A stretch of DNA of 64,000 nt from Rhizobium sp. Pop5. GTDB lineage: Bacteria > Pseudomonadota > Alphaproteobacteria > Rhizobiales > Rhizobiaceae. The notes below the pieces were generated by a model. It saw nothing but the letters and a program-made list of their open reading frames with translations, was not told the DNA's origin and did not search any database. The DNA lies in assembly GCF_024721175.1 (NCBI RefSeq), contig NZ_CP099399.1, forward strand, positions 1,984,001-2,048,000, in the 5' to 3' direction. Positions 1 to 64,000 of this stretch are shown piece after piece (the stretch's first letter is position 1; every line of letters starts with the position of its first letter). Made by a program: the position numbers and the translations under genes.

Positions 1-1171
1 GCAGCAGGCTGAACAACGTGAGAACTGCACCGGGCCTCTCGATAAACAGCCCGGTGACCGACGCGATGAGAGCCCCGCCGGCAATCGACATTGCAGCAGC
101 AAGACCGGCGGCGGTGCCCGCGAGATGGGCGCGAACGGACATCACGCCCAGATTGGCGGCTGGAAAAGTCAAGCCGTTGCCGATGCCGATGAACATGCAG
201 GGCCCGAAAAACGCCAGCACATGCGTGACGCCCGAGATCGAGAGAACCAGACCCAACAACAAACCCATGCACGTCGATAGTCGCGCGATGACAAGGGTCT
301 TACTCAGCGACCTCCCGGCGAACCGGGCAGCGAGATAACTGCCCAAAATGAACCCTGCGGGGACCATCCCCATGAAGAAACCCAGCTTCGCGCTTGATCC
401 GCCGAGCGACGCGCCCACGGCCAATGATGCCCCTCCGAGAAAGATATATAGGGTGCCCATGGAGCAGGCCATGCAGAGCGTATATGCCCAGAAGCGCGTC
501 GAACTCAGCAACTGCCCATAGGAAACGAAATAGTTGCCTCGCAGTCTCGAGCCGTGTCCTGACGTTTCCTTCAACTCGCGCATCGATATGGCGAGGATGG
601 CTGCGCCAAGCAGCGCGAGAGTGACGAAGATCGCCCGCCAACCGAACAATTCGTCCAATACGCCGCCGAAGGTCGGGCCAAGCATCGGCGCGATGGCCCA
701 TCCCATGGCGGCGTAACCGATCCTGTTGGCGGCCTGGCGTTCGCCCGCTGTCTCCTTGATGACAACGAGAGCGACGCAGAAGCAGGCCGCGATAGAGGCT
801 TGCATCACCCGAAACATGAGGAAAATGCCGATATTGGGAGCCAGCGCGCAACCGACGGACGCGACGATGAAAACCGAGACGGCGACGAGTGCGACCGGTC
901 GGCGCCCATATCGGTCAGACATCGCGCCCGCGACAATCTCAGTCAGGGCATTGACGATGGCATAGCCCGCAATCGAGAGATTGACGAGCGCAAAATCGGC
1001 CTGGAACGCGGCTGCGATATTCGGCAGCGCAGGCAAATAGATATTGACTGGCAACACGGAGAGCGCCGTCAGCAGCAGGAGGACCGCGCGCCGGGGCGCG
1101 GCGGCTGAAGCCGTGGCCGTTTCCTCGGTCGCACGGTCGCCGGATGTCTCAATGGAATTGTCGCGAGTCAT
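1..1171 (-). CDS. MFS drug efflux transporter, Bcr/CflA (DHA1) type, 3' end cut by window edge
   Basis: This is an inner-membrane proton-driven exporter by family. The reading frame from ATG at 1171 stays open to the window edge (390 codons), so only the last residues are missing. The protein starts MTRDNSIETS and has strings of hydrophobic segments typical of a 12-TM MFS protein. The loop after TM2 carries the signature motif A, read as GAMSDRYGRRP, and the N-terminal half resembles Bcr/CflA multidrug transporters. The substrate cannot be read from sequence. Its 5' leader (1172-1391) holds a short leader peptide and a terminator/antiterminator pair, so expression is probably controlled by attenuation. 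Family call is solid; drug specificity is inference. Confidence 0.88.
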   Translation of the reverse strand, partial: MTRDNSIETSGDRATEETATASAAAPRRAVLLLLTALSVLPVNIYLPALPNIAAAFQADFALVNLSIAGYAIVNALTEIVAGAMSDRYGRRPVALVAVSVFIVASVGCALAPNIGIFLMFRVMQASIAACFCVALVVIKETAGERQAANRIGYAAMGWAIAPMLGPTFGGVLDELFGWRAIFVTLALLGAAILAISMRELKETSGHGSRLRGNYFVSYGQLLSSTRFWAYTLCMACSMGTLYIFLGGASLAVGASLGGSSAKLGFFMGMVPAGFILGSYLAARFAGRSLSKTLVIARLSTCMGLLLGLVLSISGVTHVLAFFGPCMFIGIGNGLTFPAANLGVMSVRAHLAGTAAGLAAAMSIAGGALIASVTGLFIERPGAVLTLFSLL

Positions 1172-1239
1172 GGTCTTGCCCGTCTTTTCAGCGAGATTTT
1201 GTGGGAAATCCGACGAGGCCAAGCCCAATTTCAGGGCAT

Positions 1240-1317
1240 AAAAAAAGCCCCGTCAGGAGCTCGATTTTCCGCGCATGGGGCTGATCGCCGGATGGTTACA
1301 CCATCCTGCCCATGCGC
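1240..1317 (-). promoter_or_regulatory. Transcription attenuator (terminator/antiterminator) of the MFS exporter
   Basis: Three mutually exclusive pairings are visible on the minus strand. Segment A (1317-1309, GCGCATGGG, inside the leader ORF) pairs perfectly with C (1279-1271, CCCATGCGC). The terminator pairs AGCTCC (1261-1256) with GGGGCT (1251-1246) around a TGAC loop and is followed by a T run to 1240. The antiterminator pairs AGCCCC (1282-1277) with the same GGGGCT. A small hairpin GGATGGT/ACCATCC (1306-1290) spans the leader stop codon. A ribosome held on the leader would mask A, free C to capture the terminator arm and allow readthrough. Confidence 0.78.
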
Positions 1318-1352
1318 CTTATCACCACGACAAGAACCATTGCGATCTTCAT
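1296..1352 (-). CDS. Leader peptide of the MFS exporter (18 aa)
   Basis: The ATG at 1352 opens an 18-codon frame encoding MKIAMVLVVVIRRMGRMV, ending in TAA at 1298-1296. It is rich in Val, Met and Arg. No Shine-Dalgarno sequence precedes it, and the predicted transcription start lies within a few bases of the ATG, so it is probably translated as a leaderless mRNA, as is known for trpL in Sinorhizobium. Codons 12-15 contain the strand that must be masked to release the antiterminator. It is too short to be called by length alone; the surrounding RNA switch is what supports it. Confidence 0.65.
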   Translation of the reverse strand: MKIAMVLVVVIRRMGRMV

Positions 1353-1361
1353 GACAACCAC

Positions 1362-1391
1362 AACTAGAACAGGAATCCACATCGCGTCAAT
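1362..1391 (-). promoter_or_regulatory. Promoter of the leader peptide/MFS transcript
   Basis: TTGACG (1390-1385) and CTAGTT (1367-1362) are separated by 17 bases, close to the rhizobial sigma-70 consensus CTTGAC-N17-CTATAT. The expected start falls near 1355-1352, at the leader ATG. Confidence 0.5.
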
Positions 1392-1570
1392 GCGCGTTGC
1401 CGTTTGCGCTCCCATGCCTTTACGGCCGCGCTCGGATCTGGCACCTTCCAGTGCAACAACAAGACCACAAAGAGCAAAAAGAAACTCCTAGTCTGGTGGC
1501 ACCCCGCATGCTCGACCGGCTTTCGCCAAAGGTGGAGGCCTTGACCCATGGGTGCGACAGGAGTTTCGCG

Positions 1571-2008
1571 ATGAATTCACTCTGGCCGATCGTCATCGGC
1601 GGCATTCTGCCTGCCATTTTCTGGGGCGTCACCGCCATCTTCCAGAAGCAGAGCGCCACATCGGCCACCGGCTCGGCGGTCTATCTGATCGCCTTCGGCG
1701 CCGCGTGCGTGGCTGCCGGCCTGATCGCCGCACTGATCTGGCGCCCGGCTCCCTGGACCGCCGAGGGCCTTGGCTTTGCCGCCATATCAGGCGCCTGTTT
1801 TGCCGTCGGCACCGGTCTCATCAGCTTCGCGCTTTTCGCCTACGGCGTGCCGGTCGCAAAACTCGCCCCGATCTGGAGCTGCAACGTGCTGGTGACGCTG
1901 GCAATCGCCGCCCTCTTCCTCGGCGAAGCTTCCGAGCTCAACATGGTCAAGCTCGCCGCCGGCACCCTCCTCATCCTGTCGGGCGCTCTCCTGGTCAGCA
2001 GTGCGTGA
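1571..2008 (+). CDS. Small EamA/DMT-family membrane transporter
   Basis: This 145-residue protein has about five hydrophobic segments and matches a single EamA (drug/metabolite transporter) repeat, half the length of classical ten-TM EamA transporters. Short members probably act as dimers. The start at 1571 is chosen because AGGAG lies eight bases upstream; the longer upstream reading is non-hydrophobic and unsupported. It is divergent from the MFS leader. Its 3' end abuts the broken end of a LysR remnant on the opposite strand, so the local arrangement has been rearranged. Substrate unknown. Confidence 0.72.
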   Translation: MNSLWPIVIGGILPAIFWGVTAIFQKQSATSATGSAVYLIAFGAACVAAGLIAALIWRPAPWTAEGLGFAAISGACFAVGTGLISFALFAYGVPVAKLAPIWSCNVLVTLAIAALFLGEASELNMVKLAAGTLLILSGALLVSSA

Positions 2009-2178
2009 CCAAATTCGTCCTTGAAAAAGATGCGCAATATGGCAAGCGAGCGGCTGACGGCGGATTGGGTCCGCCCCAGATGATCCGCAGCACGCGTAAC
2101 CCTCATTTCCTGCATCAGAACATCGATGACGCGCAGGAGATTGAGGTCAACCTCGCCGGACGACATAGCGAACTCCAT
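2009..2178 (-). pseudogene. LysR-type regulator remnant (N-terminal HTH only)
   Basis: From ATG 2178 the minus strand encodes about 55 residues of a clear LysR winged-helix N terminus (VDLNLLRVIDVL, then TRAADHLGRTQSAVSRSL). The similarity stops near 2015 and the frame runs on antisense through the EamA gene. The effector domain is absent. Most likely a deletion or insertion replaced the rest of the gene. It is too truncated to bind effector, although a DNA-binding peptide could in theory be made. Confidence 0.65.
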
Positions 2179-2316
2179 GAAAACAGCTCATGGATTTCAT
2201 CGAAGCATTTCGTGTGACGCATGAGAAGATAGCGCCGTCGATGCTCTACGTTGCCCGCCGATCGGCTTTGTTGATATTATCCGTCGGGCCACGCCCCGGC
2301 ATAGCGGAAGCCCAGC

Positions 2317-3240
2317 ATGAATCCACGACAATTGAAGACATTCCTCGCGGTTATCAGATACGGAAATCTCACGCGCGCAGCCGCCGAGGTCAATCTCGCC
2401 CAGTCAAGCCTCAGCGACCAGATACAGACGCTGGAAGAAGAGCTTGGCGCGGAACTCTTCCTGCGCTCCCGGCAGGGCGTTGCGCTGACAACAGCAGGTG
2501 TGGCGCTGAAGGCCTATGCGGAAGAGATCCTGGCGCTGAACGAGGAGGCCAAGGCAGCCGTCCGCGCGGCCGCCGGCGGCACCGAACGGTCTATCACGTT
2601 GGGCACGCTCGAAACCATCGCTTCCGAAAGGCTCGCGCCCTGGCTTTCGCTCTTTCGTAGGGACAACCCCGACATCGGTCTGAAGCTCAAGATCGGCAGC
2701 AGCGGCGAATTGCTTGCGCAACTGCAAAACGGCTCGATCCATGCCGCCTTCACCTTCGATCGCGGCCAGCAGGACGAGCGTTTCGCCATGCGCGGCATCT
2801 CCGGTGAGCCGCTGGTACTGATCGCCGGCCGCGATTCGCAGGCCCGGCCGGCCGAAAGCCTCGCGGCGCTCGGCACCATACCTTTCGTGGCAACGGAAAC
2901 CGGCTGCGTCTATCGCCACCTTTTCGATACCGCCTTTGCGGAAGCGGGCTTGGTTGCGCCGCCCATCGTGACGGAAGCCGACAGCATTGCAACGATCATT
3001 CGTCTCGTTGCCTCGGGCGCCGGCTACGGCCTCGTTCCGCGCCTTGCGGTCCAGTCGTCCCCGGCTCGGGGCAATATCGTCGAACTGACGTGGCCCGGCG
3101 AGCCGCCGACAGCCTCGCTGGTGATGATGTGGCGGCGCCGGCGGGTGCAGCCGCCGGCGCTGGCTCGCCTGCTGCAATCGGCAACCGAACACCTGTCGCT
3201 GATCAGACCAGACGATGCCCGCCTTCGACGTGCAGGATAG
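2317..3240 (+). CDS. LysR-family transcriptional regulator
   Basis: This is a 307-residue protein of the usual LTTR length. Residues 1-60 form the winged HTH (RQLKTFLAVIRYGNLTRAAA, then QSSLSDQIQTLEEELGAELF) and about 90-300 the periplasmic-binding-like effector domain. GGAAG precedes the ATG at a normal distance. It converges with the SDR gene, and the two coding ends overlap by 38 bp. The target is not evident; the small transporter or the SDR gene are the nearest candidates. Confidence 0.88.
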   Translation: MNPRQLKTFLAVIRYGNLTRAAAEVNLAQSSLSDQIQTLEEELGAELFLRSRQGVALTTAGVALKAYAEEILALNEEAKAAVRAAAGGTERSITLGTLETIASERLAPWLSLFRRDNPDIGLKLKIGSSGELLAQLQNGSIHAAFTFDRGQQDERFAMRGISGEPLVLIAGRDSQARPAESLAALGTIPFVATETGCVYRHLFDTAFAEAGLVAPPIVTEADSIATIIRLVASGAGYGLVPRLAVQSSPARGNIVELTWPGEPPTASLVMMWRRRRVQPPALARLLQSATEHLSLIRPDDARLRRAG

Positions 3241-3940
3241 TGCCGGTGGTAAAGCCGTTGCCGATCAGGAAGCGGATCGCATCGGCAATGTCCTCAGCCT
3301 GCCCGACCCGGCCGGCAGGCAGGCGCTCGGCCATCGCATCGAGCGTTGCCTGTTTGGCGTCGCCGGCGACGAAGTTCCAGATCGGCGTATCCACCCATCC
3401 CGGCGATACGGCATTGACACGGATCGGCGCCAGTTCGACCGCAAGCGCTCTGACCAGGCCTTCGAGCGCGGCATTGACCGCCGCGACAACCGATCCCCGT
3501 GCTGCCGGCCGGTAGGCTGCGATACCCGAGGTATAGGTGATCGATCCTGATGGCGGCAGATGGGCCGCGCCGTGCTTTGCCAGCAGCAGCGGCCCGTACA
3601 ATTTGCTCTCGACCACCCGTTGCGCTGCCGCAAGCTCGATCGAAGGCAGAAGCTGATAGGCTCCTTCGATATCGGCAGCCGTGCTGACGATATGATCTAT
3701 CGGCCCGACGTCTTGAAACAGCGCCGCAACGTCTTCCTCCCGCGATATGTCGACAGCGCGCGTCTCAAGTTTGGGATGATGGGCGAGATCGCCGCAGGCC
3801 GCCGCGAGCCTGTCTTTGCTTCGTCCCACGATGATTACCGACGCACCCTCCTCCAGCAGACGCCTGGCAAGCGCCAGCCCCATGCCGGAACTGCCGCCGA
3901 CGATCACCACCTTCGCATTTTCGATCCTGATCGCTGTCAT
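3203..3940 (-). CDS. Atypical short-chain dehydrogenase/reductase family protein
   Basis: This 245-residue SDR-fold protein has an N-terminal Rossmann nucleotide site (VIVGGSSGMGLALARRL). The usual catalytic region aligns as RGSVVAAVNAALEGL, where classical enzymes have Y-x3-K, so both the catalytic Tyr (now Val) and Lys (now Asn) appear to be missing. The downstream IRVNAVSPGWVDTP segment is intact. The start at 3940 is preferred because GGAG lies upstream and the longer N-terminus is not SDR-like. It is either a divergent reductase with another catalytic arrangement or a non-catalytic NAD(P)-binding protein. Substrate unknown. Confidence 0.75.
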   Translation of the reverse strand: MTAIRIENAKVVIVGGSSGMGLALARRLLEEGASVIIVGRSKDRLAAACGDLAHHPKLETRAVDISREEDVAALFQDVGPIDHIVSTAADIEGAYQLLPSIELAAAQRVVESKLYGPLLLAKHGAAHLPPSGSITYTSGIAAYRPAARGSVVAAVNAALEGLVRALAVELAPIRVNAVSPGWVDTPIWNFVAGDAKQATLDAMAERLPAGRVGQAEDIADAIRFLIGNGFTTGTILHVEGGHRLV

Positions 3941-4048
3941 CCTGCATCTCCATTGGAATGAGGGAGCAGATGCCGCAGGCTCAAGCGAAAGAAAAACGGA
4001 AGAAATCGATAGCATCATCGGACTTTCCGATGATGCCGTTCAAGCGCA

Positions 4049-4810
4049 TCAGTTGCGCAGGCGGTAGCCGGTCTTGAAGATCCAGCCGAGCGTTCCCAAG
4101 CAGATCGCCAGGAAAAGCGAGATCATCGCCAGGCTGATCGCCGGATTGACATCGGCGATCCCGTAAAAACTCCAGCGGAAGCCGCTGACGAGATAGAGCA
4201 CCGGGTTGAAATGGCTGACCGCCTGCCAGAAGGGCGGCAGCATGCTGACGGAATAGAAGCTGCCGCCGAGAAAGGTCAGCGGTGGCACCACCAGCATGGG
4301 AATGAGGTTCAGCTGCTCGAAATTGCCGGCCCAGATGCCGATCATGAAGCCGAACAGGCTGAAAGTGATCGCCGTCAGCAGGAAGAACAGGATCATCATG
4401 AAGGGATGCTCGATCCTGACATCGACGAAGAGATTGGCCGTCAGCAGAATGATAAAGCCGATGATGATGCCCTTGCTCGCCGCCGCCCCGACATAACCGA
4501 GCAGAATTTCGGTCATTGCCACCGGCGCGGAAAGCACCTCGTAGATCGTGCCGGTGAATTTCGGGAAATAGATGCCGAAAGAGCCGTTGCTGATACACTG
4601 GCCGAGCAGTGTCAGCATGATAAGGCCTGGCGTGATGAAGGCGCCGTAGGAGACACCCTCCACTTCCTGGATGCGCGAGCCGACGGCCGCGCCGAAGACG
4701 ATGAAATAGAGAGAAGTCGAGATGACGGGCGATATGACGCTCTGCAGTAGCGTGCGGCGCGTGCGCGCCATCTCGAAGAAATAGATCGACTTGACCGCTT
4801 CGAAGTTCAT
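4049..4810 (-). CDS. ABC-2 type exporter permease (YadH-like)
   Basis: This 253-residue membrane protein has six hydrophobic segments and the ABC2_membrane pattern (FGAAVGSRI, then [20 protein letters not shown] near the C-terminal third). It forms a one-plus-one exporter with the ATPase encoded immediately upstream; the genes share an ATGA overlap at 4807-4810, which implies translational coupling. The closest familiar arrangement is E. coli yadG/yadH. Substrate unknown. Confidence 0.85.
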
Positions 4811-5733
4811 CTGCCCGCTCCTACCAGCGCCACGAAGATATCTTCGAGCGAGCTCTGCCGCGTCGAGAGATCCTTGAAGTGAATATTGTTCTCGCCGAGC
4901 CGGGTCAGCAGCGTCGCGATGCTTTCCTGCTCGTTGTCGGCGTCAAAATCGTAAGTCAGCCGGTTGCCGCCGGCTTCCAGCGTCAGTCCGTTACCGGCAA
5001 AACAATCGGGCAGTCGGCCGAGCGGTTCGTTAAGATCGAGAATGAGCTGCTTGCGGCCGAGTTTGGCCATCAGCGCCTTTTTGTCCTCGACGAGCAGCAA
5101 TTCGCCACCGTTGATGACGCCGACACGGTCGGCGATCTCCTCCGCCTCTTCGATATAATGGGTTGTGAGGATGATGGTGACGCCGGAGGCCCGGAGCTCC
5201 TCGACCACATGCCACATGTCCTTGCGCAGCGTCACGTCGACGCCGGCGGTGGGCTCATCGAGGAAAAGAATGTCAGGCTCGTGAGAGAGAGCCTTGGCAA
5301 TCAGCACGCGCCGCTTCATGCCGCCGGAGAGCTGACGCAGCATATTGTCCTTCTTGTCCCACAGCGAGAGCGCCCGCAGCACCTTCTCGATATGGGCGGG
5401 ATTGGCCTTCTTGCCATGCAGTCCGCGGGAAAAGCTCACCGTATTAAACACCGTCTCGAACTGGTCGGTGGTCAGCTCCTGCGGCACCAGCCCGATCATC
5501 GAGCGGGTGGCGCGGAAATCCCTCACGACATCGTGGCCGGCGACCAGCACCTGGCCGCCGCTTGGATTGGCGATGCCGCAGATAATCGAGATCAACGTCG
5601 TCTTACCCGCACCATTCGGCCCGAGCAGCGCCAGGATCTCTCCCTTTTCGACGGTGAGGTTGATGCCTTTCAGGGCCTCGAACCCATTGGCGTAGGTCTT
5701 GGTGAGGTTCTGAACGGAAATGATGGGGGCCAT
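4807..5733 (-). CDS. ABC exporter ATP-binding protein (YadG-like)
   Basis: This 308-residue ATPase has Walker [12 protein letters not shown], the signature LSGGMKRRV and Walker [13 protein letters not shown], followed by the H-loop THY. The C-terminal extension (about residues 225-308) is typical of exporter ATPases paired with ABC-2 permeases. The start is placed at 5733 ([10 protein letters not shown]). A longer frame to 5862 would run through the promoter region and lacks family-like sequence. It is first in a two-gene operon with the permease. Confidence 0.88.
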
Positions 5734-5773
5734 GCCTGACTCTTGCAGATTCTTGAAAGTATTACGGCCCGCT

Positions 5774-5830
5774 ATATAGTTCGTCTGAGACACTTTGACA
5801 TCCTTCGGGAACGTGAACACTGCATTCACG
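5774..5830 (-). promoter_or_regulatory. Promoter and upstream dyad of the ABC-2 exporter operon
   Basis: CTATAT (5779-5774) matches the rhizobial -10 consensus exactly and would give a start about 35 bases before the ATPase ATG; the -35 is weak. Just upstream lies a dyad, CGTGAA-N7-TTCACG (5812-5830), a plausible activator or repressor site. The protein that binds is unknown. Confidence 0.42.
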
Positions 5831-5969
5831 CTGCGCCAACACCGTCGCCTGTAGATGGTCACTTACTGGTGATAAAGACAGATAGCCGGCTTCTGTTATC
5901 GCTGCGACGACCATTCCGAGGTGAAAAGAAGGCGGCAGCCGGTTCGGATGTCATCATCCGGTGATATTC

Positions 5970-6178
5970 ATGCCCGATAAGAGAGCCGAGGCAAGCACCG
6001 GCATCCGCCCCGCCGCCCATCCCTTTGCGGAGCCGTCCTCAGGTGCTCTCGTTGCACCGCATTTTCGCTGCCTCGGCATGTAGTGAAAGTAATTGTCAGT
6101 CATCAAGTGCTTGGAACCGGCCAGTACCCCTGTCGAGCCGCGTTCGCCTTAGCCGGCCCTGCGCCGGCTTTCTTTTTT
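5970..6178 (+). ncRNA. Putative structured small RNA with intrinsic terminator
   Basis: The 489-base gap between two minus-strand genes holds a plus-strand terminator: AGCCGGC (6151-6157) pairs with GCCGGCT (6163-6169) and is followed by TTTCTTTTTT. Upstream, GCCGAGGCA (5985-5993) pairs with TGCCTCGGC (6069-6077), enclosing AGCACC/GGTGCT (5994-5999 with 6042-6047) and CCGC/GCGG stems. No neighbouring gene is transcribed in this direction, so the terminator implies an independent transcript of about 200 nt. The 5' end is a guess. I do not recognise SRP RNA, RNase P, tmRNA or a 6S consensus. Confidence 0.42.
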
Positions 6179-6222
6179 GTGTCGCCGTGAAGTACGGCGC
6201 CATCCATGGCAGATGGCCGCCC

Positions 6223-7836
6223 TCACAATTCATCATAATTGAACCAGTCGAAATCCGCCGTCTTCCCCCGGCCCGATGTGTCGAACGCAAACACGCCCGC
6301 AAAAGCGCCGGTGAAGGAGCCATGTTCGCCGCGCCCACCCTCATCGGAAATCACGCCTGCGTCGAGAACTGGGCCAATCGGTTGCCAGGCCCCTTTGCCT
6401 TCCGTCTGCCAGAAGAATTGCAGGTCGTTGTCGCGGATTTCCATGGCGAGCTGGACACGACCATCGGCAGGGATCGCGACACCGCTTTCGGCCGGGAAGC
6501 TCAAGCGTCCGTTGGGATAATCGCCGTTGCAGGACAGGATGGTGACGCAGCGGCCGAGCGTTTCGTGCAGCGTCACGGCAACCGCGTGGAACTTGTGGCG
6601 GTTGCAGTAATGCGTCAGTCCCGCGACCTGCTGATAGGTGTCGGGCAAAAATTCGACCACGGTCTCGGCGCGGAAGCTGTGATGCTCCTGTCGCCGCGCG
6701 ACCAGCGACTGCTCGAACCATGAGCCGATGCTTTCGCGCCCGATCAGCCGCAAATGGCCGGGACGGTCCGTCAGGCTGAAGATACGCTGGGGCTCGGGCG
6801 TGCGCAGCCATTGGAAATCGGCCGGCAGCTTGCTCCCATCGAAGCTGTATTCGGTGCGCATCGGCTTTTCCAGAGGCGTAGCGTCAAAGAGGCCAGGCAC
6901 CTCGACATCGGGCACCGAGGTGCCGTTTTCCAGATAGAGCCAATCGTCGTCACGCCAGACGCATTTCTGCAGGCTCGTCTCGCGCCCCAGCGTGCAGCGC
7001 CGCTTCGGCGGCAGCGGCCGACCGCAGAGATGGGTATGATAGAACTGACCATCAGACGTCTCGACATATTGCCCATGCCCTGCACGCTGCAGCACCGCGC
7101 CCGGATGATCCTTGGACGTGATGAGATGCATGTTCGGATGCATCTCGTAAGGCCCGTCGATGCTGCGCGAACGCGCCATGGTGACGGCGTGGTCGTAGCC
7201 GGTGCCACCCTCGGCGGTGGTCAGATAATACCAGCCAGTGCGCTTGAAGAGATGCGGTCCCTCGACGAGGCCGAGCGGGCTGCCGGCGAAAATGTTCTTG
7301 ATCGGGCCTTTCAGCGCCTTTGTCGTCGGGTCCCATTCCTGCAGCAGGATGCCATCAAAGGCCGGCGATTTCGGCGAGCCGCCGAAGCTTTCCGTCCGGT
7401 GGTTCCACTGCATGTTGACGAACCATTTGCGGCCGTCGTCGTCATGGAACAGCGACGGATCGAAGCCGGAGGAATTCACATAGACCGGCTCTGACCATTC
7501 GCCCTCGATCGAAGGCGAAGTCACGATGTAATTATGCGCATCCTTGAAATTACCGTCGAAACGTTTGACGTCGGTATAAACAAGCCAGAACTGCCCGTCG
7601 GCATGAGAAAGGCAGGGCGCCCAGATGCCGCAGCTATCGGGATTGCCGCGCATGTCGAGCTGCGAGGCGCGCTCCAGCGGCCGGCGCACCAGCGTCCAGT
7701 TCACCAGATCGCGCGAATGATGGATCTGCACGCCTGGATACCATTCGAAGGTGGAGGTGGCGACATAACAATCGTCGCCCACGCGGCAGATCGACGGATC
7801 GGGATTGAACCCGGGCAGGATGGGATTGCGGATCAT
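6223..7836 (-). CDS. Glycoside hydrolase family 43 protein (beta-xylosidase/arabinosidase type)
   Basis: This is a 537-residue intracellular enzyme without a signal peptide. The five-bladed propeller domain shows the GH43 catalytic triad: Asp13 in GFNPDPS (base), Asp126 in SSGFDPS (pKa modulator) and Glu192 in LVEGPH (acid). The C-terminal beta-sandwich (about 330-537) is as in two-domain xylosidases. TTGGAGGAG precedes the ATG. It likely removes xylose or arabinose from imported oligosaccharides; the exact sugar cannot be read. It is the last gene of the carbohydrate locus on this strand. Confidence 0.87.
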   Translation of the reverse strand: MIRNPILPGFNPDPSICRVGDDCYVATSTFEWYPGVQIHHSRDLVNWTLVRRPLERASQLDMRGNPDSCGIWAPCLSHADGQFWLVYTDVKRFDGNFKDAHNYIVTSPSIEGEWSEPVYVNSSGFDPSLFHDDDGRKWFVNMQWNHRTESFGGSPKSPAFDGILLQEWDPTTKALKGPIKNIFAGSPLGLVEGPHLFKRTGWYYLTTAEGGTGYDHAVTMARSRSIDGPYEMHPNMHLITSKDHPGAVLQRAGHGQYVETSDGQFYHTHLCGRPLPPKRRCTLGRETSLQKCVWRDDDWLYLENGTSVPDVEVPGLFDATPLEKPMRTEYSFDGSKLPADFQWLRTPEPQRIFSLTDRPGHLRLIGRESIGSWFEQSLVARRQEHHSFRAETVVEFLPDTYQQVAGLTHYCNRHKFHAVAVTLHETLGRCVTILSCNGDYPNGRLSFPAESGVAIPADGRVQLAMEIRDNDLQFFWQTEGKGAWQPIGPVLDAGVISDEGGRGEHGSFTGAFAGVFAFDTSGRGKTADFDWFNYDEL

Positions 7837-7888
7837 GGCGGCTCCTCCAAGGGTGAATTTGCGGTACGTACGTCAGTTTATGGCAGAC

Positions 7889-8007
7889 TTCCCATCCCTC
7901 ATCGCTCCAACCGGCCCAGATCCCTGGGCCGGGAAGACTCTTCTCGCCGCGCAGCGGCTGGCTTCCCGTAACTTCCGTCGTGCCGGCACGAGCACACAGG
8001 AATGACG
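7889..8007. repeat. Diverged copy of the dispersed CACAGGAAT palindromic repeat
   Basis: The intergenic stretch between the aldo/keto reductase and GH43 genes contains a core similar to the 13695-13828 repeat (CCCAGATCCCTGGGCCGGGA against the CCCAGGTCCCTGGGCGCGGG core) and ends in CACACAGGAATGA. It is a degenerate member of that family. Confidence 0.5.
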
Positions 8008-8021
8008 GAGCCTAGAATATC

Positions 8022-9053
<1,032 letters not shown>

Positions 9054-9157
9054 AAAACTCTCCTTGATAAAATACCCATTGGTACCGTCACCCCCTGGGA
9101 TGACGGTACCAATGGAGCAAGCGCGCCGTTACGACAAGCCCACGGCGCGCCTCATCT

Positions 9158-10291
<1,134 letters not shown>

Positions 10292-10299
10292 GATGTGCC

Positions 10300-11064
10300 T
10301 CAGTAGGTCTTGATGGAAGCGATCGAGCGCGTGATGTTGCGGTCGATATCGTTCGGATTGTCGTGCTCGACGACGAAATGCTTGGCCTTGGTCTTCGCCT
10401 TGACGACCGGAAGCAGCTTGGCCCAGCCGATCGTGCCATGGCCGACATCCGCCCAGCCGCCTTCATCCGTGGCTTCGCCTGCCGGCGCAATGTCCTTGAC
10501 GTGCACGGCGCTGATGCGGTCCCCAAGCTTCTCGACCCAGGCATAGGGGTCGGCACCGCCGCGAACGACCCAAGCGATATCCGCTTCCCAGGTAATGTCG
10601 GGCGCGCCTTCGAAGATGCGCTCGATCGGCAGCGAACCGTCGGCGAGCTTCACGAATTCGAAGTCGTGATTGTGCCAGCCGAATTCATAGCCCGCATCCT
10701 TGTAGGGCTTGCTCATTTCCTGCAGGCGCTTGCCGAAGGCGAGCCAGCCGGCAGCATCCGTCGGGCGCTGGTCGGGCATCAGATGCGGCGCATAAATGGA
10801 ATCCATGCCGAGGACTTTGGCGATCTGCAGCGACTTCTCGACGCTGCCATCGAGGAAATCGGGGCTGAAATGCCCGGTCGCCATGACAAGGCCGTTCTTG
10901 TCGAGATCGGCGCGCAGGCTCTTCAGGCCGGCCTCATCCAGTTCGGCATAGATGCCGCCGAAACCTTCGACTTCGCCGTAACCGGCCTTGCCGAGCTTCT
11001 CAAAGATCGCCGACAAAGGCGGGAAATTGCGCGCGCTGTAGAGCTGGTAGCTGAGTTTCGTCAT
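10300..11064 (-). CDS. Sugar phosphate isomerase/epimerase (xylose isomerase-like TIM barrel)
   Basis: This 254-residue AP_endonuc_2-type TIM barrel has metal ligands in typical settings: the GWHNHDFEF strand, WEADIAWVVRGG, and HVKDI. AAGGAG sits before two consecutive ATGs; the second (11064) has the better spacing. Together with the adjacent Gfo/Idh enzyme it probably interconverts keto and aldo sugars from the imported oligosaccharide. The exact reaction cannot be assigned from sequence. Confidence 0.85.
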   Translation of the reverse strand: MTKLSYQLYSARNFPPLSAIFEKLGKAGYGEVEGFGGIYAELDEAGLKSLRADLDKNGLVMATGHFSPDFLDGSVEKSLQIAKVLGMDSIYAPHLMPDQRPTDAAGWLAFGKRLQEMSKPYKDAGYEFGWHNHDFEFVKLADGSLPIERIFEGAPDITWEADIAWVVRGGADPYAWVEKLGDRISAVHVKDIAPAGEATDEGGWADVGHGTIGWAKLLPVVKAKTKAKHFVVEHDNPNDIDRNITRSIASIKTY

Positions 11065-11103
11065 CATGTTCTCCTTGGGCCTCGTGCCCATTTCTTGGAA
11101 GGA

Positions 11104-13563
11104 TCAATCCGCCGATTGGCAGGAATGCAGGTCGTAGAAGCGGAATTCCGGCAGCCTGCCGCGTTCGAGCTGATGTGCCGGAGTGAAGGTGATGCGGCGG
11201 CTCTCGCCGGCCGCCAGATCGAAGGCGTTGTCGGAATATTTTCCGTCCGTCTCGCTTTCGATCATCACGAAGAGCGCAAGTCCCTTAGCGGTGATGTTGA
11301 TGTCGACGGCGCCGCTCGCCTCGACATATTCATGGGTAACGGTCAGGCCCGACGGCTCCAGCTCCAGCGCCTTATAGGTGCCGTTGACATAGTGTCCTTC
11401 GCCGCCCATGCCGTTCGACGCGGTGAAATGCCAGGCGAGCAGCGTTCCCTCGGCAATGTCGGACACATCGATCGTCGCTGCCGTTACCGCGGCATCCGGC
11501 GAGCAGACCGCCTGCACGTCTTTCAGGTGCTTCCGCTCGCCCTTCATCGTCAGAAGCGAGATCGAAAGATCGATGCTGACATCTGAAAGCGTGTCGTTAA
11601 CAAGCGAGAAGCGGATCGTCTTGCCGTCTTCGGCGGGAATGGCGGCGATCGCCACCGGCTGGAAGAAACGCTTGACGAGATAATGCATCGCCTTCCAGCG
11701 TCCGCCGTAGTCGAGGCTCGACCAGGAGGCGACCGGCCAGGTGTCGTTGAGCTGCCAGTAGATCGTGCCCATGCAGTGGGGCTTGAGCGACCGCCAGTAT
11801 TCGACCGCGGTCTTGATGGCGAGCCCCTGCTGGATCTGGCTGAGATAAACGAAGTTCGGGAAATCCTTGGGGAAGCGGAAATAGCGGAACATCGTGCCGG
11901 CAATGCGCTCGTTGCCGCCGGCATTCTTCTGGTGCAGCTCCATAACGGGAGAAGCGATATTCATATCCTTCTCCTCGGCATAGGTCCTGATGACAGGCAG
12001 CGAGGTATAGGACTGGAAGCCGAATTCCGAGCAGAAGCGCGGGCGCACCGAGCGGTAATTGTCGAACGACTTGTTCTCGTGCCAGACCGACCAGTAGTGC
12101 ATGTCGCCGGAGCCATCGGCATGCCAGGCATCGCCGAAATCGAGATAGCCGGAAGCCGGGCTCGACGGCCACCAGAGCGCGCCGGGCAGCGCCTTCTTCA
12201 CCGCCTGCTCGATCGTCCGGTTGAGGCGATCGTAGGAGACGAGGTAGCGGTCGCGGTTCCTCCTCGATTCCTCGAACCAGGTCAGCGCGCCCACAAGCTC
12301 GTTGTCGCCGCACCAGAGCGCGATCGAGGGATGCGAGGAGAGCCGCCGCACCTGGTAGTCGACCTCGATCGCCACATTGTCGAGGAAATCCTCCGTCGAG
12401 GGATAGAGGTTGCAGGCGAACATGAAATCCTGCCAGACCAGCAGGCCCAGCCGGTCGCAGAGATCGTAGAAGTAATCCTGCTCGTAGAAGCCGCCGCCCC
12501 AGACACGGATCATGTTCATGTTCGCGGCTTTCGCCGATTGCAGCAGATCTTCGGTCTTGTCAGGCGAAGAGAGCGAATAGAGCGCGTCGGCGGGGATCCA
12601 ATTGGCGCCACGGCAGAAGATCTCGCGCCCATTGACCTTGAAGGCGAAGCGGGCGCCGGATGAATCCGGCGTGGTGATCAGTTCGATGGTGCGAAGGCCG
12701 ATCTGCCTGGTCACCTCATCGTCGGCCACTTCGACGGAAAGTGTATAGAGCGCCTGTTCGCCGCTGCCGGAAGGCCACCACAGGCGCGGCTCGTCGATAT
12801 GGAAGAGATAGTTGACGTCAGTCTCGCCCTTGACCCCGACATCGAGGCGCACACGCTCCCCGTCGAGATCGAAATAGACCTGGGCGACACCCGCATGCTT
12901 GGAAAACAGGCTCGCCGTCACCGTCAGGTCGACCGAACCGTCATTGTTATGGACCTGGCGGGTAACGACATGTTCGATACGCGCCGTCTCGAGCTTCTTC
13001 AGCGCGATCGTGCCGTAGAGACCGAACGGCGCGATGGCGATATTCCAGTCCCAGCCGAAATGGCATTGAGGCTTGCGCAGCATGTTGCCGTCGGGGATCG
13101 GGCAATTGCCGGTGCTGTAAGGGATATAGAAGGGTTGCTGCTTCTGCCGCGCCGCAGCGACGGCAACGTTCGAGGCAAAGACGATGCGGATGGAGTTATC
13201 GCCCGATTTCAGCATGCTCGAGACATCCGGCCGGTAACGGCGGAAGCTGTTATCGGCTTCGAGAGCCAGAAAGCCGTTGACGTAGACGCTGGCGACCGTG
13301 TCGAGATAGTCGAGCTCCAGATACCAGTCGCCCTCGATCTCCTGCAGCGTGAAGCTGCGCTCGACCGCCCATTCACGCTCGGCGACCCACTGCACCTTCT
13401 CCTCGTTGCGGCCGAAATAGGGATCGGGGATCAGTCCTGCGCGGTGGAGTGCGGTATGCACGTCGCCGGGCAACGCAATCGCTGTGCGAACTTCGCCGTC
13501 GACGGAGGTAAGCTGCCACGAACCGGAAAGGTCGATGCTGGATGGGGTCGATTGTTGCGTCAC
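11104..13563 (-). CDS. Beta-mannosidase, glycoside hydrolase family 2
   Basis: This is an 819-residue GH2 enzyme. The N-terminal sugar-binding domain reads SGSWQLTSVDGE, then a jelly roll, and the catalytic TIM barrel carries the acid/base Glu422 (CGDNELVG) and nucleophile Glu513 (FCSEFGFQSY). The RVWGGGFYE segment supports beta-mannosidase rather than beta-galactosidase. No signal peptide, so it acts on imported beta-mannosides in the cytoplasm. The start codon is GTG at 13563; the ribosome site is weak. It lies upstream of the isomerase and oxidoreductase genes and likely shares their transcript. Confidence 0.88.
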   Translation of the reverse strand: MTQQSTPSSIDLSGSWQLTSVDGEVRTAIALPGDVHTALHRAGLIPDPYFGRNEEKVQWVAEREWAVERSFTLQEIEGDWYLELDYLDTVASVYVNGFLALEADNSFRRYRPDVSSMLKSGDNSIRIVFASNVAVAAARQKQQPFYIPYSTGNCPIPDGNMLRKPQCHFGWDWNIAIAPFGLYGTIALKKLETARIEHVVTRQVHNNDGSVDLTVTASLFSKHAGVAQVYFDLDGERVRLDVGVKGETDVNYLFHIDEPRLWWPSGSGEQALYTLSVEVADDEVTRQIGLRTIELITTPDSSGARFAFKVNGREIFCRGANWIPADALYSLSSPDKTEDLLQSAKAANMNMIRVWGGGFYEQDYFYDLCDRLGLLVWQDFMFACNLYPSTEDFLDNVAIEVDYQVRRLSSHPSIALWCGDNELVGALTWFEESRRNRDRYLVSYDRLNRTIEQAVKKALPGALWWPSSPASGYLDFGDAWHADGSGDMHYWSVWHENKSFDNYRSVRPRFCSEFGFQSYTSLPVIRTYAEEKDMNIASPVMELHQKNAGGNERIAGTMFRYFRFPKDFPNFVYLSQIQQGLAIKTAVEYWRSLKPHCMGTIYWQLNDTWPVASWSSLDYGGRWKAMHYLVKRFFQPVAIAAIPAEDGKTIRFSLVNDTLSDVSIDLSISLLTMKGERKHLKDVQAVCSPDAAVTAATIDVSDIAEGTLLAWHFTASNGMGGEGHYVNGTYKALELEPSGLTVTHEYVEASGAVDINITAKGLALFVMIESETDGKYSDNAFDLAAGESRRITFTPAHQLERGRLPEFRFYDLHSCQSAD

Positions 13564-13694
13564 GATGTCATTTCCGATTTTGAAAGCATTATGGTCTTGG
13601 GAAGGGCGAAGGATCGCTATTTGCCCTCACCCTGTCGCTTGTGAGGGAGGTTTCCTTCCCCTCACCCTTCACCAGGGGCGCCCCAGCTCTCCTC

Positions 13695-13828
13695 CCTCAT
13701 TCCTGTGCTTGTCACAGGAATCCAGTGCGCCCAGGTCCCTGGGCGCGGGAGACCCCTCTGTGGTAAAGAGTCATTCACGGCGCGGACGCGCCGTCGCTGG
13801 ATTCCTGTGACAAGCACAGGAATGAGGG
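13695..13828. repeat. Dispersed palindromic repeat (intact copy)
   Basis: Two inverted arms, ATTCCTGTGCTTGTCACAGG (plus AATCC) and its complement, flank a GC-rich core. The same unit is interrupted by the IS110 element at 58131-59375 and occurs in degraded form at 7889-8007. It fills most of the 346-base gap between the ABC ATPase and mannosidase genes; the remainder shows nothing else. Confidence 0.85.
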
Positions 13829-13909
13829 AATGCAGAGCTTCTGCCGAATTCATACCTATAGCCTTGCAGCAGCAGGTGGCGCCATCTCCGGCCCCACCCG
13901 CAGAACTTT

Positions 13910-15016
<1,107 letters not shown>

Positions 15017-15020
15017 GTGA

Positions 15021-15965
15021 TCACCCCTTCACTGCGCCGGCGGCGATGCCGCGAACAAAAAGCCGTCCGGAGACGAAATAGACGATCAGCGGCACCAGGC
15101 CGGTGAGGATCGTTGCTGCCATGTTGACGTTGTATTCCTTCACGCCCTGAACGGAATTGACGATGTTGTTGAGCTGCACGGTCATCGGATAGGTATCCGG
15201 CCGCGTGAAAACCACGCCGAACAGGAAGTCGTTCCAGATGCCGGTCACCTGCAGAATCATCGCCACCACGAAGATCGGCAGCGACATCGGCATCATGATC
15301 TTCAGGAAGATCTGCCAGAATCCCGCTCCGTCGACACGCGCCGCCTTGAACAGTTCTTCCGGCAGCGACACGAAGTAGTTGCGGAAGAGCAGCGTCAGGA
15401 TCGGCATGCCGAAGATCGAATGCACGATGACAAGGCCGGACAGCGTGCCGTAAATGCCAATTTCGCGCAGGATGATGACGATCGGATAGATCATCACCTG
15501 ATAGGGAATGAACGCGCCGATGATGAGGATCGAGAAGAAGAGCTCGGATCCCTTGAAGCGCCAGTTTGCCAGCGCATAGCCGTTCACCGAGGCGATGGCG
15601 ATCGAGATGATGACCGACGGCACCGTAATGCGTACCGAATTCCAGAAGCCGCGCGACAGGCCATCGCAGTTGAGCCCGGTGCAGGCCTCCGCCCAGGCCT
15701 TCACCCAGGGTTCGAAGGTGATCTCCATCGGCGGCGAGAAGATGTTGCCGAGACGGATTTCCGGCATGCCCTTCAGCGAGGTCACGACCATCACGTAGAG
15801 CGGCAGCAGGTAATAGAGCGCCGCCACACCGAGCGTGCCGTAGAGCATGATATTGCGCGGCGACAGCGCCGGGCGCGGCTTCGGGCCGCTCGGGCCTTCG
15901 CCGAGTTTCGGCGCGACCGCGTCGATGCCGGCTGCCGTGGTGTTGAGGGTTCCGATATTAGCCAC
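15021..15965 (-). CDS. Sugar ABC importer permease (MalG type)
   Basis: This membrane protein of about 314 residues has six TM segments and the EAA loop EELFKAARVDGAGFWQIFLK. I choose the GTG at 15965: a strong GGAGGAGG lies eight bases upstream, inside the end of the partner permease gene. The longer reading from a TTG at 15989 lacks such a site. The coding ends overlap by eight bases, which suggests coupled translation with the MalF-type partner. Confidence 0.88.
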   Translation of the reverse strand: MANIGTLNTTAAGIDAVAPKLGEGPSGPKPRPALSPRNIMLYGTLGVAALYYLLPLYVMVVTSLKGMPEIRLGNIFSPPMEITFEPWVKAWAEACTGLNCDGLSRGFWNSVRITVPSVIISIAIASVNGYALANWRFKGSELFFSILIIGAFIPYQVMIYPIVIILREIGIYGTLSGLVIVHSIFGMPILTLLFRNYFVSLPEELFKAARVDGAGFWQIFLKIMMPMSLPIFVVAMILQVTGIWNDFLFGVVFTRPDTYPMTVQLNNIVNSVQGVKEYNVNMAATILTGLVPLIVYFVSGRLFVRGIAAGAVKG

Positions 15966-16863
15966 GCTTGCGACCTCCTCCGAATTCAAGATAGGCCCAC
16001 GGAACGATGATGATCGCGACCGTGACCAGCATCATGGTCGATGCGGCGAAGCCCTGGCCCAGGTTCTGCGCCTGGAACATATAGTCGTAGACGTATTTTG
16101 CCGGCACTTCCGAGGAGATACCGGGACCGCCCGACGTCTGCGCCACCACGAGGTCGTAGACCTTGACGATGCCGGAGGCGATGATGACGATCGTCGTGAT
16201 GAAGACCGGCCGCATCATGGGTATGACGATGAGGAGATAGGTCTTCCACATCGGAATGCCGTCGACGCGCGCGGCCTTCCAGATATCCTCGTCGATGCCG
16301 CGCAGGCCGGCGAGCATCAGGCACATGACGAGCCCCGTTCCCTGCCAGAGCGCCGCGATCAGAATGCCGTAGATGACGATCTCAGGCGTGTAGAGCGGAT
16401 TGAAGGTGAAGCTCGTCCAGCCGAGCGAGCGCACCACCGACTGTACGCCGAAATCCGGGTTCAGCACCCACTGCCAGACAAGGCCCGTCACGATGAAGGA
16501 CAGCGCGAAGGGATAAAGGAAGATGGTGCGGAAAGTATTTTCGAAGCGGATCTTCTGGTCCATTAGCGCGGCGAGCACGAAACCGATGACCAGGCTGAAG
16601 ATCAGCGAGAGGATGCCGTAGAGGGCAAGGTTCTCGATCGCCGTCACCCATCGCGGTGCCGCCCAGAGGCGTTCATACTGTTCGATGCCGACAAAGCTCA
16701 GCCGCGGGAGCAGCTTGGAATTGGTGAAGGAATAAAAGACCGTCCAGAACGTGCCGCCGACAAAGATCACCAGCGCTGTCAGGATCATCGGAATGGACGC
16801 AATCTTTGCATTCAGATTGCGCAGTAACTTGTTTGGCCGGCCTGCTTGCGCTTGACCCGTCAT
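15958..16863 (-). CDS. Sugar ABC importer permease (MalF type)
   Basis: This 301-residue inner-membrane permease has six hydrophobic segments and the EAA loop DEDIWKAARVDGIPMWKTYL. GGAG lies eight bases before ATG 16863; a GTG two codons earlier is an alternative. It pairs with the MalG-type protein to form the CUT1 translocation channel. Confidence 0.9.
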   Translation of the reverse strand: MTGQAQAGRPNKLLRNLNAKIASIPMILTALVIFVGGTFWTVFYSFTNSKLLPRLSFVGIEQYERLWAAPRWVTAIENLALYGILSLIFSLVIGFVLAALMDQKIRFENTFRTIFLYPFALSFIVTGLVWQWVLNPDFGVQSVVRSLGWTSFTFNPLYTPEIVIYGILIAALWQGTGLVMCLMLAGLRGIDEDIWKAARVDGIPMWKTYLLIVIPMMRPVFITTIVIIASGIVKVYDLVVAQTSGGPGISSEVPAKYVYDYMFQAQNLGQGFAASTMMLVTVAIIIVPWAYLEFGGGRKRG

Positions 16864-16966
16864 GAACACTTCTCCTCACATCGCAGCGGCGACCCTTGAT
16901 AGCTCCCTTCCATCCCCGTCCGGATTAGCCGGCAGTGCCGGAAAACCGTCGAAAATCGCCTGGGAG

Positions 16967-16991
16967 GATCCGGCTCCGGGGGAGCCGGATC
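16967..16991. promoter_or_regulatory. Perfect 11-bp hairpin between binding-protein and permease genes
   Basis: GATCCGGCTCC and GGAGCCGGATC flank a GGG loop in the 150-base gap after the binding-protein gene. No good T tract follows on either strand. Such hairpins commonly protect the abundant binding-protein mRNA 3' end and lower distal expression; that role is inferred here. Confidence 0.55.
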
Positions 16992-17013
16992 GCAAGAGCG
17001 GCGAACCTGCCGA

Positions 17014-18249
17014 TCAGTCAGCCGAAGCGATGATCTTGGCAAAACGCTTCTGCGCGTCTTCCGGCGTCATCGACGGATTGGCGAAGAATTCGGAGAAGAG
17101 GTCTTCCTTCTGCTTCTGGCTGTCGGCCGAAAGCAGCTGGTCGGTGCCCTGGATCACGTTGCCCTTCGCCAGGATGTCGAGACCCTTCTTCATGCAGTCG
17201 TTGGCGGCGGCGAGATCGACGTCTGCGCGAACCGGCAGCGAGCCCTTCTTCAGGTTGAAGGCAACCTGGGTCTTGGGATCGAGCAAGGTTTTGGCGAGCA
17301 CGGCCTGCGCCTTGGACTTTTCTTCATCCTTCAGCAGCGGGAAGTAGAAGGCGTCACCACCGGTCGAGATGATCTCGTTCACACCGAGGCCCGGCAGGCA
17401 GGTATAATCCTTGCCGGCAACCTGCTTGGCGACCTGGAATTCGCCTTGCGCCCAGTCACCCATGATCTGGCCGCCGGCCTTGCCCGTGATGACGAGGTTG
17501 GTCGCCTGGTTCCAGTCCTGGACGTTGCTGCCCTTGGACATCTTGCGGGCGTCGTCGGCGGCCTTGAAGACCTTGGCGATCTCGGGGCCGGCTGCCACCG
17601 TGGCGTCCTTGTCCTTGAATACCTTGTTGAAGACGTCCTTGCCGGCAACAGCAACCATCAGCACGTCGAAGGCGCCTGTCGCCTGCCACGGCTGGCCGCC
17701 GACGGCGAGCGGAATGATGCCTGCCTTTTCAAGGGCCGGAGCGGCTGCGACGAACTCGTCCCAGTTCTTCGGAACCTCGACGCCGGCCTTCTTGAAGGCG
17801 GCGTTCGAAAGCCACAGCCACTGCCAGGAGTGAATGTTGACGGGAGCGCAGTAGATCTTGCCGTCGATCGTGCAGGAATCGAGCAGGCTCGACGGACGGA
17901 TGATGTCCTTCCAGTGCTCGGCTGTGGCGACATCGGTGAGGTCACGCATCAGGCCGGCCTGAACGAGCTCCTCGGCCTGGCGGCCGTGGTTGAACTGGGT
18001 GGCGCCCATCGGGTCGCCGCCTGTGATGCGGCTGATCATGATCGGACGGGCAGTGCCGCCGGAGCCGGCGATAGCGCCGTCGACCCAGTGGTTGCCGGTG
18101 GCGTCGAATGCCTTTGCCAGCTCGGCGACGGCTGCGGCTTCGCCGCCTGAGGTCCACCAATGCGTGACTTCGAGATCGGTTGCGTTGGCGGCACCAAGCG
18201 GAAGTGCTGCCGAAGCGGCAAGCATGGCCGCCATCATACGGATTTTCAT
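17014..18249 (-). CDS. Sugar ABC importer extracellular solute-binding protein
   Basis: This is a 411-residue family 1 binding protein. The first 23 residues are a signal peptide (MKIRMMAAMLAASAALPLG, cleavage after AANA), so it is periplasmic. The mature part begins TDLEVTHWWTSGGEAAAV, typical of CUT1 proteins for oligosaccharides. GGAGGAG precedes the ATG. First gene of the importer operon, with a LacI-type half-site arrangement upstream. Ligand probably a mannosyl- or xylosyl-oligosaccharide, judged from the linked GH2 and GH43 enzymes. Confidence 0.9.
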   Translation of the reverse strand: MKIRMMAAMLAASAALPLGAANATDLEVTHWWTSGGEAAAVAELAKAFDATGNHWVDGAIAGSGGTARPIMISRITGGDPMGATQFNHGRQAEELVQAGLMRDLTDVATAEHWKDIIRPSSLLDSCTIDGKIYCAPVNIHSWQWLWLSNAAFKKAGVEVPKNWDEFVAAAPALEKAGIIPLAVGGQPWQATGAFDVLMVAVAGKDVFNKVFKDKDATVAAGPEIAKVFKAADDARKMSKGSNVQDWNQATNLVITGKAGGQIMGDWAQGEFQVAKQVAGKDYTCLPGLGVNEIISTGGDAFYFPLLKDEEKSKAQAVLAKTLLDPKTQVAFNLKKGSLPVRADVDLAAANDCMKKGLDILAKGNVIQGTDQLLSADSQKQKEDLFSEFFANPSMTPEDAQKRFAKIIASAD

Positions 18250-18293
18250 GAGTTCTCCTCCCTCACTGAAACGTTGCCGGAAAAACTTAGATC

Positions 18294-18301
18294 AATCGAT
18301 T
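18294..18301. promoter_or_regulatory. Candidate LacI-type operator in the importer promoter
   Basis: AATCGATT, a CG-centred palindrome of the type bound by LacI/GalR proteins, lies about 45 bases before the binding-protein start and between possible -35 (TTGCGT) and -10 (CTAAGT) boxes on the minus strand. The divergent LacI gene makes it a plausible repression site. Confidence 0.35.
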
Positions 18302-18411
18302 TCACCACGCAACTGCCCGCCGGTAAAATTTTCCTTAAAGATCGACATTGCTACTTATAACTGTTCCCCGTCGAACGATCACACCCGCCGAGCCAGCCGT
18401 CACGAGCGCGT

Positions 18412-18427
18412 TATCGCATATGCGATA
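18412..18427. promoter_or_regulatory. Perfect 16-bp palindrome in the divergent importer/LacI intergenic region
   Basis: TATCGCATATGCGATA is a perfect inverted repeat midway in the 453-base gap between the importer operon and the LacI-family gene. A second shorter dyad, CTGTA-TCGT-TACAG, lies at 18587-18600. Both are regulator-site candidates; the binding proteins are unknown. The rest of the gap is AT-rich without a supported gene. Confidence 0.45.
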
Positions 18428-18702
18428 TCGATGCAATAAATTGAAACTAAATGATAAAATGTCACATCAAATCTCTTCTCTTACATTATCCATTTCGCAA
18501 TTGCGGAAAAAGAGCGTGAAAAGGCGCGATTCAACCTATGCGAACAATGTTGCGACGCACACAAGAAAAAACGCTCGACATTTCTACTGTATCGTTACAG
18601 ATTGACTTCCTCAGGGAGGCGCGATTTTGGCAGGCGGCGGGCTTACGGCGCCTGAAAAAGCCTCTATAAGCGAGACCAATTCGCGCAGGGCGGCCTACAG
18701 GG

Positions 18703-19749
18703 ATGGAAAACAAGGGAAATTTCGGCCAGGCGACATCGACGGCGGTGGCGCGCGAGCGCCCGACACTGAAGACGATCGCCTTCATGACCGGCCTTGGCGT
18801 GACGACGGTATCGCGCGCGCTGAAGGATGCGCCTGACATCGGAGCGGAAACCAAGGAGCGGGTGCGCATGGTCGCCCGCCAGCTTGGCTACCAGCCGAAC
18901 AGGGCGGGCGTGCGCCTGCGCACCGGCAAGACCAATGTCATCGCCCTCGTCCTCAGCATCGACGAGGAGATCATGGGCTTCTCGAGCCAGATGGTCTTCG
19001 GCATCTCGGAGGTCCTGTCCGGCACCCCCTATCATATCGTCGTGACCCCGCATTCCCACAGCAAGGACCCGATGCTGCCGGTGCGGTATATTCTCGACAC
19101 CGGCTCGGCTGACGGCGTCATCATCTCGCGCATCGAGCCGGATGATCCGCGCGTCCGGCTCCTGGCCGAGCGCGGCATGCCCTTTGCCACGCACGGGCGC
19201 ACCGATGCGGGCCTCACGCACCCCTTCCACGATTTCGACAACGAGGCCTTCGCCCATCAGGCGGTGCAAAAGCTCGTCCAGCGCGGCCGCAAGCGCATCG
19301 CCCTGCTGCAGCCGCCGAGCAAGCTCACCTACTACGCCCATATCCGCATCGGCTTCCAGACCGGCCTGCACGATTACGGCGCCGAGGAAGTGCCGCTGCG
19401 CGTCAACACCGACGCGCCGCTTGCCGACATCCGCGACGTCGTCGAGGTGATGATGCGTTCACCGAACGCTCCCGACGGCATCGTCTGTTCGGCCGGCAGC
19501 GCGGCCATCGCCGTCAATGCCGGCATCGAGGCCGCCGGCAAGGCGGTCGGCCGCGATCTCGACATGGTCTCCAAGCAATCCGTCCCGATCCTCAACTGGA
19601 TCCGCCCGGAGATCATCACCGCCCAGGAAGACGTGCGCCAGGCCGGCCGCGAAATGGCCAAAGCCGTCATCGCCCGCATCGACGGCATCGAACCGGAACT
19701 CCTGCAGAGCATCAGCCAGCCGGTCTGGCCGGAGGGCGGCGGCAGGTAG
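18703..19749 (+). CDS. LacI-family transcriptional regulator
   Basis: This is a 348-residue repressor. The HTH lies at about residues 20-45 ([20 protein letters not shown]), followed by the hinge region [20 protein letters not shown] and a periplasmic-binding-like effector domain to the C-terminus. It is transcribed away from the sugar importer operon and likely controls it in response to the imported sugar. The Shine-Dalgarno is poor, but no better in-frame start precedes the HTH. Confidence 0.87.
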
Positions 19750-19880
19750 CGCGATCATAAGCAGGACGGCAACTGACGAAACAACGCCACCGTTGGCGTC
19801 GATGTCGCGAGCGGCATCGGCTCGAAAAAGCCAAGATTGCCCCACATCTCATGAAGAGAACAACCGGGGACATCGACAGA

Positions 19881-20495
19881 ATGCATGAGAGCGACGTGCC
19901 TTATTTCAGCCAATGGGAAACGCCCGGCATGACGTTGCCGGTGCTTGCCGAAGGAGCGCAGGCGCTGCTCGCCGATCCGCTCTGGCGCCGGTCGGGGGCC
20001 GCGACGATCGAGGAATATGCGCGTTGGGCCGTCAATGTCTGCGGCATGGCCTGCCTGAAAATGATCCTTGCCGCGCGCGGCGAAATCCACCCGACGATAG
20101 AGCTTGCCCGCGCCTGCACAGCCTATGGCGGTTACGTCGTCAACGACATCGACGCCTCTATCAAGGGGCTGATCTATGCTCCCTTCGTCCGCTTCGTGAG
20201 CGAGCGCTTCGGTCTCGGCGCCGAGACGATGACCGGCGTCGATACATCGGCCATTCCCGGGCTTCTATCGAAACGCCGCTTCTTCATCGCTTCGGTGAAT
20301 TCGGGCATTCGCTGGCCGGAGCGCGAGCCGCCCTCGAAAGGCGGGCATCTGGTGCTGGTGACATCAGCCTCACCGGAAACGGTCCGCTTCCACAACCCTT
20401 CCGGCCATGACGAGGCGAGCCAGGCTGATGTGACACTGCCGCTTGTCATCTTCGATCGTTTCTTTGCGGGCCGCGGCATCTCGATCGAGGCCTGA
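19881..20495 (+). CDS. C39-like papain-fold protein of unknown function
   Basis: This protein of about 204 residues (MHESDVPYFSQWETPGM...) has a C39_2-type peptidase pattern: a Cys in WAVNVCGMACLKM and a His in GGHLVLVTSASP, then an Asn/Asp-containing HNPSGHD stretch. No signal peptide. A longer start at 19851 is possible; neither has a strong ribosome site. The gene ends 32 bases before a D-Ala-D-Ala ligase gene, so the two probably form an operon acting on a peptide or peptidoglycan precursor. Catalytic activity is unproven. Confidence 0.6.
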   Translation: MHESDVPYFSQWETPGMTLPVLAEGAQALLADPLWRRSGAATIEEYARWAVNVCGMACLKMILAARGEIHPTIELARACTAYGGYVVNDIDASIKGLIYAPFVRFVSERFGLGAETMTGVDTSAIPGLLSKRRFFIASVNSGIRWPEREPPSKGGHLVLVTSASPETVRFHNPSGHDEASQADVTLPLVIFDRFFAGRGISIEA

Positions 20496-20527
20496 TCCAT
20501 TCGACGGCTAGTCATCAGGAGGCTTGC

Positions 20528-21604
20528 ATGATCCCTTCTCCCAGGAGGCTGCGCGTCGCAGTGCTCTTCGGTGGCCGCTCGGCCGAGCACGAGGTTTCGA
20601 TCCTTTCGGCAACCAATGTCATGAGCGCACTCGATCCCGAAAAATATGACGCCGTTCCCATCTTCATCACCCGCGAGGGGCAATGGCTGCTGAGCAGCTT
20701 GGAGGACGGCCTGCTGGCGACACCTTCGTCAGGCACGGAAGTCTGCCTCGTGCCGGGCGGCCGCGGCCGAATGCTGGCGTTGTCAGCTCGCGGCGCGCCG
20801 CACGAGCTTCAAAGGATCGATATCCTGTTCCCAGTGCTGCACGGTCCGCATGGCGAAGACGGATCGGTGCAGGGCGTGGCCGAGGTGGCGCGCGTGCCGC
20901 TCGCCGGCTGCGGCATCCTCGGATCGGCCGCGGCCCTCGACAAGGATATCGCCAAGCGCCTGCTGAAAGCTGCGGGCCTGCCGGTGGCGCGCGCTGTGAC
21001 GATCCATGAGGGGGCTGCTCCTCCGCTCGCCGCGCTCGAAGACGAACTCGGCCTGCCGCTCTTCATCAAGCCGGCACGGCAGGGTTCGTCCGTCGGCGTC
21101 GCCAAGGTCCATGCCAGCCAGGAATTTGCGGCAGCCCTCGCCGGGGGCTTCCGCCACGACCGCACGCTGCTCGCCGAGGAGTTCATCGCCGGCCGCGAGA
21201 TCGAATTCAGCGTGCTCGAGGATGCCGCCGGAGGGCTTTTCGTTTCCCGACCGGGCGAGATCGTGCCGGCGGAAAGCCACGGCTTCTACAATTACGACGC
21301 CAAATATGTCGATGAAAACGGCGCGGCGCTGAAAGTGCCGGCCGATCTGCCGGCCGAGGTCGAGGCCGCCATGCGCGAGGCGGCCGCCAAAGCCTTCCGG
21401 GCCGTCGGCTGCGACGGCATGGCGCGCGTCGATTTTTTCCTGACGTCGGACATGCGCTTCGTCATCAATGAGCTCAACACCATTCCCGGCTTCACCGATA
21501 TCAGCATGTACTCCAAGGCGATGGCGGCAAGCGGCGTCAGCTATTCCGAGGTCATCGACCGGCTGGTCGAGCACGGCATGGCGCGCGCCGGCCGGGCGGC
21601 CTGA
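20528..21604 (+). CDS. ddl: D-alanine--D-alanine ligase family protein
   Basis: This 358-residue cytoplasmic ATP-grasp ligase would join two D-Ala (or a related D-amino/hydroxy acid) for cell-wall precursors. The N-terminal VAVLFGGRSAEHEVSILSA motif, ATP-grasp core (PLFIKPARQGSSVGVAKV), and metal-binding INELNTIPGFTDISMY are all present. It is outside any mur/fts cluster and follows the C39-like gene, so it is probably a second, accessory Ddl. Shine-Dalgarno AGGAGG lies upstream of the ATG. Confidence 0.88.
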   Translation: MIPSPRRLRVAVLFGGRSAEHEVSILSATNVMSALDPEKYDAVPIFITREGQWLLSSLEDGLLATPSSGTEVCLVPGGRGRMLALSARGAPHELQRIDILFPVLHGPHGEDGSVQGVAEVARVPLAGCGILGSAAALDKDIAKRLLKAAGLPVARAVTIHEGAAPPLAALEDELGLPLFIKPARQGSSVGVAKVHASQEFAAALAGGFRHDRTLLAEEFIAGREIEFSVLEDAAGGLFVSRPGEIVPAESHGFYNYDAKYVDENGAALKVPADLPAEVEAAMREAAAKAFRAVGCDGMARVDFFLTSDMRFVINELNTIPGFTDISMYSKAMAASGVSYSEVIDRLVEHGMARAGRAA

Positions 21605-21616
21605 GCAACGAAGCGT

Positions 21617-22234
21617 TCAGCGCCTTCTAAAGACGCACCATTGAAACGACTGCCGGCCGCCGCCGGGCGTCGTGTGCTCCTCCCGCCATTCGCGTTCGAG
21701 CGCGAAGGCGGAGCCAAATTCCGCCGCGAGCGCGGCCGCGTCGTAACGCCGGACCGGCAAGCCGCTGCACCGCTCTGGCCCGTCCGGTGCAAAGGTGGCG
21801 AGGATCACCACGCTGCTCGGCGCCGTGGCGGCTTCAAGGGCGTGGCGATAGGCGATCCGCTGTTCGGCCTCGGTGAGGAAGTGAAACACGGCGCGGTCGT
21901 GCCATACATCGTAATGGCGCTCCGGTCTCCATACAGTGACATCGGCTACCACCCATGCGACCCGAGCCGCGTCATCCCGCAGCCGCGCCTTGGCGGCATC
22001 CAATGCCGGCGCGGCAATATCGAGAACGGTGAGGTCGGACCAGCCGCGTTCGATGAGGCAGTCGACAAGGCTCGACGCCCCGCCACCGACATCGACCAGC
22101 GCTGCTGTCGCCGGCAGTTGCAGCTCGTCAAGCGCTCGTAGAGAAGGCTCCGGCGTCGGCTGATACCAACTGACGCTGTCGGCGGCTTTCGTGCGGTAGA
22201 CCTCGTCCCAATGTTCGCGCTTCGTAACCATCAT
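21617..22234 (-). CDS. Class I SAM-dependent methyltransferase
   Basis: This protein of about 205 residues starts MMVTKREHWDEVYRTKAA. SAM-binding motif I reads ALVDVGGGASSLVDCL, and DLTVLDIAAPALDAAK provides the acidic ribose contact. The start at 22234 is chosen because the earlier residues are arginine-rich leader sequence outside the family pattern. It converges on the ddl gene with a 12-base gap. Substrate unknown. Confidence 0.78.
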   Translation of the reverse strand: MMVTKREHWDEVYRTKAADSVSWYQPTPEPSLRALDELQLPATAALVDVGGGASSLVDCLIERGWSDLTVLDIAAPALDAAKARLRDDAARVAWVVADVTVWRPERHYDVWHDRAVFHFLTEAEQRIAYRHALEAATAPSSVVILATFAPDGPERCSGLPVRRYDAAALAAEFGSAFALEREWREEHTTPGGGRQSFQWCVFRRR

Positions 22235-22331
22235 CCGGCATCCCAATCTCTGGCGGCGTCTTATCCTCACCGATCAACATGTAAGGATTGAGACGTTCGT
22301 CACCAACCGCCTTGCGGCCGCGAGCTTGGTC

Positions 22332-22841
22332 TCAGGAAGGGTGGTGACGATAGACGATATCGGCAGGATCGGTTCGAGGCGCTACGGGATCGAGACGCGC
22401 CCCCAGCCGTTCCGCAACGGCGATCGAGGCAGGGTTGCCCGGCGCGATATAGCTGACGAGCGACGGCAGCTTGAGTGTCGCGAAGGCCCAGCCGCGCAAG
22501 GCGGAGGCCGCTTCGGTCGCATAGTCCCAGCCCTCATATCCCTCGTAAACGAACCACCCCAGCTCCTTTTCCGGAAAAAGCGGCCCGTGATTGATCCCCA
22601 CCTGGCCGACGCATTCGCCGGTTTCGGTTAGGTCGATCATCAGCGCCCCATGTCCGAAAAGCCGCCACAGGGCCACGTCGTGGCAGAACATCCCCCACGC
22701 CGCCCGCAGAACGAACGGGCCGCCCATTCCGGCAGAGCGTGGCGAGGCCATCAGCCGACCGTAAGCCTCGAAGTCGCCGATATCGGGCATGCGAAGCGTC
22801 AGACGCTCGGTCCGGATGGCAATCTCGCCCGCTTCCAACAT
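22332..22841 (-). CDS. GNAT N-acetyltransferase, RimJ/RimL type
   Basis: This is a 169-residue acetyltransferase with the N-terminal IRTERLTLRMP strand, the GECVGQVGI strand, and the acetyl-CoA region EGYEGWDYATEAASAL, typical of RimJ/RimL-like GNATs. It follows a second, unrelated GNAT gene by 12 bases, so the pair is probably cotranscribed. Substrate unknown. Confidence 0.82.
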   Translation of the reverse strand: MLEAGEIAIRTERLTLRMPDIGDFEAYGRLMASPRSAGMGGPFVLRAAWGMFCHDVALWRLFGHGALMIDLTETGECVGQVGINHGPLFPEKELGWFVYEGYEGWDYATEAASALRGWAFATLKLPSLVSYIAPGNPASIAVAERLGARLDPVAPRTDPADIVYRHHPS

Positions 22842-22853
22842 GTCATCGCCTTT

Positions 22854-23351
22854 CTACTGGTTTTCGAACGCCGGCGCGAACCGAAGTATCCCGCTCGGCA
22901 CCGCCCCTCGAAGAGCGATCCGCTGCACCAGCCGCGTATCGAGATCGTGATATGTTAATTGCCCGTCGCTGCTGAAGCCAGCGCTGCGATAGACGTCGGG
23001 ATTGCCGATCAGCGCACAGCCGCTCGCCCCCATCCCCTTCAGCAATTCAAGCCCCCTGGCGATCAGCGCCCTGCCGATCCCCTGTCTCTGCCTCTCCGGC
23101 TTCACCGATATCGGGCCTAGCCCGAACCAGCCGCCATGTGCGCCATCGATCGTCACCGGCGAAAACGCGATATGCCCCAATATCTCGCCCGCCTCTTCGG
23201 CAACCAGCGATATCGTCAGATCATCGCTCGCGCGAAGCTTCCGGATGATCTCCGCTTCCGTACCCTCGCTGTACGGCATCGGCTTGAAGGCAGCCGAAGT
23301 CAGATCCTCGATAGCGTCGATATCATCAGGCGTCTCATATCGGATATGCAT
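22854..23351 (-). CDS. GNAT N-acetyltransferase
   Basis: This protein of about 165 residues has acetyl-CoA motif A VKPERQRQGIGRALIARGL and the flanking GHIAFSPVTIDG strand. The C-terminal GCALIGNPDVYRSAGF is typical of the YhbS-like group. The ATG at 23351 (MHIRYETP) is preferred; another ATG three codons upstream is possible. Substrate unknown. Confidence 0.82.
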   Translation of the reverse strand: MHIRYETPDDIDAIEDLTSAAFKPMPYSEGTEAEIIRKLRASDDLTISLVAEEAGEILGHIAFSPVTIDGAHGGWFGLGPISVKPERQRQGIGRALIARGLELLKGMGASGCALIGNPDVYRSAGFSSDGQLTYHDLDTRLVQRIALRGAVPSGILRFAPAFENQ

Positions 23352-23525
23352 TCCTATCAACTCCTCAGCGCGATGGGCTGCAGACGCGATGCCGGGACCG
23401 ATAGCATTTTGTCATGCAAAGCGCGAACGGCCCTGCTCCACGACGCGCCGCACGAAACATGCGATACTGAAACCGTTGCAGACGAGCCGGTCCGGCAAGG
23501 ACGTCGCAACGAGGGGGAGAAAACG

Positions 23526-23939
23526 ATGGACAAGCGGGACGTGGCGGCGCTGTTTGCGCATCTTGAGAGGGGCGACGGCGCGAAGTTCTTCGCGCATGTC
23601 GCCGACGATGTCGATTGGACGGTCATGGGCACGCATCCGCTCGCCGGTCGCTACCGCTCGAAAGAAGATTTCCTGGCCGCCACTTTCGAGAAGCTTCACA
23701 AGGTGCTGCCGGATGGCACGCAGCTGACTGTCCAGAATATCCTTGCCGATGGCGATTGGGCGATCGTCGAGCTCCGTTCGATGGCGAGCGCGCACAACGG
23801 CATGCGCTTCGACAACCACTATTGCTGGCTTTGCCGGTTCTCCGCCGGCCGCATCGTGGAAGTGCGCGCCTATCTCGACAGCTGGCTGGTCGCGGAGCTC
23901 TTCCGCCAGAACCCGATCGAAGCGATCAAAGGTTCCTAA
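23526..23939 (+). CDS. SnoaL/NTF2-like protein (ketosteroid isomerase fold)
   Basis: This 137-residue protein has an NTF2-like cone fold pattern: an N-terminal MDKRDVAALFAHLERGDG helix, VDWTVMGTHPLAGRY, and a C-terminal GRIVEVRAYLDSWL strand. GGGGGAG precedes the ATG; the much longer upstream reading has no support. Role unknown; such proteins bind small hydrophobic ligands or act as isomerases. Confidence 0.78.
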   Translation: MDKRDVAALFAHLERGDGAKFFAHVADDVDWTVMGTHPLAGRYRSKEDFLAATFEKLHKVLPDGTQLTVQNILADGDWAIVELRSMASAHNGMRFDNHYCWLCRFSAGRIVEVRAYLDSWLVAELFRQNPIEAIKGS

Positions 23940-23943
23940 TATC

Positions 23944-23980
23944 GAAAGGCCCGGCGTGATGGCCGAGCCTTTCTTTCCAG
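23944..23980. terminator. Bidirectional terminator between convergent genes
   Basis: GAAAGGC (23944-23950) pairs with GCCTTTC (23967-23973) with an inner GGC/GCC extension, and T-rich tracts lie on both sides. It separates the SnoaL-like gene from gnd. Confidence 0.7.
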
Positions 23981-23986
23981 CTATCC

Positions 23987-25417
23987 CTAGAAGGTCGCCG
24001 CACCGCTGCCCCAGGGGCCGTGGTGGAAATCCTTGCCGTCGAGGCGGTCGAAGCCATGGGCGCCGAAGAAGTCGCGCTGGGCCTGGATGAGGTTGGCCGT
24101 TCCCCTGCCCTGGCGGTAGGCGTCGAAATAGGTGAGCGCCGAGGTCAGCGCCGGCACCGGCAGGCCGGCGGAAATCGCGGCAGCGACGACGCGGCGAAGT
24201 GCCGGGATCGATTCCTTGACCATCTCGGAGAAGGCAGGCGTGACGATCAGGTTGGCGGCATCAGGCGCCTTGGTGAAGGCCGAGGTGATCTCGTCGAGGA
24301 ACTGCGAGCGGATGATGCAGCCGGCGCGCCAGATCCGGGCGATCGTCGGCATCGGCAGCGACCAGTTGAACTCGCGCGAGGCTTCCGCCATCACCGCAAA
24401 GCCCTGCGCATAGGCGCCGATCTTGGCGGCGAAAAGCGCCAGTTCCAGATCCTTGTTGAGTTCGGGGCCGTAAGCAATCGGGAAGGATGCAGCCTGGGTA
24501 CCGAAAATCTTTTCGGCGGCTTCGCGCTGCGACTTCATCGACGAAAGGCTGCGGGCAGCGACCGCGGCTTCGATCGCCGTTGCCGGAATGCCCATGTTCT
24601 GCGCCTCGATCGCCGACCACTTGCCGGTGCCCTTCTGGCCTGCCTTGTCGAGGATCATGTCGACCATCGGCCCGCCGGAGACCGGATCGCTGGCCGCGAG
24701 CACCTTCTCGGAAATCTCGATCAGATAGGAGTTCAGGCGACCCTTGTTCCACTCGCCGAAGATGCCGGAGATTTCGGAGGCGCTCTTGCCGAGACCGTCG
24801 CGCAGGATGCCGTAGATTTCGGCGATCATCTGCATGTCGGCATATTCGATGCCGTTGTGGATGGTCTTGACGAAATGGCCGGCGCCGTCATTGCCGAGCC
24901 AGGCGACGCAGGGCTCGTCATTGTAGCGGGCCGCAATCGAGGTCAGCACCTTCTCGACGCGTTTCCAGGATTCCTCTGTGCCGCCGACCATGATCGACGG
25001 GCCGTGGCGCGCACCTTCCTCGCCGCCCGATACGCCCATGCCGATGAAGGTCAGATCGGTATTTTTCAGGCGGTCGAAGCGGGCGACGGTGTCGCGGAAA
25101 TTGGCGTTGCCGGCATCGATCATGATGTCGCCCTTGGACAGATGTGGGCGCAGCGCCTCCATCTGCTGGTCGACGGCGTCACCGGCCTTGATCATGATGA
25201 TGATCGGACGCGGCGGCCGGATCGCATCGACGAATTCCTCGATGGTCTTGCAGGGAATGATCTGCTTCTTCAGATCGCCGGCACTCTCGTAGAATTCGTC
25301 GGTTTTCTCCGGCGTGCGGTTGAAGACCGCGATTTTATTGCCTTTCTCCGCGATGTTGAGCGCCAGGTTGGAGCCCATGACCGCAAGGCCGATCAGTCCG
25401 ATTTCTGCCTTTTCCAC
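23987..25417 (-). CDS. gnd: 6-phosphogluconate dehydrogenase, NADP(+), decarboxylating
   Basis: This 476-residue enzyme oxidises and decarboxylates 6-phosphogluconate to ribulose 5-phosphate in the cytoplasmic pentose phosphate pathway. N-terminal NADP site GLIGLAVMGSNLALNIAEKG, the catalytic Lys in GAGHFVKTIHNGIEYADM, and the C-terminal domain of the dimeric long form are present. I place the start at GTG 25417 with GGAGG about six bases upstream; this gives the normal family length, unlike the 520-residue reading. Confidence 0.93.
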   Translation of the reverse strand: MEKAEIGLIGLAVMGSNLALNIAEKGNKIAVFNRTPEKTDEFYESAGDLKKQIIPCKTIEEFVDAIRPPRPIIIMIKAGDAVDQQMEALRPHLSKGDIMIDAGNANFRDTVARFDRLKNTDLTFIGMGVSGGEEGARHGPSIMVGGTEESWKRVEKVLTSIAARYNDEPCVAWLGNDGAGHFVKTIHNGIEYADMQMIAEIYGILRDGLGKSASEISGIFGEWNKGRLNSYLIEISEKVLAASDPVSGGPMVDMILDKAGQKGTGKWSAIEAQNMGIPATAIEAAVAARSLSSMKSQREAAEKIFGTQAASFPIAYGPELNKDLELALFAAKIGAYAQGFAVMAEASREFNWSLPMPTIARIWRAGCIIRSQFLDEITSAFTKAPDAANLIVTPAFSEMVKESIPALRRVVAAAISAGLPVPALTSALTYFDAYRQGRGTANLIQAQRDFFGAHGFDRLDGKDFHHGPWGSGAATF

Positions 25418-25679
25418 GACAAACCTCCGATGTGTCATTTGGACCGGTGTTGTGGCACTGTCTTGGTCAAACGGCAAGTCTGGCCAGGGTCTAATCGGTT
25501 CGCAAAAGCCGATGAAATGCAGCTTTGATGACCGCGGCTTGTCCGACAACTGCCGGACGCCGCGTGATCGGCCGGCGGCAATTTTTTGCAGGCAATGTGC
25601 CCGCAGCGCCCTATCTCATGTTATCATCTGCGCCTCGGGAGATCTCGCATTGGCATCGGGAAAACAAAAAGAAACGGCC

Positions 25680-26432
25680 ATGCTCGCGGCCAGCGCCGGC
25701 TGCTACCGCGAATTTTCTCCGCCGCAGGCGCTGCGGCGCCATTTCAGCCGCCTCTGGTCGCATACGGTCCGTGACCGGCCGCCGGCAAAGGTGGCGATCG
25801 TCCCGGACGGCTATTGCGACCTCCTCTGGATCGGCGGCCGGCTGGTCGTCGCCGGCCCCGACAGGACGGCGGCCTTCCCTGTCATCCGGCCGGGCACGAC
25901 AGTCATCGGCGCGCGCTTTGCGCCGGGCGCTGCGGCATCCTGGCTGAAGACGCCGCTCTCGGCGCTGGTCGGCCTTTCCGTGCCCCTCGCCGACATCGGC
26001 AGGAAAGACACGGCCGCATTCGAGGCGCGGCTCCAGGATTGCCCCGATCCGGCCGTCGCCGCGATGCAGTTCGGCCGTCTGCTCGAAGAAGCCGCTGGCG
26101 ATGAAGAAGCGCCCACCCGGGACGCAGCCCTGATCTTTGCCGCCGCTGACAGCGGCCGGCAGGCCTCCGGCCTGCTCGGTATCAGCGAAAGGCAGCTGCG
26201 CCGCCGCTGCCACCACCATTTCGGCTACGGCGCCAAGACGCTGGAACGCATTCGCCGGTTCCAGCGTTTCCTCGACCTATGCCGCAGTCCGGGCAGGATG
26301 CCGCTTGCCCATCTGGCGCTCGAAGCGGGCTTTGCCGACCAGGCCCATATGACGCGCGAGGTCGGCGAGCTCTCGACGCTGACACCCGCCGTCATTCTCG
26401 ATCAACTCGGCATGCGGAAAACGTCCGGCTGA
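25680..26432 (+). CDS. AraC-type helix-turn-helix regulator
   Basis: This 250-residue protein (MLAASAGCYREFSPP...) has an N-terminal domain of the DUF6597/AraC-associated type (IVPDGYCDLLWIGGRLVVAGP). It also has a C-terminal AraC-type double HTH (about 165-245) with ISERQLRRRCHHHFGYGAKT and LALEAGFADQAHMTREV. No strong ribosome site, but the ATG sits at the natural domain boundary. It heads the SRPBCC and VOC genes on the same strand and could control them. Confidence 0.8.
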   Translation: MLAASAGCYREFSPPQALRRHFSRLWSHTVRDRPPAKVAIVPDGYCDLLWIGGRLVVAGPDRTAAFPVIRPGTTVIGARFAPGAAASWLKTPLSALVGLSVPLADIGRKDTAAFEARLQDCPDPAVAAMQFGRLLEEAAGDEEAPTRDAALIFAAADSGRQASGLLGISERQLRRRCHHHFGYGAKTLERIRRFQRFLDLCRSPGRMPLAHLALEAGFADQAHMTREVGELSTLTPAVILDQLGMRKTSG

Positions 26433-26502
26433 CCGTTTTGTTCAAGACGCCGCCGGCCGGTCTGCTATTCCGGGAAAACCAGACACGAAGGACCTGCGCG
26501 CC

Positions 26503-26901
26503 ATGCCGACAATGCCTGCGAAAATCATCCACCGGTCCATCGAGCGCGATTGGCGCGACGTCTACGACTTCGCCGGCAAGCCGGAGAACATGCCGCTGTG
26601 GGCCTCCGGCCTGGCGACCGGCTTGGAACCCGACGGCGCCGACTGGATCGCCCATGGCGCGCTCGGCACCGTCAAGGTGAGCTTCGTGCCCACCAATGAA
26701 TTCGGCGTGATCGACCATACGGTGACGATCGAATCCGGCCTCCGGGTTTATAATGCTCTGCGCATCGTGCCGAACGGCGATGGCTGCGAGGTCATGTTCA
26801 CGCTGCTGCGCCTGCCCGGCATGACCGACGCGCAGTTTTCCGCCGACGCCGCCCATATCGAGAAAGACCTCGCGATGCTGAAAGCCCTGATGGAGAGATA
26901 G
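26503..26901 (+). CDS. SRPBCC-fold small protein
   Basis: This 132-residue protein has a START/polyketide-cyclase-like pattern (IIHRSIERDWRDVYDFAGKP, then DGCEVMFTLLRLPGMTDAQF). Its stop codon TAG is followed directly by the ATG of the VOC gene, so the two are translationally coupled. Ligand and function unknown. Confidence 0.72.
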   Translation: MPTMPAKIIHRSIERDWRDVYDFAGKPENMPLWASGLATGLEPDGADWIAHGALGTVKVSFVPTNEFGVIDHTVTIESGLRVYNALRIVPNGDGCEVMFTLLRLPGMTDAQFSADAAHIEKDLAMLKALMER

Positions 26902-27270
26902 ATGGCCGAAAAATCAGAAAAACAGGAACACAACGATCGCCGCATCGATTATGTCGAATTCAACGTCGCCGACATCGCCGCCGCCAAAGCCTTTTACGGT
27001 TCGGCTTTCGGCTGGCGTTTCACCGATTACGGCCCGAACTACTGCGAATTCGACGACGGCCGGTTGAAGGGCGGCTTCACCGATTTCGGCCCCGTGCGGC
27101 CGGGCGGCCCGCTGGTTGTCGTCTATGCCAGGGATCTGGAAGAGGTGCTGACCTCGGTCGAGAAGGCCGGCGGCACGATCTGCCGGCCGATCACCGATTT
27201 TCCAGGCGGCCGGCGGTTCCATTTCCTCGATCGTGACGGTTACGAGCTTGCGGTCTGGGCGAGCGCCTAG
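26902..27270 (+). CDS. VOC-family (glyoxalase/bleomycin resistance fold) protein
   Basis: This 122-residue protein has the VOC pattern: DYVEFNVADIAAAKAFYGSA at the N-terminus and FHFLDRDGYELAVWA at the C-terminus. It may bind metal but no substrate can be assigned. It starts directly after the stop of the SRPBCC gene. Confidence 0.82.
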   Translation: MAEKSEKQEHNDRRIDYVEFNVADIAAAKAFYGSAFGWRFTDYGPNYCEFDDGRLKGGFTDFGPVRPGGPLVVVYARDLEEVLTSVEKAGGTICRPITDFPGGRRFHFLDRDGYELAVWASA

Positions 27271-27374
27271 AGCAATTCCAGCAAAAGTGTGCCGCGGTTT
27301 TGCGTTCGGGATTGCGTGAAAACAATGAGGTAGAGCATCTTCGTGATTCGAAGAAAAACGAAAATGCTCTACAG
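27269..27374. repeat. Rhizobial AGCAATTCCAGCAAAAGTG repeat
   Basis: The stretch begins AGAGCAATTCCAGCAAAAGT inside the VOC stop region and ends with an inverted GAAAATGCTCTA. A partial second copy is at 41609-41672. It is a dispersed intergenic element. Confidence 0.75.
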
Positions 27375-27395
27375 ACGGCGGAGGTCGGCCTTCGG

Positions 27396-28208
27396 CTAGC
27401 GACTGATGTCTTCCATGATGAGCAGCGCGCCGATCACCGTGCCGCTTGCATCACGCAGCGGCGACATGCGGCAGCGCACCTGCCGCGATCCGGCATCGTC
27501 GGTCTGCCGTTCATAGACGTAGTCGATCTGCTCGCCGGCAAAACAGGCGTCGAGCCTGTGCTTGGCGCACTGCGTAAACCGCTCTTCGCCGATGAATTCG
27601 GACACGTGACGGCCGATCAGTTCGATCGGCTTCATGTTGAGATGGGCGCTGTTGGCCGAATTGGAATAGAGATAGCGATAATCCCTGGTCAGCACCGCCA
27701 CGCGATCCGGCAGGCTTTCGAGAATGACCGCGTTGAGAAACTGTCCGTTGTCGGTATCCGGCACATAGGCAGCCGGCGGCTCGATGCGCACGTCCTGCGG
27801 GGAAGGCCGCCAGTCCGGCGCGTGCGTGCCGAAATAGCCCTCGAGCAGGTAGGAAAGCACCGCCGCATACTCGCTCACGCTGGCGCTGTCGTCGGCGTCC
27901 CTGGCAATGAGATGACTTACAAACTGAAGTTGCATGTAGACTTCGAGCAGATTGTCCGCCCGGCAGGCAAGGATAGCCTCGACCAGCGGCTCGACATGGC
28001 GGTCGAGCGCCGTGACACGCTGGTCGTCACCCAGCCGTATGGCTTCCTCTATTTGCGTGCAACGCAAGGAAAAGGCTCGAAAAAGCTCCAGCAAGACGCT
28101 CCCAACTCCCATTTCCCAAGAGGCGAGTCTGCGACCGGAAACGTTGCACATTCGAAAAGTGCGCCCTGCGGTAGACTTTATTCGCGTCTTGGTGGTGACG
28201 GGTAACAT
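27396..28208 (-). CDS. PAS-domain protein
   Basis: This is a protein of up to 270 residues. Residues about 150-270 form a PAS fold (SLPDRVAVLTRDYRYLYSNS, MKPIELIGRHVSEFIGEERF, and a terminal GTVIGALLIMEDISR). The N-terminal half is helical and of unknown type. No kinase, cyclase or HTH output domain follows. The start is uncertain: ATGs at 28208, 28151 and 28112 are in frame and none has a clear ribosome site. Probably a sensor or adaptor in signalling. Confidence 0.68.
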   Translation of the reverse strand: MLPVTTKTRIKSTAGRTFRMCNVSGRRLASWEMGVGSVLLELFRAFSLRCTQIEEAIRLGDDQRVTALDRHVEPLVEAILACRADNLLEVYMQLQFVSHLIARDADDSASVSEYAAVLSYLLEGYFGTHAPDWRPSPQDVRIEPPAAYVPDTDNGQFLNAVILESLPDRVAVLTRDYRYLYSNSANSAHLNMKPIELIGRHVSEFIGEERFTQCAKHRLDACFAGEQIDYVYERQTDDAGSRQVRCRMSPLRDASGTVIGALLIMEDISR

Positions 28209-28373
28209 GAAGCGTACACCGTTTCAATCCGAACGCACCTGCCGCTTTTCACCGCTCATAAATAAGGGTTGGCTTTTGTAAGAGAGCATGTCGCGCAGAT
28301 ATGCAGCGGTTCTGCGAAAATAACATGAGTAAAAACAAGGACCTGAAGCGCAAGCAGCGATCTGCGGCACGCT

Positions 28374-29306
28374 TTAGCCAAGCGTCTTCTTGATGTGCCA
28401 GCGGTCGTGATACCAGAGCCACTGCTCCGGATATTCCCGAACCCAGCTTTCCACCTTGTCGTTGAGCAATTGGGCCGCGGCCGGCAGATCGAGATTGCCC
28501 TTGGCGTCGCGCGGCATGTCCAGCCGCGGCTCGATTTCCAGCCTGTAGCGGTTTCCCGGCAGGCGGATGCAGCGCGCTGGATAGACCTCGCAATCGAACT
28601 GACGCACCAGCTTCGGCAGGAGCGGATTGGTCTTCACATCAAGTCCGAAGAAGGTGCCCTTCAGCCCCTTGCGGAACTTCTGATCGACGAGAACGCCCAC
28701 GCCCTGCCCCGCTTCCAGCTGCCGGGCGAGCGCAAAGGAGGAGCCGGCATGCGAAGGCACCAGCTTACCCATGCGCGCACTTCTGAAGTCGAACACCTTC
28801 TTGGCGATATAGGGATTGTTCGGCGGCCGGAAGAGCACGGTCACGGTCATCCCGAACGCAGCCGCCGCCACCGGCAGAAGCTCGAAATTGGCGGTATGGC
28901 CGGTGAAGACGATGAAGGGGCGCGGATTGTCCCGCAGGTCGATGAAGGTCGGAATGCCCGAGACCTCCACCCTTCCCGGCTCGGTTTGCTCGGGATCGAA
29001 ATCAAACAGCTGGTCGAGGAAGACGTACTCGGCGGCGAGCCGGCCCATGTTTCCCCAGCTGCCGATCGCGATCGCCTCGATCTCGGCCTCGCTCTTCTCG
29101 GGAAAGGCGTTGCGCAGATTGGTCAGCATCAGCCGGTGGCGGCGGGTCCGCCGGCCGATGCGGCGCATCATCCCATCAGCGAAGCGGATCGCGCCGTCGG
29201 CCGGAAACAGCTTCAGGAAATTCAGGAAGCCGAACATCACCTGCGCCACCAGCCATTGCTGGAAATTCCTGAGCGCCAGAACGATCCGGGTGATGAAGAG
29301 CTTCAC
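28374..29306 (-). CDS. lpxXL: Lipid A very-long-chain acyltransferase LpxXL
   Basis: This is a 310-residue inner-membrane acyltransferase of the LpxL/HtrB family. The His-x4-Glu motif is at His137-Glu142 (FTGHTANFE). In rhizobia LpxXL transfers 27-hydroxyoctacosanoate from AcpXL to the secondary position of lipid A. It is the last gene of the acpXL cluster, six bases after the dehydrogenase gene, which fixes the assignment better than sequence alone. Confidence 0.9.
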   Translation of the reverse strand: MKLFITRIVLALRNFQQWLVAQVMFGFLNFLKLFPADGAIRFADGMMRRIGRRTRRHRLMLTNLRNAFPEKSEAEIEAIAIGSWGNMGRLAAEYVFLDQLFDFDPEQTEPGRVEVSGIPTFIDLRDNPRPFIVFTGHTANFELLPVAAAAFGMTVTVLFRPPNNPYIAKKVFDFRSARMGKLVPSHAGSSFALARQLEAGQGVGVLVDQKFRKGLKGTFFGLDVKTNPLLPKLVRQFDCEVYPARCIRLPGNRYRLEIEPRLDMPRDAKGNLDLPAAAQLLNDKVESWVREYPEQWLWYHDRWHIKKTLG

Positions 29307-29312
29307 GTCGGG

Positions 29313-30341
29313 TCAATCCATCTTGAGGATGATCTTGCCGAAGATCTGGCGCGATTCCATCCGCTCCAGCGCCCGGTCGATATCGTCGAAGCCGACTTCG
29401 GTGTCGATGACGGGATGAACGAGCCCGCGGCCCATCTTCTGCATCGCATCCGCCATGTTCTCCATGCGGCAGCCGAAGGAGCCGAGCAGCTTCAATTGCT
29501 GCTGGAAGAGCATCATCAGGTTCATCTCGGTGGAAACGCCCGAGGTCGAGCCGCAGGTGACGAGACGCCCACCGCGCTTCATGCAGAGCATCGAGCCCGC
29601 CCAGGTGTCCTTGCCCACATGTTCGAAGACGACATCGACGCCCTTCTTCTTGGTGAGCTTGCGCACCACGCCCTCGAAACGGTCGGTGCGGTAGTTGATG
29701 ACGTGATCGGCACCGAGCGCCTTGGCCTTCTCGATCTTGTCGTCGGAACCGACCGTGGTGATGACGGTACAGCCGATCTTCTTGGCGAGCTGGATCGCCG
29801 CCGTGCCGATGCCGGAGCCGCCGGCATGGACGAGGATGGTTTCACCCGGTTCGAGCTTGGCGTTGTCGAAGAGCATGTGCTCGACCGTGCCGAAGGTGAC
29901 GGGCGCGAGTGCCGCGCCGATCGCATCCACTCCGGGAGGGGCCGGAACGAGCAGGCGCGCCGGCAGGTTCACCTTCTCCTGCGCAAAGCCATCCAGATGG
30001 AAGCCGTGTACGCCGGAGACATGTTCGCAGAGATTGTCGCGGCCTTCGCGGCACGGGCGGCAGAGGCCGCAGGTCCGCGCGCCGTAGATCGAGACCAGCT
30101 GGCCCGGCAGGACGTTGGCGACACCCGGCCCGATCGCCTCGACGACGCCGGAGGCTTCCGCGCCGATCACGAGCGGCATCTTGCGCTTGGCGAAAGCCAT
30201 GCCGCGCCAGCCCCAGACGTCGATATGGTTGAGCGCCACGGCCTTGACGCGCAGCGTCACCTCGCCGGCGGCGGGAGCGTCGGGTTCCGGGAGGTCGGTG
30301 ATCTCAAGCTTGCGGTCGTCGATCAGTTGCAAAGCGCGCAT
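29313..30341 (-). CDS. adhXL: Zinc-binding MDR dehydrogenase/reductase of the acpXL cluster
   Basis: This 342-residue medium-chain dehydrogenase has a GGSGIGTAAIQLAK nucleotide site and a structural-zinc loop CGLCRPCREGRDNLC, but NHIDVW replaces the catalytic-zinc Cys, as in quinone-oxidoreductase-type enzymes. In the rhizobial cluster it is thought to act in the reductive steps of C28 acyl synthesis (an enoyl reductase-like role is inferred). Confidence 0.84.
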   Translation of the reverse strand: MRALQLIDDRKLEITDLPEPDAPAAGEVTLRVKAVALNHIDVWGWRGMAFAKRKMPLVIGAEASGVVEAIGPGVANVLPGQLVSIYGARTCGLCRPCREGRDNLCEHVSGVHGFHLDGFAQEKVNLPARLLVPAPPGVDAIGAALAPVTFGTVEHMLFDNAKLEPGETILVHAGGSGIGTAAIQLAKKIGCTVITTVGSDDKIEKAKALGADHVINYRTDRFEGVVRKLTKKKGVDVVFEHVGKDTWAGSMLCMKRGGRLVTCGSTSGVSTEMNLMMLFQQQLKLLGSFGCRMENMADAMQKMGRGLVHPVIDTEVGFDDIDRALERMESRQIFGKIILKMD

Positions 30342-30349
30342 GGCAAAAT

Positions 30350-30470
30350 CCCTCGCCTTTAGAGCGCCGTGCGTCCGTTCGGACGCCCAAAGGACGCTCT
30401 AACTCTATAAACCTACGCATCAGGCTTTCCGAAAATCGGCCGATTTTCAGGCCGATGCTGTAGGCGGTCT
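30350..30470. repeat. Rhizobial AGAGCG...CGCTCT intergenic repeat
   Basis: AGAGCG is followed by CGTCC-GTTC-GGACG and CGCTCTAACTC, and a perfect GAAAATCGGCCGATTTTC palindrome lies beyond. A related TTTTCGGAxx unit occurs near 60950-60998. It fills the 156-base gap in the acyl cluster. Confidence 0.65.
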
Positions 30471-30497
30471 TCTTATCCTGAATGTGTCGGGAACCGC

Positions 30498-31784
30498 TTA
30501 AGCCGGTTCGAGCGCCATGACAAGGCTGGCATTCTGCCCGCCAAAGCCGAAAGAGTTGGAAAGCACGGCCGAAACCTGGGCTTCCCGCTTCGTGTTCGGC
30601 ACGACATCGAGAACGATCGACGGATCGGGATTGTTGTAGTTGATCGTCGGCGGCAGCGTGCCGGTCAGCATCGTCTGTAGCGAGAACACCGCTTCGACTG
30701 CACCGGCCGCCGTCAACGTATGGCCGATCATCGACTTGTTGGACGAGACAGGAATGCGAGCCAGCTTCTCGCCGAAGACGGCGGACATGGAGCCATATTC
30801 CATCTTGTCGTTTTCAGGCGTCGACGTGCCGTGGGCATTGATATAGCCGATATCGTCCTCGCTCATGCCGGCATCGGCAAGGGCCGCGCGGATCGTGGCA
30901 ATCGCCGGGCCGCCATCGGGCGATGAGCGGGTACGGTGGAAGCTGTCGGCCTTGTCGCCCGCACCCTTCATGATGCCGAGCACCTTGGCGCCGCGGGCGA
31001 TCGCCGATTCCAGCGATTCCAGCACCAGCGTCGCCGCACCCTCGGCGATAACGAAGCCGTCGCGATCCTTGCTGAACGGCTTGGAGGCCTTGGTCGGCGG
31101 ATCGTTCTGGGTGGAAAGAGCCGAGAGCAGCGAGAAGCGGATCAGCGCTTCAGCGCTGAGAGACCCGTCGGTCGCAACCGTCAATGCGCGATCGGTACGG
31201 CCCTGGCGGATCGCCTCGATGCCGAGCTGGATCGCCGTGGCGCCGGAGGCGCAGGCCGTCGACAGCGTCACGGGAAGACCGCGCGTGCCGAACCGGTCGG
31301 CAAGGCGCTCGGAAATCGCGCCGAACAGGGCCGCTTCATGGAAAGCGGGATCCGGCCGCTGGCGCAGCGCGGTCAGGAAACGCTCATAGGCATCGCCCGG
31401 ATGATCGGAGGCCGGCGAACGGTCGGCAAGCTCGAAGCGCGCGCTCCATTCCGGCTCGATCGGCGGCGCGGCAAGGAACAGCGGCCCGTTGAAATCACCT
31501 GATATGCCGGCATCGGCGAGCGCCTCGATGGTCGTCTCGCGCGCAAAGGCATAAGAACGCTCGACGGCGTTCGGCACCGGAATCTCGATGAAATCGACGG
31601 TGCCGGCGATCCGTGTCGACAGGCCTTCTGTCGGAAAGCGGTTGATCGCGTGGATGCCCGAGGTGCCGGAGGAAAGGGCGGCCCAGTTGTCCTTCAGGCC
31701 CTGGCCGAGCGAAGTGATGATGCCCATGCCGGTCACGGCGACGATCGGACGGCCGAGATGATCTCTGTAAGCGGAAGCTGTCAT
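30498..31784 (-). CDS. fabF1XL: 3-oxoacyl-ACP synthase FabF1XL
   Basis: This 428-residue FabF-type condensing enzyme for very-long-chain acyl extension on AcpXL has a complete triad: Cys178 (STACASG), His318 (INAHGTST) and His355 (MIGHTLTAAG). Ribosome site GAGGAG is present. It begins ten bases after the FabF2XL gene, whose product lacks the Cys, so the pair may function as a heterodimer. Confidence 0.92.
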   Translation of the reverse strand: MTASAYRDHLGRPIVAVTGMGIITSLGQGLKDNWAALSSGTSGIHAINRFPTEGLSTRIAGTVDFIEIPVPNAVERSYAFARETTIEALADAGISGDFNGPLFLAAPPIEPEWSARFELADRSPASDHPGDAYERFLTALRQRPDPAFHEAALFGAISERLADRFGTRGLPVTLSTACASGATAIQLGIEAIRQGRTDRALTVATDGSLSAEALIRFSLLSALSTQNDPPTKASKPFSKDRDGFVIAEGAATLVLESLESAIARGAKVLGIMKGAGDKADSFHRTRSSPDGGPAIATIRAALADAGMSEDDIGYINAHGTSTPENDKMEYGSMSAVFGEKLARIPVSSNKSMIGHTLTAAGAVEAVFSLQTMLTGTLPPTINYNNPDPSIVLDVVPNTKREAQVSAVLSNSFGFGGQNASLVMALEPA

Positions 31785-31794
31785 ATCTCTCTCC

Positions 31795-33000
31795 TCACGC
31801 CTCTGCGGAAAGAACGGCGACGCCCTCGCCGCGCTGGTGTCCGACGGTTGTTACGACTGCCGCTTTCGTGCCTGCCTTCATCGGCGCTTCATGGGCGGCG
31901 TCAAAGGGCGGAACCTTGGCCTCGGCGTCGATGGCAAGGGCTGCGAGTGCCAGCCCCAGCGGGAACTGCGCCTCGATCGTGTGACCGGAAACACCGCCGA
32001 AGCCGCGGATGGCAGCACCCGGAAGCTGATGTTCCAGCACCGCCTTTTCGCGGGCCGCGATCTCGTGCATGCCGGTCGAGCCGGAAAAGATCGCCGTGCT
32101 CTCGGCCGGCAGGTCGGCGGCGGGTTTCAGCAGCCGCTCCATGCGCACTTCGAAATTGCCGGCGGCGCGATTGCCGCGATCACCTTCGACGGCGCTGATC
32201 GTCGCATAGATATGCGCGCCGCGCTCTTCCGCATGCTTGCGCGATTCCAGCACCAGGAAGGCGCCTGCGGAACCGGTGATCATGCCGCCGCCCTCGAGGC
32301 TGGAGCGCGACCAGAGCGGCGCCCATTCGCCGCGCGTATGCGCGCCGATCGCTTCGGTAAGCAGGATCATGTCGGGCCGTTCGGCAGCGAAGGCGCCGCC
32401 GACAAGCGCATGCGTGGATTCGCCGGAGCGGATGCGCCAGAACGCCGTCTCGACAGCGGAAACGCCAGACGCTTCCTCGCCCATGAAGGTGCGCGAGGAA
32501 CCGGTGACCTTGTGAACGATGGAGATGTTGCCGGCCAGCAGATTGGAGAGCTGCGCCAGAAACAGCGTCGGCCTCAGCTCGGTGGTCAGCTTCTCGTTCA
32601 AGAGCAGTTCGCGGTCGTTGCGCTTCAGGCCTTCGTCGACGATCAGCGTATCGACATTGATGTCGCGCTCGCCGCCGCCGGCCGCCACGATCATGTCCAT
32701 CGTGCCGCAGGCCTCGACATTGTCCTTGAAGCCGGCATCGTCGAGCGCGAGACCCGCGGCGAAGACGCCGATGCGCTGCCAGTTTTCCATCTGGCGCTGG
32801 TCGCCGCGCTTGGCGATCTGCTGCGACCAGTCGATCTCAGGCAGCGGATGCACCGGATAGGGTTTGAATTTCTCGGTCTCGACGATCGCCTTCGGCGCGC
32901 TTTCGGCCGAAAGCAGCGCGATATGCGCGTCCTTGCCGACGCCCTGACAGGTGACGATGCCCACGCCTGAAATGACGACGTCGTTTGCAGCCTTGCTCAT
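31795..33000 (-). CDS. fabF2XL: Ketosynthase-like protein FabF2XL without the catalytic cysteine
   Basis: This 401-residue FabF-fold protein (MSKAANDVVISGVG) aligns TGSSRTFMGEEASG with the FabF TGPxxxxxTACxSG motif, so Glu176 replaces the nucleophilic Cys. The first His region reads IFSGSTGMHE and also lacks the His, while SGHTIEAQ keeps the second. This resembles chain-length factors of type II polyketide synthases. Its start overlaps the FabZXL stop (ATGA). It is essential-partner-like rather than a free-standing synthase. Confidence 0.88.
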   Translation of the reverse strand: MSKAANDVVISGVGIVTCQGVGKDAHIALLSAESAPKAIVETEKFKPYPVHPLPEIDWSQQIAKRGDQRQMENWQRIGVFAAGLALDDAGFKDNVEACGTMDMIVAAGGGERDINVDTLIVDEGLKRNDRELLLNEKLTTELRPTLFLAQLSNLLAGNISIVHKVTGSSRTFMGEEASGVSAVETAFWRIRSGESTHALVGGAFAAERPDMILLTEAIGAHTRGEWAPLWSRSSLEGGGMITGSAGAFLVLESRKHAEERGAHIYATISAVEGDRGNRAAGNFEVRMERLLKPAADLPAESTAIFSGSTGMHEIAAREKAVLEHQLPGAAIRGFGGVSGHTIEAQFPLGLALAALAIDAEAKVPPFDAAHEAPMKAGTKAAVVTTVGHQRGEGVAVLSAEA

Positions 33001-33479
33001 CCAACCACTCCCTGCGCCGCGATCGCTTCGAGAAGACCGACCTCGCCGGCGCGTTTTTTCACGATATCGCCAAGCGGAACCTCGCTGAAGGGCATGGTGC
33101 GCAGTTTCAGCTGCGCATCGCAAACCTTCTTGCCGCCGCTGGTGATCTTGGCCTTGGTGACCGCGAAACCCGAACCGTCATGCTCCAGCACCGCCTCAAT
33201 GTCGAGCACGGCTTCCGGCTCGACGAAGGTGCGCATCTTGGCGCCGTCGACCGACATCAGGAAGGGCATGGCGGCAAAATCGGTGGCGGCAAGCACCAGC
33301 ATGCCGGAGGCCTGCGCCATGGTCTCGATCAGAAGCACGCCGGGAACGAGGGGCATGCCGGGAAAATGCCCCTCGAAAACGGGGCTCTTGGCCGGCACGA
33401 CGGATCGCGCCGTCAGCACGCCCTTCTTCAGGTCTACCGCTTCGACGCGGTCAATCATCTGGAAATATTCCAGCAGCAT
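32997..33479 (-). CDS. fabZXL: 3-hydroxyacyl-ACP dehydratase FabZXL
   Basis: This is a 160-residue hot-dog-fold dehydratase with the FabZ catalytic pair His38 (EGHFPGMPLVPG) and Glu52 (LIETMAQ). GGAGG precedes ATG 33479. It dehydrates hydroxyacyl-AcpXL intermediates during C28 chain elongation. It is coupled to FabF2XL by a 4-base overlap. Confidence 0.92.
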   Translation of the reverse strand: MLLEYFQMIDRVEAVDLKKGVLTARSVVPAKSPVFEGHFPGMPLVPGVLLIETMAQASGMLVLAATDFAAMPFLMSVDGAKMRTFVEPEAVLDIEAVLEHDGSGFAVTKAKITSGGKKVCDAQLKLRTMPFSEVPLGDIVKKRAGEVGLLEAIAAQGVVG

Positions 33480-33622
33480 TCGGATCCTCCGGCCCGGCTG
33501 GCCAGATCCGCCCGCCGGTGTCGCCCGAAGCGCGTCGCACTTCAGGTCTTTGTTTTTGTGCCTGCCGTTGCCCCAAAACCGCTGCACACTTTTGGGCGGC
33601 GTGCACTAGTTAGGAACGAAAC

Positions 33623-33654
33623 CGCCCGGCCGCCATAGTCACGGCGGCAGGGCG
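33623..33654 (-). terminator. Strong hairpin after acpXL, weak terminator or processing site
   Basis: CGCCC and GCCGCC arms pair with GGCGGC and GGGCG around a GTGACTAT loop, about 24 bases after acpXL, followed by GTTTCGTT. The T tract is poor, so partial termination would let the small ACP be made in excess over the enzymes. Confidence 0.5.
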
Positions 33655-33677
33655 TTCGAAAAAGACTGATATGTCGC

Positions 33678-33956
33678 TCAGGCCTTGGCGGCTTTGAGCT
33701 CGTCGATCTTGGCGCAGAGGTTCTTCAGCACGAAATATTCTTCGGTGGAAACCTTGCCCTCGTTGACTTCCTGCGTCCACTTTTCGAGCGGGATCTTGAT
33801 GCCGAATTCCTTGTCGATCGCAAAGACGATGTCGAGGAAATCGAGGCTGTCGATACCGAGGTCGTCGATCGTATGGCTCTCCGGCGTGATCGTGGCGCGA
33901 TCGATCTCGCTGGTTTCTGCAATAATGTCGGCAACTTTATCGAATGTAGCGGTCAC
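33678..33956 (-). CDS. acpXL: Acyl carrier protein AcpXL
   Basis: This 92-residue specialised ACP for the 27-hydroxyoctacosanoyl chain of rhizobial lipid A has the phosphopantetheine attachment Ser37 in [10 protein letters not shown]. Start is GTG at 33956 with GAGG eight bases upstream; this gives the known 92-residue length. The 145-residue reading adds an unrelated N-terminus. Downstream on the same strand follow fabZXL, fabF2XL, fabF1XL, adhXL and lpxXL. Confidence 0.95.
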
Positions 33957-34211
33957 GCGCTGTACCTCATGAAATGACGATTTAAACCCCCTCATAGGCA
34001 AATCCATTTCAAAAGCCAATGCTTTCATCCCGGCGTTGCGGCAATTTGCCGATCGGGTGTTGCCTAAACAGCAATGGAAACCGGGCTCTGGGAAGCCCGG
34101 CACGGCCACAGGCACCGAAGGAGCGTTCCGCCGCCAGAAAGAAGAGCCTTCCGAATCAAGCGGTCGAAAGCTGCCGCAGGGCGGAGTGCCAGGAACATTG
34201 GCATCGGGACT

Positions 34212-34225
34212 TTGACCTGAATCAA
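34212..34225. promoter_or_regulatory. Anaerobox 1 upstream of fnrN
   Basis: TTGACCTGAATCAA is a perfect TTGA-N6-TCAA FNR/FixK site, 102 bases before the fnrN ATG. Confidence 0.88.
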
Positions 34226-34242
34226 ATCGTCCTCCCGGCTAT

Positions 34243-34256
34243 TTGATAATCATCAA
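34243..34256. promoter_or_regulatory. Anaerobox 2 upstream of fnrN
   Basis: TTGATAATCATCAA is a second perfect site, centred 31 bases after the first. Paired sites allow activation then self-repression, as known for R. leguminosarum fnrN. The remainder of the 370-base acpXL-fnrN gap holds only a small CGGGCT/AGCCCG hairpin (34082-34099). Confidence 0.88.
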
Positions 34257-34326
34257 GCCGCGCCGGAATCCACGATCGTCGCGCAATCGGTCGGGCACGT
34301 CCCGGGGATGTTGAGGGGACCAGGAC

Positions 34327-35046
34327 ATGGATGTCGCAAGCAGTGAGGTTTTCGAGGCAGTCATTCCCCTCGCCTGCCGCTCCTGCCAGGCGCGGCACGG
34401 CGTCGTCTGCGGCGCCTTGTCGAACAGCCAGCTGAAGGAACTCAACCGCCATTCGCTGCGCCGCAAGGTCGAGGCCGGTTCCGAAATCATCGCTCAGGGC
34501 GCGGAAAGCTCCTTTTATTCGAACATCATGCGCGGGGTGGTGAAGCTCTGCAAGGTGATGCCGGACGGACGCCAGCAGATCGTCGGCCTGCAATTTGCTC
34601 CCGATTTCGTCGGCAGACCCTTCGTGCGTGAAAGCACACTGTCGGCCGAGGCTGCGACCGATGCCGAAATCTGCGTCTTCCCCCGCAACCTGCTCGACCG
34701 CATGATCTCCGAAACGCCGGCACTCCAGCGCAGCCTGCACGACCAGGCGCTGAAGGAATTGGATGCCGCACGCGAATGGATGCTGACGCTCGGCCGGCGC
34801 ACGGCGGAAGAGAGGGTCGCAAGCCTGCTCCATCTCATCGCCACTCACGCCGAGCCGCAGACGGCAACGAGCGCCGCCTTCGACCTGCCGCTATCGCGCG
34901 CCGAGATCGCCGATTTCCTCGGGCTGACGATCGAAACCGTCAGCCGTCAGATGACCAGATTGCGCAAGCGGGGCGTCATCGTGATCGAAAACTCCAGGCA
35001 CATCGTCATCCCCGATATGGATGAGCTGGAGAGAATTAGCGCGTGA
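34327..35046 (+). CDS. fnrN: Oxygen-responsive Crp/FNR regulator FnrN
   Basis: This 239-residue regulator has Cys17, Cys20 and Cys28 (CRSCQARHGVVC) plus Cys116 (AEICVFP), the set expected to ligate an oxygen-labile [4Fe-4S] cluster; FixK proteins lack it. The HTH AEIADFLGLTIETVSRQMTR is near the C-terminus. FnrN activates microaerobic genes such as fixNOQP through TTGA-N6-TCAA sites, and two such sites precede it. Confidence 0.93.
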   Translation: MDVASSEVFEAVIPLACRSCQARHGVVCGALSNSQLKELNRHSLRRKVEAGSEIIAQGAESSFYSNIMRGVVKLCKVMPDGRQQIVGLQFAPDFVGRPFVRESTLSAEAATDAEICVFPRNLLDRMISETPALQRSLHDQALKELDAAREWMLTLGRRTAEERVASLLHLIATHAEPQTATSAAFDLPLSRAEIADFLGLTIETVSRQMTRLRKRGVIVIENSRHIVIPDMDELERISA

Positions 35047-35097
35047 TGACCGGCCACACGGTGATACCGGGGCTAGCGCGGCGCATAACCCGTTGGG

Positions 35098-35526
35098 TTA
35101 GCGCGTGATGACCACGCGGGTATTGGCAAGACCGGCCTGCCGCGCCAGCGAGAAGAACTCCGCAGCATTGTCCGGATGCAGGCGGACGCAACCATGCGAT
35201 GCCGGCGTGCCCAGGCGCTTCAGGTCGTAGGTGGCGTGAACGGCGTAACCGCCGTTGAAGAACACGGCGTAGGGCATCGGCGCATTGTCGTATTTGCGCG
35301 AGCGGTGATCGCGCGACAGCCACTTGGCACTCCACGAACCGGTCGGCGTGACATAGCCGTTGCGCGCGGTCGAAACCTTCCAGCGATACTTCACCCAACC
35401 GTTCTCGGTGACGGTCATCGTCTGCTTGCCGATGCTGATATTGGCAACCAGGGTTGCTGCCTCGGCGGCAGCGGGAGAAAATTGCAGCAATAAACTTGCG
35501 GCCGCGGCCGCCAAAATCGTCTTCAT
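35098..35526 (-). CDS. L,D-transpeptidase (YkuD domain), exported
   Basis: This 142-residue protein has a signal peptide ending SPAAAEA. The YkuD catalytic motif ASHGCVRLHPDN carries the Cys and the His, and HATYD provides the upstream His. It lacks extra domains. It would crosslink peptidoglycan or attach proteins to it in the periplasm. AGAGGGG lies before ATG 35526. It converges on fnrN; 16 bases at its end repeat the end of fnrN. Confidence 0.87.
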   Translation of the reverse strand: MKTILAAAAASLLLQFSPAAAEAATLVANISIGKQTMTVTENGWVKYRWKVSTARNGYVTPTGSWSAKWLSRDHRSRKYDNAPMPYAVFFNGGYAVHATYDLKRLGTPASHGCVRLHPDNAAEFFSLARQAGLANTRVVITR

Positions 35527-35673
35527 GATAACCCCTCTTCGCACGCGCACAGTTTTAACTGCGCCCTCACGATAGAGAGACTACGGCAATACTTATTATA
35601 TAGCTTTAACCCGAATGGTAATCACAATTCTAACAGGCAAAGCGGGAAGCAAGCCGCACGCAGCGGGGCTGGC

Positions 35674-35874
35674 TTACTGGAGCTTGCGCGCCGCCGAAGG
35701 CTGCTTGAGCCGCTGATAGGCCTTGTTCATCTTCTCGCGGATCGCGGCCATCGTGCCGAGATTATGCCCGCAGGCTGCACAGGTGATGATATCGGTCTCC
35801 CGGATCTCTTCCCGCTCGAACCTCATCTTGGTGCTCTTGCACTTCGGGCACGGTAATTCAACCTGAACTGACAT
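35674..35874 (-). CDS. Small zinc-ribbon protein
   Basis: This 66-residue protein has two CxxC pairs (CPKC at 9-12, CAAC at 32-35) that likely bind one zinc, then a basic C-terminal helix. The start at 35874 is taken because the longer frame runs into the adjacent repeat. Function unknown. Confidence 0.7.
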   Translation of the reverse strand: MSVQVELPCPKCKSTKMRFEREEIRETDIITCAACGHNLGTMAAIREKMNKAYQRLKQPSAARKLQ

Positions 35875-35958
35875 GGCTCTCTTTCTGCTCTGAGATATGA
35901 GGCGCTTCGCATAAACCTTTGCAGGTGATGTGTCCACCGGGGCGTTTATACCGTGTGG

Positions 35959-36138
35959 CCACCCCCCTCTGTCCTGCCGGACATCTCCCCCACAAGGGTG
36001 GAGATTGGCAAGAGGTTGGACCATCGTTCCCTCGCTGCGTAGCGCAGCAGCTATACGGTAGTTGTTGGGGAAACCATCGCGCCCAGCCAATCTCCCTCCT
36101 TGTGGGGGAGATGTCCGGCAGGACAGAGGGGGGTGCCA
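35959..36138. repeat. Rhizobial palindromic repeat (CCCTCTGTCCTGCCGGACAT family)
   Basis: Inverted arms CCCCCTCTGTCCTGCCGGAC and the complement bound a 180-base element. A second copy lies at 50611-50764 and a related unit within cobN. It occupies the gap between cobD and the zinc-ribbon gene. Confidence 0.88.
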
Positions 36139-36150
36139 CACGGCATAACC

Positions 36151-37131
36151 CTAAAGAAGGCACAGGAACAACCCAAACGTCATTCCCGTCAGCACCATGC
36201 AGCTTGCATAAAACACCGCGACACCATCCTCGATGTCACCTGAGGTCGCCACCTCCCGGCCGGGATTGTTGATCATCGGCTCGGCCACGATCACACCGCC
36301 ATAGACGCGCGGCCCGGCGAGCTGGACGTTCAGTGCACCAGCCATTGCCGCCTCCGGCCGGCCGGAATTCGGCGAGCGATGCAGGCCGCCATCGCGCATC
36401 GCCACGCGGATCGCCTCGCGGCAGGCGCTGGCGCCGCGCCGGATCCAGGCGCCGGCCGCGATCAGCAGGATCGAGAGCCGCGCAGCCGGCCAGTTGGCGA
36501 TATCGTCGAGCCGGGCCGCCGCCCAGCCGAAATCGATATATTTCTCCGATCTGTGGCCGATCATGGAATCGGCGGTATTCAGCATCTTGTAGACGAACAG
36601 TCCCGGCAGGCCGAAGACGGCATACCAAAGTGCTGGTGCTACGACGCCGTCGGAAAAATTCTCCGCAAGGCTTTCGATCGCCGCGCGGCAAACGGCCGGT
36701 TCGTCCAGCGTCTCGGGATCACGCCCGACGATACGGGAAACGGCGGCCCGGCCGCCGGCAAGCCCCTCGTCGCGCAGGGCGACGGCGACGGCCGCAACGT
36801 GGTCGGCAAGGCTTTTCTGCGCCAGGAAAATCGCCACCAGCCCGGCTTCCAGGAGGATTCCGACAAGACCGAACAGAGCGAAGAACCGGTTGAACACGAA
36901 GCCTGCGACCGCCGCCAGAAGCAGCAGCATCAGGATGGCGGCGACGCCGTTCATCCTGCGCTGGGAGCGCGTGAGGCTTGCCGGGTTGAGCTGCTGGTCG
37001 GCATAGGAGATCGCCGCGCCGAACATGGCGACGGGGTGGGGCAGCCGCGACCACAGCCATTGCGGATCGCCGACGATCCTGTCGAGCGTTAGCGCCAGAA
37101 GCAGCACGAGAAGGTTTTCGTCGATCGTCAT
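36151..37131 (-). CDS. cobD: Adenosylcobinamide-phosphate synthase CobD/CbiB
   Basis: This 326-residue membrane protein attaches the aminopropanol arm to adenosylcobyric acid. It shows the CbiB family pattern LALTLDRIVGDPQWLWSRLPHPVAMFG at the N-terminus and VVAPALWYAVFGLPGLFVYK centrally. Last gene of the cobA-B-C-D operon; its ATG overlaps the cobC stop. Confidence 0.92.
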   Translation of the reverse strand: MTIDENLLVLLLALTLDRIVGDPQWLWSRLPHPVAMFGAAISYADQQLNPASLTRSQRRMNGVAAILMLLLLAAVAGFVFNRFFALFGLVGILLEAGLVAIFLAQKSLADHVAAVAVALRDEGLAGGRAAVSRIVGRDPETLDEPAVCRAAIESLAENFSDGVVAPALWYAVFGLPGLFVYKMLNTADSMIGHRSEKYIDFGWAAARLDDIANWPAARLSILLIAAGAWIRRGASACREAIRVAMRDGGLHRSPNSGRPEAAMAGALNVQLAGPRVYGGVIVAEPMINNPGREVATSGDIEDGVAVFYASCMVLTGMTFGLFLCLL

Positions 37132-38171
37132 CGCTCAAATCTCTGAAGGGCTTCGCGAAGCCGCCTGTCCGCCGCTGCATCGGGAGCAAGACCGAAACGC
37201 AGCCAATCCGGCGCATAGTCGAACTTGCGGACGAGAATATGATGCCGGCAGAGATGCGTGTAAATGTCGCCGGCTCGTCCATCGGCGACAAGGGTGAAGA
37301 GCGCCGTTCCGCCTGATATCCGCAAATCGGCGTCACTCAGCACTCCATGCAGGGCGGCGCTGCGTTCGCTGATACGGTGGCGGATCGCGGTCATGTCCTG
37401 GTTTAGCAGCGAATCGGCCAGCGACAGCGCCGGGCCGGAAACCGCCCAGGGACCGAGCCACTCCTCGAAACGCTCGAGAATATCGCCTCGGGCAATCGCA
37501 AAACCGAGCCGCAGACCGGCAAGCCCGAAGAACTTGCCGAAGGAGCGGAAGATCACCAGGTTCGAAAGCTCGTCTGCGCGAGCAGCAAGGCTCAGCGCCG
37601 GATCGGCATCACAGAAAGCCTCGTCGACGACGAGCAGGCCATTTTGCGATTTCATCCTGTCGTGCAAGGCAATCAGCATCTCGACCGGCCAGGTCCGCCC
37701 GTCCGGATTGTTGGGATTGACCACGACGGCAAGCCTGTGCCGCTCACCGATAGTAGCGATATCGCCGACCGCATCGACGGCAAAACCGGCCGAGGCGAAA
37801 GCCCGCGCATATTCCCCATAGGTCGGAAACACCACGGCAATTCTATTGTCCGTCACGGCGACCCCGTGGTCCCTCGCGGCAACATGCCCGGCCGGCGCGA
37901 TCAAACGCGGCAGCAGCTGGATCACGGACTGCGTGCCGGGCACCGGCAATGGCAGAATTGTGCCGCAGCCATAGTAATCGCGCGCCGCCCGACTCGCCGC
38001 CTCGATGAGATGTCTGTCCGGCAGCCGGTGCCAGACCCTCGCGGGGATTTCCGGCAGGGCGACGGGGCACGGATTGATGCCGGTGGAAAGGTCGAGCCAG
38101 TCTTCCGGCCTGCCACCGAACGCAGCTGCGGCCATGGTGACGCCGCCGCCGTGCGCGATCGGTGCGCTCAT
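37128..38171 (-). CDS. cobC: Threonine-phosphate decarboxylase-type aminotransferase CobC
   Basis: This 347-residue class I/II aminotransferase-fold protein of the CobC/CobD family supplies (R)-1-amino-2-propanol phosphate. PLP-site features include the VVNPNNPDGR loop and the Schiff-base Lys in VIFRSFGKFFGLAGLRLGF. Four-base overlaps link it to both cobB and cobD. Confidence 0.9.
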   Translation of the reverse strand: MSAPIAHGGGVTMAAAAFGGRPEDWLDLSTGINPCPVALPEIPARVWHRLPDRHLIEAASRAARDYYGCGTILPLPVPGTQSVIQLLPRLIAPAGHVAARDHGVAVTDNRIAVVFPTYGEYARAFASAGFAVDAVGDIATIGERHRLAVVVNPNNPDGRTWPVEMLIALHDRMKSQNGLLVVDEAFCDADPALSLAARADELSNLVIFRSFGKFFGLAGLRLGFAIARGDILERFEEWLGPWAVSGPALSLADSLLNQDMTAIRHRISERSAALHGVLSDADLRISGGTALFTLVADGRAGDIYTHLCRHHILVRKFDYAPDWLRFGLAPDAAADRRLREALQRFER

Positions 38172-39475
38172 GCGGCAACTCCGGCAAGATCGATCAGATG
38201 CATGTAGGACCCCGCCACCTGATCGCGCCTGAGACCGGCGGCACCGAGATCGGTTCCGAGCGCATCTTGCGTCGCAAACAGCCGCTTCCCCTCACCCTCT
38301 GAGACGACGGTGGAATAGTGGAATTCATGCGCCGTCATCGTCCGGGCGAAAAAGGCACCGTCGAGCGGCGTCACCCGGCGATAGCCGAGATGGCGCTTGC
38401 GCTCTGCATAGCTGGTGACAACAGGCAGCAGGCCGAGCATTTCGTGGCGCTTTCCCCCCGCATCGATCAGCCCCTCGCCCAGCACCATATAGCCGCCGCA
38501 CTCCCCATAGATGCGGATACCCCGCGCCGCTGCATCAAGAAGGCCAGCGCGGAAGGTCTTGGCTTCGGCCAGCCTCCCGGCATGCAGCTCGGGATAACCG
38601 CCTGGCAGATAGATCGCATCGGCATCGGCATCAGGCGCCTCGTCGGCCAGCGGCGAGAAGAAGGAGATCGCGGCACCGCGCCGCCGCCAGCCAAGCAGCA
38701 TATGTTCGTAGGAAAAGGCAAAGGCGATGTCGCGCGCCACCGCGACGCGGGCGCCGAGCGGCATCAGCCGGTCGATATTGGCGGCCGACGGCCGGTTGAG
38801 CCCCTGCCTTGCGATACGTAGCAGGAATTCGAAATTGCACTCTTCGGAGACGGCGTCCGCCGCATGATCGATGAAATTCTCAAGGGTGGCATGTTCGCCA
38901 GCCTGGACGAGACCGAGATGGCGCTCCGGCAGCGAAAGCGCTTTGTCGCTGCCGATGACAGCGACGATGGGCATGCGGATCGCCTCCAGCGCCTGACGCA
39001 GCATCGCCTCGTGCCGGTCGCTGCCGACCTTGTTGAGGATGACGCCGGCGACGCGCACATCGGCGCGGAAACCGGCAAAGCCGGCAACCAAAGGTGCGAC
39101 CGACTGCGACATGCGCGACGCGTCGACCACGAGCACAACGGAAAGGCCGAGCTGGGCGGCAAGATCGGCCGCCGTTCCCTTGCCGTCGGCCGCTCCGTCG
39201 AAGAGCCCCATCATCGCCTCGACGACGAGAATGCGGTCGCCGGAACGGTGGAGCGTGCCATTCGCCGAGATCAGCTCCGGACGCATCGCCCAGGGGTCGA
39301 AATTCAGGCAGGGCGTGCCGCTTGCCGCCGCATGAAAGGCCGGATCGATATAATCGGGGCCGGCCTTGCCGGGCGCGACCGCGACGCCGCGACGCCGAAG
39401 CGCTCTCAAGAGCCCGAGCGTCACCGTCGTCTTGCCGGCACCGGAGGAAGGAGCTGCGATCAGGAGGCCGCTCAT
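38168..39475 (-). CDS. cobB: Hydrogenobyrinic acid a,c-diamide synthase CobB
   Basis: This 435-residue ATP-dependent glutamine amidotransferase has an N-terminal P-loop-like APSSGAGKTTVTLGLLRALR and a C-terminal class I GATase domain with nucleophile Cys in IYGECGGYMVLGEGL. It acts before cobalt insertion in the aerobic pathway. Overlaps cobA and cobC by four bases each. Confidence 0.92.
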   Translation of the reverse strand: MSGLLIAAPSSGAGKTTVTLGLLRALRRRGVAVAPGKAGPDYIDPAFHAAASGTPCLNFDPWAMRPELISANGTLHRSGDRILVVEAMMGLFDGAADGKGTAADLAAQLGLSVVLVVDASRMSQSVAPLVAGFAGFRADVRVAGVILNKVGSDRHEAMLRQALEAIRMPIVAVIGSDKALSLPERHLGLVQAGEHATLENFIDHAADAVSEECNFEFLLRIARQGLNRPSAANIDRLMPLGARVAVARDIAFAFSYEHMLLGWRRRGAAISFFSPLADEAPDADADAIYLPGGYPELHAGRLAEAKTFRAGLLDAAARGIRIYGECGGYMVLGEGLIDAGGKRHEMLGLLPVVTSYAERKRHLGYRRVTPLDGAFFARTMTAHEFHYSTVVSEGEGKRLFATQDALGTDLGAAGLRRDQVAGSYMHLIDLAGVAA

Positions 39476-40311
39476 ATCAGCACCTTGCCGGGCCGGCTGA
39501 ACGGATCGGGTTGCAGGCGCCTGCCCGCCAAGGCGCCGAGCCAGTCGAGCGAGGCTCTAAGCCGCACCACCTCGCCGACGACGACCACCGCCGGCGGCTC
39601 GATCCCGGCGGCGGCGATGGCCTCCGGGGCATCGCCGAGCGTTGTCTCCAGCACCTGCTGCCGGCCGGTGGCGGCATTGCAGACGAAGGCGACGGGTTCG
39701 GATGGCGACCGGCCGGCGGCGATGAGATTGGCGCTGATCTCGCCGATATGCTTCATCGCCATATACATGACGATGACGGGCGAGCCGCGGCCGATCGCGT
39801 CCCAGTCGATCCTGTCGGGCACGATGCCGGAGGAATCATGGCCGGTGAGGAAGGTGACGGCGTGGTTGATGTCGCGATGCGTCACCGGAATGCCCGCATA
39901 GGCGAGCCCCCCGATGCCGGCGGTGATGCCCGGCACGATGCGGAAAGGGATATTGTGCTCGACCAGCATCAGAGCCTCTTCGCCGCCGCGGCCGAAGACG
40001 AAGGGATCACCGCCCTTCAGCCGCAGCACCTTTTTGCCGGCGCGCGCCAGTTCTACCAGCCGGAGCGAAATATCGCGCTGCTTGGCCGAGGGCTTGCCGC
40101 CGCGTTTTCCGGCATATTCGATTTCCGCGCCGGGGTGCGCGAGCTTCAGACAGTCTTCGTTAACAAGCGCGTCGTGGACGATCACATCGGCCTCGACGAG
40201 ACCCTTTGCGGCAAGCAGCGTCAGCAGGCCCGGATCGCCCGGACCGGCTCCAACAAGCCAGACGCTGCCCGGCTCCAGCGCCGGCAGATGGGAGAATGCG
40301 CTATTCAACAT
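39472..40311 (-). CDS. cobA: Uroporphyrinogen-III C-methyltransferase CobA
   Basis: This 279-residue SAM-dependent enzyme makes precorrin-2. The tetrapyrrole methylase signature is seen in VWLVGAGPGDPGLLTLLA, GDPFVFGRGGEE and the GIPVTHRD loop. No siroheme dehydrogenase domain is fused, so this is the SUMT-only form. It is the first gene of the cobA-B-C-D operon and has no riboswitch upstream. Confidence 0.93.
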   Translation of the reverse strand: MLNSAFSHLPALEPGSVWLVGAGPGDPGLLTLLAAKGLVEADVIVHDALVNEDCLKLAHPGAEIEYAGKRGGKPSAKQRDISLRLVELARAGKKVLRLKGGDPFVFGRGGEEALMLVEHNIPFRIVPGITAGIGGLAYAGIPVTHRDINHAVTFLTGHDSSGIVPDRIDWDAIGRGSPVIVMYMAMKHIGEISANLIAAGRSPSEPVAFVCNAATGRQQVLETTLGDAPEAIAAAGIEPPAVVVVGEVVRLRASLDWLGALAGRRLQPDPFSRPGKVLI

Positions 40312-40445
40312 TTTGTTGATCTAGGCCCAGCAGTCGCCAAGGTCAACGCCGCCTGCGCCGGCTCACTTGAAGTTGCTGAAATTAAGATGACTCACTTTGC
40401 AAACAGGTGGATTCGATCTCGCAAGAAAGCGGCGCAACAATATGA

Positions 40446-40461
40446 ATATATTATAATATAT
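40446..40461. promoter_or_regulatory. Perfect AT-only palindrome upstream of cobA
   Basis: ATATATTATAATATAT is a perfect 16-bp inverted repeat about 135 bases before cobA, in a 333-base gap. It could be a promoter element or an operator; the factor is unknown. Confidence 0.4.
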
Positions 40462-40512
40462 CCAAAATGACCATACACGACACCGACTGCTAAAAAAGCC
40501 GCCTAGCCCTCC

Positions 40513-40593
40513 TTCGTCATGCTCGGGCTTGTCCCGAGCATCTGCAATGGGTTGATACGGAGCAGATCCTCGGCACAAGGCCGAGGATGACGC
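40513..40593. repeat. Short dispersed repeat (GCTCGGGCTTGTCCCGAGC type)
   Basis: Two hairpins, GCTCGGGCTTGTCCCGAGC and CCTCGGCACAAGGCCGAGG, are arranged as inverted halves with CATGA/TGACG ends. This unit is common between genes of alphaproteobacteria. The rest of this gap holds the AT palindrome and no gene. Confidence 0.75.
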
Positions 40594-40644
40594 TGAGAAA
40601 AAACGAGACCGGTCAACAAGCTCACGCCTGCCGTAGCCGCACGT

Positions 40645-41595
40645 TCAGCCGCGAAGCAGCGTGTCGCGGATCAGCTCGACTACTTTTTCGGACTCGATCC
40701 CGGTAGCGACGACCTGGCTCGGCAGCCCATCCCAGTCGCCCGGCGGGAAGCGGCGGCCATCCGCCTTGACGACTGTCTGGCCGTCGGCAATGCCGCCGCA
40801 GACGACGCGCACCGCGCCCGTGATCGTCTCGAACAGTTCGGGCGCCACGACATAGACCGAGGCGCAGCTGTCATGCACCATCATGCCGTCCTCGACCGCG
40901 TGCTTGTAGAAATCGATGTAGTGCTGCGACAGCGCATCGAGCTGCTTGACCGCCTTGTCGCCCCTGACGGCCATCTCGCCGAGATAGCCGCGGCTCATCG
41001 TCGTGATCGAGGTGACGTCGAGACCGATCACGACGACCTTCCACGGCGCGGTCATCACGATGTCGGCGGCCTCGGGATCGCCATGGATATTGGCTTCGGC
41101 AACCGGCGAGACATTGCCCGGCACATAGAAATTGCCGCCCATGATGACGACGTCCTTCACCAGCGTCGCGATCTCAGGGTCTTCCTTCAGCGCCAGCGCC
41201 AGATTGGTCATCCGCCCCACTGCCACGAGCCGCACTTGGCCGGGATTGGCGCGCACCGTATCGATGATGAAGCGATGCGCCGTGCGCGGATCGAGCGGCA
41301 GGTCGATCGTCTCGGGCACTTCGATGTTGCCGAGGCCATTGTCGCCATGCACCACGGCCGGCCATTCCCGCTCTGCGCGCGTGGGATCGATGGTGACGCT
41401 GGCGCCCTTGGCGACAGGTGCGGCAATGTTCCATTCGCGCTTGAGGAAGAGCGCATTTCGCGTCGTCGTCTCGACCGAGGCATTACCGAAGACCGTCGTG
41501 ATGCCGATCAGATCGATCTCGGGATGGCGGTGCAGGAAAAGAAGCGCCATGGCATCGTCGACGCCCGGGTCCGTGTCATAAATGACCTTGTGCAT
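40645..41595 (-). CDS. Inosine/uridine-preferring nucleoside hydrolase
   Basis: This 316-residue enzyme cleaves ribonucleosides to base and ribose. The N-terminal Ca-binding signature is VIYDTDPGVDDAMALLFL. VAVGRMTNLALALKEDP and VHDSCA supply other site residues. Start at 41595 with AGAGGA upstream; the longer reading is not family-like. Specificity cannot be set. Confidence 0.9.
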   Translation of the reverse strand: MHKVIYDTDPGVDDAMALLFLHRHPEIDLIGITTVFGNASVETTTRNALFLKREWNIAAPVAKGASVTIDPTRAEREWPAVVHGDNGLGNIEVPETIDLPLDPRTAHRFIIDTVRANPGQVRLVAVGRMTNLALALKEDPEIATLVKDVVIMGGNFYVPGNVSPVAEANIHGDPEAADIVMTAPWKVVVIGLDVTSITTMSRGYLGEMAVRGDKAVKQLDALSQHYIDFYKHAVEDGMMVHDSCASVYVVAPELFETITGAVRVVCGGIADGQTVVKADGRRFPPGDWDGLPSQVVATGIESEKVVELIRDTLLRG

Positions 41596-41608
41596 TGATA
41601 TCCTCTGC

Positions 41609-41672
41609 AGAGCAATTCCAGCAAAAGTGCGTGAGCGGTTTTGCGCCCGGAATCGCGTTAAACAAGATGTGA
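41609..41672. repeat. Partial copy of the AGCAATTCCAGCAAAAGTG repeat
   Basis: CAGAGCAATTCCAGCAAAAG is followed by GCGGTTTTGCGCCCGGAATC, as in the element at 27269-27374, but the distal arm is missing. Confidence 0.7.
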
Positions 41673-41722
41673 ATCGCCGGCATGCCGGATGGCGCCGCAA
41701 CGTCCCGCCACCATAACGCCCG

Positions 41723-42142
41723 TCAGGTTTTCTGCAACCCGATCCCGGCAATCGCCGCCGTCGCATGCGCGGATTTGATCTTGCCGAGCACCAGCTCCGC
41801 ATCCGCGCCAAGTGCGGCAAGGGCCGCCGATTCGGCCACTCCATGGCAGCCGACGCTGATAAAGACGATCTCCGAGGGATTTTTGAGCCGCGGCGTTTCC
41901 TCTTCCAGCCTCGGCGCATCGAAGAAGACGGCAGGCACGGAAAAATGTGCCGCAACGGCAAGGATTGCCGCCTCCTCCCTGCGGCTCTCGATCGAAGCAA
42001 CGGCGGCAAGCTCGGCCCCGGCGATGCCGGCCGCATCGAGCGCCTCGATCGCAAGCGCCAGCACCTCGGCGGCCGGCGTCCCGCGCTCGCAGCCTAGCCC
42101 GAGCACATGGCATCTCGCCCTATCGAAGGAAATGTCGTTCAT
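41723..42142 (-). CDS. cobE: Cobalamin biosynthesis protein CobE (CbiG C-terminal domain)
   Basis: This 139-residue protein matches the CbiG_C/CobE fold (HVLGLGCERGTPAAEVLALA, then SVGCHGVAESAALAAL). Biochemical role is not settled; it belongs to the aerobic pathway near the precorrin-3 stages. It is separate from the other cob operons here and is divergent from the TauE/SafE gene. Confidence 0.85.
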   Translation of the reverse strand: MNDISFDRARCHVLGLGCERGTPAAEVLALAIEALDAAGIAGAELAAVASIESRREEAAILAVAAHFSVPAVFFDAPRLEEETPRLKNPSEIVFISVGCHGVAESAALAALGADAELVLGKIKSAHATAAIAGIGLQKT

Positions 42143-42240
42143 GGAAGCCGTCGAATGCGCCCTCGCTGTGTCCTTGCAGCCATTGCAGCTTGGAGCGGGA
42201 AATGCAACAAGACCGTTGAAAGCCTGTCTGGAATAGCATC

Positions 42241-43026
42241 TTGCCTGACATTGCCCTCCATCTGCTTCTGCTGCTTTGCGCGGCTGCCTTCTTTGCCGGT
42301 TTCGTCGATGCCATTGCCGGCGGCGGCGGCCTGATCACCGTTCCCGCCATGCTGATCGCCGGCATACCGCCGCTGCAGACGCTCGGCACCAACAAGGTGC
42401 AATCGATCTTCGGCGCCGCCTCGGCAACCCTGGCCTATGCCCGCAAGGGCCATGTGCAGCTTCAAGAACAGCTGCCGATGGCGCTGATGGCCGTCATGGG
42501 CGGAGCGATCGGCGCTGCCCTCGCAACCATCGTGCCAGGACAGGTGCTGCGGGCGATCATGCCGGTGCTGCTGCTCGCGATCGCGATCTTCTTTGCCGTC
42601 AAGCCGAACCTCAACGACCTCGACAAACACCGTCTCATTACGCCCTTCGCCTTCGGCCTGACGCTGGTGCCGGCCATCGGCTTCTACGACGGCGTTTTCG
42701 GCCCCGGCACAGGCTCCTTCTTTATGCTGGGCTTCGTCACACTCGCCGGATTCGGCGTGCTGAAGGCCACTGCCCATACCAAGCTTCTGAATTTCGGTTC
42801 GAACCTCGGCGCGCTGATCGTCTTTGCAAGCTTCGGCGCGATCCTCTGGAAGATCGGCCTGCTGATGGGTGTCTGCCAGTTTCTCGGCGCCCAGCTCGGC
42901 TCACGGCTTGCCATGCGCATCGGCGCAAAGCTCATCAAGCCGCTGCTCGTCATCGTCTGCGTCGCCCTTGCGATAAAGCTTCTCGCCGATCCCGCAAATC
43001 CGCTGCGTGTCTGGATCGGACTCTAA
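42241..43026 (+). CDS. TauE/SafE (TSUP) family membrane permease
   Basis: This 261-residue protein has about eight TM segments and the TSUP opening FFAGFVDAIAGGGGLITVPA and TNKVQSIFGA. These proteins move small anions such as sulfite or organosulfonates. The start is TTG at 42241 because no upstream ATG gives the first TM helix. Substrate unknown. Confidence 0.86.
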   Translation: MPDIALHLLLLLCAAAFFAGFVDAIAGGGGLITVPAMLIAGIPPLQTLGTNKVQSIFGAASATLAYARKGHVQLQEQLPMALMAVMGGAIGAALATIVPGQVLRAIMPVLLLAIAIFFAVKPNLNDLDKHRLITPFAFGLTLVPAIGFYDGVFGPGTGSFFMLGFVTLAGFGVLKATAHTKLLNFGSNLGALIVFASFGAILWKIGLLMGVCQFLGAQLGSRLAMRIGAKLIKPLLVIVCVALAIKLLADPANPLRVWIGL

Positions 43027-43128
43027 CCAATCGCCTTTCATTACCTCTGGCGTAATTGATAGGGTGCACCGCCTTCGCCCATGATCGCCCTGCCTGGAAT
43101 TGACGGGCGATCAAAAGGAGATGACCCG

Positions 43129-43494
43129 ATGAACGACGCAAAGACCACCGCCGAGCGCTACCTCGCCATCTGGAACGAGACGGATGCAACGCGCCGCCGC
43201 GCTCTCATCGCCGAGAGCTGGGCCGAAGCGGCAACCTATGTCGATCCGCTGATGCGCGGGGAAGGCCATGAGCAGATCAATTCGCTGGTCGAGGCCGTCC
43301 AGAGCCGCTTCCCCGGCTTCCGCTTCGATCTGATCGGCACGGCCGATGGCTACGGCGACAACCTGCGCTTCTCCTGGGGCCTCGGCCCTGAGAACGGCGA
43401 AGCGCTGATCAAGGGCACGGATTTCGCCGAGCTCGAAGACGGCAGACTGAAATCCGTCCGCGGCTTCATCGACCAGCTGCCGGAAGCCGCCTGA
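43129..43494 (+). CDS. SnoaL/NTF2-like protein
   Basis: This is a 121-residue NTF2-fold protein (TTAERYLAIWNETDATRRR, YVDPLMRGEGHEQI, LKSVRGFIDQLPEA). AAGGAG precedes the ATG at eight bases. The last base of its stop is the first base of the following XRE gene ATG, so the pair is translationally coupled. Ligand unknown. Confidence 0.82.
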   Translation: MNDAKTTAERYLAIWNETDATRRRALIAESWAEAATYVDPLMRGEGHEQINSLVEAVQSRFPGFRFDLIGTADGYGDNLRFSWGLGPENGEALIKGTDFAELEDGRLKSVRGFIDQLPEAA

Positions 43495-44288
43495 TGAACC
43501 CGGCCGCCCGCTCTCTCGGAGATCACCTGCGCGAATGGCGCCAGCGCCGCCGTATGAGCCAGCTGGATCTCGCGCTCGAAGCCGATATTTCCCAACGGCA
43601 CCTGAGCTTCATCGAGAGCGGGCGCGCGACCCCGAGCCGCGAAATGCTGCTGCATCTGGCCGAGCGTCTGGACGTACCGCTCCGCGACCGGAACCCGCTG
43701 CTGCTGGCGGCGGGTTTCGCCCCGGTCTTTGCCGAACGCAAGCTGGACGATCCGGCCCTTGAGCCGGCGCGTCGCGCCATCGACATGGTGCTGAAAGGCC
43801 ACGAACCCTTCCCGGCCATCGCCATCGACCGTCACTGGACCCTTATTGCCGCCAACGCCGCCATCACGCCGCTGCTCGAAGCGGTTGTCGATCGATCGCT
43901 GCTGGAGCCACCCCTCAACGTGCTGCGCCTCAGCCTGCATCCGCAGGGCCTTGCCCCTCAGATCGCCAATCTCCCGGAATGGCGCGCCCATCTTCTCGAC
44001 CGGCTGCGCCAGCAGATATCGGTCTCCGGCGACCCGGTGCTGGAAAAGCTGTTGAAGGAGCTGCTCTCCTACCCCGCGCCCGAATCCACTGGCGAGACCC
44101 ATGCCGACCATGCCGGCATCGTCGTTCCACTAACGCTGTCGACGAAAGCCGGCCTGCTCTCCCTCATCTCGACAACGACCGTCTTCGGCACGCCTGTGGA
44201 TATCACCCTGTCGGAACTCGCCGTCGAATCCTTCTTTCCGGCCGATCCGGAAACGGCCGCCATCCTGCGCAGCCTCGCCCTCAACTGA
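43494..44288 (+). CDS. XRE-family regulator with MmyB-like ligand domain
   Basis: This 264-residue protein has an N-terminal Cro/CI HTH (LGDHLREWRQRRRMSQLDLA, then ISQRHLSFIESGRATPSREM). It also has a C-terminal MmyB-like PAS-related domain (FPAIAIDRHWTLIAANAAI, SYPAPE, TTVFGTPVDITLSELAVESF). It probably controls the coupled SnoaL gene or nearby genes in response to a small ligand. Confidence 0.87.
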   Translation: MNPAARSLGDHLREWRQRRRMSQLDLALEADISQRHLSFIESGRATPSREMLLHLAERLDVPLRDRNPLLLAAGFAPVFAERKLDDPALEPARRAIDMVLKGHEPFPAIAIDRHWTLIAANAAITPLLEAVVDRSLLEPPLNVLRLSLHPQGLAPQIANLPEWRAHLLDRLRQQISVSGDPVLEKLLKELLSYPAPESTGETHADHAGIVVPLTLSTKAGLLSLISTTTVFGTPVDITLSELAVESFFPADPETAAILRSLALN

Positions 44289-44315
44289 CACTCGCAAGCC
44301 TCGGACGGATCTCAA

Positions 44316-44426
44316 TCAGCCGGCCGATGCGGCGGTGAAAACCGCCAGCTGAGCGTCGAAAGCACGCTTGAACGCCGGCCGCGCTTCGCCGCGGGCGACA
44401 TAGGCGGAGAGGTTCGGACTGGAGGC
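44316..44426 (-). pseudogene. Glutathione S-transferase C-terminal remnant
   Basis: Directly after the cobO stop, in the same frame, 36 codons read SPNLSAYVARGEARPAFKRA then FDAQLAVFTAASAG and a stop. This matches the C-terminal helix of GSTs. No start or thioredoxin domain is present; it is a decayed fragment left by rearrangement. Confidence 0.6.
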
Positions 44427-45059
44427 CTAGAACTCCACGCCCGGCTGCCCCTTGATTCCGGAGCGGAAGGGATGCTTGATCAGTTCCATCTCGGTCACCA
44501 GATCGGCAATCTCGATCAGCTCATCCTTGGCGTTGCGCCCTGTCAACACGACATGCGTCATATAGGGCTTCTCGGTCTTCAGGAATTCCACCACCTCGTT
44601 GATATCGAGATAGTCGTAGCGAAGCGCAATGTTGATCTCATCGAGCAGCACCATCGAATTGCGCTCGTCGCGGATCAGCTCCTTGGCCTTTTCCCAGGCG
44701 ACACCCGCAGCCGCCACGTCCCGCGCCCGGTCCTGCGTCTCCCAGGTAAAGCCCTCGCCCATCGTGTGGAACTGGCAGACATTGGAGAAATGCTTCTCGA
44801 TCAGGTCGCGCTCGCCCGTCCACATCGCGCCCTTGATGAACTGCACGACAGCCGAAGGCTTGCCATGGGCGATGTGGCGGAAAATCATCCCGAAAGCAGC
44901 CGACGACTTGCCCTTGCCCTTGCCGGTATGGACGATGATCAGGCCCTTCTCATCCGTCTTGGTCGCCATGATCTTGTCACGCGCGGCCTTCTTCTTCGCC
45001 ATCTTCTCGGCGTGACGGGCATCGTCCTTCTCGGCTGGTACGACTGGCTCTTCGGTCAT
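44427..45059 (-). CDS. cobO: Cob(I)yrinic acid a,c-diamide adenosyltransferase CobO
   Basis: This 210-residue corrinoid adenosyltransferase of the CobA/BtuR (PduO-unrelated) type has the P-loop VHTGKGKGKSSAAFGMIFR and the TWETQD motif. It adds the adenosyl ligand after cobalt insertion. Its ATG overlaps the cobN stop by four bases. Confidence 0.93.
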   Translation of the reverse strand: MTEEPVVPAEKDDARHAEKMAKKKAARDKIMATKTDEKGLIIVHTGKGKGKSSAAFGMIFRHIAHGKPSAVVQFIKGAMWTGERDLIEKHFSNVCQFHTMGEGFTWETQDRARDVAAAGVAWEKAKELIRDERNSMVLLDEINIALRYDYLDINEVVEFLKTEKPYMTHVVLTGRNAKDELIEIADLVTEMELIKHPFRSGIKGQPGVEF

Positions 45060-48000
45060 GGTTGGCTACCTGCTCTTTTCTTGCTTTCGTTGATATCAGT
45101 GAGATCGAATTGCGCGGAGTTGCTGAGCGGCGTCCAGAGCCCCCGCTCGATTGCCTCCATCAGCCGCTCCTTCATCTCGGAAAGCGCCGCCGGGTTCTTC
45201 TCGGCCATGAAATCGCGCACTTTGGGATCGCCGACGAAGGCCTGATAAACCGCCTCGAAATGATGATTGCCGACAGCACCGGTGGTCGCAGCAAAAGCGA
45301 AGAGGTAATCGACCGTCGCTGCAATCTCGAAAGCGCCCTTATAACCATGGCGCATGACGCCCTCGATCCATTTCGGATTGACGACGCGCCCGCGCACCAC
45401 GCGCCCGATCTCTTCCTCCAGAGAGCGGATAACAGGCTTCTCCGGCCTGGAATGATCATTGTGGTAGATCGCCGGCCGCACCCCGCCAAGCTCTTCGGCC
45501 GCCGCCGCCATGCCGCCTTCGAACTGGTAGTAATCATCGCTGTCGAGCAGGTCGTGCTCGCGATTGTCCTGGTTCTGCACGACGGCCTGAATGGAGCGCA
45601 GCCGCTCCTCGAAGACCCCGCGCTCGGCCCGCCCCTCTTCACCCGCGCCATAGGCATAACTGCCCCAGACGAGATAGGCTTCGGCAAGATCGGCCCGCCG
45701 CTCCCAGTCCTTCTCGTCGATCAGCGCCTGCAGGCCAGCGCCATAGGCACCGGGCTTCGACCCGAAGATACGATACCCCGCCCGCTTTGCCGCGGCCTTC
45801 TCGTCGAGCCCGGCTGCGGCCAGCCGCGCCGCCTCGCCGCGCATGCGCCCGGCAATCGGATTGTCAGCCGCATCCTCGTCCAAAGCTCCGACGGCACGGA
45901 TCGCCTTGTCGAACAGCGCGATCTGCTCCGGGAAGGCATCGCGGAAGAAGCCGGATATGCGCAGCGTCACATCCACCCGCGGCCGCCGCAGCATGGCGGG
46001 CGGAATGATCTCGTAGCCGGTGACGCGCCGCGAAGCCATGTCCCACACCGGCTTGACCCCGATCAGCGCCAAAGCCTGGGCAATATCGTCGCCGCCGGTA
46101 CGCATGTTGGAGGTGCCCCAGGCCGTCAACCCGAAGGAGACGGGCCACTCCCCGTGATCCTGCACGTAGCGGCGGATCAGCAATTCCGCGGATTTTTTCC
46201 CAAGCTCATAAGCCGCCGGTGTCGGCACTGCCCGGCTGTCCACCGAATAGAAATTCCGCCCCGTCGGCAAGACGTCCGGCCGCCCGCGCGTCGGCGCGCC
46301 GGAGGGGCCAGGCGGCACGAAACGGCCATCGAGACCGCGCAGCAGACTGGTAATCTCCGCCGGGCCGCTGGCAAGGATGGAGGGTTTCAAGCGGGCCTCG
46401 ATTTCATCCAACACGGCTTTGGTTTGGGACCAGAGGGTTGGGCATTCCAATTCCCCGGAAACGAGCTTGGCGGCGAGCAGCTCGATGCGCTCGACGGTGT
46501 CGCCGTTCGTGCGCCAGGGGGCGTCGAGGAGGTCGATAAGGATTGGCGGCCTTGGGCCAGCCCAAGGGGCGGCCATGTCGCAGTCGAGAGGATCGAAGGG
46601 ACACTGAAGTGCGCGACTCCCCTTCTCCCCAGCGGGGAGAAGGTGGCCCGAAGGGTCGGATGAGGGGGCCACAGACTCGGCTTCGCCTGCGCTCAGCCGC
46701 TCGCTCCTGACGTCGCTCGCCTCCTCATCTGTCCTGACGGACATCTTCTCCCCGCTGGGGAGAAGGGGGAAAGCCAACACATCCCCCGCAATCGACCGCT
46801 GCAAACTCGCATCTCCACCCTCACCCAGCCCGCGCGGCACCCGCGCCAGGGCCACGGTGAGATCCGTCAGCAGCCGCCCCTCGGGCGACACCCCGAACAC
46901 ATGCAGCCCATCCCGGATCTGCATCTCCTTGAGATCGCAAAGATAGGCATCGAGCTTCTTCAGCGCCTCGCCTTCACTCTCGCCTTTCGCAATCCCCGCG
47001 TCACGGTCCAGCCCGATATCGGTAACAAGCTCGAGGATTTGCCGGGACAGCAACCGGATACGCCTGGGATCACCGCCCGAGGCTTCGTAATATTCATCGA
47101 CCAGCGCCTCCAGGTCCTTAAGCGGCCCGTAGCTTTCGGCCCGCGTCAAAGGCGGCGTCAGATGATCGATGATGACGGCGGCCGTGCGGCGCTTGGCCTG
47201 CGTACCCTCGCCGGGATCATTGACGATGAAAGGATAAAGATGCGGCAGCGGCCCAAGAATAGCCTCGGGATAACAGGCTTCCGACAGCGCCAGCGCCTTG
47301 CCCGGCAGCCATTCCAGATTGCCGTGCTTGCCCATGTGAATGACGGCATCGGCGCCGAACTCTTCGCGCAAAAAGGCATAGAAGGCGAAGTAACCGTGCG
47401 GCGGCACGAGATCCGGCGAGTGATAGCTCTCCTTCGGATCGATATTATAGCCACGCGCCGGCTGGATGCCGACGAGCAGGCCACCAAAGCGGGCAAAGGG
47501 CAGCGCGAAAGCGCCATCCCGCATATAGGGATCAGCCTCGGGATCGCCCCAGCGCGCCGTCACCTCATCCTGAATCTGACTGGGAAGAGACGCAAAGAAG
47601 CTCCTGTATCGACTCAGGGAAAGCCGCTCGCGCACCACCTTGCCATCGAAGCCGGAATTGGTCGGCCCCGCCATCAGATGCCGCATGAGCGCATCGCCAT
47701 CGGCGGGAATATCGGCAATGGGATAACCGGCCTCCGTCATCGCCCGCATCACCTCGATCGTGCCGGCCGGCGTATCCAGGCCGACGCCATTGCCGAGCCG
47801 CCCGTCCCGGTTCGGATAATTCGCCAAGACAAGCGCAACACGCCGTTCCGCCGGCGGCCGCTGCCGTAGCCGCGCCCAGTTGGCGGCAAGATCAGCGACA
47901 TAGGCCATGCGCCCGGCATCCGGCTCGCTGGATACGATATTGGCCTCGACCGCGGCATCGTAACGGGCGGCCGATTTGAAGGAGACGGCACGCGACAAAA

Positions 48001-49009
48001 CGCGGCCATCCACCTCCGGCAGCGCGACATTCATGCCGAGATCGCGGGCCGAGAGCCCCTGCGACGAGGCCGCCCATGCCTCCCGCGACGAGGCCGAAAA
48101 GATCGTCTGCAGCACGACCGCGTCATTCGCCTCCAGCACCGTCGGCTCGCGATCGGCGCCCGGTGCGGAGACGGCAAAGCCCGTCGTATTGATGACAACA
48201 TCGGGTTTAAGGTCGGCGAAGATGGATTCGAGGATGCCCTTGGAAACGGGATCCTTGAGGCTGTAGGCAAAGACCGGCAGCGGGCGGAGGCCTTCCGCCT
48301 GCAGGGCTTCGACCAGGGCTTCGACGGGTTTTGTTTCGCCGCTTTGGACGAGGGCGCGGTAGAAGGCGATGGCGACGGTGGGGCGTTCCGTAAGTTCGAA
48401 TCTCACCTCTGCCGTCGGCACGCCCGAGACAAGCCTCTCCCACTCTTCAACCCCAATCAACCCCCGCTCCGGCCACCAGATCCCCGCCTTCATCAACGGC
48501 GCAGCCGGCGCCGGCTTCTCCTCACCAGACAGCATTGCCGCCGCATAGGCCAGAAAGCCCCGCGCATTGGCATCCCCGCCCTCGATCAGGTAAGCCCACA
48601 ACGCATTCAGATCCTCCAACGCCACATTCGAAAACGGCGTCAGCCCGGCATCCGGCTTGGAATCCCCAGGCAGCACCGCAATCAGTGCCCCGCTGCGCGC
48701 CGCCACCGCATGCAGCGCCTCCAGCGCATAGTGGAAATAGCTTGCCCCACCCAGCGCCCGCACGATGATCAGTTTCGCATGCCGCGCGGTCCGCTCGACG
48801 TAAGTATCGACCGACATCGGATGCTTCAGGCTCATCAGGCTCGCAAGCCTCAGCGAATACCCCGCCATCCCACCGGCATGAGCCGCGGCAATCGCCGCAA
48901 GCTCGGTGTCGGCGGCCGACAGGAACAGGATATCGCCCGGCGACTGGCCGAGGTCGATCGCCTCGTCCCCGTCACTGATCGTTCCCTGCTGGGCCAGAAG
49001 CAGATGCAT
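45056..49009 (-). CDS. cobN: Cobaltochelatase large subunit CobN, with an in-frame repeat insert
   Basis: This is a 1317-residue large subunit of the ATP-dependent cobalt chelatase (with CobS and CobT, not in this window). The typical HMGKHGNLEWLPGKALALSE motif and C-terminal YHNDHSRPEKPVIRSLEEEI are intact. Residues about 747-797 come from a palindromic repeat (46619-46770), reading LLPSGEKMSVRTDEEASD and so on; this accounts for the extra length over the usual 1260-1280. The frame is open throughout. GAGGA precedes the ATG; cobW ends ten bases upstream. Confidence 0.92.
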   Translation of the reverse strand: MHLLLAQQGTISDGDEAIDLGQSPGDILFLSAADTELAAIAAAHAGGMAGYSLRLASLMSLKHPMSVDTYVERTARHAKLIIVRALGGASYFHYALEALHAVAARSGALIAVLPGDSKPDAGLTPFSNVALEDLNALWAYLIEGGDANARGFLAYAAAMLSGEEKPAPAAPLMKAGIWWPERGLIGVEEWERLVSGVPTAEVRFELTERPTVAIAFYRALVQSGETKPVEALVEALQAEGLRPLPVFAYSLKDPVSKGILESIFADLKPDVVINTTGFAVSAPGADREPTVLEANDAVVLQTIFSASSREAWAASSQGLSARDLGMNVALPEVDGRVLSRAVSFKSAARYDAAVEANIVSSEPDAGRMAYVADLAANWARLRQRPPAERRVALVLANYPNRDGRLGNGVGLDTPAGTIEVMRAMTEAGYPIADIPADGDALMRHLMAGPTNSGFDGKVVRERLSLSRYRSFFASLPSQIQDEVTARWGDPEADPYMRDGAFALPFARFGGLLVGIQPARGYNIDPKESYHSPDLVPPHGYFAFYAFLREEFGADAVIHMGKHGNLEWLPGKALALSEACYPEAILGPLPHLYPFIVNDPGEGTQAKRRTAAVIIDHLTPPLTRAESYGPLKDLEALVDEYYEASGGDPRRIRLLSRQILELVTDIGLDRDAGIAKGESEGEALKKLDAYLCDLKEMQIRDGLHVFGVSPEGRLLTDLTVALARVPRGLGEGGDASLQRSIAGDVLAFPLLPSGEKMSVRTDEEASDVRSERLSAGEAESVAPSSDPSGHLLPAGEKGSRALQCPFDPLDCDMAAPWAGPRPPILIDLLDAPWRTNGDTVERIELLAAKLVSGELECPTLWSQTKAVLDEIEARLKPSILASGPAEITSLLRGLDGRFVPPGPSGAPTRGRPDVLPTGRNFYSVDSRAVPTPAAYELGKKSAELLIRRYVQDHGEWPVSFGLTAWGTSNMRTGGDDIAQALALIGVKPVWDMASRRVTGYEIIPPAMLRRPRVDVTLRISGFFRDAFPEQIALFDKAIRAVGALDEDAADNPIAGRMRGEAARLAAAGLDEKAAAKRAGYRIFGSKPGAYGAGLQALIDEKDWERRADLAEAYLVWGSYAYGAGEEGRAERGVFEERLRSIQAVVQNQDNREHDLLDSDDYYQFEGGMAAAAEELGGVRPAIYHNDHSRPEKPVIRSLEEEIGRVVRGRVVNPKWIEGVMRHGYKGAFEIAATVDYLFAFAATTGAVGNHHFEAVYQAFVGDPKVRDFMAEKNPAALSEMKERLMEAIERGLWTPLSNSAQFDLTDINESKKRAGSQP
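46619..46770. repeat. Palindromic repeat inserted inside cobN
   Basis: CCCCTTCTCCCCAGCGGGGA and its inverted partner bound a 152-base unit with TCATCTGTCCTGACGGACAT near one end, related to the CTGTCCTGCCGGACAT elements at 35959 and 50611. It is translated in frame as part of CobN. Confidence 0.88.
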
Positions 49010-49018
49010 TTAATATCC

Positions 49019-50065
49019 TCAGACGAGCGCTTCGATCGCCTTGCGCACCGCGTCCTGATCCATCTCGTGCAGGCCGATGACGACGAGGCGGGTGCTGCGG
49101 GCTTCACCCGGCGCCCAGGCGCGGTCGAAATACTGGTCGATGCGGGCACCCACGGCCTGCAGCTGCAGGCGCATGGGCTTGTCGGAGACATCGATGAAGC
49201 CCTTGAGGCGCAGCACATCATGCTCGGCGATGATGCCCTTCAGCTTCTCGACGAATGCTACCGTATCGGCGACCGCGCCAAGTTCGACGACGAAACTGTC
49301 GAATTCGTCGTGATCATGCGGCTCGCCATCCTCATGCTCCAGCTCGTGATGGGACTTGCGGTTGACGATATCGTCTTCGGTGCCGACACCGAGGCCGAGC
49401 AGCACGCTTGCCGGCACCTCGCCATTCCGGGCCTCGATCATCACGGGCTTGCGGACAATGCGCGAGGCGACCTCGCTCTTCACGCGGCCGAGCCCGTCGG
49501 CGTCGATGAGATCGGTCTTGTTCAGCACGATCAGGTCGGCGCAGGTCAGCTGATCCTCGAAAAGTTCTTCGATCGGGCTTTCATGATCGAGCGATTCATC
49601 CTCGGCGCGGCGCGCATCGACGGCATCGTGGTCGTCGGCAAAACGGCCGGCGGCAACAGCCGCGCTGTCGACGACGGTGATAACGCCGTCGACGGTAACT
49701 TCGCTGCGGATATCAGGCCAGTTGAAGGCGGCCACCAGCGGCTGCGGCAGCGCAAGTCCCGAGGTTTCGATGACGATGTGATCGGGGCGCTGGTCGCGCT
49801 CCAGAAGCTTGGTCATGGTCGGGATGAAATCGTCGGCCACCGTGCAGCAGATGCAGCCATTGGTGAGCTCGATAATATCGTCCTCGGTGCAGTTCTCCGC
49901 CCCGCAGCCCTTCAGCACATCGCCATCGACGCCGAGATCGCCGAATTCGTTGATGATGAGTGCGATCTTCTTGCCGCCGGCATTGGTAAGCAGGTTGCGG
50001 ATCATCGTCGTCTTGCCGGCGCCGAGGAAGCCGGTGATGACGGTTGCGGGAATTTTCTGCTGCAT
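49019..50065 (-). CDS. cobW: Cobalamin biosynthesis GTPase CobW
   Basis: This 348-residue G3E-family GTPase has Walker A GFLGAGKTT at 12-20, the CxCC metal motif at 71-74, a His/Asp-rich stretch about 265-285 (HHELEHEDGEPHDHDEF), and a C-terminal CobW_C domain. Thought to deliver cobalt or a metal to the chelatase. AAGGG before the ATG; cobP ends four bases upstream. Confidence 0.93.
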   Translation of the reverse strand: MQQKIPATVITGFLGAGKTTMIRNLLTNAGGKKIALIINEFGDLGVDGDVLKGCGAENCTEDDIIELTNGCICCTVADDFIPTMTKLLERDQRPDHIVIETSGLALPQPLVAAFNWPDIRSEVTVDGVITVVDSAAVAAGRFADDHDAVDARRAEDESLDHESPIEELFEDQLTCADLIVLNKTDLIDADGLGRVKSEVASRIVRKPVMIEARNGEVPASVLLGLGVGTEDDIVNRKSHHELEHEDGEPHDHDEFDSFVVELGAVADTVAFVEKLKGIIAEHDVLRLKGFIDVSDKPMRLQLQAVGARIDQYFDRAWAPGEARSTRLVVIGLHEMDQDAVRKAIEALV

Positions 50066-50069
50066 GGAA

Positions 50070-50579
50070 CTAACCCTTCATTTTCAGCGGCAGTCCTGCC
50101 GCGATAAAATAGACGTCGTCGGCATTGGCCGCGATCATTTGGTGCAGCCGGCCGGCATGGTCGCGAAATTGCCGCGCCATGCGGTTCTCGGGCACGATGC
50201 CGAGGCCGACTTCGTTGGAAACGATGACGAGCCGTGCCTTCGCTTGGGGCAACCAGGCGGCGAGCGCAACGGACTGGGCGATGATATCGCGCCCCTCCAT
50301 CATCAGATTGGTGAGCCAGAGTGTGAGGCAGTCGACAAGAATCGCCCTGCCTTCGCCATCGATGGCCGTAAGCCGCTCGGCAAGCTCCAGCGGTTCCTCA
50401 TGCGTGGTCCAGGATGGGCCGCGATCCGCCTTATGCTGGTCGATGCGCGCCTGCATTTCATCGTCCCACGCCCGGCCGGTGGCGATGTAATGACGCTCGA
50501 GGCCGGTCGCCGTGACGATGTTTTCGGCAAAACGCGATTTACCGGAGCGGGCGCCGCCGAGGATGAAGGTGGTGCTCAT
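50070..50579 (-). CDS. cobP: Adenosylcobinamide kinase/guanylyltransferase CobP
   Basis: This 169-residue bifunctional enzyme phosphorylates adenosylcobinamide and transfers GMP. P-loop [14 protein letters not shown] is at residues 6-19 and [20 protein letters not shown] is the CobU family motif. Start at 50579 (MSTTFILGG). First gene of the cobP-W-N-O operon; a repeat and a riboswitch precede it. Confidence 0.93.
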
Positions 50580-50610
50580 GCTCGGACGCCTTCTGCAGCG
50601 GAGGGTGTTG

Positions 50611-50764
50611 CACCCCCCTCTGTCCTGCCGGACATCTCCCCCACAAGGGGGGAGATCGGCAAGAGGCGAGACCATCGCCTTACGTCAGTTGTTTGGGGAG
50701 ATCGTCGCCGCGATTCCATCTCCCTCCTTGTGGGGGAGATGTCCGGCAGGACAGAGGGGGGTAC
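50611..50764. repeat. Rhizobial palindromic repeat between riboswitch and cobP
   Basis: It has the same arms as the element at 35959-36138 (CCCCCTCTGTCCTGCCGGAC). It lies in the 5' leader of the cobP mRNA, between the aptamer and the cobP start. Confidence 0.88.
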
Positions 50765-50898
50765 CGCATACTCGACGCACAAGGCCGAAAGCCCCACATC
50801 TGCCACCAAAGGCAGCGCCGAATTCAATCGTTCAGCCAAAACAACCTCCGTGCTGGCAGCGGGCCTCTTGCCCAGGGTTGGGCTTTTCGCCCGGCACG

Positions 50899-51266
50899 GG
50901 ATGGCAGGTCTCCTGGCTCGCGGGTATCGGCCGCGACCGGGACGACCGTTTCCGGTCGCCCCTGATCGTGCCAGCGGATCTGCCTCGCCTTCCCGGCTGC
51001 ATCTCGTGAAAAGGTGGACGATTCGTAGAAATAGAGGCGTCCGACCCCGGTTGATCACCATGCATTTCCAGTGGCTTTTCCGGCATCTCCTCCGCTCCGC
51101 CCGCCCGCACCATTGCGGGCTGCCGACGAAAAAGGCTCGATGCCGGATGCAAGACCCTGACCGCTCTACAGTCGCGGGGTCGGCTGTGATGAAAGCGCCC
51201 GGCTTGGGTCCGCCTCGTCACATTCCCTTTTCATCCGGAAAGCGTAACGCCGATCCGGAACCATCC
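50899..51266 (-). promoter_or_regulatory. Cobalamin (B12) riboswitch of the cobP-W-N-O operon
   Basis: On the minus strand the aptamer reads from 51266. P1 is GGATGG/CCATCC (51266-51261 with 50904-50899). Next come GGTTCCGG, AAAAGGGAAT, CCGCGACTGTAGAGCGG, AAAGCCACTGG, GGGAAGGCGA and finally the B12 box AGCCAGGAGACCTGCC (50918-50903). Inserts between core elements make it long. It is expected to lower cob expression when adenosylcobalamin is abundant. The platform downstream has GGGC/GCCC hairpins near 50860-50895. Confidence 0.93.
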
Positions 51267-51274
51267 GTTATATC

Positions 51275-51345
51275 CGATGATGGTCAGATGACCATCATCG
51301 TGGGATGGTCAGGCGACCACCCTTTATATCAAGGATGGTTAGGCA
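51275..51345. promoter_or_regulatory. Iterated GATGGTCA dyads upstream of the riboswitch
   Basis: CGATGATGGTCA and TGACCATCATCG form a perfect 12-bp hairpin with a GA loop (51275-51300). GGATGGTCAGGCGACCACC and GGATGGTTAGGC follow. They sit where the cobP promoter should lie; an operator array is possible. The rest of the gap to 51562 shows nothing else. Confidence 0.45.
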
Positions 51346-51562
51346 AGCTCCGGGGTGAAGTCAACCGGCCTTGGCACGCCGGAATGGCCAGCGAGCCGGC
51401 AGGCAAACGCCGACACGACTTACTCTACCTAAAATATCGTCATTTATCAGAGGCTTATGTCATAAAAATTTGTCTGGCACGCCGGCTTTTTGCCGCAATT
51501 GCATCGCAAGCGGACCCGGCCTTCACCCTTGACCCGGCCTCTCCCTGCCTAGTTGTCTAGCC

Positions 51563-53353
51563 ATGCTCATGAAATTGGATCGGCGCCGTCTCCGCGCGCT
51601 GCGTGTTTTCCTCGATCCCGGCCGTTTGCGCGTTCTGACGCGACGCAGCGAAATCGGCCTGTCGTTGGCCGGCGCCGTCGTCGGCATCGCTTCGGGACTT
51701 GCCGTCACCGGCATGAGTTTCGTTTCGAACGAATTGCACCAGCTGATATTCGGCATAGCAGACAGCGAGAGGTTGAGTTCATCTGACATCGACGACAAGC
51801 TGCTGTTGCTGACCGCGCCCGTCATGGGCGGCGTCCTGCTCGGGCTGCTGCTCCTGGTGCTGGCGAAACGGCGCAAGAAGCCGATGGTCGATCCGATCGA
51901 GGCCAATGCCCTGCATGGCGGCCGTCTTTCCCTGACCGACAGCATCATCGTTGCCGTGCAGAACCTGCTCTCCAACGGTTTCGGCGCCTCCGTCGGCCTG
52001 GAAGCCGGCTATACCCAACTTGCCGCCGGCCTCGCCTCGAAATTCGGACTGAAGCTGCAGCTTCGCCGCTCGGACCTGCGCATCCTTGTCGGCTGCGGCG
52101 CAGCCGGCGCCATCGCCGCCGCCTTCAATGCGCCGCTGACCGGCGCCTTCTATGCCTTCGAGCTCATCATCGGCACCTATACGATCGTGTCGCTGACGCC
52201 GGTCGTCACCTCCGCCCTCGTTTCCACACTCGTCGCAAGGCTGCTTGCCGATGGCGATTTCACCATCGATATCGGCAGCTTCGGCTCGGTCGTGCCTGCC
52301 GATTATATCCCGGCGCTGCTGCTCGGCGTCTTCTGCGCCGGCGTCGGCATTCTTATCATGCAGGGCGTCGCCTTCATCGAGGAGGTGGCGCGCAAGAGTT
52401 CGATCGCGCCGCCCTTCCGCCCTGCTCTCGGCGGCATTATCGTCGGCCTTCTGGCGATGATCTCGCCGCAGGTGCTTTCGGCCGGCCACGGCGCGCTGCA
52501 TCTCAATCTGTCGCGCGACGTCGCGATCCCGGCGCTGATCGGCCTCTTTCTCTTGAAGTCCCTCGCCTCAGCGATTTCGATCGGCTCGGGCTTCAGAGGC
52601 GGCCTGTTCTTCGCCTCGCTGTTCATGGGCGCCCTGCTCGGCAAGCTCTTTGCCTATTGCGGCCCCTATTTCGCCGCGACGACCCTGACGCCCGCCATCT
52701 ATGCCGTGGTCGGCATGAGCTCGCTTGCGGTCGCCGTCATCGGCGGGCCGCTGACCATGACCTTTCTCGCGCTCGAAATCACCGGCGACTTCCCGATCAC
52801 CGCGCTGGTGCTCGCCGCCGTCATCACCTCTTCGCTCGTTGTGCGCTCGACCTTCGGCTATTCCTTCGCCACTTGGCGCTTCCACCTGCGCGGCGAAAGC
52901 ATCCGTAGCGCCCACGATGTCGGCTGGATCCGCAATCTGACGGTGGACAAGCTGATGCGATCAGACGTCAAGACCGCAAGATCGGGCATCTCTCTGGAGG
53001 AGTTCAAACAGGCCTTCCCGATAGGCTCGACCCAGCGCGTCATCCTCGTCGAGGAGAGCGACAAATATGCCGGCCTCGTGCTGGTGCCTGAGATCTACGC
53101 CAACCCGACGGACGCCCAGGACGAAGGCAAGGTGCTTGCCGATTTCATCCGATACCGCAACGATTTCCTGCAGCCGCAGATGAACGCCAGGCAGGCGGCG
53201 GCGATCTTCGATAAGAGCGAAAGCGAAGCGCTGGCCGTCGTCAACAACCTGATCGAACGCAAGGTGGTCGGTCAGCTCAGCGAAAGCCATACGTTGCGCC
53301 GCTACAGCGAAGAACTGGACCGCCGCCGCCGCGAAGTATCCGGCGAGATCTGA
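51563..53353 (+). CDS. Divergent ClC-family chloride channel/transporter
   Basis: This 596-residue membrane protein has a ClC core (about 30-430) and a cytoplasmic C-terminal part with weak CBS-like pattern (VDKLMRSDVKTARSGISLEE). Expected motifs are altered: the GxEGP element reads ASVGLEAGYTQ, keeping the gating-position Glu, and the GxxGGxFxP element reads GSGFRGGLFF. The N-terminal GSGIP motif is not evident. Could be a fluoride, chloride or proton-coupled exchanger; start has no clear ribosome site, ATG 51569 being an alternative. Confidence 0.82.
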   Translation: MLMKLDRRRLRALRVFLDPGRLRVLTRRSEIGLSLAGAVVGIASGLAVTGMSFVSNELHQLIFGIADSERLSSSDIDDKLLLLTAPVMGGVLLGLLLLVLAKRRKKPMVDPIEANALHGGRLSLTDSIIVAVQNLLSNGFGASVGLEAGYTQLAAGLASKFGLKLQLRRSDLRILVGCGAAGAIAAAFNAPLTGAFYAFELIIGTYTIVSLTPVVTSALVSTLVARLLADGDFTIDIGSFGSVVPADYIPALLLGVFCAGVGILIMQGVAFIEEVARKSSIAPPFRPALGGIIVGLLAMISPQVLSAGHGALHLNLSRDVAIPALIGLFLLKSLASAISIGSGFRGGLFFASLFMGALLGKLFAYCGPYFAATTLTPAIYAVVGMSSLAVAVIGGPLTMTFLALEITGDFPITALVLAAVITSSLVVRSTFGYSFATWRFHLRGESIRSAHDVGWIRNLTVDKLMRSDVKTARSGISLEEFKQAFPIGSTQRVILVEESDKYAGLVLVPEIYANPTDAQDEGKVLADFIRYRNDFLQPQMNARQAAAIFDKSESEALAVVNNLIERKVVGQLSESHTLRRYSEELDRRRREVSGEI

Positions 53354-53360
53354 GCGGCCG

Positions 53361-54665
53361 CTACGATGCTGTGTCGACGGGCCTGAAGACATCAGCCCGC
53401 TTCGAAACCCCGCGCAGTTCGAACGAACCGAGATATTGGCAGGGCACGGCGCAGGTCGTCGCGAAGCTCTCCGACATCAGGAGCGGCTGCTCGAGCGTGC
53501 CGCAAAGCTTTTCAAGCCGCGAGGCCTCGTTGACCGCCCTGCCGATCACCGTGAAATCGAGCCTGCCCTGGGCGCCGACATTGCCGTAGAAAACCTCGCC
53601 GAGATGCAGCACGACGTCGACGCCGATATCGGGGCCGCCATTGCCCGCCCGCTCGCGATTGAGCGCCTCGTTTGCCTCCAGCAGGTTCCTTGCCGAAGCG
53701 AGGGCCGCCAGGCAGGCCTGTTGCGGATCGTCCGCATCCGTTGGGAAGATCGCCAGCACGCTGTCGCCCATGAACTTCAGGATCTCGCCGGAATTTTCCC
53801 CGACATGCCGGTCGATCAGATCGAAATGTTCGTTGAGAAAGCCGACGATCTCCTCCGGCTGATAGACCTCGGTCAAGGCGGTGAAATTCCGGAGATCGGC
53901 AAGCAGGATTGCGGCATTGATGGAACCGCCCATTCCCCTGCGGGTTTCGCCGGCGAGGATGCGCGCGCTGGTCTTCGCGCCGGTATAGACGGCGAGGATA
54001 TCGGTGGCGGTCTTCGACGCCGCCACCCGGTAAGCCGCAAGCCCCAGCGCCGGCAAAAGCTGTTCGATGACCGCAAGCTGCTCGTCGGAAAATCCGCCCG
54101 GCGCGTCGCTGGTCAGGGAAACAGCGAGCCCGCGCAGCGCCACCTCCTTCGGAAATTCGAAAATGCGGATAACGTGGTCGGTGCCGCCGGCCTGCGCGAA
54201 TTCGTTGAGCTCGGTATAGTTGAGGCCCTCGTCATTCGCGAGGTTCCATCGCCCCGCTTTTTCGTCGCGGCTCAAAAGATAGAATGTCGGTGTCTTCTCG
54301 AAGCTGCGCTCCGTTTCGCTCCCGTGCTCGGCGGCTTCGAGAATTGTTGCAGCGCCCCGCGCGAAATTGGCCGAAACGCCGCGATACATCGGATGGATGG
54401 ACGGCATTCTGATGCTCGCCCGCCAGATCGGAAATCCGTCGGCAATCAGCCGCTCGCACAGACCGGTAATGAGATCGCCGATATGCTCGCTGGTGATTCC
54501 CTGCTCTATAATCCACTGAATATGATCGTTAATTTTTGAAACCTCCGCATCGGGCCGAGAGCCGGAGAAGCCGTTTTCACGATCGAGGCTCGGCACCGGG
54601 AACCGCAGGACAGGCGCTGAAAAAGCCATGTCGCGCATGCCATTCATTAGCCTGCTTCGCGTCAC
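53361..54665 (-). CDS. Class III adenylate/guanylate cyclase
   Basis: This protein of up to 434 residues has a C-terminal nucleotide cyclase domain (about 245-415) with metal Asp in LLADLRNFTAL, FMGDSVLAIF, and NEASRLEKLCG. The N-terminal half looks GAF-like and may sense a ligand. Several in-frame ATGs (54665, 54647, 54629) are possible starts. It makes a cyclic nucleotide second messenger. Confidence 0.86.
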   Translation of the reverse strand: MTRSRLMNGMRDMAFSAPVLRFPVPSLDRENGFSGSRPDAEVSKINDHIQWIIEQGITSEHIGDLITGLCERLIADGFPIWRASIRMPSIHPMYRGVSANFARGAATILEAAEHGSETERSFEKTPTFYLLSRDEKAGRWNLANDEGLNYTELNEFAQAGGTDHVIRIFEFPKEVALRGLAVSLTSDAPGGFSDEQLAVIEQLLPALGLAAYRVAASKTATDILAVYTGAKTSARILAGETRRGMGGSINAAILLADLRNFTALTEVYQPEEIVGFLNEHFDLIDRHVGENSGEILKFMGDSVLAIFPTDADDPQQACLAALASARNLLEANEALNRERAGNGGPDIGVDVVLHLGEVFYGNVGAQGRLDFTVIGRAVNEASRLEKLCGTLEQPLLMSESFATTCAVPCQYLGSFELRGVSKRADVFRPVDTAS

Positions 54666-54746
54666 GATACTACTCCCAGGCGAATGAGGGGATGCGGAAA
54701 TCGAGGCCGAAATTACGGATGGCAGAATGCTTCCGCTTCCGCGCCG

Positions 54747-54968
54747 TCAGCGAAAACGGCTCCAATCTGCCTCTTGGGAGGCAATGAAAGGGATCTGGCC
54801 TCTCGACACCGCAATGTCCTTCAGCATGTGATCCGACAAGGCGCCAAGCCTATTTTCCGCCGACCGGCGATGCCTCCAGATCATGAGCACTCGCAGGACG
54901 GAAATCGGCAGCAGTAATGCTTTGCATATTCGAAGATTCAGCACGCCGGATGGGAAATTCCCGTTCAT
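54747..54968 (-). CDS. DUF1127 (YjiS-like) small protein
   Basis: This is a 73-residue protein, with the DUF1127 segment WRHRRSAENRLGALSDHMLK near the C-terminal half and IAVSRGQIPF following. Rhizobial members of this family are small Arg-rich proteins linked to stress and RNA or phosphate metabolism. GGAGG lies five bases before ATG 54968. Confidence 0.75.
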   Translation of the reverse strand: MNGNFPSGVLNLRICKALLLPISVLRVLMIWRHRRSAENRLGALSDHMLKDIAVSRGQIPFIASQEADWSRFR

Positions 54969-55101
54969 CATATCCTCCAAGAAAAGGCGCGACTGACCGC
55001 GCGAAGCCAGAAGGGAACCAGCCGGCGCCCCGTTCGCCGGCTGGTTCCCGCCGCTGACACACGTCGCGATCGCAAAACGCCGCATGCCTTTGCGCGCCTC
55101 C

Positions 55102-55377
55102 TTAGCGATCTGCCGAGTGAGGGCCGATGAGGGTCGTGACCTCGGTGACGCGGTCCGCGGGAAAGCCACCCTTTTCCGCGTGCCGATAGACCGCTTCTGC
55201 GCTTTCGGCCTCGTGGATGCAGTACATCTTGTCCCCGGTCACATAGCTGGTGATCCAGCTATAGGGTTCGCCGAGGGCGGCCACCACGGCGTTGGATTTC
55301 GCCGAGATTTCCCGCAGGGTTTCCTTGTCCATGTCCCCGAGACCCGGAATATTTCGTTCGACGACGAATTGCGGCAT
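55102..55377 (-). CDS. DUF4242 (SCO4226-like) protein
   Basis: This is a 91-residue ferredoxin-like-fold protein (MPQFVVERNIPGLGDMDKET, then WITSYVTGDKMYCIHEAES). The family includes nickel-binding SCO4226; role here unknown. AAGGA precedes ATG 55377. The gene follows the exported protein gene at 55412 on the same strand. Confidence 0.72.
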   Translation of the reverse strand: MPQFVVERNIPGLGDMDKETLREISAKSNAVVAALGEPYSWITSYVTGDKMYCIHEAESAEAVYRHAEKGGFPADRVTEVTTLIGPHSADR

Positions 55378-55411
55378 TGTTTCATCCTTCTCTGATGCTG
55401 GAGTGGCTCGG

Positions 55412-55900
55412 TCAGCCGTGCGCATGCCGGCAGCTGACGTCGGGATTCATGTCGGCAAAGGGTCCTTTCGGATTGTCCTTCCATGCCCAGACATGCAGCT
55501 CGTAGAAGGCCGGAAGCCCGTAGCGGTTCGGTGCGTTCGTGAAACTGAACAGCTGACCGCCGAGATTGGCGGGACCTTTCGTCGTGATGTATTCGACGGC
55601 AACGAGCTTCATCTTGCCGTGTTCGTCAGGCTCGTACATCACGGCCTCCGGCTTGGAGAGATCAATGGCCTCGTCCTTGATGAGGTCGGCGTTGACGTAG
55701 TGGATGCCCATCGCGCCTCCGTCTATGCCGCTGGTGCACGGGATCGGCGAATAGCCTTCCCTGGCGGCCTGGTTGACGTCCCGGAAGCGTGCATTGGCCT
55801 CCCGGACCTGTTCCGGCAAACCGGTGCCGCCGCCGAGCGCCACCGCCGGAAAAGCTGCCATCATGAGAAGCGCCGCGATCGGCGCTTTTGTCGCTTTCAT
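55412..55900 (-). CDS. Exported protein of unknown function
   Basis: This 162-residue protein has a signal peptide (MKATKAPIAALLMMAAFPAV, ALG) and a mature part with PCTSGIDGGAMGIHYVNADL and FYELHVWAWKDNPKGPFADM. It ends in a HAHG-containing tail with CRH, possibly metal-binding. GGAGG precedes ATG 55900. It is divergent from the LuxR-type gene at 56086, which may regulate it. Confidence 0.65.
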   Translation of the reverse strand: MKATKAPIAALLMMAAFPAVALGGGTGLPEQVREANARFRDVNQAAREGYSPIPCTSGIDGGAMGIHYVNADLIKDEAIDLSKPEAVMYEPDEHGKMKLVAVEYITTKGPANLGGQLFSFTNAPNRYGLPAFYELHVWAWKDNPKGPFADMNPDVSCRHAHG

Positions 55901-56085
55901 GAAGATTGTCCTCCAATTTCTGGTTGTCCAGACCGATGCAATCCGGCCGGCAATGCGTTGTAGAAAATCCGCACGATGAAACATCTCCCGCATGGGGGAT
56001 GAAATCTGACACAAATGCCGGGAATGACGGCGCCTATGCCCGCGACGGTTGACCGCGCCGGCCAGGCTGATGCAGGATCGCCGCC

Positions 56086-57219
56086 ATGGAACAGCAACTG
56101 TCGGAAATCATCGGATCTATTTATGATTGCGTGGCCCGGGAGGATGCCTGGCCGAATGCTCTGCGTCTGATCAACAGGCAGGTGAACGGTTTTCTCACGA
56201 CGCTTGCCGTCTTCGACACCACGACCCGTTCCGCGCGGCTGGCTCAGATCGCCTGCGACGACGCGGAAGCGGTCCGCGCTCTCGTCGCGCATGCGAAGGA
56301 CGTCCCGTTCTTCCACCTCCTCCACCGAATGGAGATCGATCAGCCGGATACGCTGGAGCGGATGTTTTCCCTCTACGGGGCCGATGGCGAAACCGTCTGG
56401 AAGAGCGGCGCGCTATACCAGAACTTTCATGCCAGATACGGGGTATTGAATTCGATCGACATGGCCGTGCTGAAGCGCCCCACCCGCGTCGGAACCATCA
56501 ATATTTCGGTGCAATACGAACCGAGCGAACGGCGCGTTTTCGACATCGTCGGGCTGCTCGGCCCGCATATCCGCCGTGCCGTGACGATCCACGACATGTT
56601 CGAAATGGAGCGTGCAGAAGCCGCGGTCCTCCGGGAAGTCATCGACGCTCTCGAGCATGCGGTCTTCATCGTCGCCGAAGACATGACGATCCTCTTCGCC
56701 AACGATGCCGCCGAAGCACGGCTGCGCGAGCAGGAGGTGGTCCACGCGCTTTCCGGTAGGCTCGCCACTCGCTATGCCTATGCGGGCGCCGCCCTTTCCA
56801 ACGCCGTGGCGCTTGGCGCGCGCGACGAAATCAGCCTCGCGGCCGCTGGCATCGACGTTCCCCTTGCTTCAGCCGAGCGGCCGGCCGTCGCCCACGTTCT
56901 GCCTCTGCAGCGGCGCGCCGAAAAAGGACGCTTCGAAAGCCGGGCAGCCGCGGCGATCTTCCTCGCCGCGGCTGGAACGGTGATCCAATCAGCCGTCGAA
57001 GCCATCGCCGCGCTGTTTGCCCTGACGCCTGCCGAACGGCGCGTCGTCGGCTATGTCTCCGAAGGCATGACGCGATCCGAGATTGCAAATGCGCAGGGTG
57101 TCGCCGACGGCACCGTGAAATCCCAGCTCGCCGCCATCTACGACAAGACGGGAGCAGAGGACCAGCGCAGCCTGCAGCAGTTGGTCCGCGACCTGAGCCC
57201 ACCCGTCAGGCGCCCGTAA
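56086..57219 (+). CDS. LuxR-type HTH regulator
   Basis: This 377-residue protein has a C-terminal LuxR/GerE HTH at about 312-368 (LTPAERRVVGYVSEGMTRSE, then IANAQGVADGTVKSQLAAIY). The long N-terminal region is not AHL-binding-like and may sense another ligand; a PAS-like stretch occurs about 185-240. AGGAT precedes the start. It is divergent from the exported-protein gene. Confidence 0.82.
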   Translation: MEQQLSEIIGSIYDCVAREDAWPNALRLINRQVNGFLTTLAVFDTTTRSARLAQIACDDAEAVRALVAHAKDVPFFHLLHRMEIDQPDTLERMFSLYGADGETVWKSGALYQNFHARYGVLNSIDMAVLKRPTRVGTINISVQYEPSERRVFDIVGLLGPHIRRAVTIHDMFEMERAEAAVLREVIDALEHAVFIVAEDMTILFANDAAEARLREQEVVHALSGRLATRYAYAGAALSNAVALGARDEISLAAAGIDVPLASAERPAVAHVLPLQRRAEKGRFESRAAAAIFLAAAGTVIQSAVEAIAALFALTPAERRVVGYVSEGMTRSEIANAQGVADGTVKSQLAAIYDKTGAEDQRSLQQLVRDLSPPVRRP

Positions 57220-57230
57220 CCTCCAGTCGC

Positions 57231-58001
57231 TCACATCCTGACCGTCATTCCGCCGTCGACGGTCAGCACGTGGCCGTTGACGAAAGAGGCCGCACGGCTT
57301 GCGAGAAACAGCGCCGCGCCGGCGATCTCGTCAGGGCGTCCCCAGCGCTGAACCGGAATGCGCTGGCGCACGAAGGGCATCAGTTCCTCGTTCTCAGCCA
57401 TCGCAGCGTTCGTCTCGGTGGCGAACCAGCCGGGCGCAATCGCGTTGCTGGTGATGCCATGCGGGCCGAATTCGACCGCCATGCCCCGCATCAGGCCGGT
57501 CAGCCCCTGCTTGGCCGCCGGATAGACGCAGTCACCGGGCATTGCGACTTGGCCGCTGATTGAGGTCACCGCAATCAGACGGCCGTAATTGCGCCGCTTC
57601 ATCAGCACGGCCGCGTCGCGCGAAAGCGTCATCGCGGCGGCGAGATCGGTGCGCAGCAACTCGATGATGGCATCGTCGTCGAATTCGGCCAGCGGCCGCC
57701 TGTCGCGGACGCCGACATTGTTGATCAAAATATCCAGGCGACCATGACGCCTTTCGATATCGGCCATGACAGCACGCTGGGCCTCGCGATCGGCGACGTC
57801 GAACACCGCAGCCTCGGCCGTACCGCCTGCGGCGCGAATGGTCCTTACGGCATCCTCCAGCGTTGCGGCCGTGCGTCCGCTCACGACGACATGCGCGCCG
57901 GCTTCTGCCAGGGCGCGTGCCATCTCGAAGCCCAGACCACGACCGCCGCCGGTCACCAGCGCCACCTGATCCGCTAGGGAAAATCTGTCCAATATGCTCA
58001 T
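57231..58001 (-). CDS. Classical short-chain dehydrogenase/reductase
   Basis: This is a 256-residue SDR. Cofactor motif VTGGGRGLGFEMARAL, NNVG, catalytic Ser in VTSISGQ, and Tyr/Lys in YPAAKQGL are all present. ATG 58001 has GAG eight bases upstream; 58007 is an alternative. It converges with the LuxR-type gene. Substrate unknown. Confidence 0.88.
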   Translation of the reverse strand: MSILDRFSLADQVALVTGGGRGLGFEMARALAEAGAHVVVSGRTAATLEDAVRTIRAAGGTAEAAVFDVADREAQRAVMADIERRHGRLDILINNVGVRDRRPLAEFDDDAIIELLRTDLAAAMTLSRDAAVLMKRRNYGRLIAVTSISGQVAMPGDCVYPAAKQGLTGLMRGMAVEFGPHGITSNAIAPGWFATETNAAMAENEELMPFVRQRIPVQRWGRPDEIAGAALFLASRAASFVNGHVLTVDGGMTVRM

Positions 58002-58179
58002 GGTCATCGCTCTCAACCGGGTCTGACTCGACAATTAATGGACTCAGTCAACTAATTTGACAAGTGCGCAACCGCAGTCGGTAAACACCAGTTCCCTGCT
58101 TCGAGCATCACTTCTTTCAAAAGACCCACTCCTTCATTCCTGTGCTTGTCACAGGAATCCTGTGTATTGGAACTGTGGT

Positions 58180-58318
58180 AGAAGGGTTGCGGGCGGAAAG
58201 CCGTCGGAATCCTGGTCGTGAGAGACCGTTTGCTGGCTCTTGGTCCTCCGCCCGCTTTCGATATCCCAACCTGAACAGTTGATAGAGGCCGTTGCCGCGG
58301 ACCTCGTAGCACAGGATG
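58180..58318 (+). ncRNA. Predicted bridge RNA of the IS110 element
   Basis: The left noncoding end folds into two loops. Loop 1 has outer stem GCGGGCGGA/TCCGCCCGC (58189-58197 with 58247-58255) and terminal stem GGTC/GACC. Between them GGAATCC (58206-58212) copies the left target flank, and GCTGG (58232-58236) is complementary to the right flank CCAGC. Loop 2 has ACAGTTG (58275-58281), copying the element's right end, and CACAGG (58310-58315), complementary to CCTGTG at its left end. These are the expected target and donor guides. Confidence 0.68.
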
Positions 58319-58327
58319 AGGCTTGCC

Positions 58328-59257
58328 ATGGTACACCCTGTTTTCATCGGATGCGACGTCTCCAAGGCGCATCTGGATCTTTTCGACGCTCAGACGCAGA
58401 AGCATATCCGCATCGACAACACGCCTGTTTCCATTGCTGGCTGGCTTGCAACCCTGGAGGGACGCGATGTCACTGTCGTTCTGGAGGCGACCGGACGTTA
58501 CGACAGACTGCTGTGCGTCGCGCTGGAAGAAGCCCAGCGGCCCTATTGCCGGGTCAATCCGGCCAGAGCCCGCGACTTTGCCAAGGCGCTCGGCCTTCTG
58601 GCCAAGACCGATGCGATCGATGCACGGCTGCTGGCGCATATGGGGCAAACGCTCTCTCCGCCGGTCAACGTGCCGCCCGATCCGTTGCACCGGCATCTGG
58701 CCGACCTGCATGGCCGGCGCGATCAGCTGGTGGCCATGCGCCAGCAGGAACGCGTCCGCATTCACAATGCCGATCAAAGCCAGCATGCCAGCATCGAAAG
58801 CCATATCGCCTGGCTCGACGACGAGATCGCCCGCATCGAGAAAGCCTGCCATGAACACGTGCGGGCAGATCAGGACATGAGCGAGCGGAATAAAAGGCTT
58901 CGCTCCATACCAGGCATCGGACCGGTGACGGCCTTCACACTGCTTGCCCATATGCCGGAACTCGGTGGCCGCTCGCCGAAAGCCATGGCCGCACTTGCCG
59001 GCCTTGCGCCCTTCAATGCCGACAGCGGCACCTTGCGTGGCCAGCGTCATATCCGTGGCGGGCGAAAGCGCGTGCGCGACGCGCTCTACATGGCCGCGCT
59101 CGTCGCCTACAGGATGAAGTCGCCTTTCGCCAGGACGGCCCAAACGATGATGGCAAAGGGTAAACCCCTCAAGGTCATCTTCATCGCCATCGCCCGCAAA
59201 ATCCTCGTCACAGCAAACGCTTTGCTCAGGGACAAGACGATGTTTCAGACGACCTGA
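58328..59257 (+). CDS. IS110-family DEDD transposase
   Basis: This 309-residue recombinase has an N-terminal RuvC-like DEDD domain (IGCDVSKAHLDLFD, LEATGRYDR, KTDAIDARLLAHM) and a C-terminal Transposase_20 domain (SIPGIGPVTAFTLLAHMPEL, with the conserved Ser in FNADSGTLRG). No frameshift or stop is seen, so it may be active. ATG 58328 has GAGG seven bases upstream; a start four codons earlier is less likely. Confidence 0.92.
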   Translation: MVHPVFIGCDVSKAHLDLFDAQTQKHIRIDNTPVSIAGWLATLEGRDVTVVLEATGRYDRLLCVALEEAQRPYCRVNPARARDFAKALGLLAKTDAIDARLLAHMGQTLSPPVNVPPDPLHRHLADLHGRRDQLVAMRQQERVRIHNADQSQHASIESHIAWLDDEIARIEKACHEHVRADQDMSERNKRLRSIPGIGPVTAFTLLAHMPELGGRSPKAMAALAGLAPFNADSGTLRGQRHIRGGRKRVRDALYMAALVAYRMKSPFARTAQTMMAKGKPLKVIFIAIARKILVTANALLRDKTMFQTT

Positions 59258-59473
59258 CAATACAGTTGCCAGCCACGGCGCGTCCGCGCCGTGAATGATT
59301 CTTTCCCAAGCAAGGTGTCTCTCGCGCCCAAGGACCTGGGCGCACTGGATTCCTGTGACGAGCACAGGAATGAGGAGGAAAGGTTAGGCGCCTCTGATCA
59401 ACCGTATATACCGTAGGGGACAGCCTTCCAGCCGGCGCAAGACGGGGCGGCAATCCCCCGGCGCATTCCATCC

Positions 59474-60928
59474 CTACTCCAGCAACCCCGCAAGCCAGCG
59501 CGCATCGAGGTGCCGTTCCAATTCCCGAGCGATCTCGTCGAGCGCCTGTTCGACGCTCTCGCGGTAATTCCTCTGCTCGCCCGACAGCCCGAAGCTTTGC
59601 AGCAACCGGGCGCGATAGGCGTCGCTGCCGAAGAGACCGTGCAGGTAGGTGCCCATGATCCGGCCGTCCGCCGACACCGCCCCGTCGGGCGCGCCGTCAA
59701 CGATCGCCGAAGGCCTGACGCAATCAAGGCCGCGGGTGATGCCGAGATGGATCTGGTAGCCGATAAGCGGCGCGTCGTATTCAGTCGAGCGTGCTTGGCT
59801 GTTGCGCACGGTCTTCTCAGGCGCCATCTCGGTTTCGACGTCGAGAAGCCCAAGCCCCGGCGTCTCCAAGGTGCCGCCCTCTATGCCGAGCGGGTCATGG
59901 ACCATACGGCCGAGCATCTGGTAGCCACCGCAGATGCCGATCACCCGGCCGCCGCGCCTGACATGCATATGAAGATCGCGGTCCCAGCCCTCCGCCCTGA
60001 AGTCGGCGAGATCCGATATCGTCGATTTCGAGCCGGGAAGGACGACGAGGCCCGCATCGGCGGGCAGCCGCTCGCCCGATCGCACGAAGACCAGCTCGAC
60101 ATCCGGCTCGGCCCGCAACGGATCGAGATCGTCGAAATTGGCGATGCGCGGCAGCACCGGCACGGCGATCTTCAGCGCGCCGGCCCCGCCCCTGGCCAGC
60201 CGTTCGAGCACGACCGAATCCTCGGCCGGCAGCCGCGCGGCACCCGATAGCCAGGGCACGACCCCGAAGCACGGCCAGCCGGTGAAGCCTTCGACGGCGC
60301 GGATGCCGTCGTCAAACAGCGAAACATCGCCGCGGAACTTGTTGATGATATAGCCCGAAATCATCGCCCGATCCTCCTCGCCGAGGATCGCATGCGTGCC
60401 GACCAGCGAAGCGATAACGCCGCCGCGGTCGATATCGCCGACGAGCACGACCGGCACGCCGGCACGCGTCGCAAAGCCCATATTGGCGATATCGCCGGCT
60501 CTCAGATTGATTTCGGCCGGCGATCCGGCGCCCTCGACGATAACGAGATCGGCGCCGTCGGCCACTTTTTCGAAGCTTTCGAGCACCGCGCCGATCAATT
60601 CGGGTTTCAGCCGCTGATAATCCCGCCCCTTGGCCTGGCCGAACACCCTGCCCTGCACGACGATCTGACTGCCGTTTTCCGACTGTGGCTTGAGCAGCAC
60701 CGGGTTCATGTGCACCGAGGATGGCGCGCGCGCCGCCAGCGACTGCAGCCACTGTGCCCGGCCGATCTCGCCGCCGTCGTCGGCGACCGCGGCATTGTTC
60801 GACATGTTCTGCGGCTTGAACGGTCGCACCTTGAGCCCGCGATTGGCCGCCAGCCGGCAGAGGCCCGCCACCAGCACCGTCTTGCCGACATCCGAGCCGG
60901 TTCCCTGCAGCATGATCGCTTTTGCCAT
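59474..60928 (-). CDS. cobQ: Cobyric acid synthase CobQ
   Basis: This 484-residue glutamine-dependent amidase adds four amide groups to adenosylcobyrinic a,c-diamide. N-terminal P-loop-like MLQGTGSDVGKTVLVAGLCR and a C-terminal GATase domain with Cys in IGICGGYQMLGR are present. It is outside the other cob operons and has no riboswitch in the upstream gap. Confidence 0.94.
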   Translation of the reverse strand: MAKAIMLQGTGSDVGKTVLVAGLCRLAANRGLKVRPFKPQNMSNNAAVADDGGEIGRAQWLQSLAARAPSSVHMNPVLLKPQSENGSQIVVQGRVFGQAKGRDYQRLKPELIGAVLESFEKVADGADLVIVEGAGSPAEINLRAGDIANMGFATRAGVPVVLVGDIDRGGVIASLVGTHAILGEEDRAMISGYIINKFRGDVSLFDDGIRAVEGFTGWPCFGVVPWLSGAARLPAEDSVVLERLARGGAGALKIAVPVLPRIANFDDLDPLRAEPDVELVFVRSGERLPADAGLVVLPGSKSTISDLADFRAEGWDRDLHMHVRRGGRVIGICGGYQMLGRMVHDPLGIEGGTLETPGLGLLDVETEMAPEKTVRNSQARSTEYDAPLIGYQIHLGITRGLDCVRPSAIVDGAPDGAVSADGRIMGTYLHGLFGSDAYRARLLQSFGLSGEQRNYRESVEQALDEIARELERHLDARWLAGLLE

Positions 60929-61397
60929 GAGCGGCCGCCTTTCCCTGGAGCATCGTGCTTCCGAAAATCAGTTCCGATTTTCGGATCGATGCGCTGGCCC
61001 GAGGCCTACAATGGGCGTCAATACCGGGTCAAGTTCCTGTTGGAAACGCGAAAACCGCGCATGGCCTTGGCTCTGCGCGGTTTGCCGAAAACTCAGGCGT
61101 CTTCGCCCTCAACACGGCGAAGCTCGCTTTCTCCGGTACGCACTACCTGAACCGGAGAAGCAACGGTCGTTCCCGCTGCGACCCCACTGATAACGGCACA
61201 TTCTTACCGGATCGTTAGTGAAGCCTTGCGCAAATGTTAATTTCGGCATTTTTTGATATATCCCGCGAAATTTCTGCCGAAGGCCCGCCTGATATCGCGA
61301 GCAACGTGCATCTCCGCCGGTGGCTGCGTCATCGGTCACACTGACATAAATTATTCGAATTCAATAATTTAGAGACGCAACCAAGAGCAGAAGATGG
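60929..61397. other. Intergenic region with three strong hairpins
   Basis: Between cobQ and the binding-protein gene lie a TTTTCGGA-type repeat (60950-60998) and three hairpins. The hairpins are AAACCGCGCA/TGCGCGGTTT (61052-61083), TTCGCC/GGCGAA (61102-61121) and TTCTCCGG/CCGGAGAA (61129-61159). No ORF is supported. It could encode an RNA, but no terminator T tract defines a strand. Confidence 0.4.
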
Positions 61398-61544
61398 TTG
61401 ATTTCTCCGGGCGAACGGGTAGGCTCTCCGGAAAATGCGCCATTGCTGAACATGGCCTGCGACGGACTGCCGGAACCGCATGGAATAACGAATTTCGAGA
61501 CCCGGCTGCACGTCCGACCTAAGAAGAAAAATTTGGGGATGACG

Positions 61545-62543
61545 ATGAAGACGCTTCTGATTTCGGCCGTCTTTGCCGCGGCTCTTTGGACTGCAGCCGC
61601 GCCGGCCGAGGCCGACGACTGCGGCGAGGTTTCGATCGCCGAGATGAAATGGGCCTCGGCCGGCATTGCCGCGAACTTCGACAAGATCATCCTGGAAAAG
61701 GGCTATGGCTGCTCGGTCACCATCGTCGACGGAGACACGCTTCCGACCTTCGCCTCGATGAACGAGAAAGGCACCCCCGACATTGCCTCGGAATACTGGA
61801 TCAATTCCGTCAGGGCGCTGCTCGATCAGGCTGTCAAAACCGGCCGGCTGGAGCAGGGCGCCGAGATCCTTGCCGACGGCGCCATCGAAGGATGGTGGAT
61901 TCCGAAATTCATCGCTGACGCCAATCCCGACATCCGCTCCGTCGAACATGCGCTGAAGCATCCCGAACTCTTCCCCGCCGAAGACGACCCATCGAAGGGC
62001 GCTGTCTACAATTGCCCGGCCGATTGGAGCTGCCAGATTTCCACTGCCAATCTGTTCAAGGCGCTTGGAGGCGAAAGGAACGGCTTCGAGCTGGTCGATA
62101 CCGGCAGCCCGAAAGGGCTCGATGCGTCGATCGCCCGCGCCTTCGAAAACAAGGTCGGCTGGCTCGGCTATTACTGGGCGCCGACTGCCATCCTCGGCAA
62201 ATACGACATGACGCGGCTGAGCTTCGGCGTCGCCCACGACAAGGCCGAATGGGACCGCTGCACCGCCGTTGCCGGCTGCCTCAGGCCGGAGGTCAACTCT
62301 TACCCGGTCTCGCGCGCCTTCACGCTGATGACCAGGTCCTTTGCCAGCCGCGACGACCCTGTCACCACCTATCTCAGAACCCGCAAATGGGACAACGCGA
62401 CGATCAACGAGGTGCTCGCCTGGCAGGACGAAAATCGCGAAAGCAACGCGGATGCCGCGATGCATTTCCTGCGCAATTACGAGAGCCTGTGGACGAAATG
62501 GGTGCCGGCCGATGTAGCCGAGAAGGTGAAGGCGAGCTTATAA
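61545..62543 (+). CDS. Periplasmic betaine/choline-type substrate-binding protein (OpuAC family)
   Basis: This 332-residue protein has a signal peptide ending AAPAEA. The mature part is OpuAC-like (GEVSIAEMKWASAGIAANFD, WWIPKF, VGWLGYYWAPTA), with Trp/Tyr residues suited to quaternary-amine binding. ATG 61545 is taken; 61539 is also in frame. No permease or ATPase gene is adjacent, so it is either a solitary receptor or feeds a distant transporter. Confidence 0.82.
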   Translation: MKTLLISAVFAAALWTAAAPAEADDCGEVSIAEMKWASAGIAANFDKIILEKGYGCSVTIVDGDTLPTFASMNEKGTPDIASEYWINSVRALLDQAVKTGRLEQGAEILADGAIEGWWIPKFIADANPDIRSVEHALKHPELFPAEDDPSKGAVYNCPADWSCQISTANLFKALGGERNGFELVDTGSPKGLDASIARAFENKVGWLGYYWAPTAILGKYDMTRLSFGVAHDKAEWDRCTAVAGCLRPEVNSYPVSRAFTLMTRSFASRDDPVTTYLRTRKWDNATINEVLAWQDENRESNADAAMHFLRNYESLWTKWVPADVAEKVKASL

Positions 62544-62576
62544 CGGCGGGAACGATCAACGACCGGGCGATTCGAG

Positions 62577-62927
62577 ATGACTGGCAACATTCCCTTTCCC
62601 GACCGCGATACCGTCGCGGAAAAGCTCGCCGCGCTGTCGGATGCCGACAAGTCCTATCTGATGCTGCTCATGGAGAACGTCGCCCAGGACGACAATCTGC
62701 TCGACGGCCTGCGCCGCCACCTCGATCTTGCCGTCGAATCGCGCTTCCTGAACTCGCTGAAACTTGAAAATCTTGGAATGTGGCTCGGGACCGAGGCGCC
62801 GGACCGGCTGCAGATCCGGCTGATGGAAACCGCCCGCTCCAGCCAGCATCCCGCATACCAAGCCTTCCGGACCGGCCTCAGCCGATCCGGCGGCCTCGAA
62901 AAAGCATATCCCCCGGCCACTCGATAG
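62577..62927 (+). CDS. Small protein of unknown function
   Basis: This is a 116-residue acidic, helical protein (MTGNIPFPDRDTVAEKLAAL) without signal peptide or recognised motif. It starts 33 bases after the binding-protein gene on the same strand and is probably cotranscribed. Confidence 0.6.
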   Translation: MTGNIPFPDRDTVAEKLAALSDADKSYLMLLMENVAQDDNLLDGLRRHLDLAVESRFLNSLKLENLGMWLGTEAPDRLQIRLMETARSSQHPAYQAFRTGLSRSGGLEKAYPPATR

Positions 62928-62991
62928 AGTGGTCCGCCCCCTCGTCATCAGATAGGAAGATTCGGCTCAGCCCGGCAAACCTGGCACCCGC

Positions 62992-63147
62992 TCACTTCTT
63001 AGCGGCGTGGCCCACCGTGCGACCGGCATCCTGGGTGGCGTTGACGGCGTTCGCCGTATCCTTTCCCATGCCGCGGATCGTGTTGCCGCAGGAAGAAAGA
63101 GCAAGAAGAACCATGAAGGCTGCGGCAATTTTGGCCGTTGTCGACAT
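62992..63147 (-). CDS. Entericidin-like small lipoprotein
   Basis: This is a 51-residue lipoprotein. A signal peptide with lipobox LSSC is followed by GNTIRGMGKDTANAVNATQD, then GRTVGHAAKK, the entericidin A/B pattern. AAGGA lies before ATG 63147. Such proteins are small membrane-associated stress peptides; toxin-antidote function in rhizobia is unproven. Confidence 0.83.
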   Translation of the reverse strand: MSTTAKIAAAFMVLLALSSCGNTIRGMGKDTANAVNATQDAGRTVGHAAKK

Positions 63148-63246
63148 TTCGAATATCCTTGTTTGAAATCAACCCCGAACGACAGTCATGCCGTCCGCGT
63201 CCATAACGCACAAGGGAACAAAAAGTTCAGCGGTTCAAATACATCC

Positions 63247-64000
63247 TCAGGCAGCGACCGCCTTTGCCCGCTCGGCAAAGGCGCCTCGAATGCTGTCGGC
63301 CACCGTCTCGATCGGTCCCGACATCTGCGAGGCGGTCAGCAGGCGGATATCGAAGGAGCCGAGCTCCGGCAGCCCTTCCTGCAGGCCGAGGATCGCCATG
63401 TCCTCGCTGACATAGGAGAGCGGCAGCGGCGCGATGGCGAGATCGGAAAGCACGGCGGCGCGCTGCGCCATCGTGTGTCCGCTGAGATAGGCGACGCGAT
63501 AAGGCCGCTTGTTGCGTTCGAGCTGCGACAGCGCCTCCTGGCGCCAGATGCAGCCGTCTTCCCAGATCGAGATCGGCAACGGGTCACGGCGGTGTGCCGA
63601 TCCGCATCGCGCACCGGCCCAGACCAGCCGCTCGCGGAACACCACCTCGCCGCCGGTCGGGAACGGCCGCGTCGCGCAGTTGATCAGCGCCAGGTCGAGC
63701 CGCTGCTCCTCCATGCGCTTCTTCAACCCGACGCTCATGTCGATCGTCACGTCGACCATGATGCCGGGATAGCTTTCGGCAAAGCTCTTCAGGATTCTCG
63801 GCAGCAGCCGCTCGCCGATATCCTCCGGCGCGCCGAGCCGGACGACGCCGGTCAGTTCGGGCATGATGAAGCGCGACACCGCCTCATTCGACAGCGCCAG
63901 GATATTGCGGGCATAGGAGAGCAGCATCTCGCCGTGGCGCGTCAGCGTCACCGAGCGGGCGTCGCGCAAGAACAGCGTCGCGCCGAGCTGCTCCTCGAGC
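63247..64000 (-). CDS. LysR-family regulator, N-terminus cut by window edge
   Basis: The frame is open to the end of the window. The visible part is the end of the HTH region (LEEQLGATLFLRDARSVTLT) and a complete effector domain (GVVRLGAPEDIGERLLPRIL onward). The start and most of the winged helix lie outside. Target unknown. Confidence 0.87.
   Translation of the reverse strand, partial: LEEQLGATLFLRDARSVTLTRHGEMLLSYARNILALSNEAVSRFIMPELTGVVRLGAPEDIGERLLPRILKSFAESYPGIMVDVTIDMSVGLKKRMEEQRLDLALINCATRPFPTGGEVVFRERLVWAGARCGSAHRRDPLPISIWEDGCIWRQEALSQLERNKRPYRVAYLSGHTMAQRAAVLSDLAIAPLPLSYVSEDMAILGLQEGLPELGSFDIRLLTASQMSGPIETVADSIRGAFAERAKAVAA

Follow-up and report, generated by a model that had tools for sequence, protein, structure and literature searches.

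An intact IS110-group element interrupts a palindromic repeat

The window, the whole 64,000-nucleotide stretch of Rhizobium sp. Pop5 that was analysed, carries an intact IS110-group element at 58159..59270, read from the sequence as a 309-aa recombinase gene preceded by a left end that encodes a putative bridge RNA, and with CC cores at both ends (features with a direction lie on the + strand unless stated otherwise). The original prediction had taken this whole interval as the element; since one of the two cores belongs to the target, the element proper measures 1110 bp (58159-59268), starting with the left core (58159..58160), and the second core (59269..59270) is followed by the right target AGCC. 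The left junction reads GGAAT-CC-TGTG and the right junction CAGTTG-CC-AGCC, and both share CC at the crossover with the empty site, as originally proposed. A noncoding left end of 169 nt lies upstream of the ATG at 58328, and the right end, CAATACAGTTG (59258..59268), comprises the 11 nt past the stop. A short subterminal inverted repeat has its left member GTATTG at 58164..58169 and its right member, CAATAC, within the right end, which also holds the left donor ACAGTTG. The predicted circle junction reads ...CAATACAGTTGCCTGTGTATTGG.

The recombinase (P0001, 58328..59257, with a second in-frame ATG at 58316) scored above cut-off for PF01548, PF02371, and NF033542 ("IS110 family RNA-guided transposase") in a profile search. 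It combines the DEDD RuvC-like domain PF01548 with a C-terminal PF02371 domain bearing the conserved serine, as the IS110 group requires. Its nearest solved relatives are ISCro4 and IS621, and the alignment to ISCro4 covers both domains, with the DSG/ESG motif aligned.

The element sits in a roughly 134-bp palindromic repeat. The left arm (58134..58160) ends in the left target plus core (CACAGGAATCC), and the remainder of the repeat follows the element at 59269..59373, with the right arm at 59347-59373. An uninterrupted copy lies at 13695..13828 on the - strand, so the claim that the target is the arm of a repeat present intact elsewhere in the window held up: it is the same repeat in reverse orientation. 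At the corresponding locus of a relative (L146 in G085; neighbours SDR gene and cobQ, by eye), the repeat is uninterrupted and reads ...CACAGGAATCCAGCCACGG...; the insertion therefore brought in nothing beyond the element and a single additional CC. We compared 29 loci of relatives, 26 of which have both flanking anchors (L139, L140, and L153 have no right anchor and are outside this count), and the element is present in 0/26. Among these empty loci, L146 has an intact repeat, L165 a mostly intact one with a shortened left arm and AGT, and L159 a decayed one.

The genome holds two copies of the element, which are 100% identical and occupy the same position, in the same orientation, in different copies of the repeat. 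In the two repeat copies of the window, in L146, and in L001, one arm carries GGAATCCAGC and the other GGAATCCAGT. It is the AGC arm that is occupied in both genome copies (n=2), as the right target guide predicts.

Two RNA matches in the window lie outside the element. A cobalamin riboswitch match at 50886-51280 (- strand) spans 395 bases for a model of 189 positions and therefore seems to contain a long insertion, and an Atu_C8 rhizobial small RNA lies at 1230-1350 (- strand).

The left end encodes a predicted two-loop RNA with covarying helices

The target-binding stem-loop (58189..58255) was predicted by folding and by covariation, and the donor-binding loop (58270..58321), with an outer stem CCT/AGG and an inner hairpin at 58285-58305, by covariation. 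Folded alone, the target-binding stem-loop reaches -34.3 kcal/mol (z -3.35), and 0/200 shuffles are as stable. No excess stability was found for the whole left end (z -0.87, 45/200 shuffles as stable) or for the donor loop alone (z -0.34, 64/200); the support for the predicted donor-loop fold is comparative. A covariance-model search of the left end had been suggested as a check, and Rfam has no match in the element at gathering level, so no library bridge-RNA model backs the element's RNA.

For the comparison, we aligned 26 left ends, one row per element, which were picked by their end motifs and not by guide fit; this alignment (A1) leaves out extra copies of the same elements, loci without 5' ends, and most relatives of at most 44% identity with other end motifs. 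Across the four helices (stem and hairpin of each loop), 95.8% of cells are paired, compared with an average of 82.3% in shuffles and at most 51.5% in slid versions. Double-sided changes occur in 16/25 pairs, where shuffles average 9.1 and slid versions range from 3 to 11. This count includes a 3-pair donor-loop stem that was picked by eye. RNAalifold also proposed a helix between the left tip and the right donor guide; it contributes 6 of the 28 RNAalifold pairs and was excluded from the count because it equals the donor-guide match itself. The consensus fold of the 26 rows contains no 5' stem-loop before the target loop.

Four guides match the target and the element ends

The original prediction had paired GGAATCC and GCTGG in the first loop with the target flanks across the core, and ACAGTTG and CACAGG in the second loop with the right and left element ends; all four were found at the positions given, letter for letter. 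The left target guide GGAATCC, core included, lies at 58206..58212 (alignment frame 58204-58212), and positions 1-2 of this frame mismatch the target (guide TC, repeat CA). The right target guide GCTGG (58232..58236) is the reverse complement of the right target (RT) CCAGC. In the donor loop, the left donor guide ACAGTTG (58275..58281) equals the right end at 59262-59268 and is followed by AT, not by the core, and the right donor guide CACAGG (58310..58315) is the reverse complement of the left end CCTGTG. When the left end, minus its first 20 bases, was shuffled by mononucleotides, 0/20000 shuffles held all four matches together. Single matches turned up in 176 (left target), 5090 (right target), 150 (left donor), and 852 (right donor) of the 20000, so the 5-base right-target match is weak by itself.

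The AT after the left donor guide had been named as a weakness of the pairing. It is present, and we read it as a lineage trait. The left donor guide of IS621 is reported to pair with seven donor bases and, within the core, with the first base only (PMC11208158); its counterpart in the window pairs with the seven donor bases and with none of the core. In A1, this guide has A at position 8 in 9/26 rows (the window's element and 8/25 others) and C in 17/26. The nine A rows belong to two groups in the protein tree; one of these groups is poorly resolved and also holds an element with C (L071). Since position 8 varies within the group, core-base pairing is not a defining feature of IS110-group elements; nor is a CT core, because the window's core is CC and that of other relatives CT. 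Agreement between right donor guide and left end is complete (6/6 positions) in 17/25 rows and partial (1 to 5 of 6) in 8/25; the right donor guide of L104 and L103 is possibly out of frame in A1.

Candidate handshake guides follow both right guides. The target-loop handshake guide CT (58237..58238) has a C that fits the G at donor position 7, and the donor-loop handshake guide AT (58316..58317) fits the T and A at target positions 7 and 6. Across the compared elements, the donor-loop handshake base forms a Watson-Crick pair with target position 7 in 22/24 elements and a G-U pair in the other 2, A/G changing along with T/C; the second donor-loop base pairs with target position 6 in 11/24, plus 2 G-U. 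The target-loop handshake base is C, fitting the G at donor position 7, in 25/25, and thus shows no variation. The handshake pairs read in the window are A-T and T-A on the target side and C-G on the donor side, an arrangement reported to favour strand exchange in IS621 (PMC11208158).

Guides and targets change together among relatives

With the guide columns fixed by A1, we compared own guides with own targets in 24 elements, the window's included, at left positions 2-7 and right positions 10-12; L071, whose right end is missing in the contig, and L073, which has no left flank, are outside the 24. Of 216 non-core positions, 193 match, and permuting the elements gave a mean of 86.3 and a maximum of 136, with 0/100000 permutations reaching 193. 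Expressed per element, own pairs agree at a mean of 8.04 of 9 positions and cross pairs at 3.40. The 15 CC-core elements outside a group with C-run guides score 121/135 (permutation mean 75.9, max 105, 0/100000). Because relatedness inflates such tests, we also reduced the CC-core set to one row per distinct left guide, and these 11 rows score 87/99 (mean 53.9, max 81, 0/100000). Individual elements illustrate the agreement: L093 has TGGATCCC in guide and target and CCGGCTC in both, L094 has TGGGTCCC with CCGGTCT, L096 has TGGATTCC with CCGGC, and L076 and L078 (core CT) have GTCATCCT with CTCGGGC. The edge positions are weak (left 1 matches in 5/24 and right 13 in 8/24), and the guides of L095 and of some C-run rows fit poorly.

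The C-run elements belong to a sister group (L074, L075, L079, L092, L100, L101, and L115) in which the left target guide and the target are mostly runs of C, so that the exact insertion register cannot be read. Five of them (L074, L079, L092, L100, and L101) are in A1, with an ambiguous register.

Two relatives have rearrangements that involve the guide DNA. In L100 (44% identity), one copy has inserted precisely within the left target guide of a second, similar copy, the remaining RNA and gene parts of which follow on the right. Guide DNA copies the left target plus core and can therefore itself be hit. In L119 (52% identity), the tip is duplicated in tandem, from the left junction to the left target guide; the left target and its guide make a direct repeat that may be the cause. 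The words "self-target", "nested", and "tandem" are absent from the main text of PMC11208160, as are "self" and "tandem" from that of PMC11187229, and for self-targeting by an IS110 bridge RNA the open-access literature yielded a single use, in the CRISPR sense, in a review.

Copies, relatives, and the dispersed repeat

The repeat is dispersed in this genome, with 41 matches at E <= 0.001 when both strands and partial arms are counted. A 14-mer from it, CACAGGAATCCAGC, occurs 10 times here and is present in 103/148 genus genomes, this one included, and its reversed control occurs 0 times in this genome and in 0 genus genomes. An open-access literature search found no published name for the target repeat, and RIME/repeat terms gave no match there.

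The insertion does lie in a dispersed palindromic repeat, as originally proposed, and the further claim that the element is aimed at this repeat is weakened. What the guide specifies is the 10-mer GGAATCC-AGC (GGAATCCAGC), which has 27 unoccupied copies in the genome, 10 of them as CACAGGAATCCAGC and hence in the repeat arm, so this genome alone does not prove aim at the repeat, and two insertions in repeats show no preference by themselves. The element may instead not be tuned to the repeat at all, and repeats may simply be harmless intergenic places with the 10-mer in which insertions survive, a reading to which we give nearly even odds. By chance, both occupied sites would lie in repeats with a probability of about 12/29 x 11/28 = 0.16, and the TC/CA mismatch at guide positions 1-2 also speaks for this reading, as does an element on an Agrobacterium plasmid (L089) that has the same left guide and sits at CCGGAATCC-AGC, where no repeat was recognised by eye. 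Against it stand seven relatives outside the genus (L072, L083, L093, L094, L096, L113, and L120), which are flanked by TCATYCC (left) and GGRATGA (right) and have guides that fit their sites. The copies on two S. medicae plasmids (NC_009620 and NZ_CP104148) also argue against it, since each of the 5/5 distinct sites falls in a repeat arm of this type. TCATTCC has a one-base change at two of these sites, and at one the guides fit poorly. The proposed check that other copies should lie next to AGC came out positive for 7/8 of these S. medicae copies (4/5 distinct sites), which are at CACAGGAAT-CC-AGCC, and negative for the eighth (L091/L175), which has the opposite orientation, lies at CTGGCAT-CC-TGTGA, and is the one with the poor guide fit. 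In a general test of inverted-repeat context, exact inverted arms of at least 12 bases flank 11/38 insertion sites, with copies counted separately, compared with 11/760 random places. The pair TCATYCC (left) and GGRATGA (right) brackets 9/38 sites, a figure without a random control. The outcome of this test is mixed, and we do not extend the location in repeats to all relatives.

Homologous recombination or gene conversion between repeats, rather than a fresh RNA-guided insertion, could also account for the second genomic copy. It would fit the complete identity of the two copies, which continues for 25 and 28 bp into the repeat; farther out, however, the repeat and the unique flanks differ, and such an event would leave the first insertion unexplained, as well as the differing guides with differing targets of relatives. 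We regard it as unlikely. That the target is read by protein contacts of the recombinase, with incidental RNA matches, is very improbable given the guide-target covariation, the RNA covariation, and the established IS621 mechanism; nothing that speaks for it turned up.

The same genome carries two copies of a second IS110-type gene, 40% identical to the first (L130 and L132; G000:C2:2119832-2120731 and 2236073-2236972). Both lie at CCTCATC-CT-GAGG, a site that looks like another palindromic repeat, and with frames set by eye their left guide fits at 7/9 positions and CCTCAG fits against CTGAGG. This genome thus seems to host two bridge-RNA elements, each of which uses a repeat family of its own.

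Proposed mechanism

We conclude, with a probability of about 0.94, that the locus is an intact IS110-group insertion sequence whose left-end bridge RNA pairs with the target and with the circle junction, the recombinase joining the two at CC. The recombinase domains above cut-off, the four pairings, and the covarying fold all agree with the original prediction of an IS110 element with a readable bridge RNA. Precise insertion, an intact gene, a covarying predicted fold, guide-target covariation, and handshake complementarity can all be read from the compared DNA, and transcription, circle formation, binding, and catalysis would proceed by analogy with IS621. As in IS621, the element would be excised to a circle, and a promoter rebuilt across the circle junction may drive the bridge RNA. 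Pairing of the target loop with GGAAT-CC-AGC would involve the bottom strand for the left guide and the top strand for the right one. The donor loop would pair with ACAGTTG-CC-TGTG at the circle junction, and the recombinase would then exchange strands at the core CC with no other loss or duplication. The landing site would be the AGC-side arm of the roughly 134-bp repeat, which offers many copies of the 10-mer.

The putative promoter combines a candidate -10, TAGAAG (58179..58184), with a -35, TTGCCT, at a spacing of 17 bp; this -35 would form only in the circle junction (59266-59270/58161). This -10 is weak in the window, and L069 has TATAAA in its place. If it is right, the RNA would start 6-8 bases further on, at the first bases of the target-loop stem, which leaves no room for a 5' stem-loop of the IS621 type, so the promoter or the start may be misplaced.

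Relation to known systems

The element resembles IS621 of E. coli (PMC11208160; PMC11208158) in its recombinase domains, long left end, two-loop RNA, split guides for opposite strands, short inverted repeat of the ATA/TAT type, handshake guides, and insertion in a palindromic repeat, and it may also share the circle-junction promoter. It differs from IS621 as described there in having a CC instead of a CT core, a left donor guide that pairs with no core base, a left target guide whose match begins at position 2 or 3 in most rows, a consensus fold without a 5' stem-loop, and a different repeat. With elements of the ISEc21/IS1111 type, which use a seekRNA (PMC11187229), it shares an RNA-guided DEDD transposase and natural re-direction. 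Membership in the IS1111 group was considered and ruled out: IS1111 types are reported to have their RNA downstream of the gene and longer subterminal repeats of 11-13 bp (PMC11187229), whereas the RNA in the window lies upstream and the inverted repeat is only 6 bp. The element is an ordinary member of the IS110 bridge-RNA group with the details of its lineage, namely the CC core and a donor guide without core pairing.

The use of a rhizobial repeat by an IS110 element had been thought undescribed, which is not so. Tobes and Pareja reported in 2006 that all four of four copies of ISRm19, an IS110 family element of Sinorhizobium meliloti, lie in REP elements (PMC1525189). ISRm19 is thus alike in family and in its rhizobial repeat sites. 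It differs in sequence: two IS110 relatives on pSymB, which we take as ISRm19 by copy count, are 31% identical to P0001, and their presumed flanks look like another palindrome. For a bridge RNA of an IS110 element in rhizobia, we found no earlier description in the open-access literature searched. A listing of that literature for IS110 insertion sites in palindromic repeats of rhizobia gave only a paper on Acidithiobacillus. Natural re-direction between relatives has already been described (PMC11187229; PMC11208160).

It is possible, and we put it forward tentatively as less likely than not, that one IS110 lineage of alphaproteobacteria is specialised for landing in dispersed palindromic repeats and re-tunes both its target guides and its donor-loop handshake base as the repeats of its hosts change, with the side effect that guide DNA can be hit, as in L100. 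The relatives form a natural series of 18 distinct left guides and targets, with CC and CT cores, in which guides and handshake bases change together. Bridge-RNA design rules could be tested on this series beyond IS621, among them those for CC cores and for donor guides that ignore the core. For rhizobia, the bridge RNA offers a molecular reason for the insertion of IS elements in repeats that was noted in 2006.
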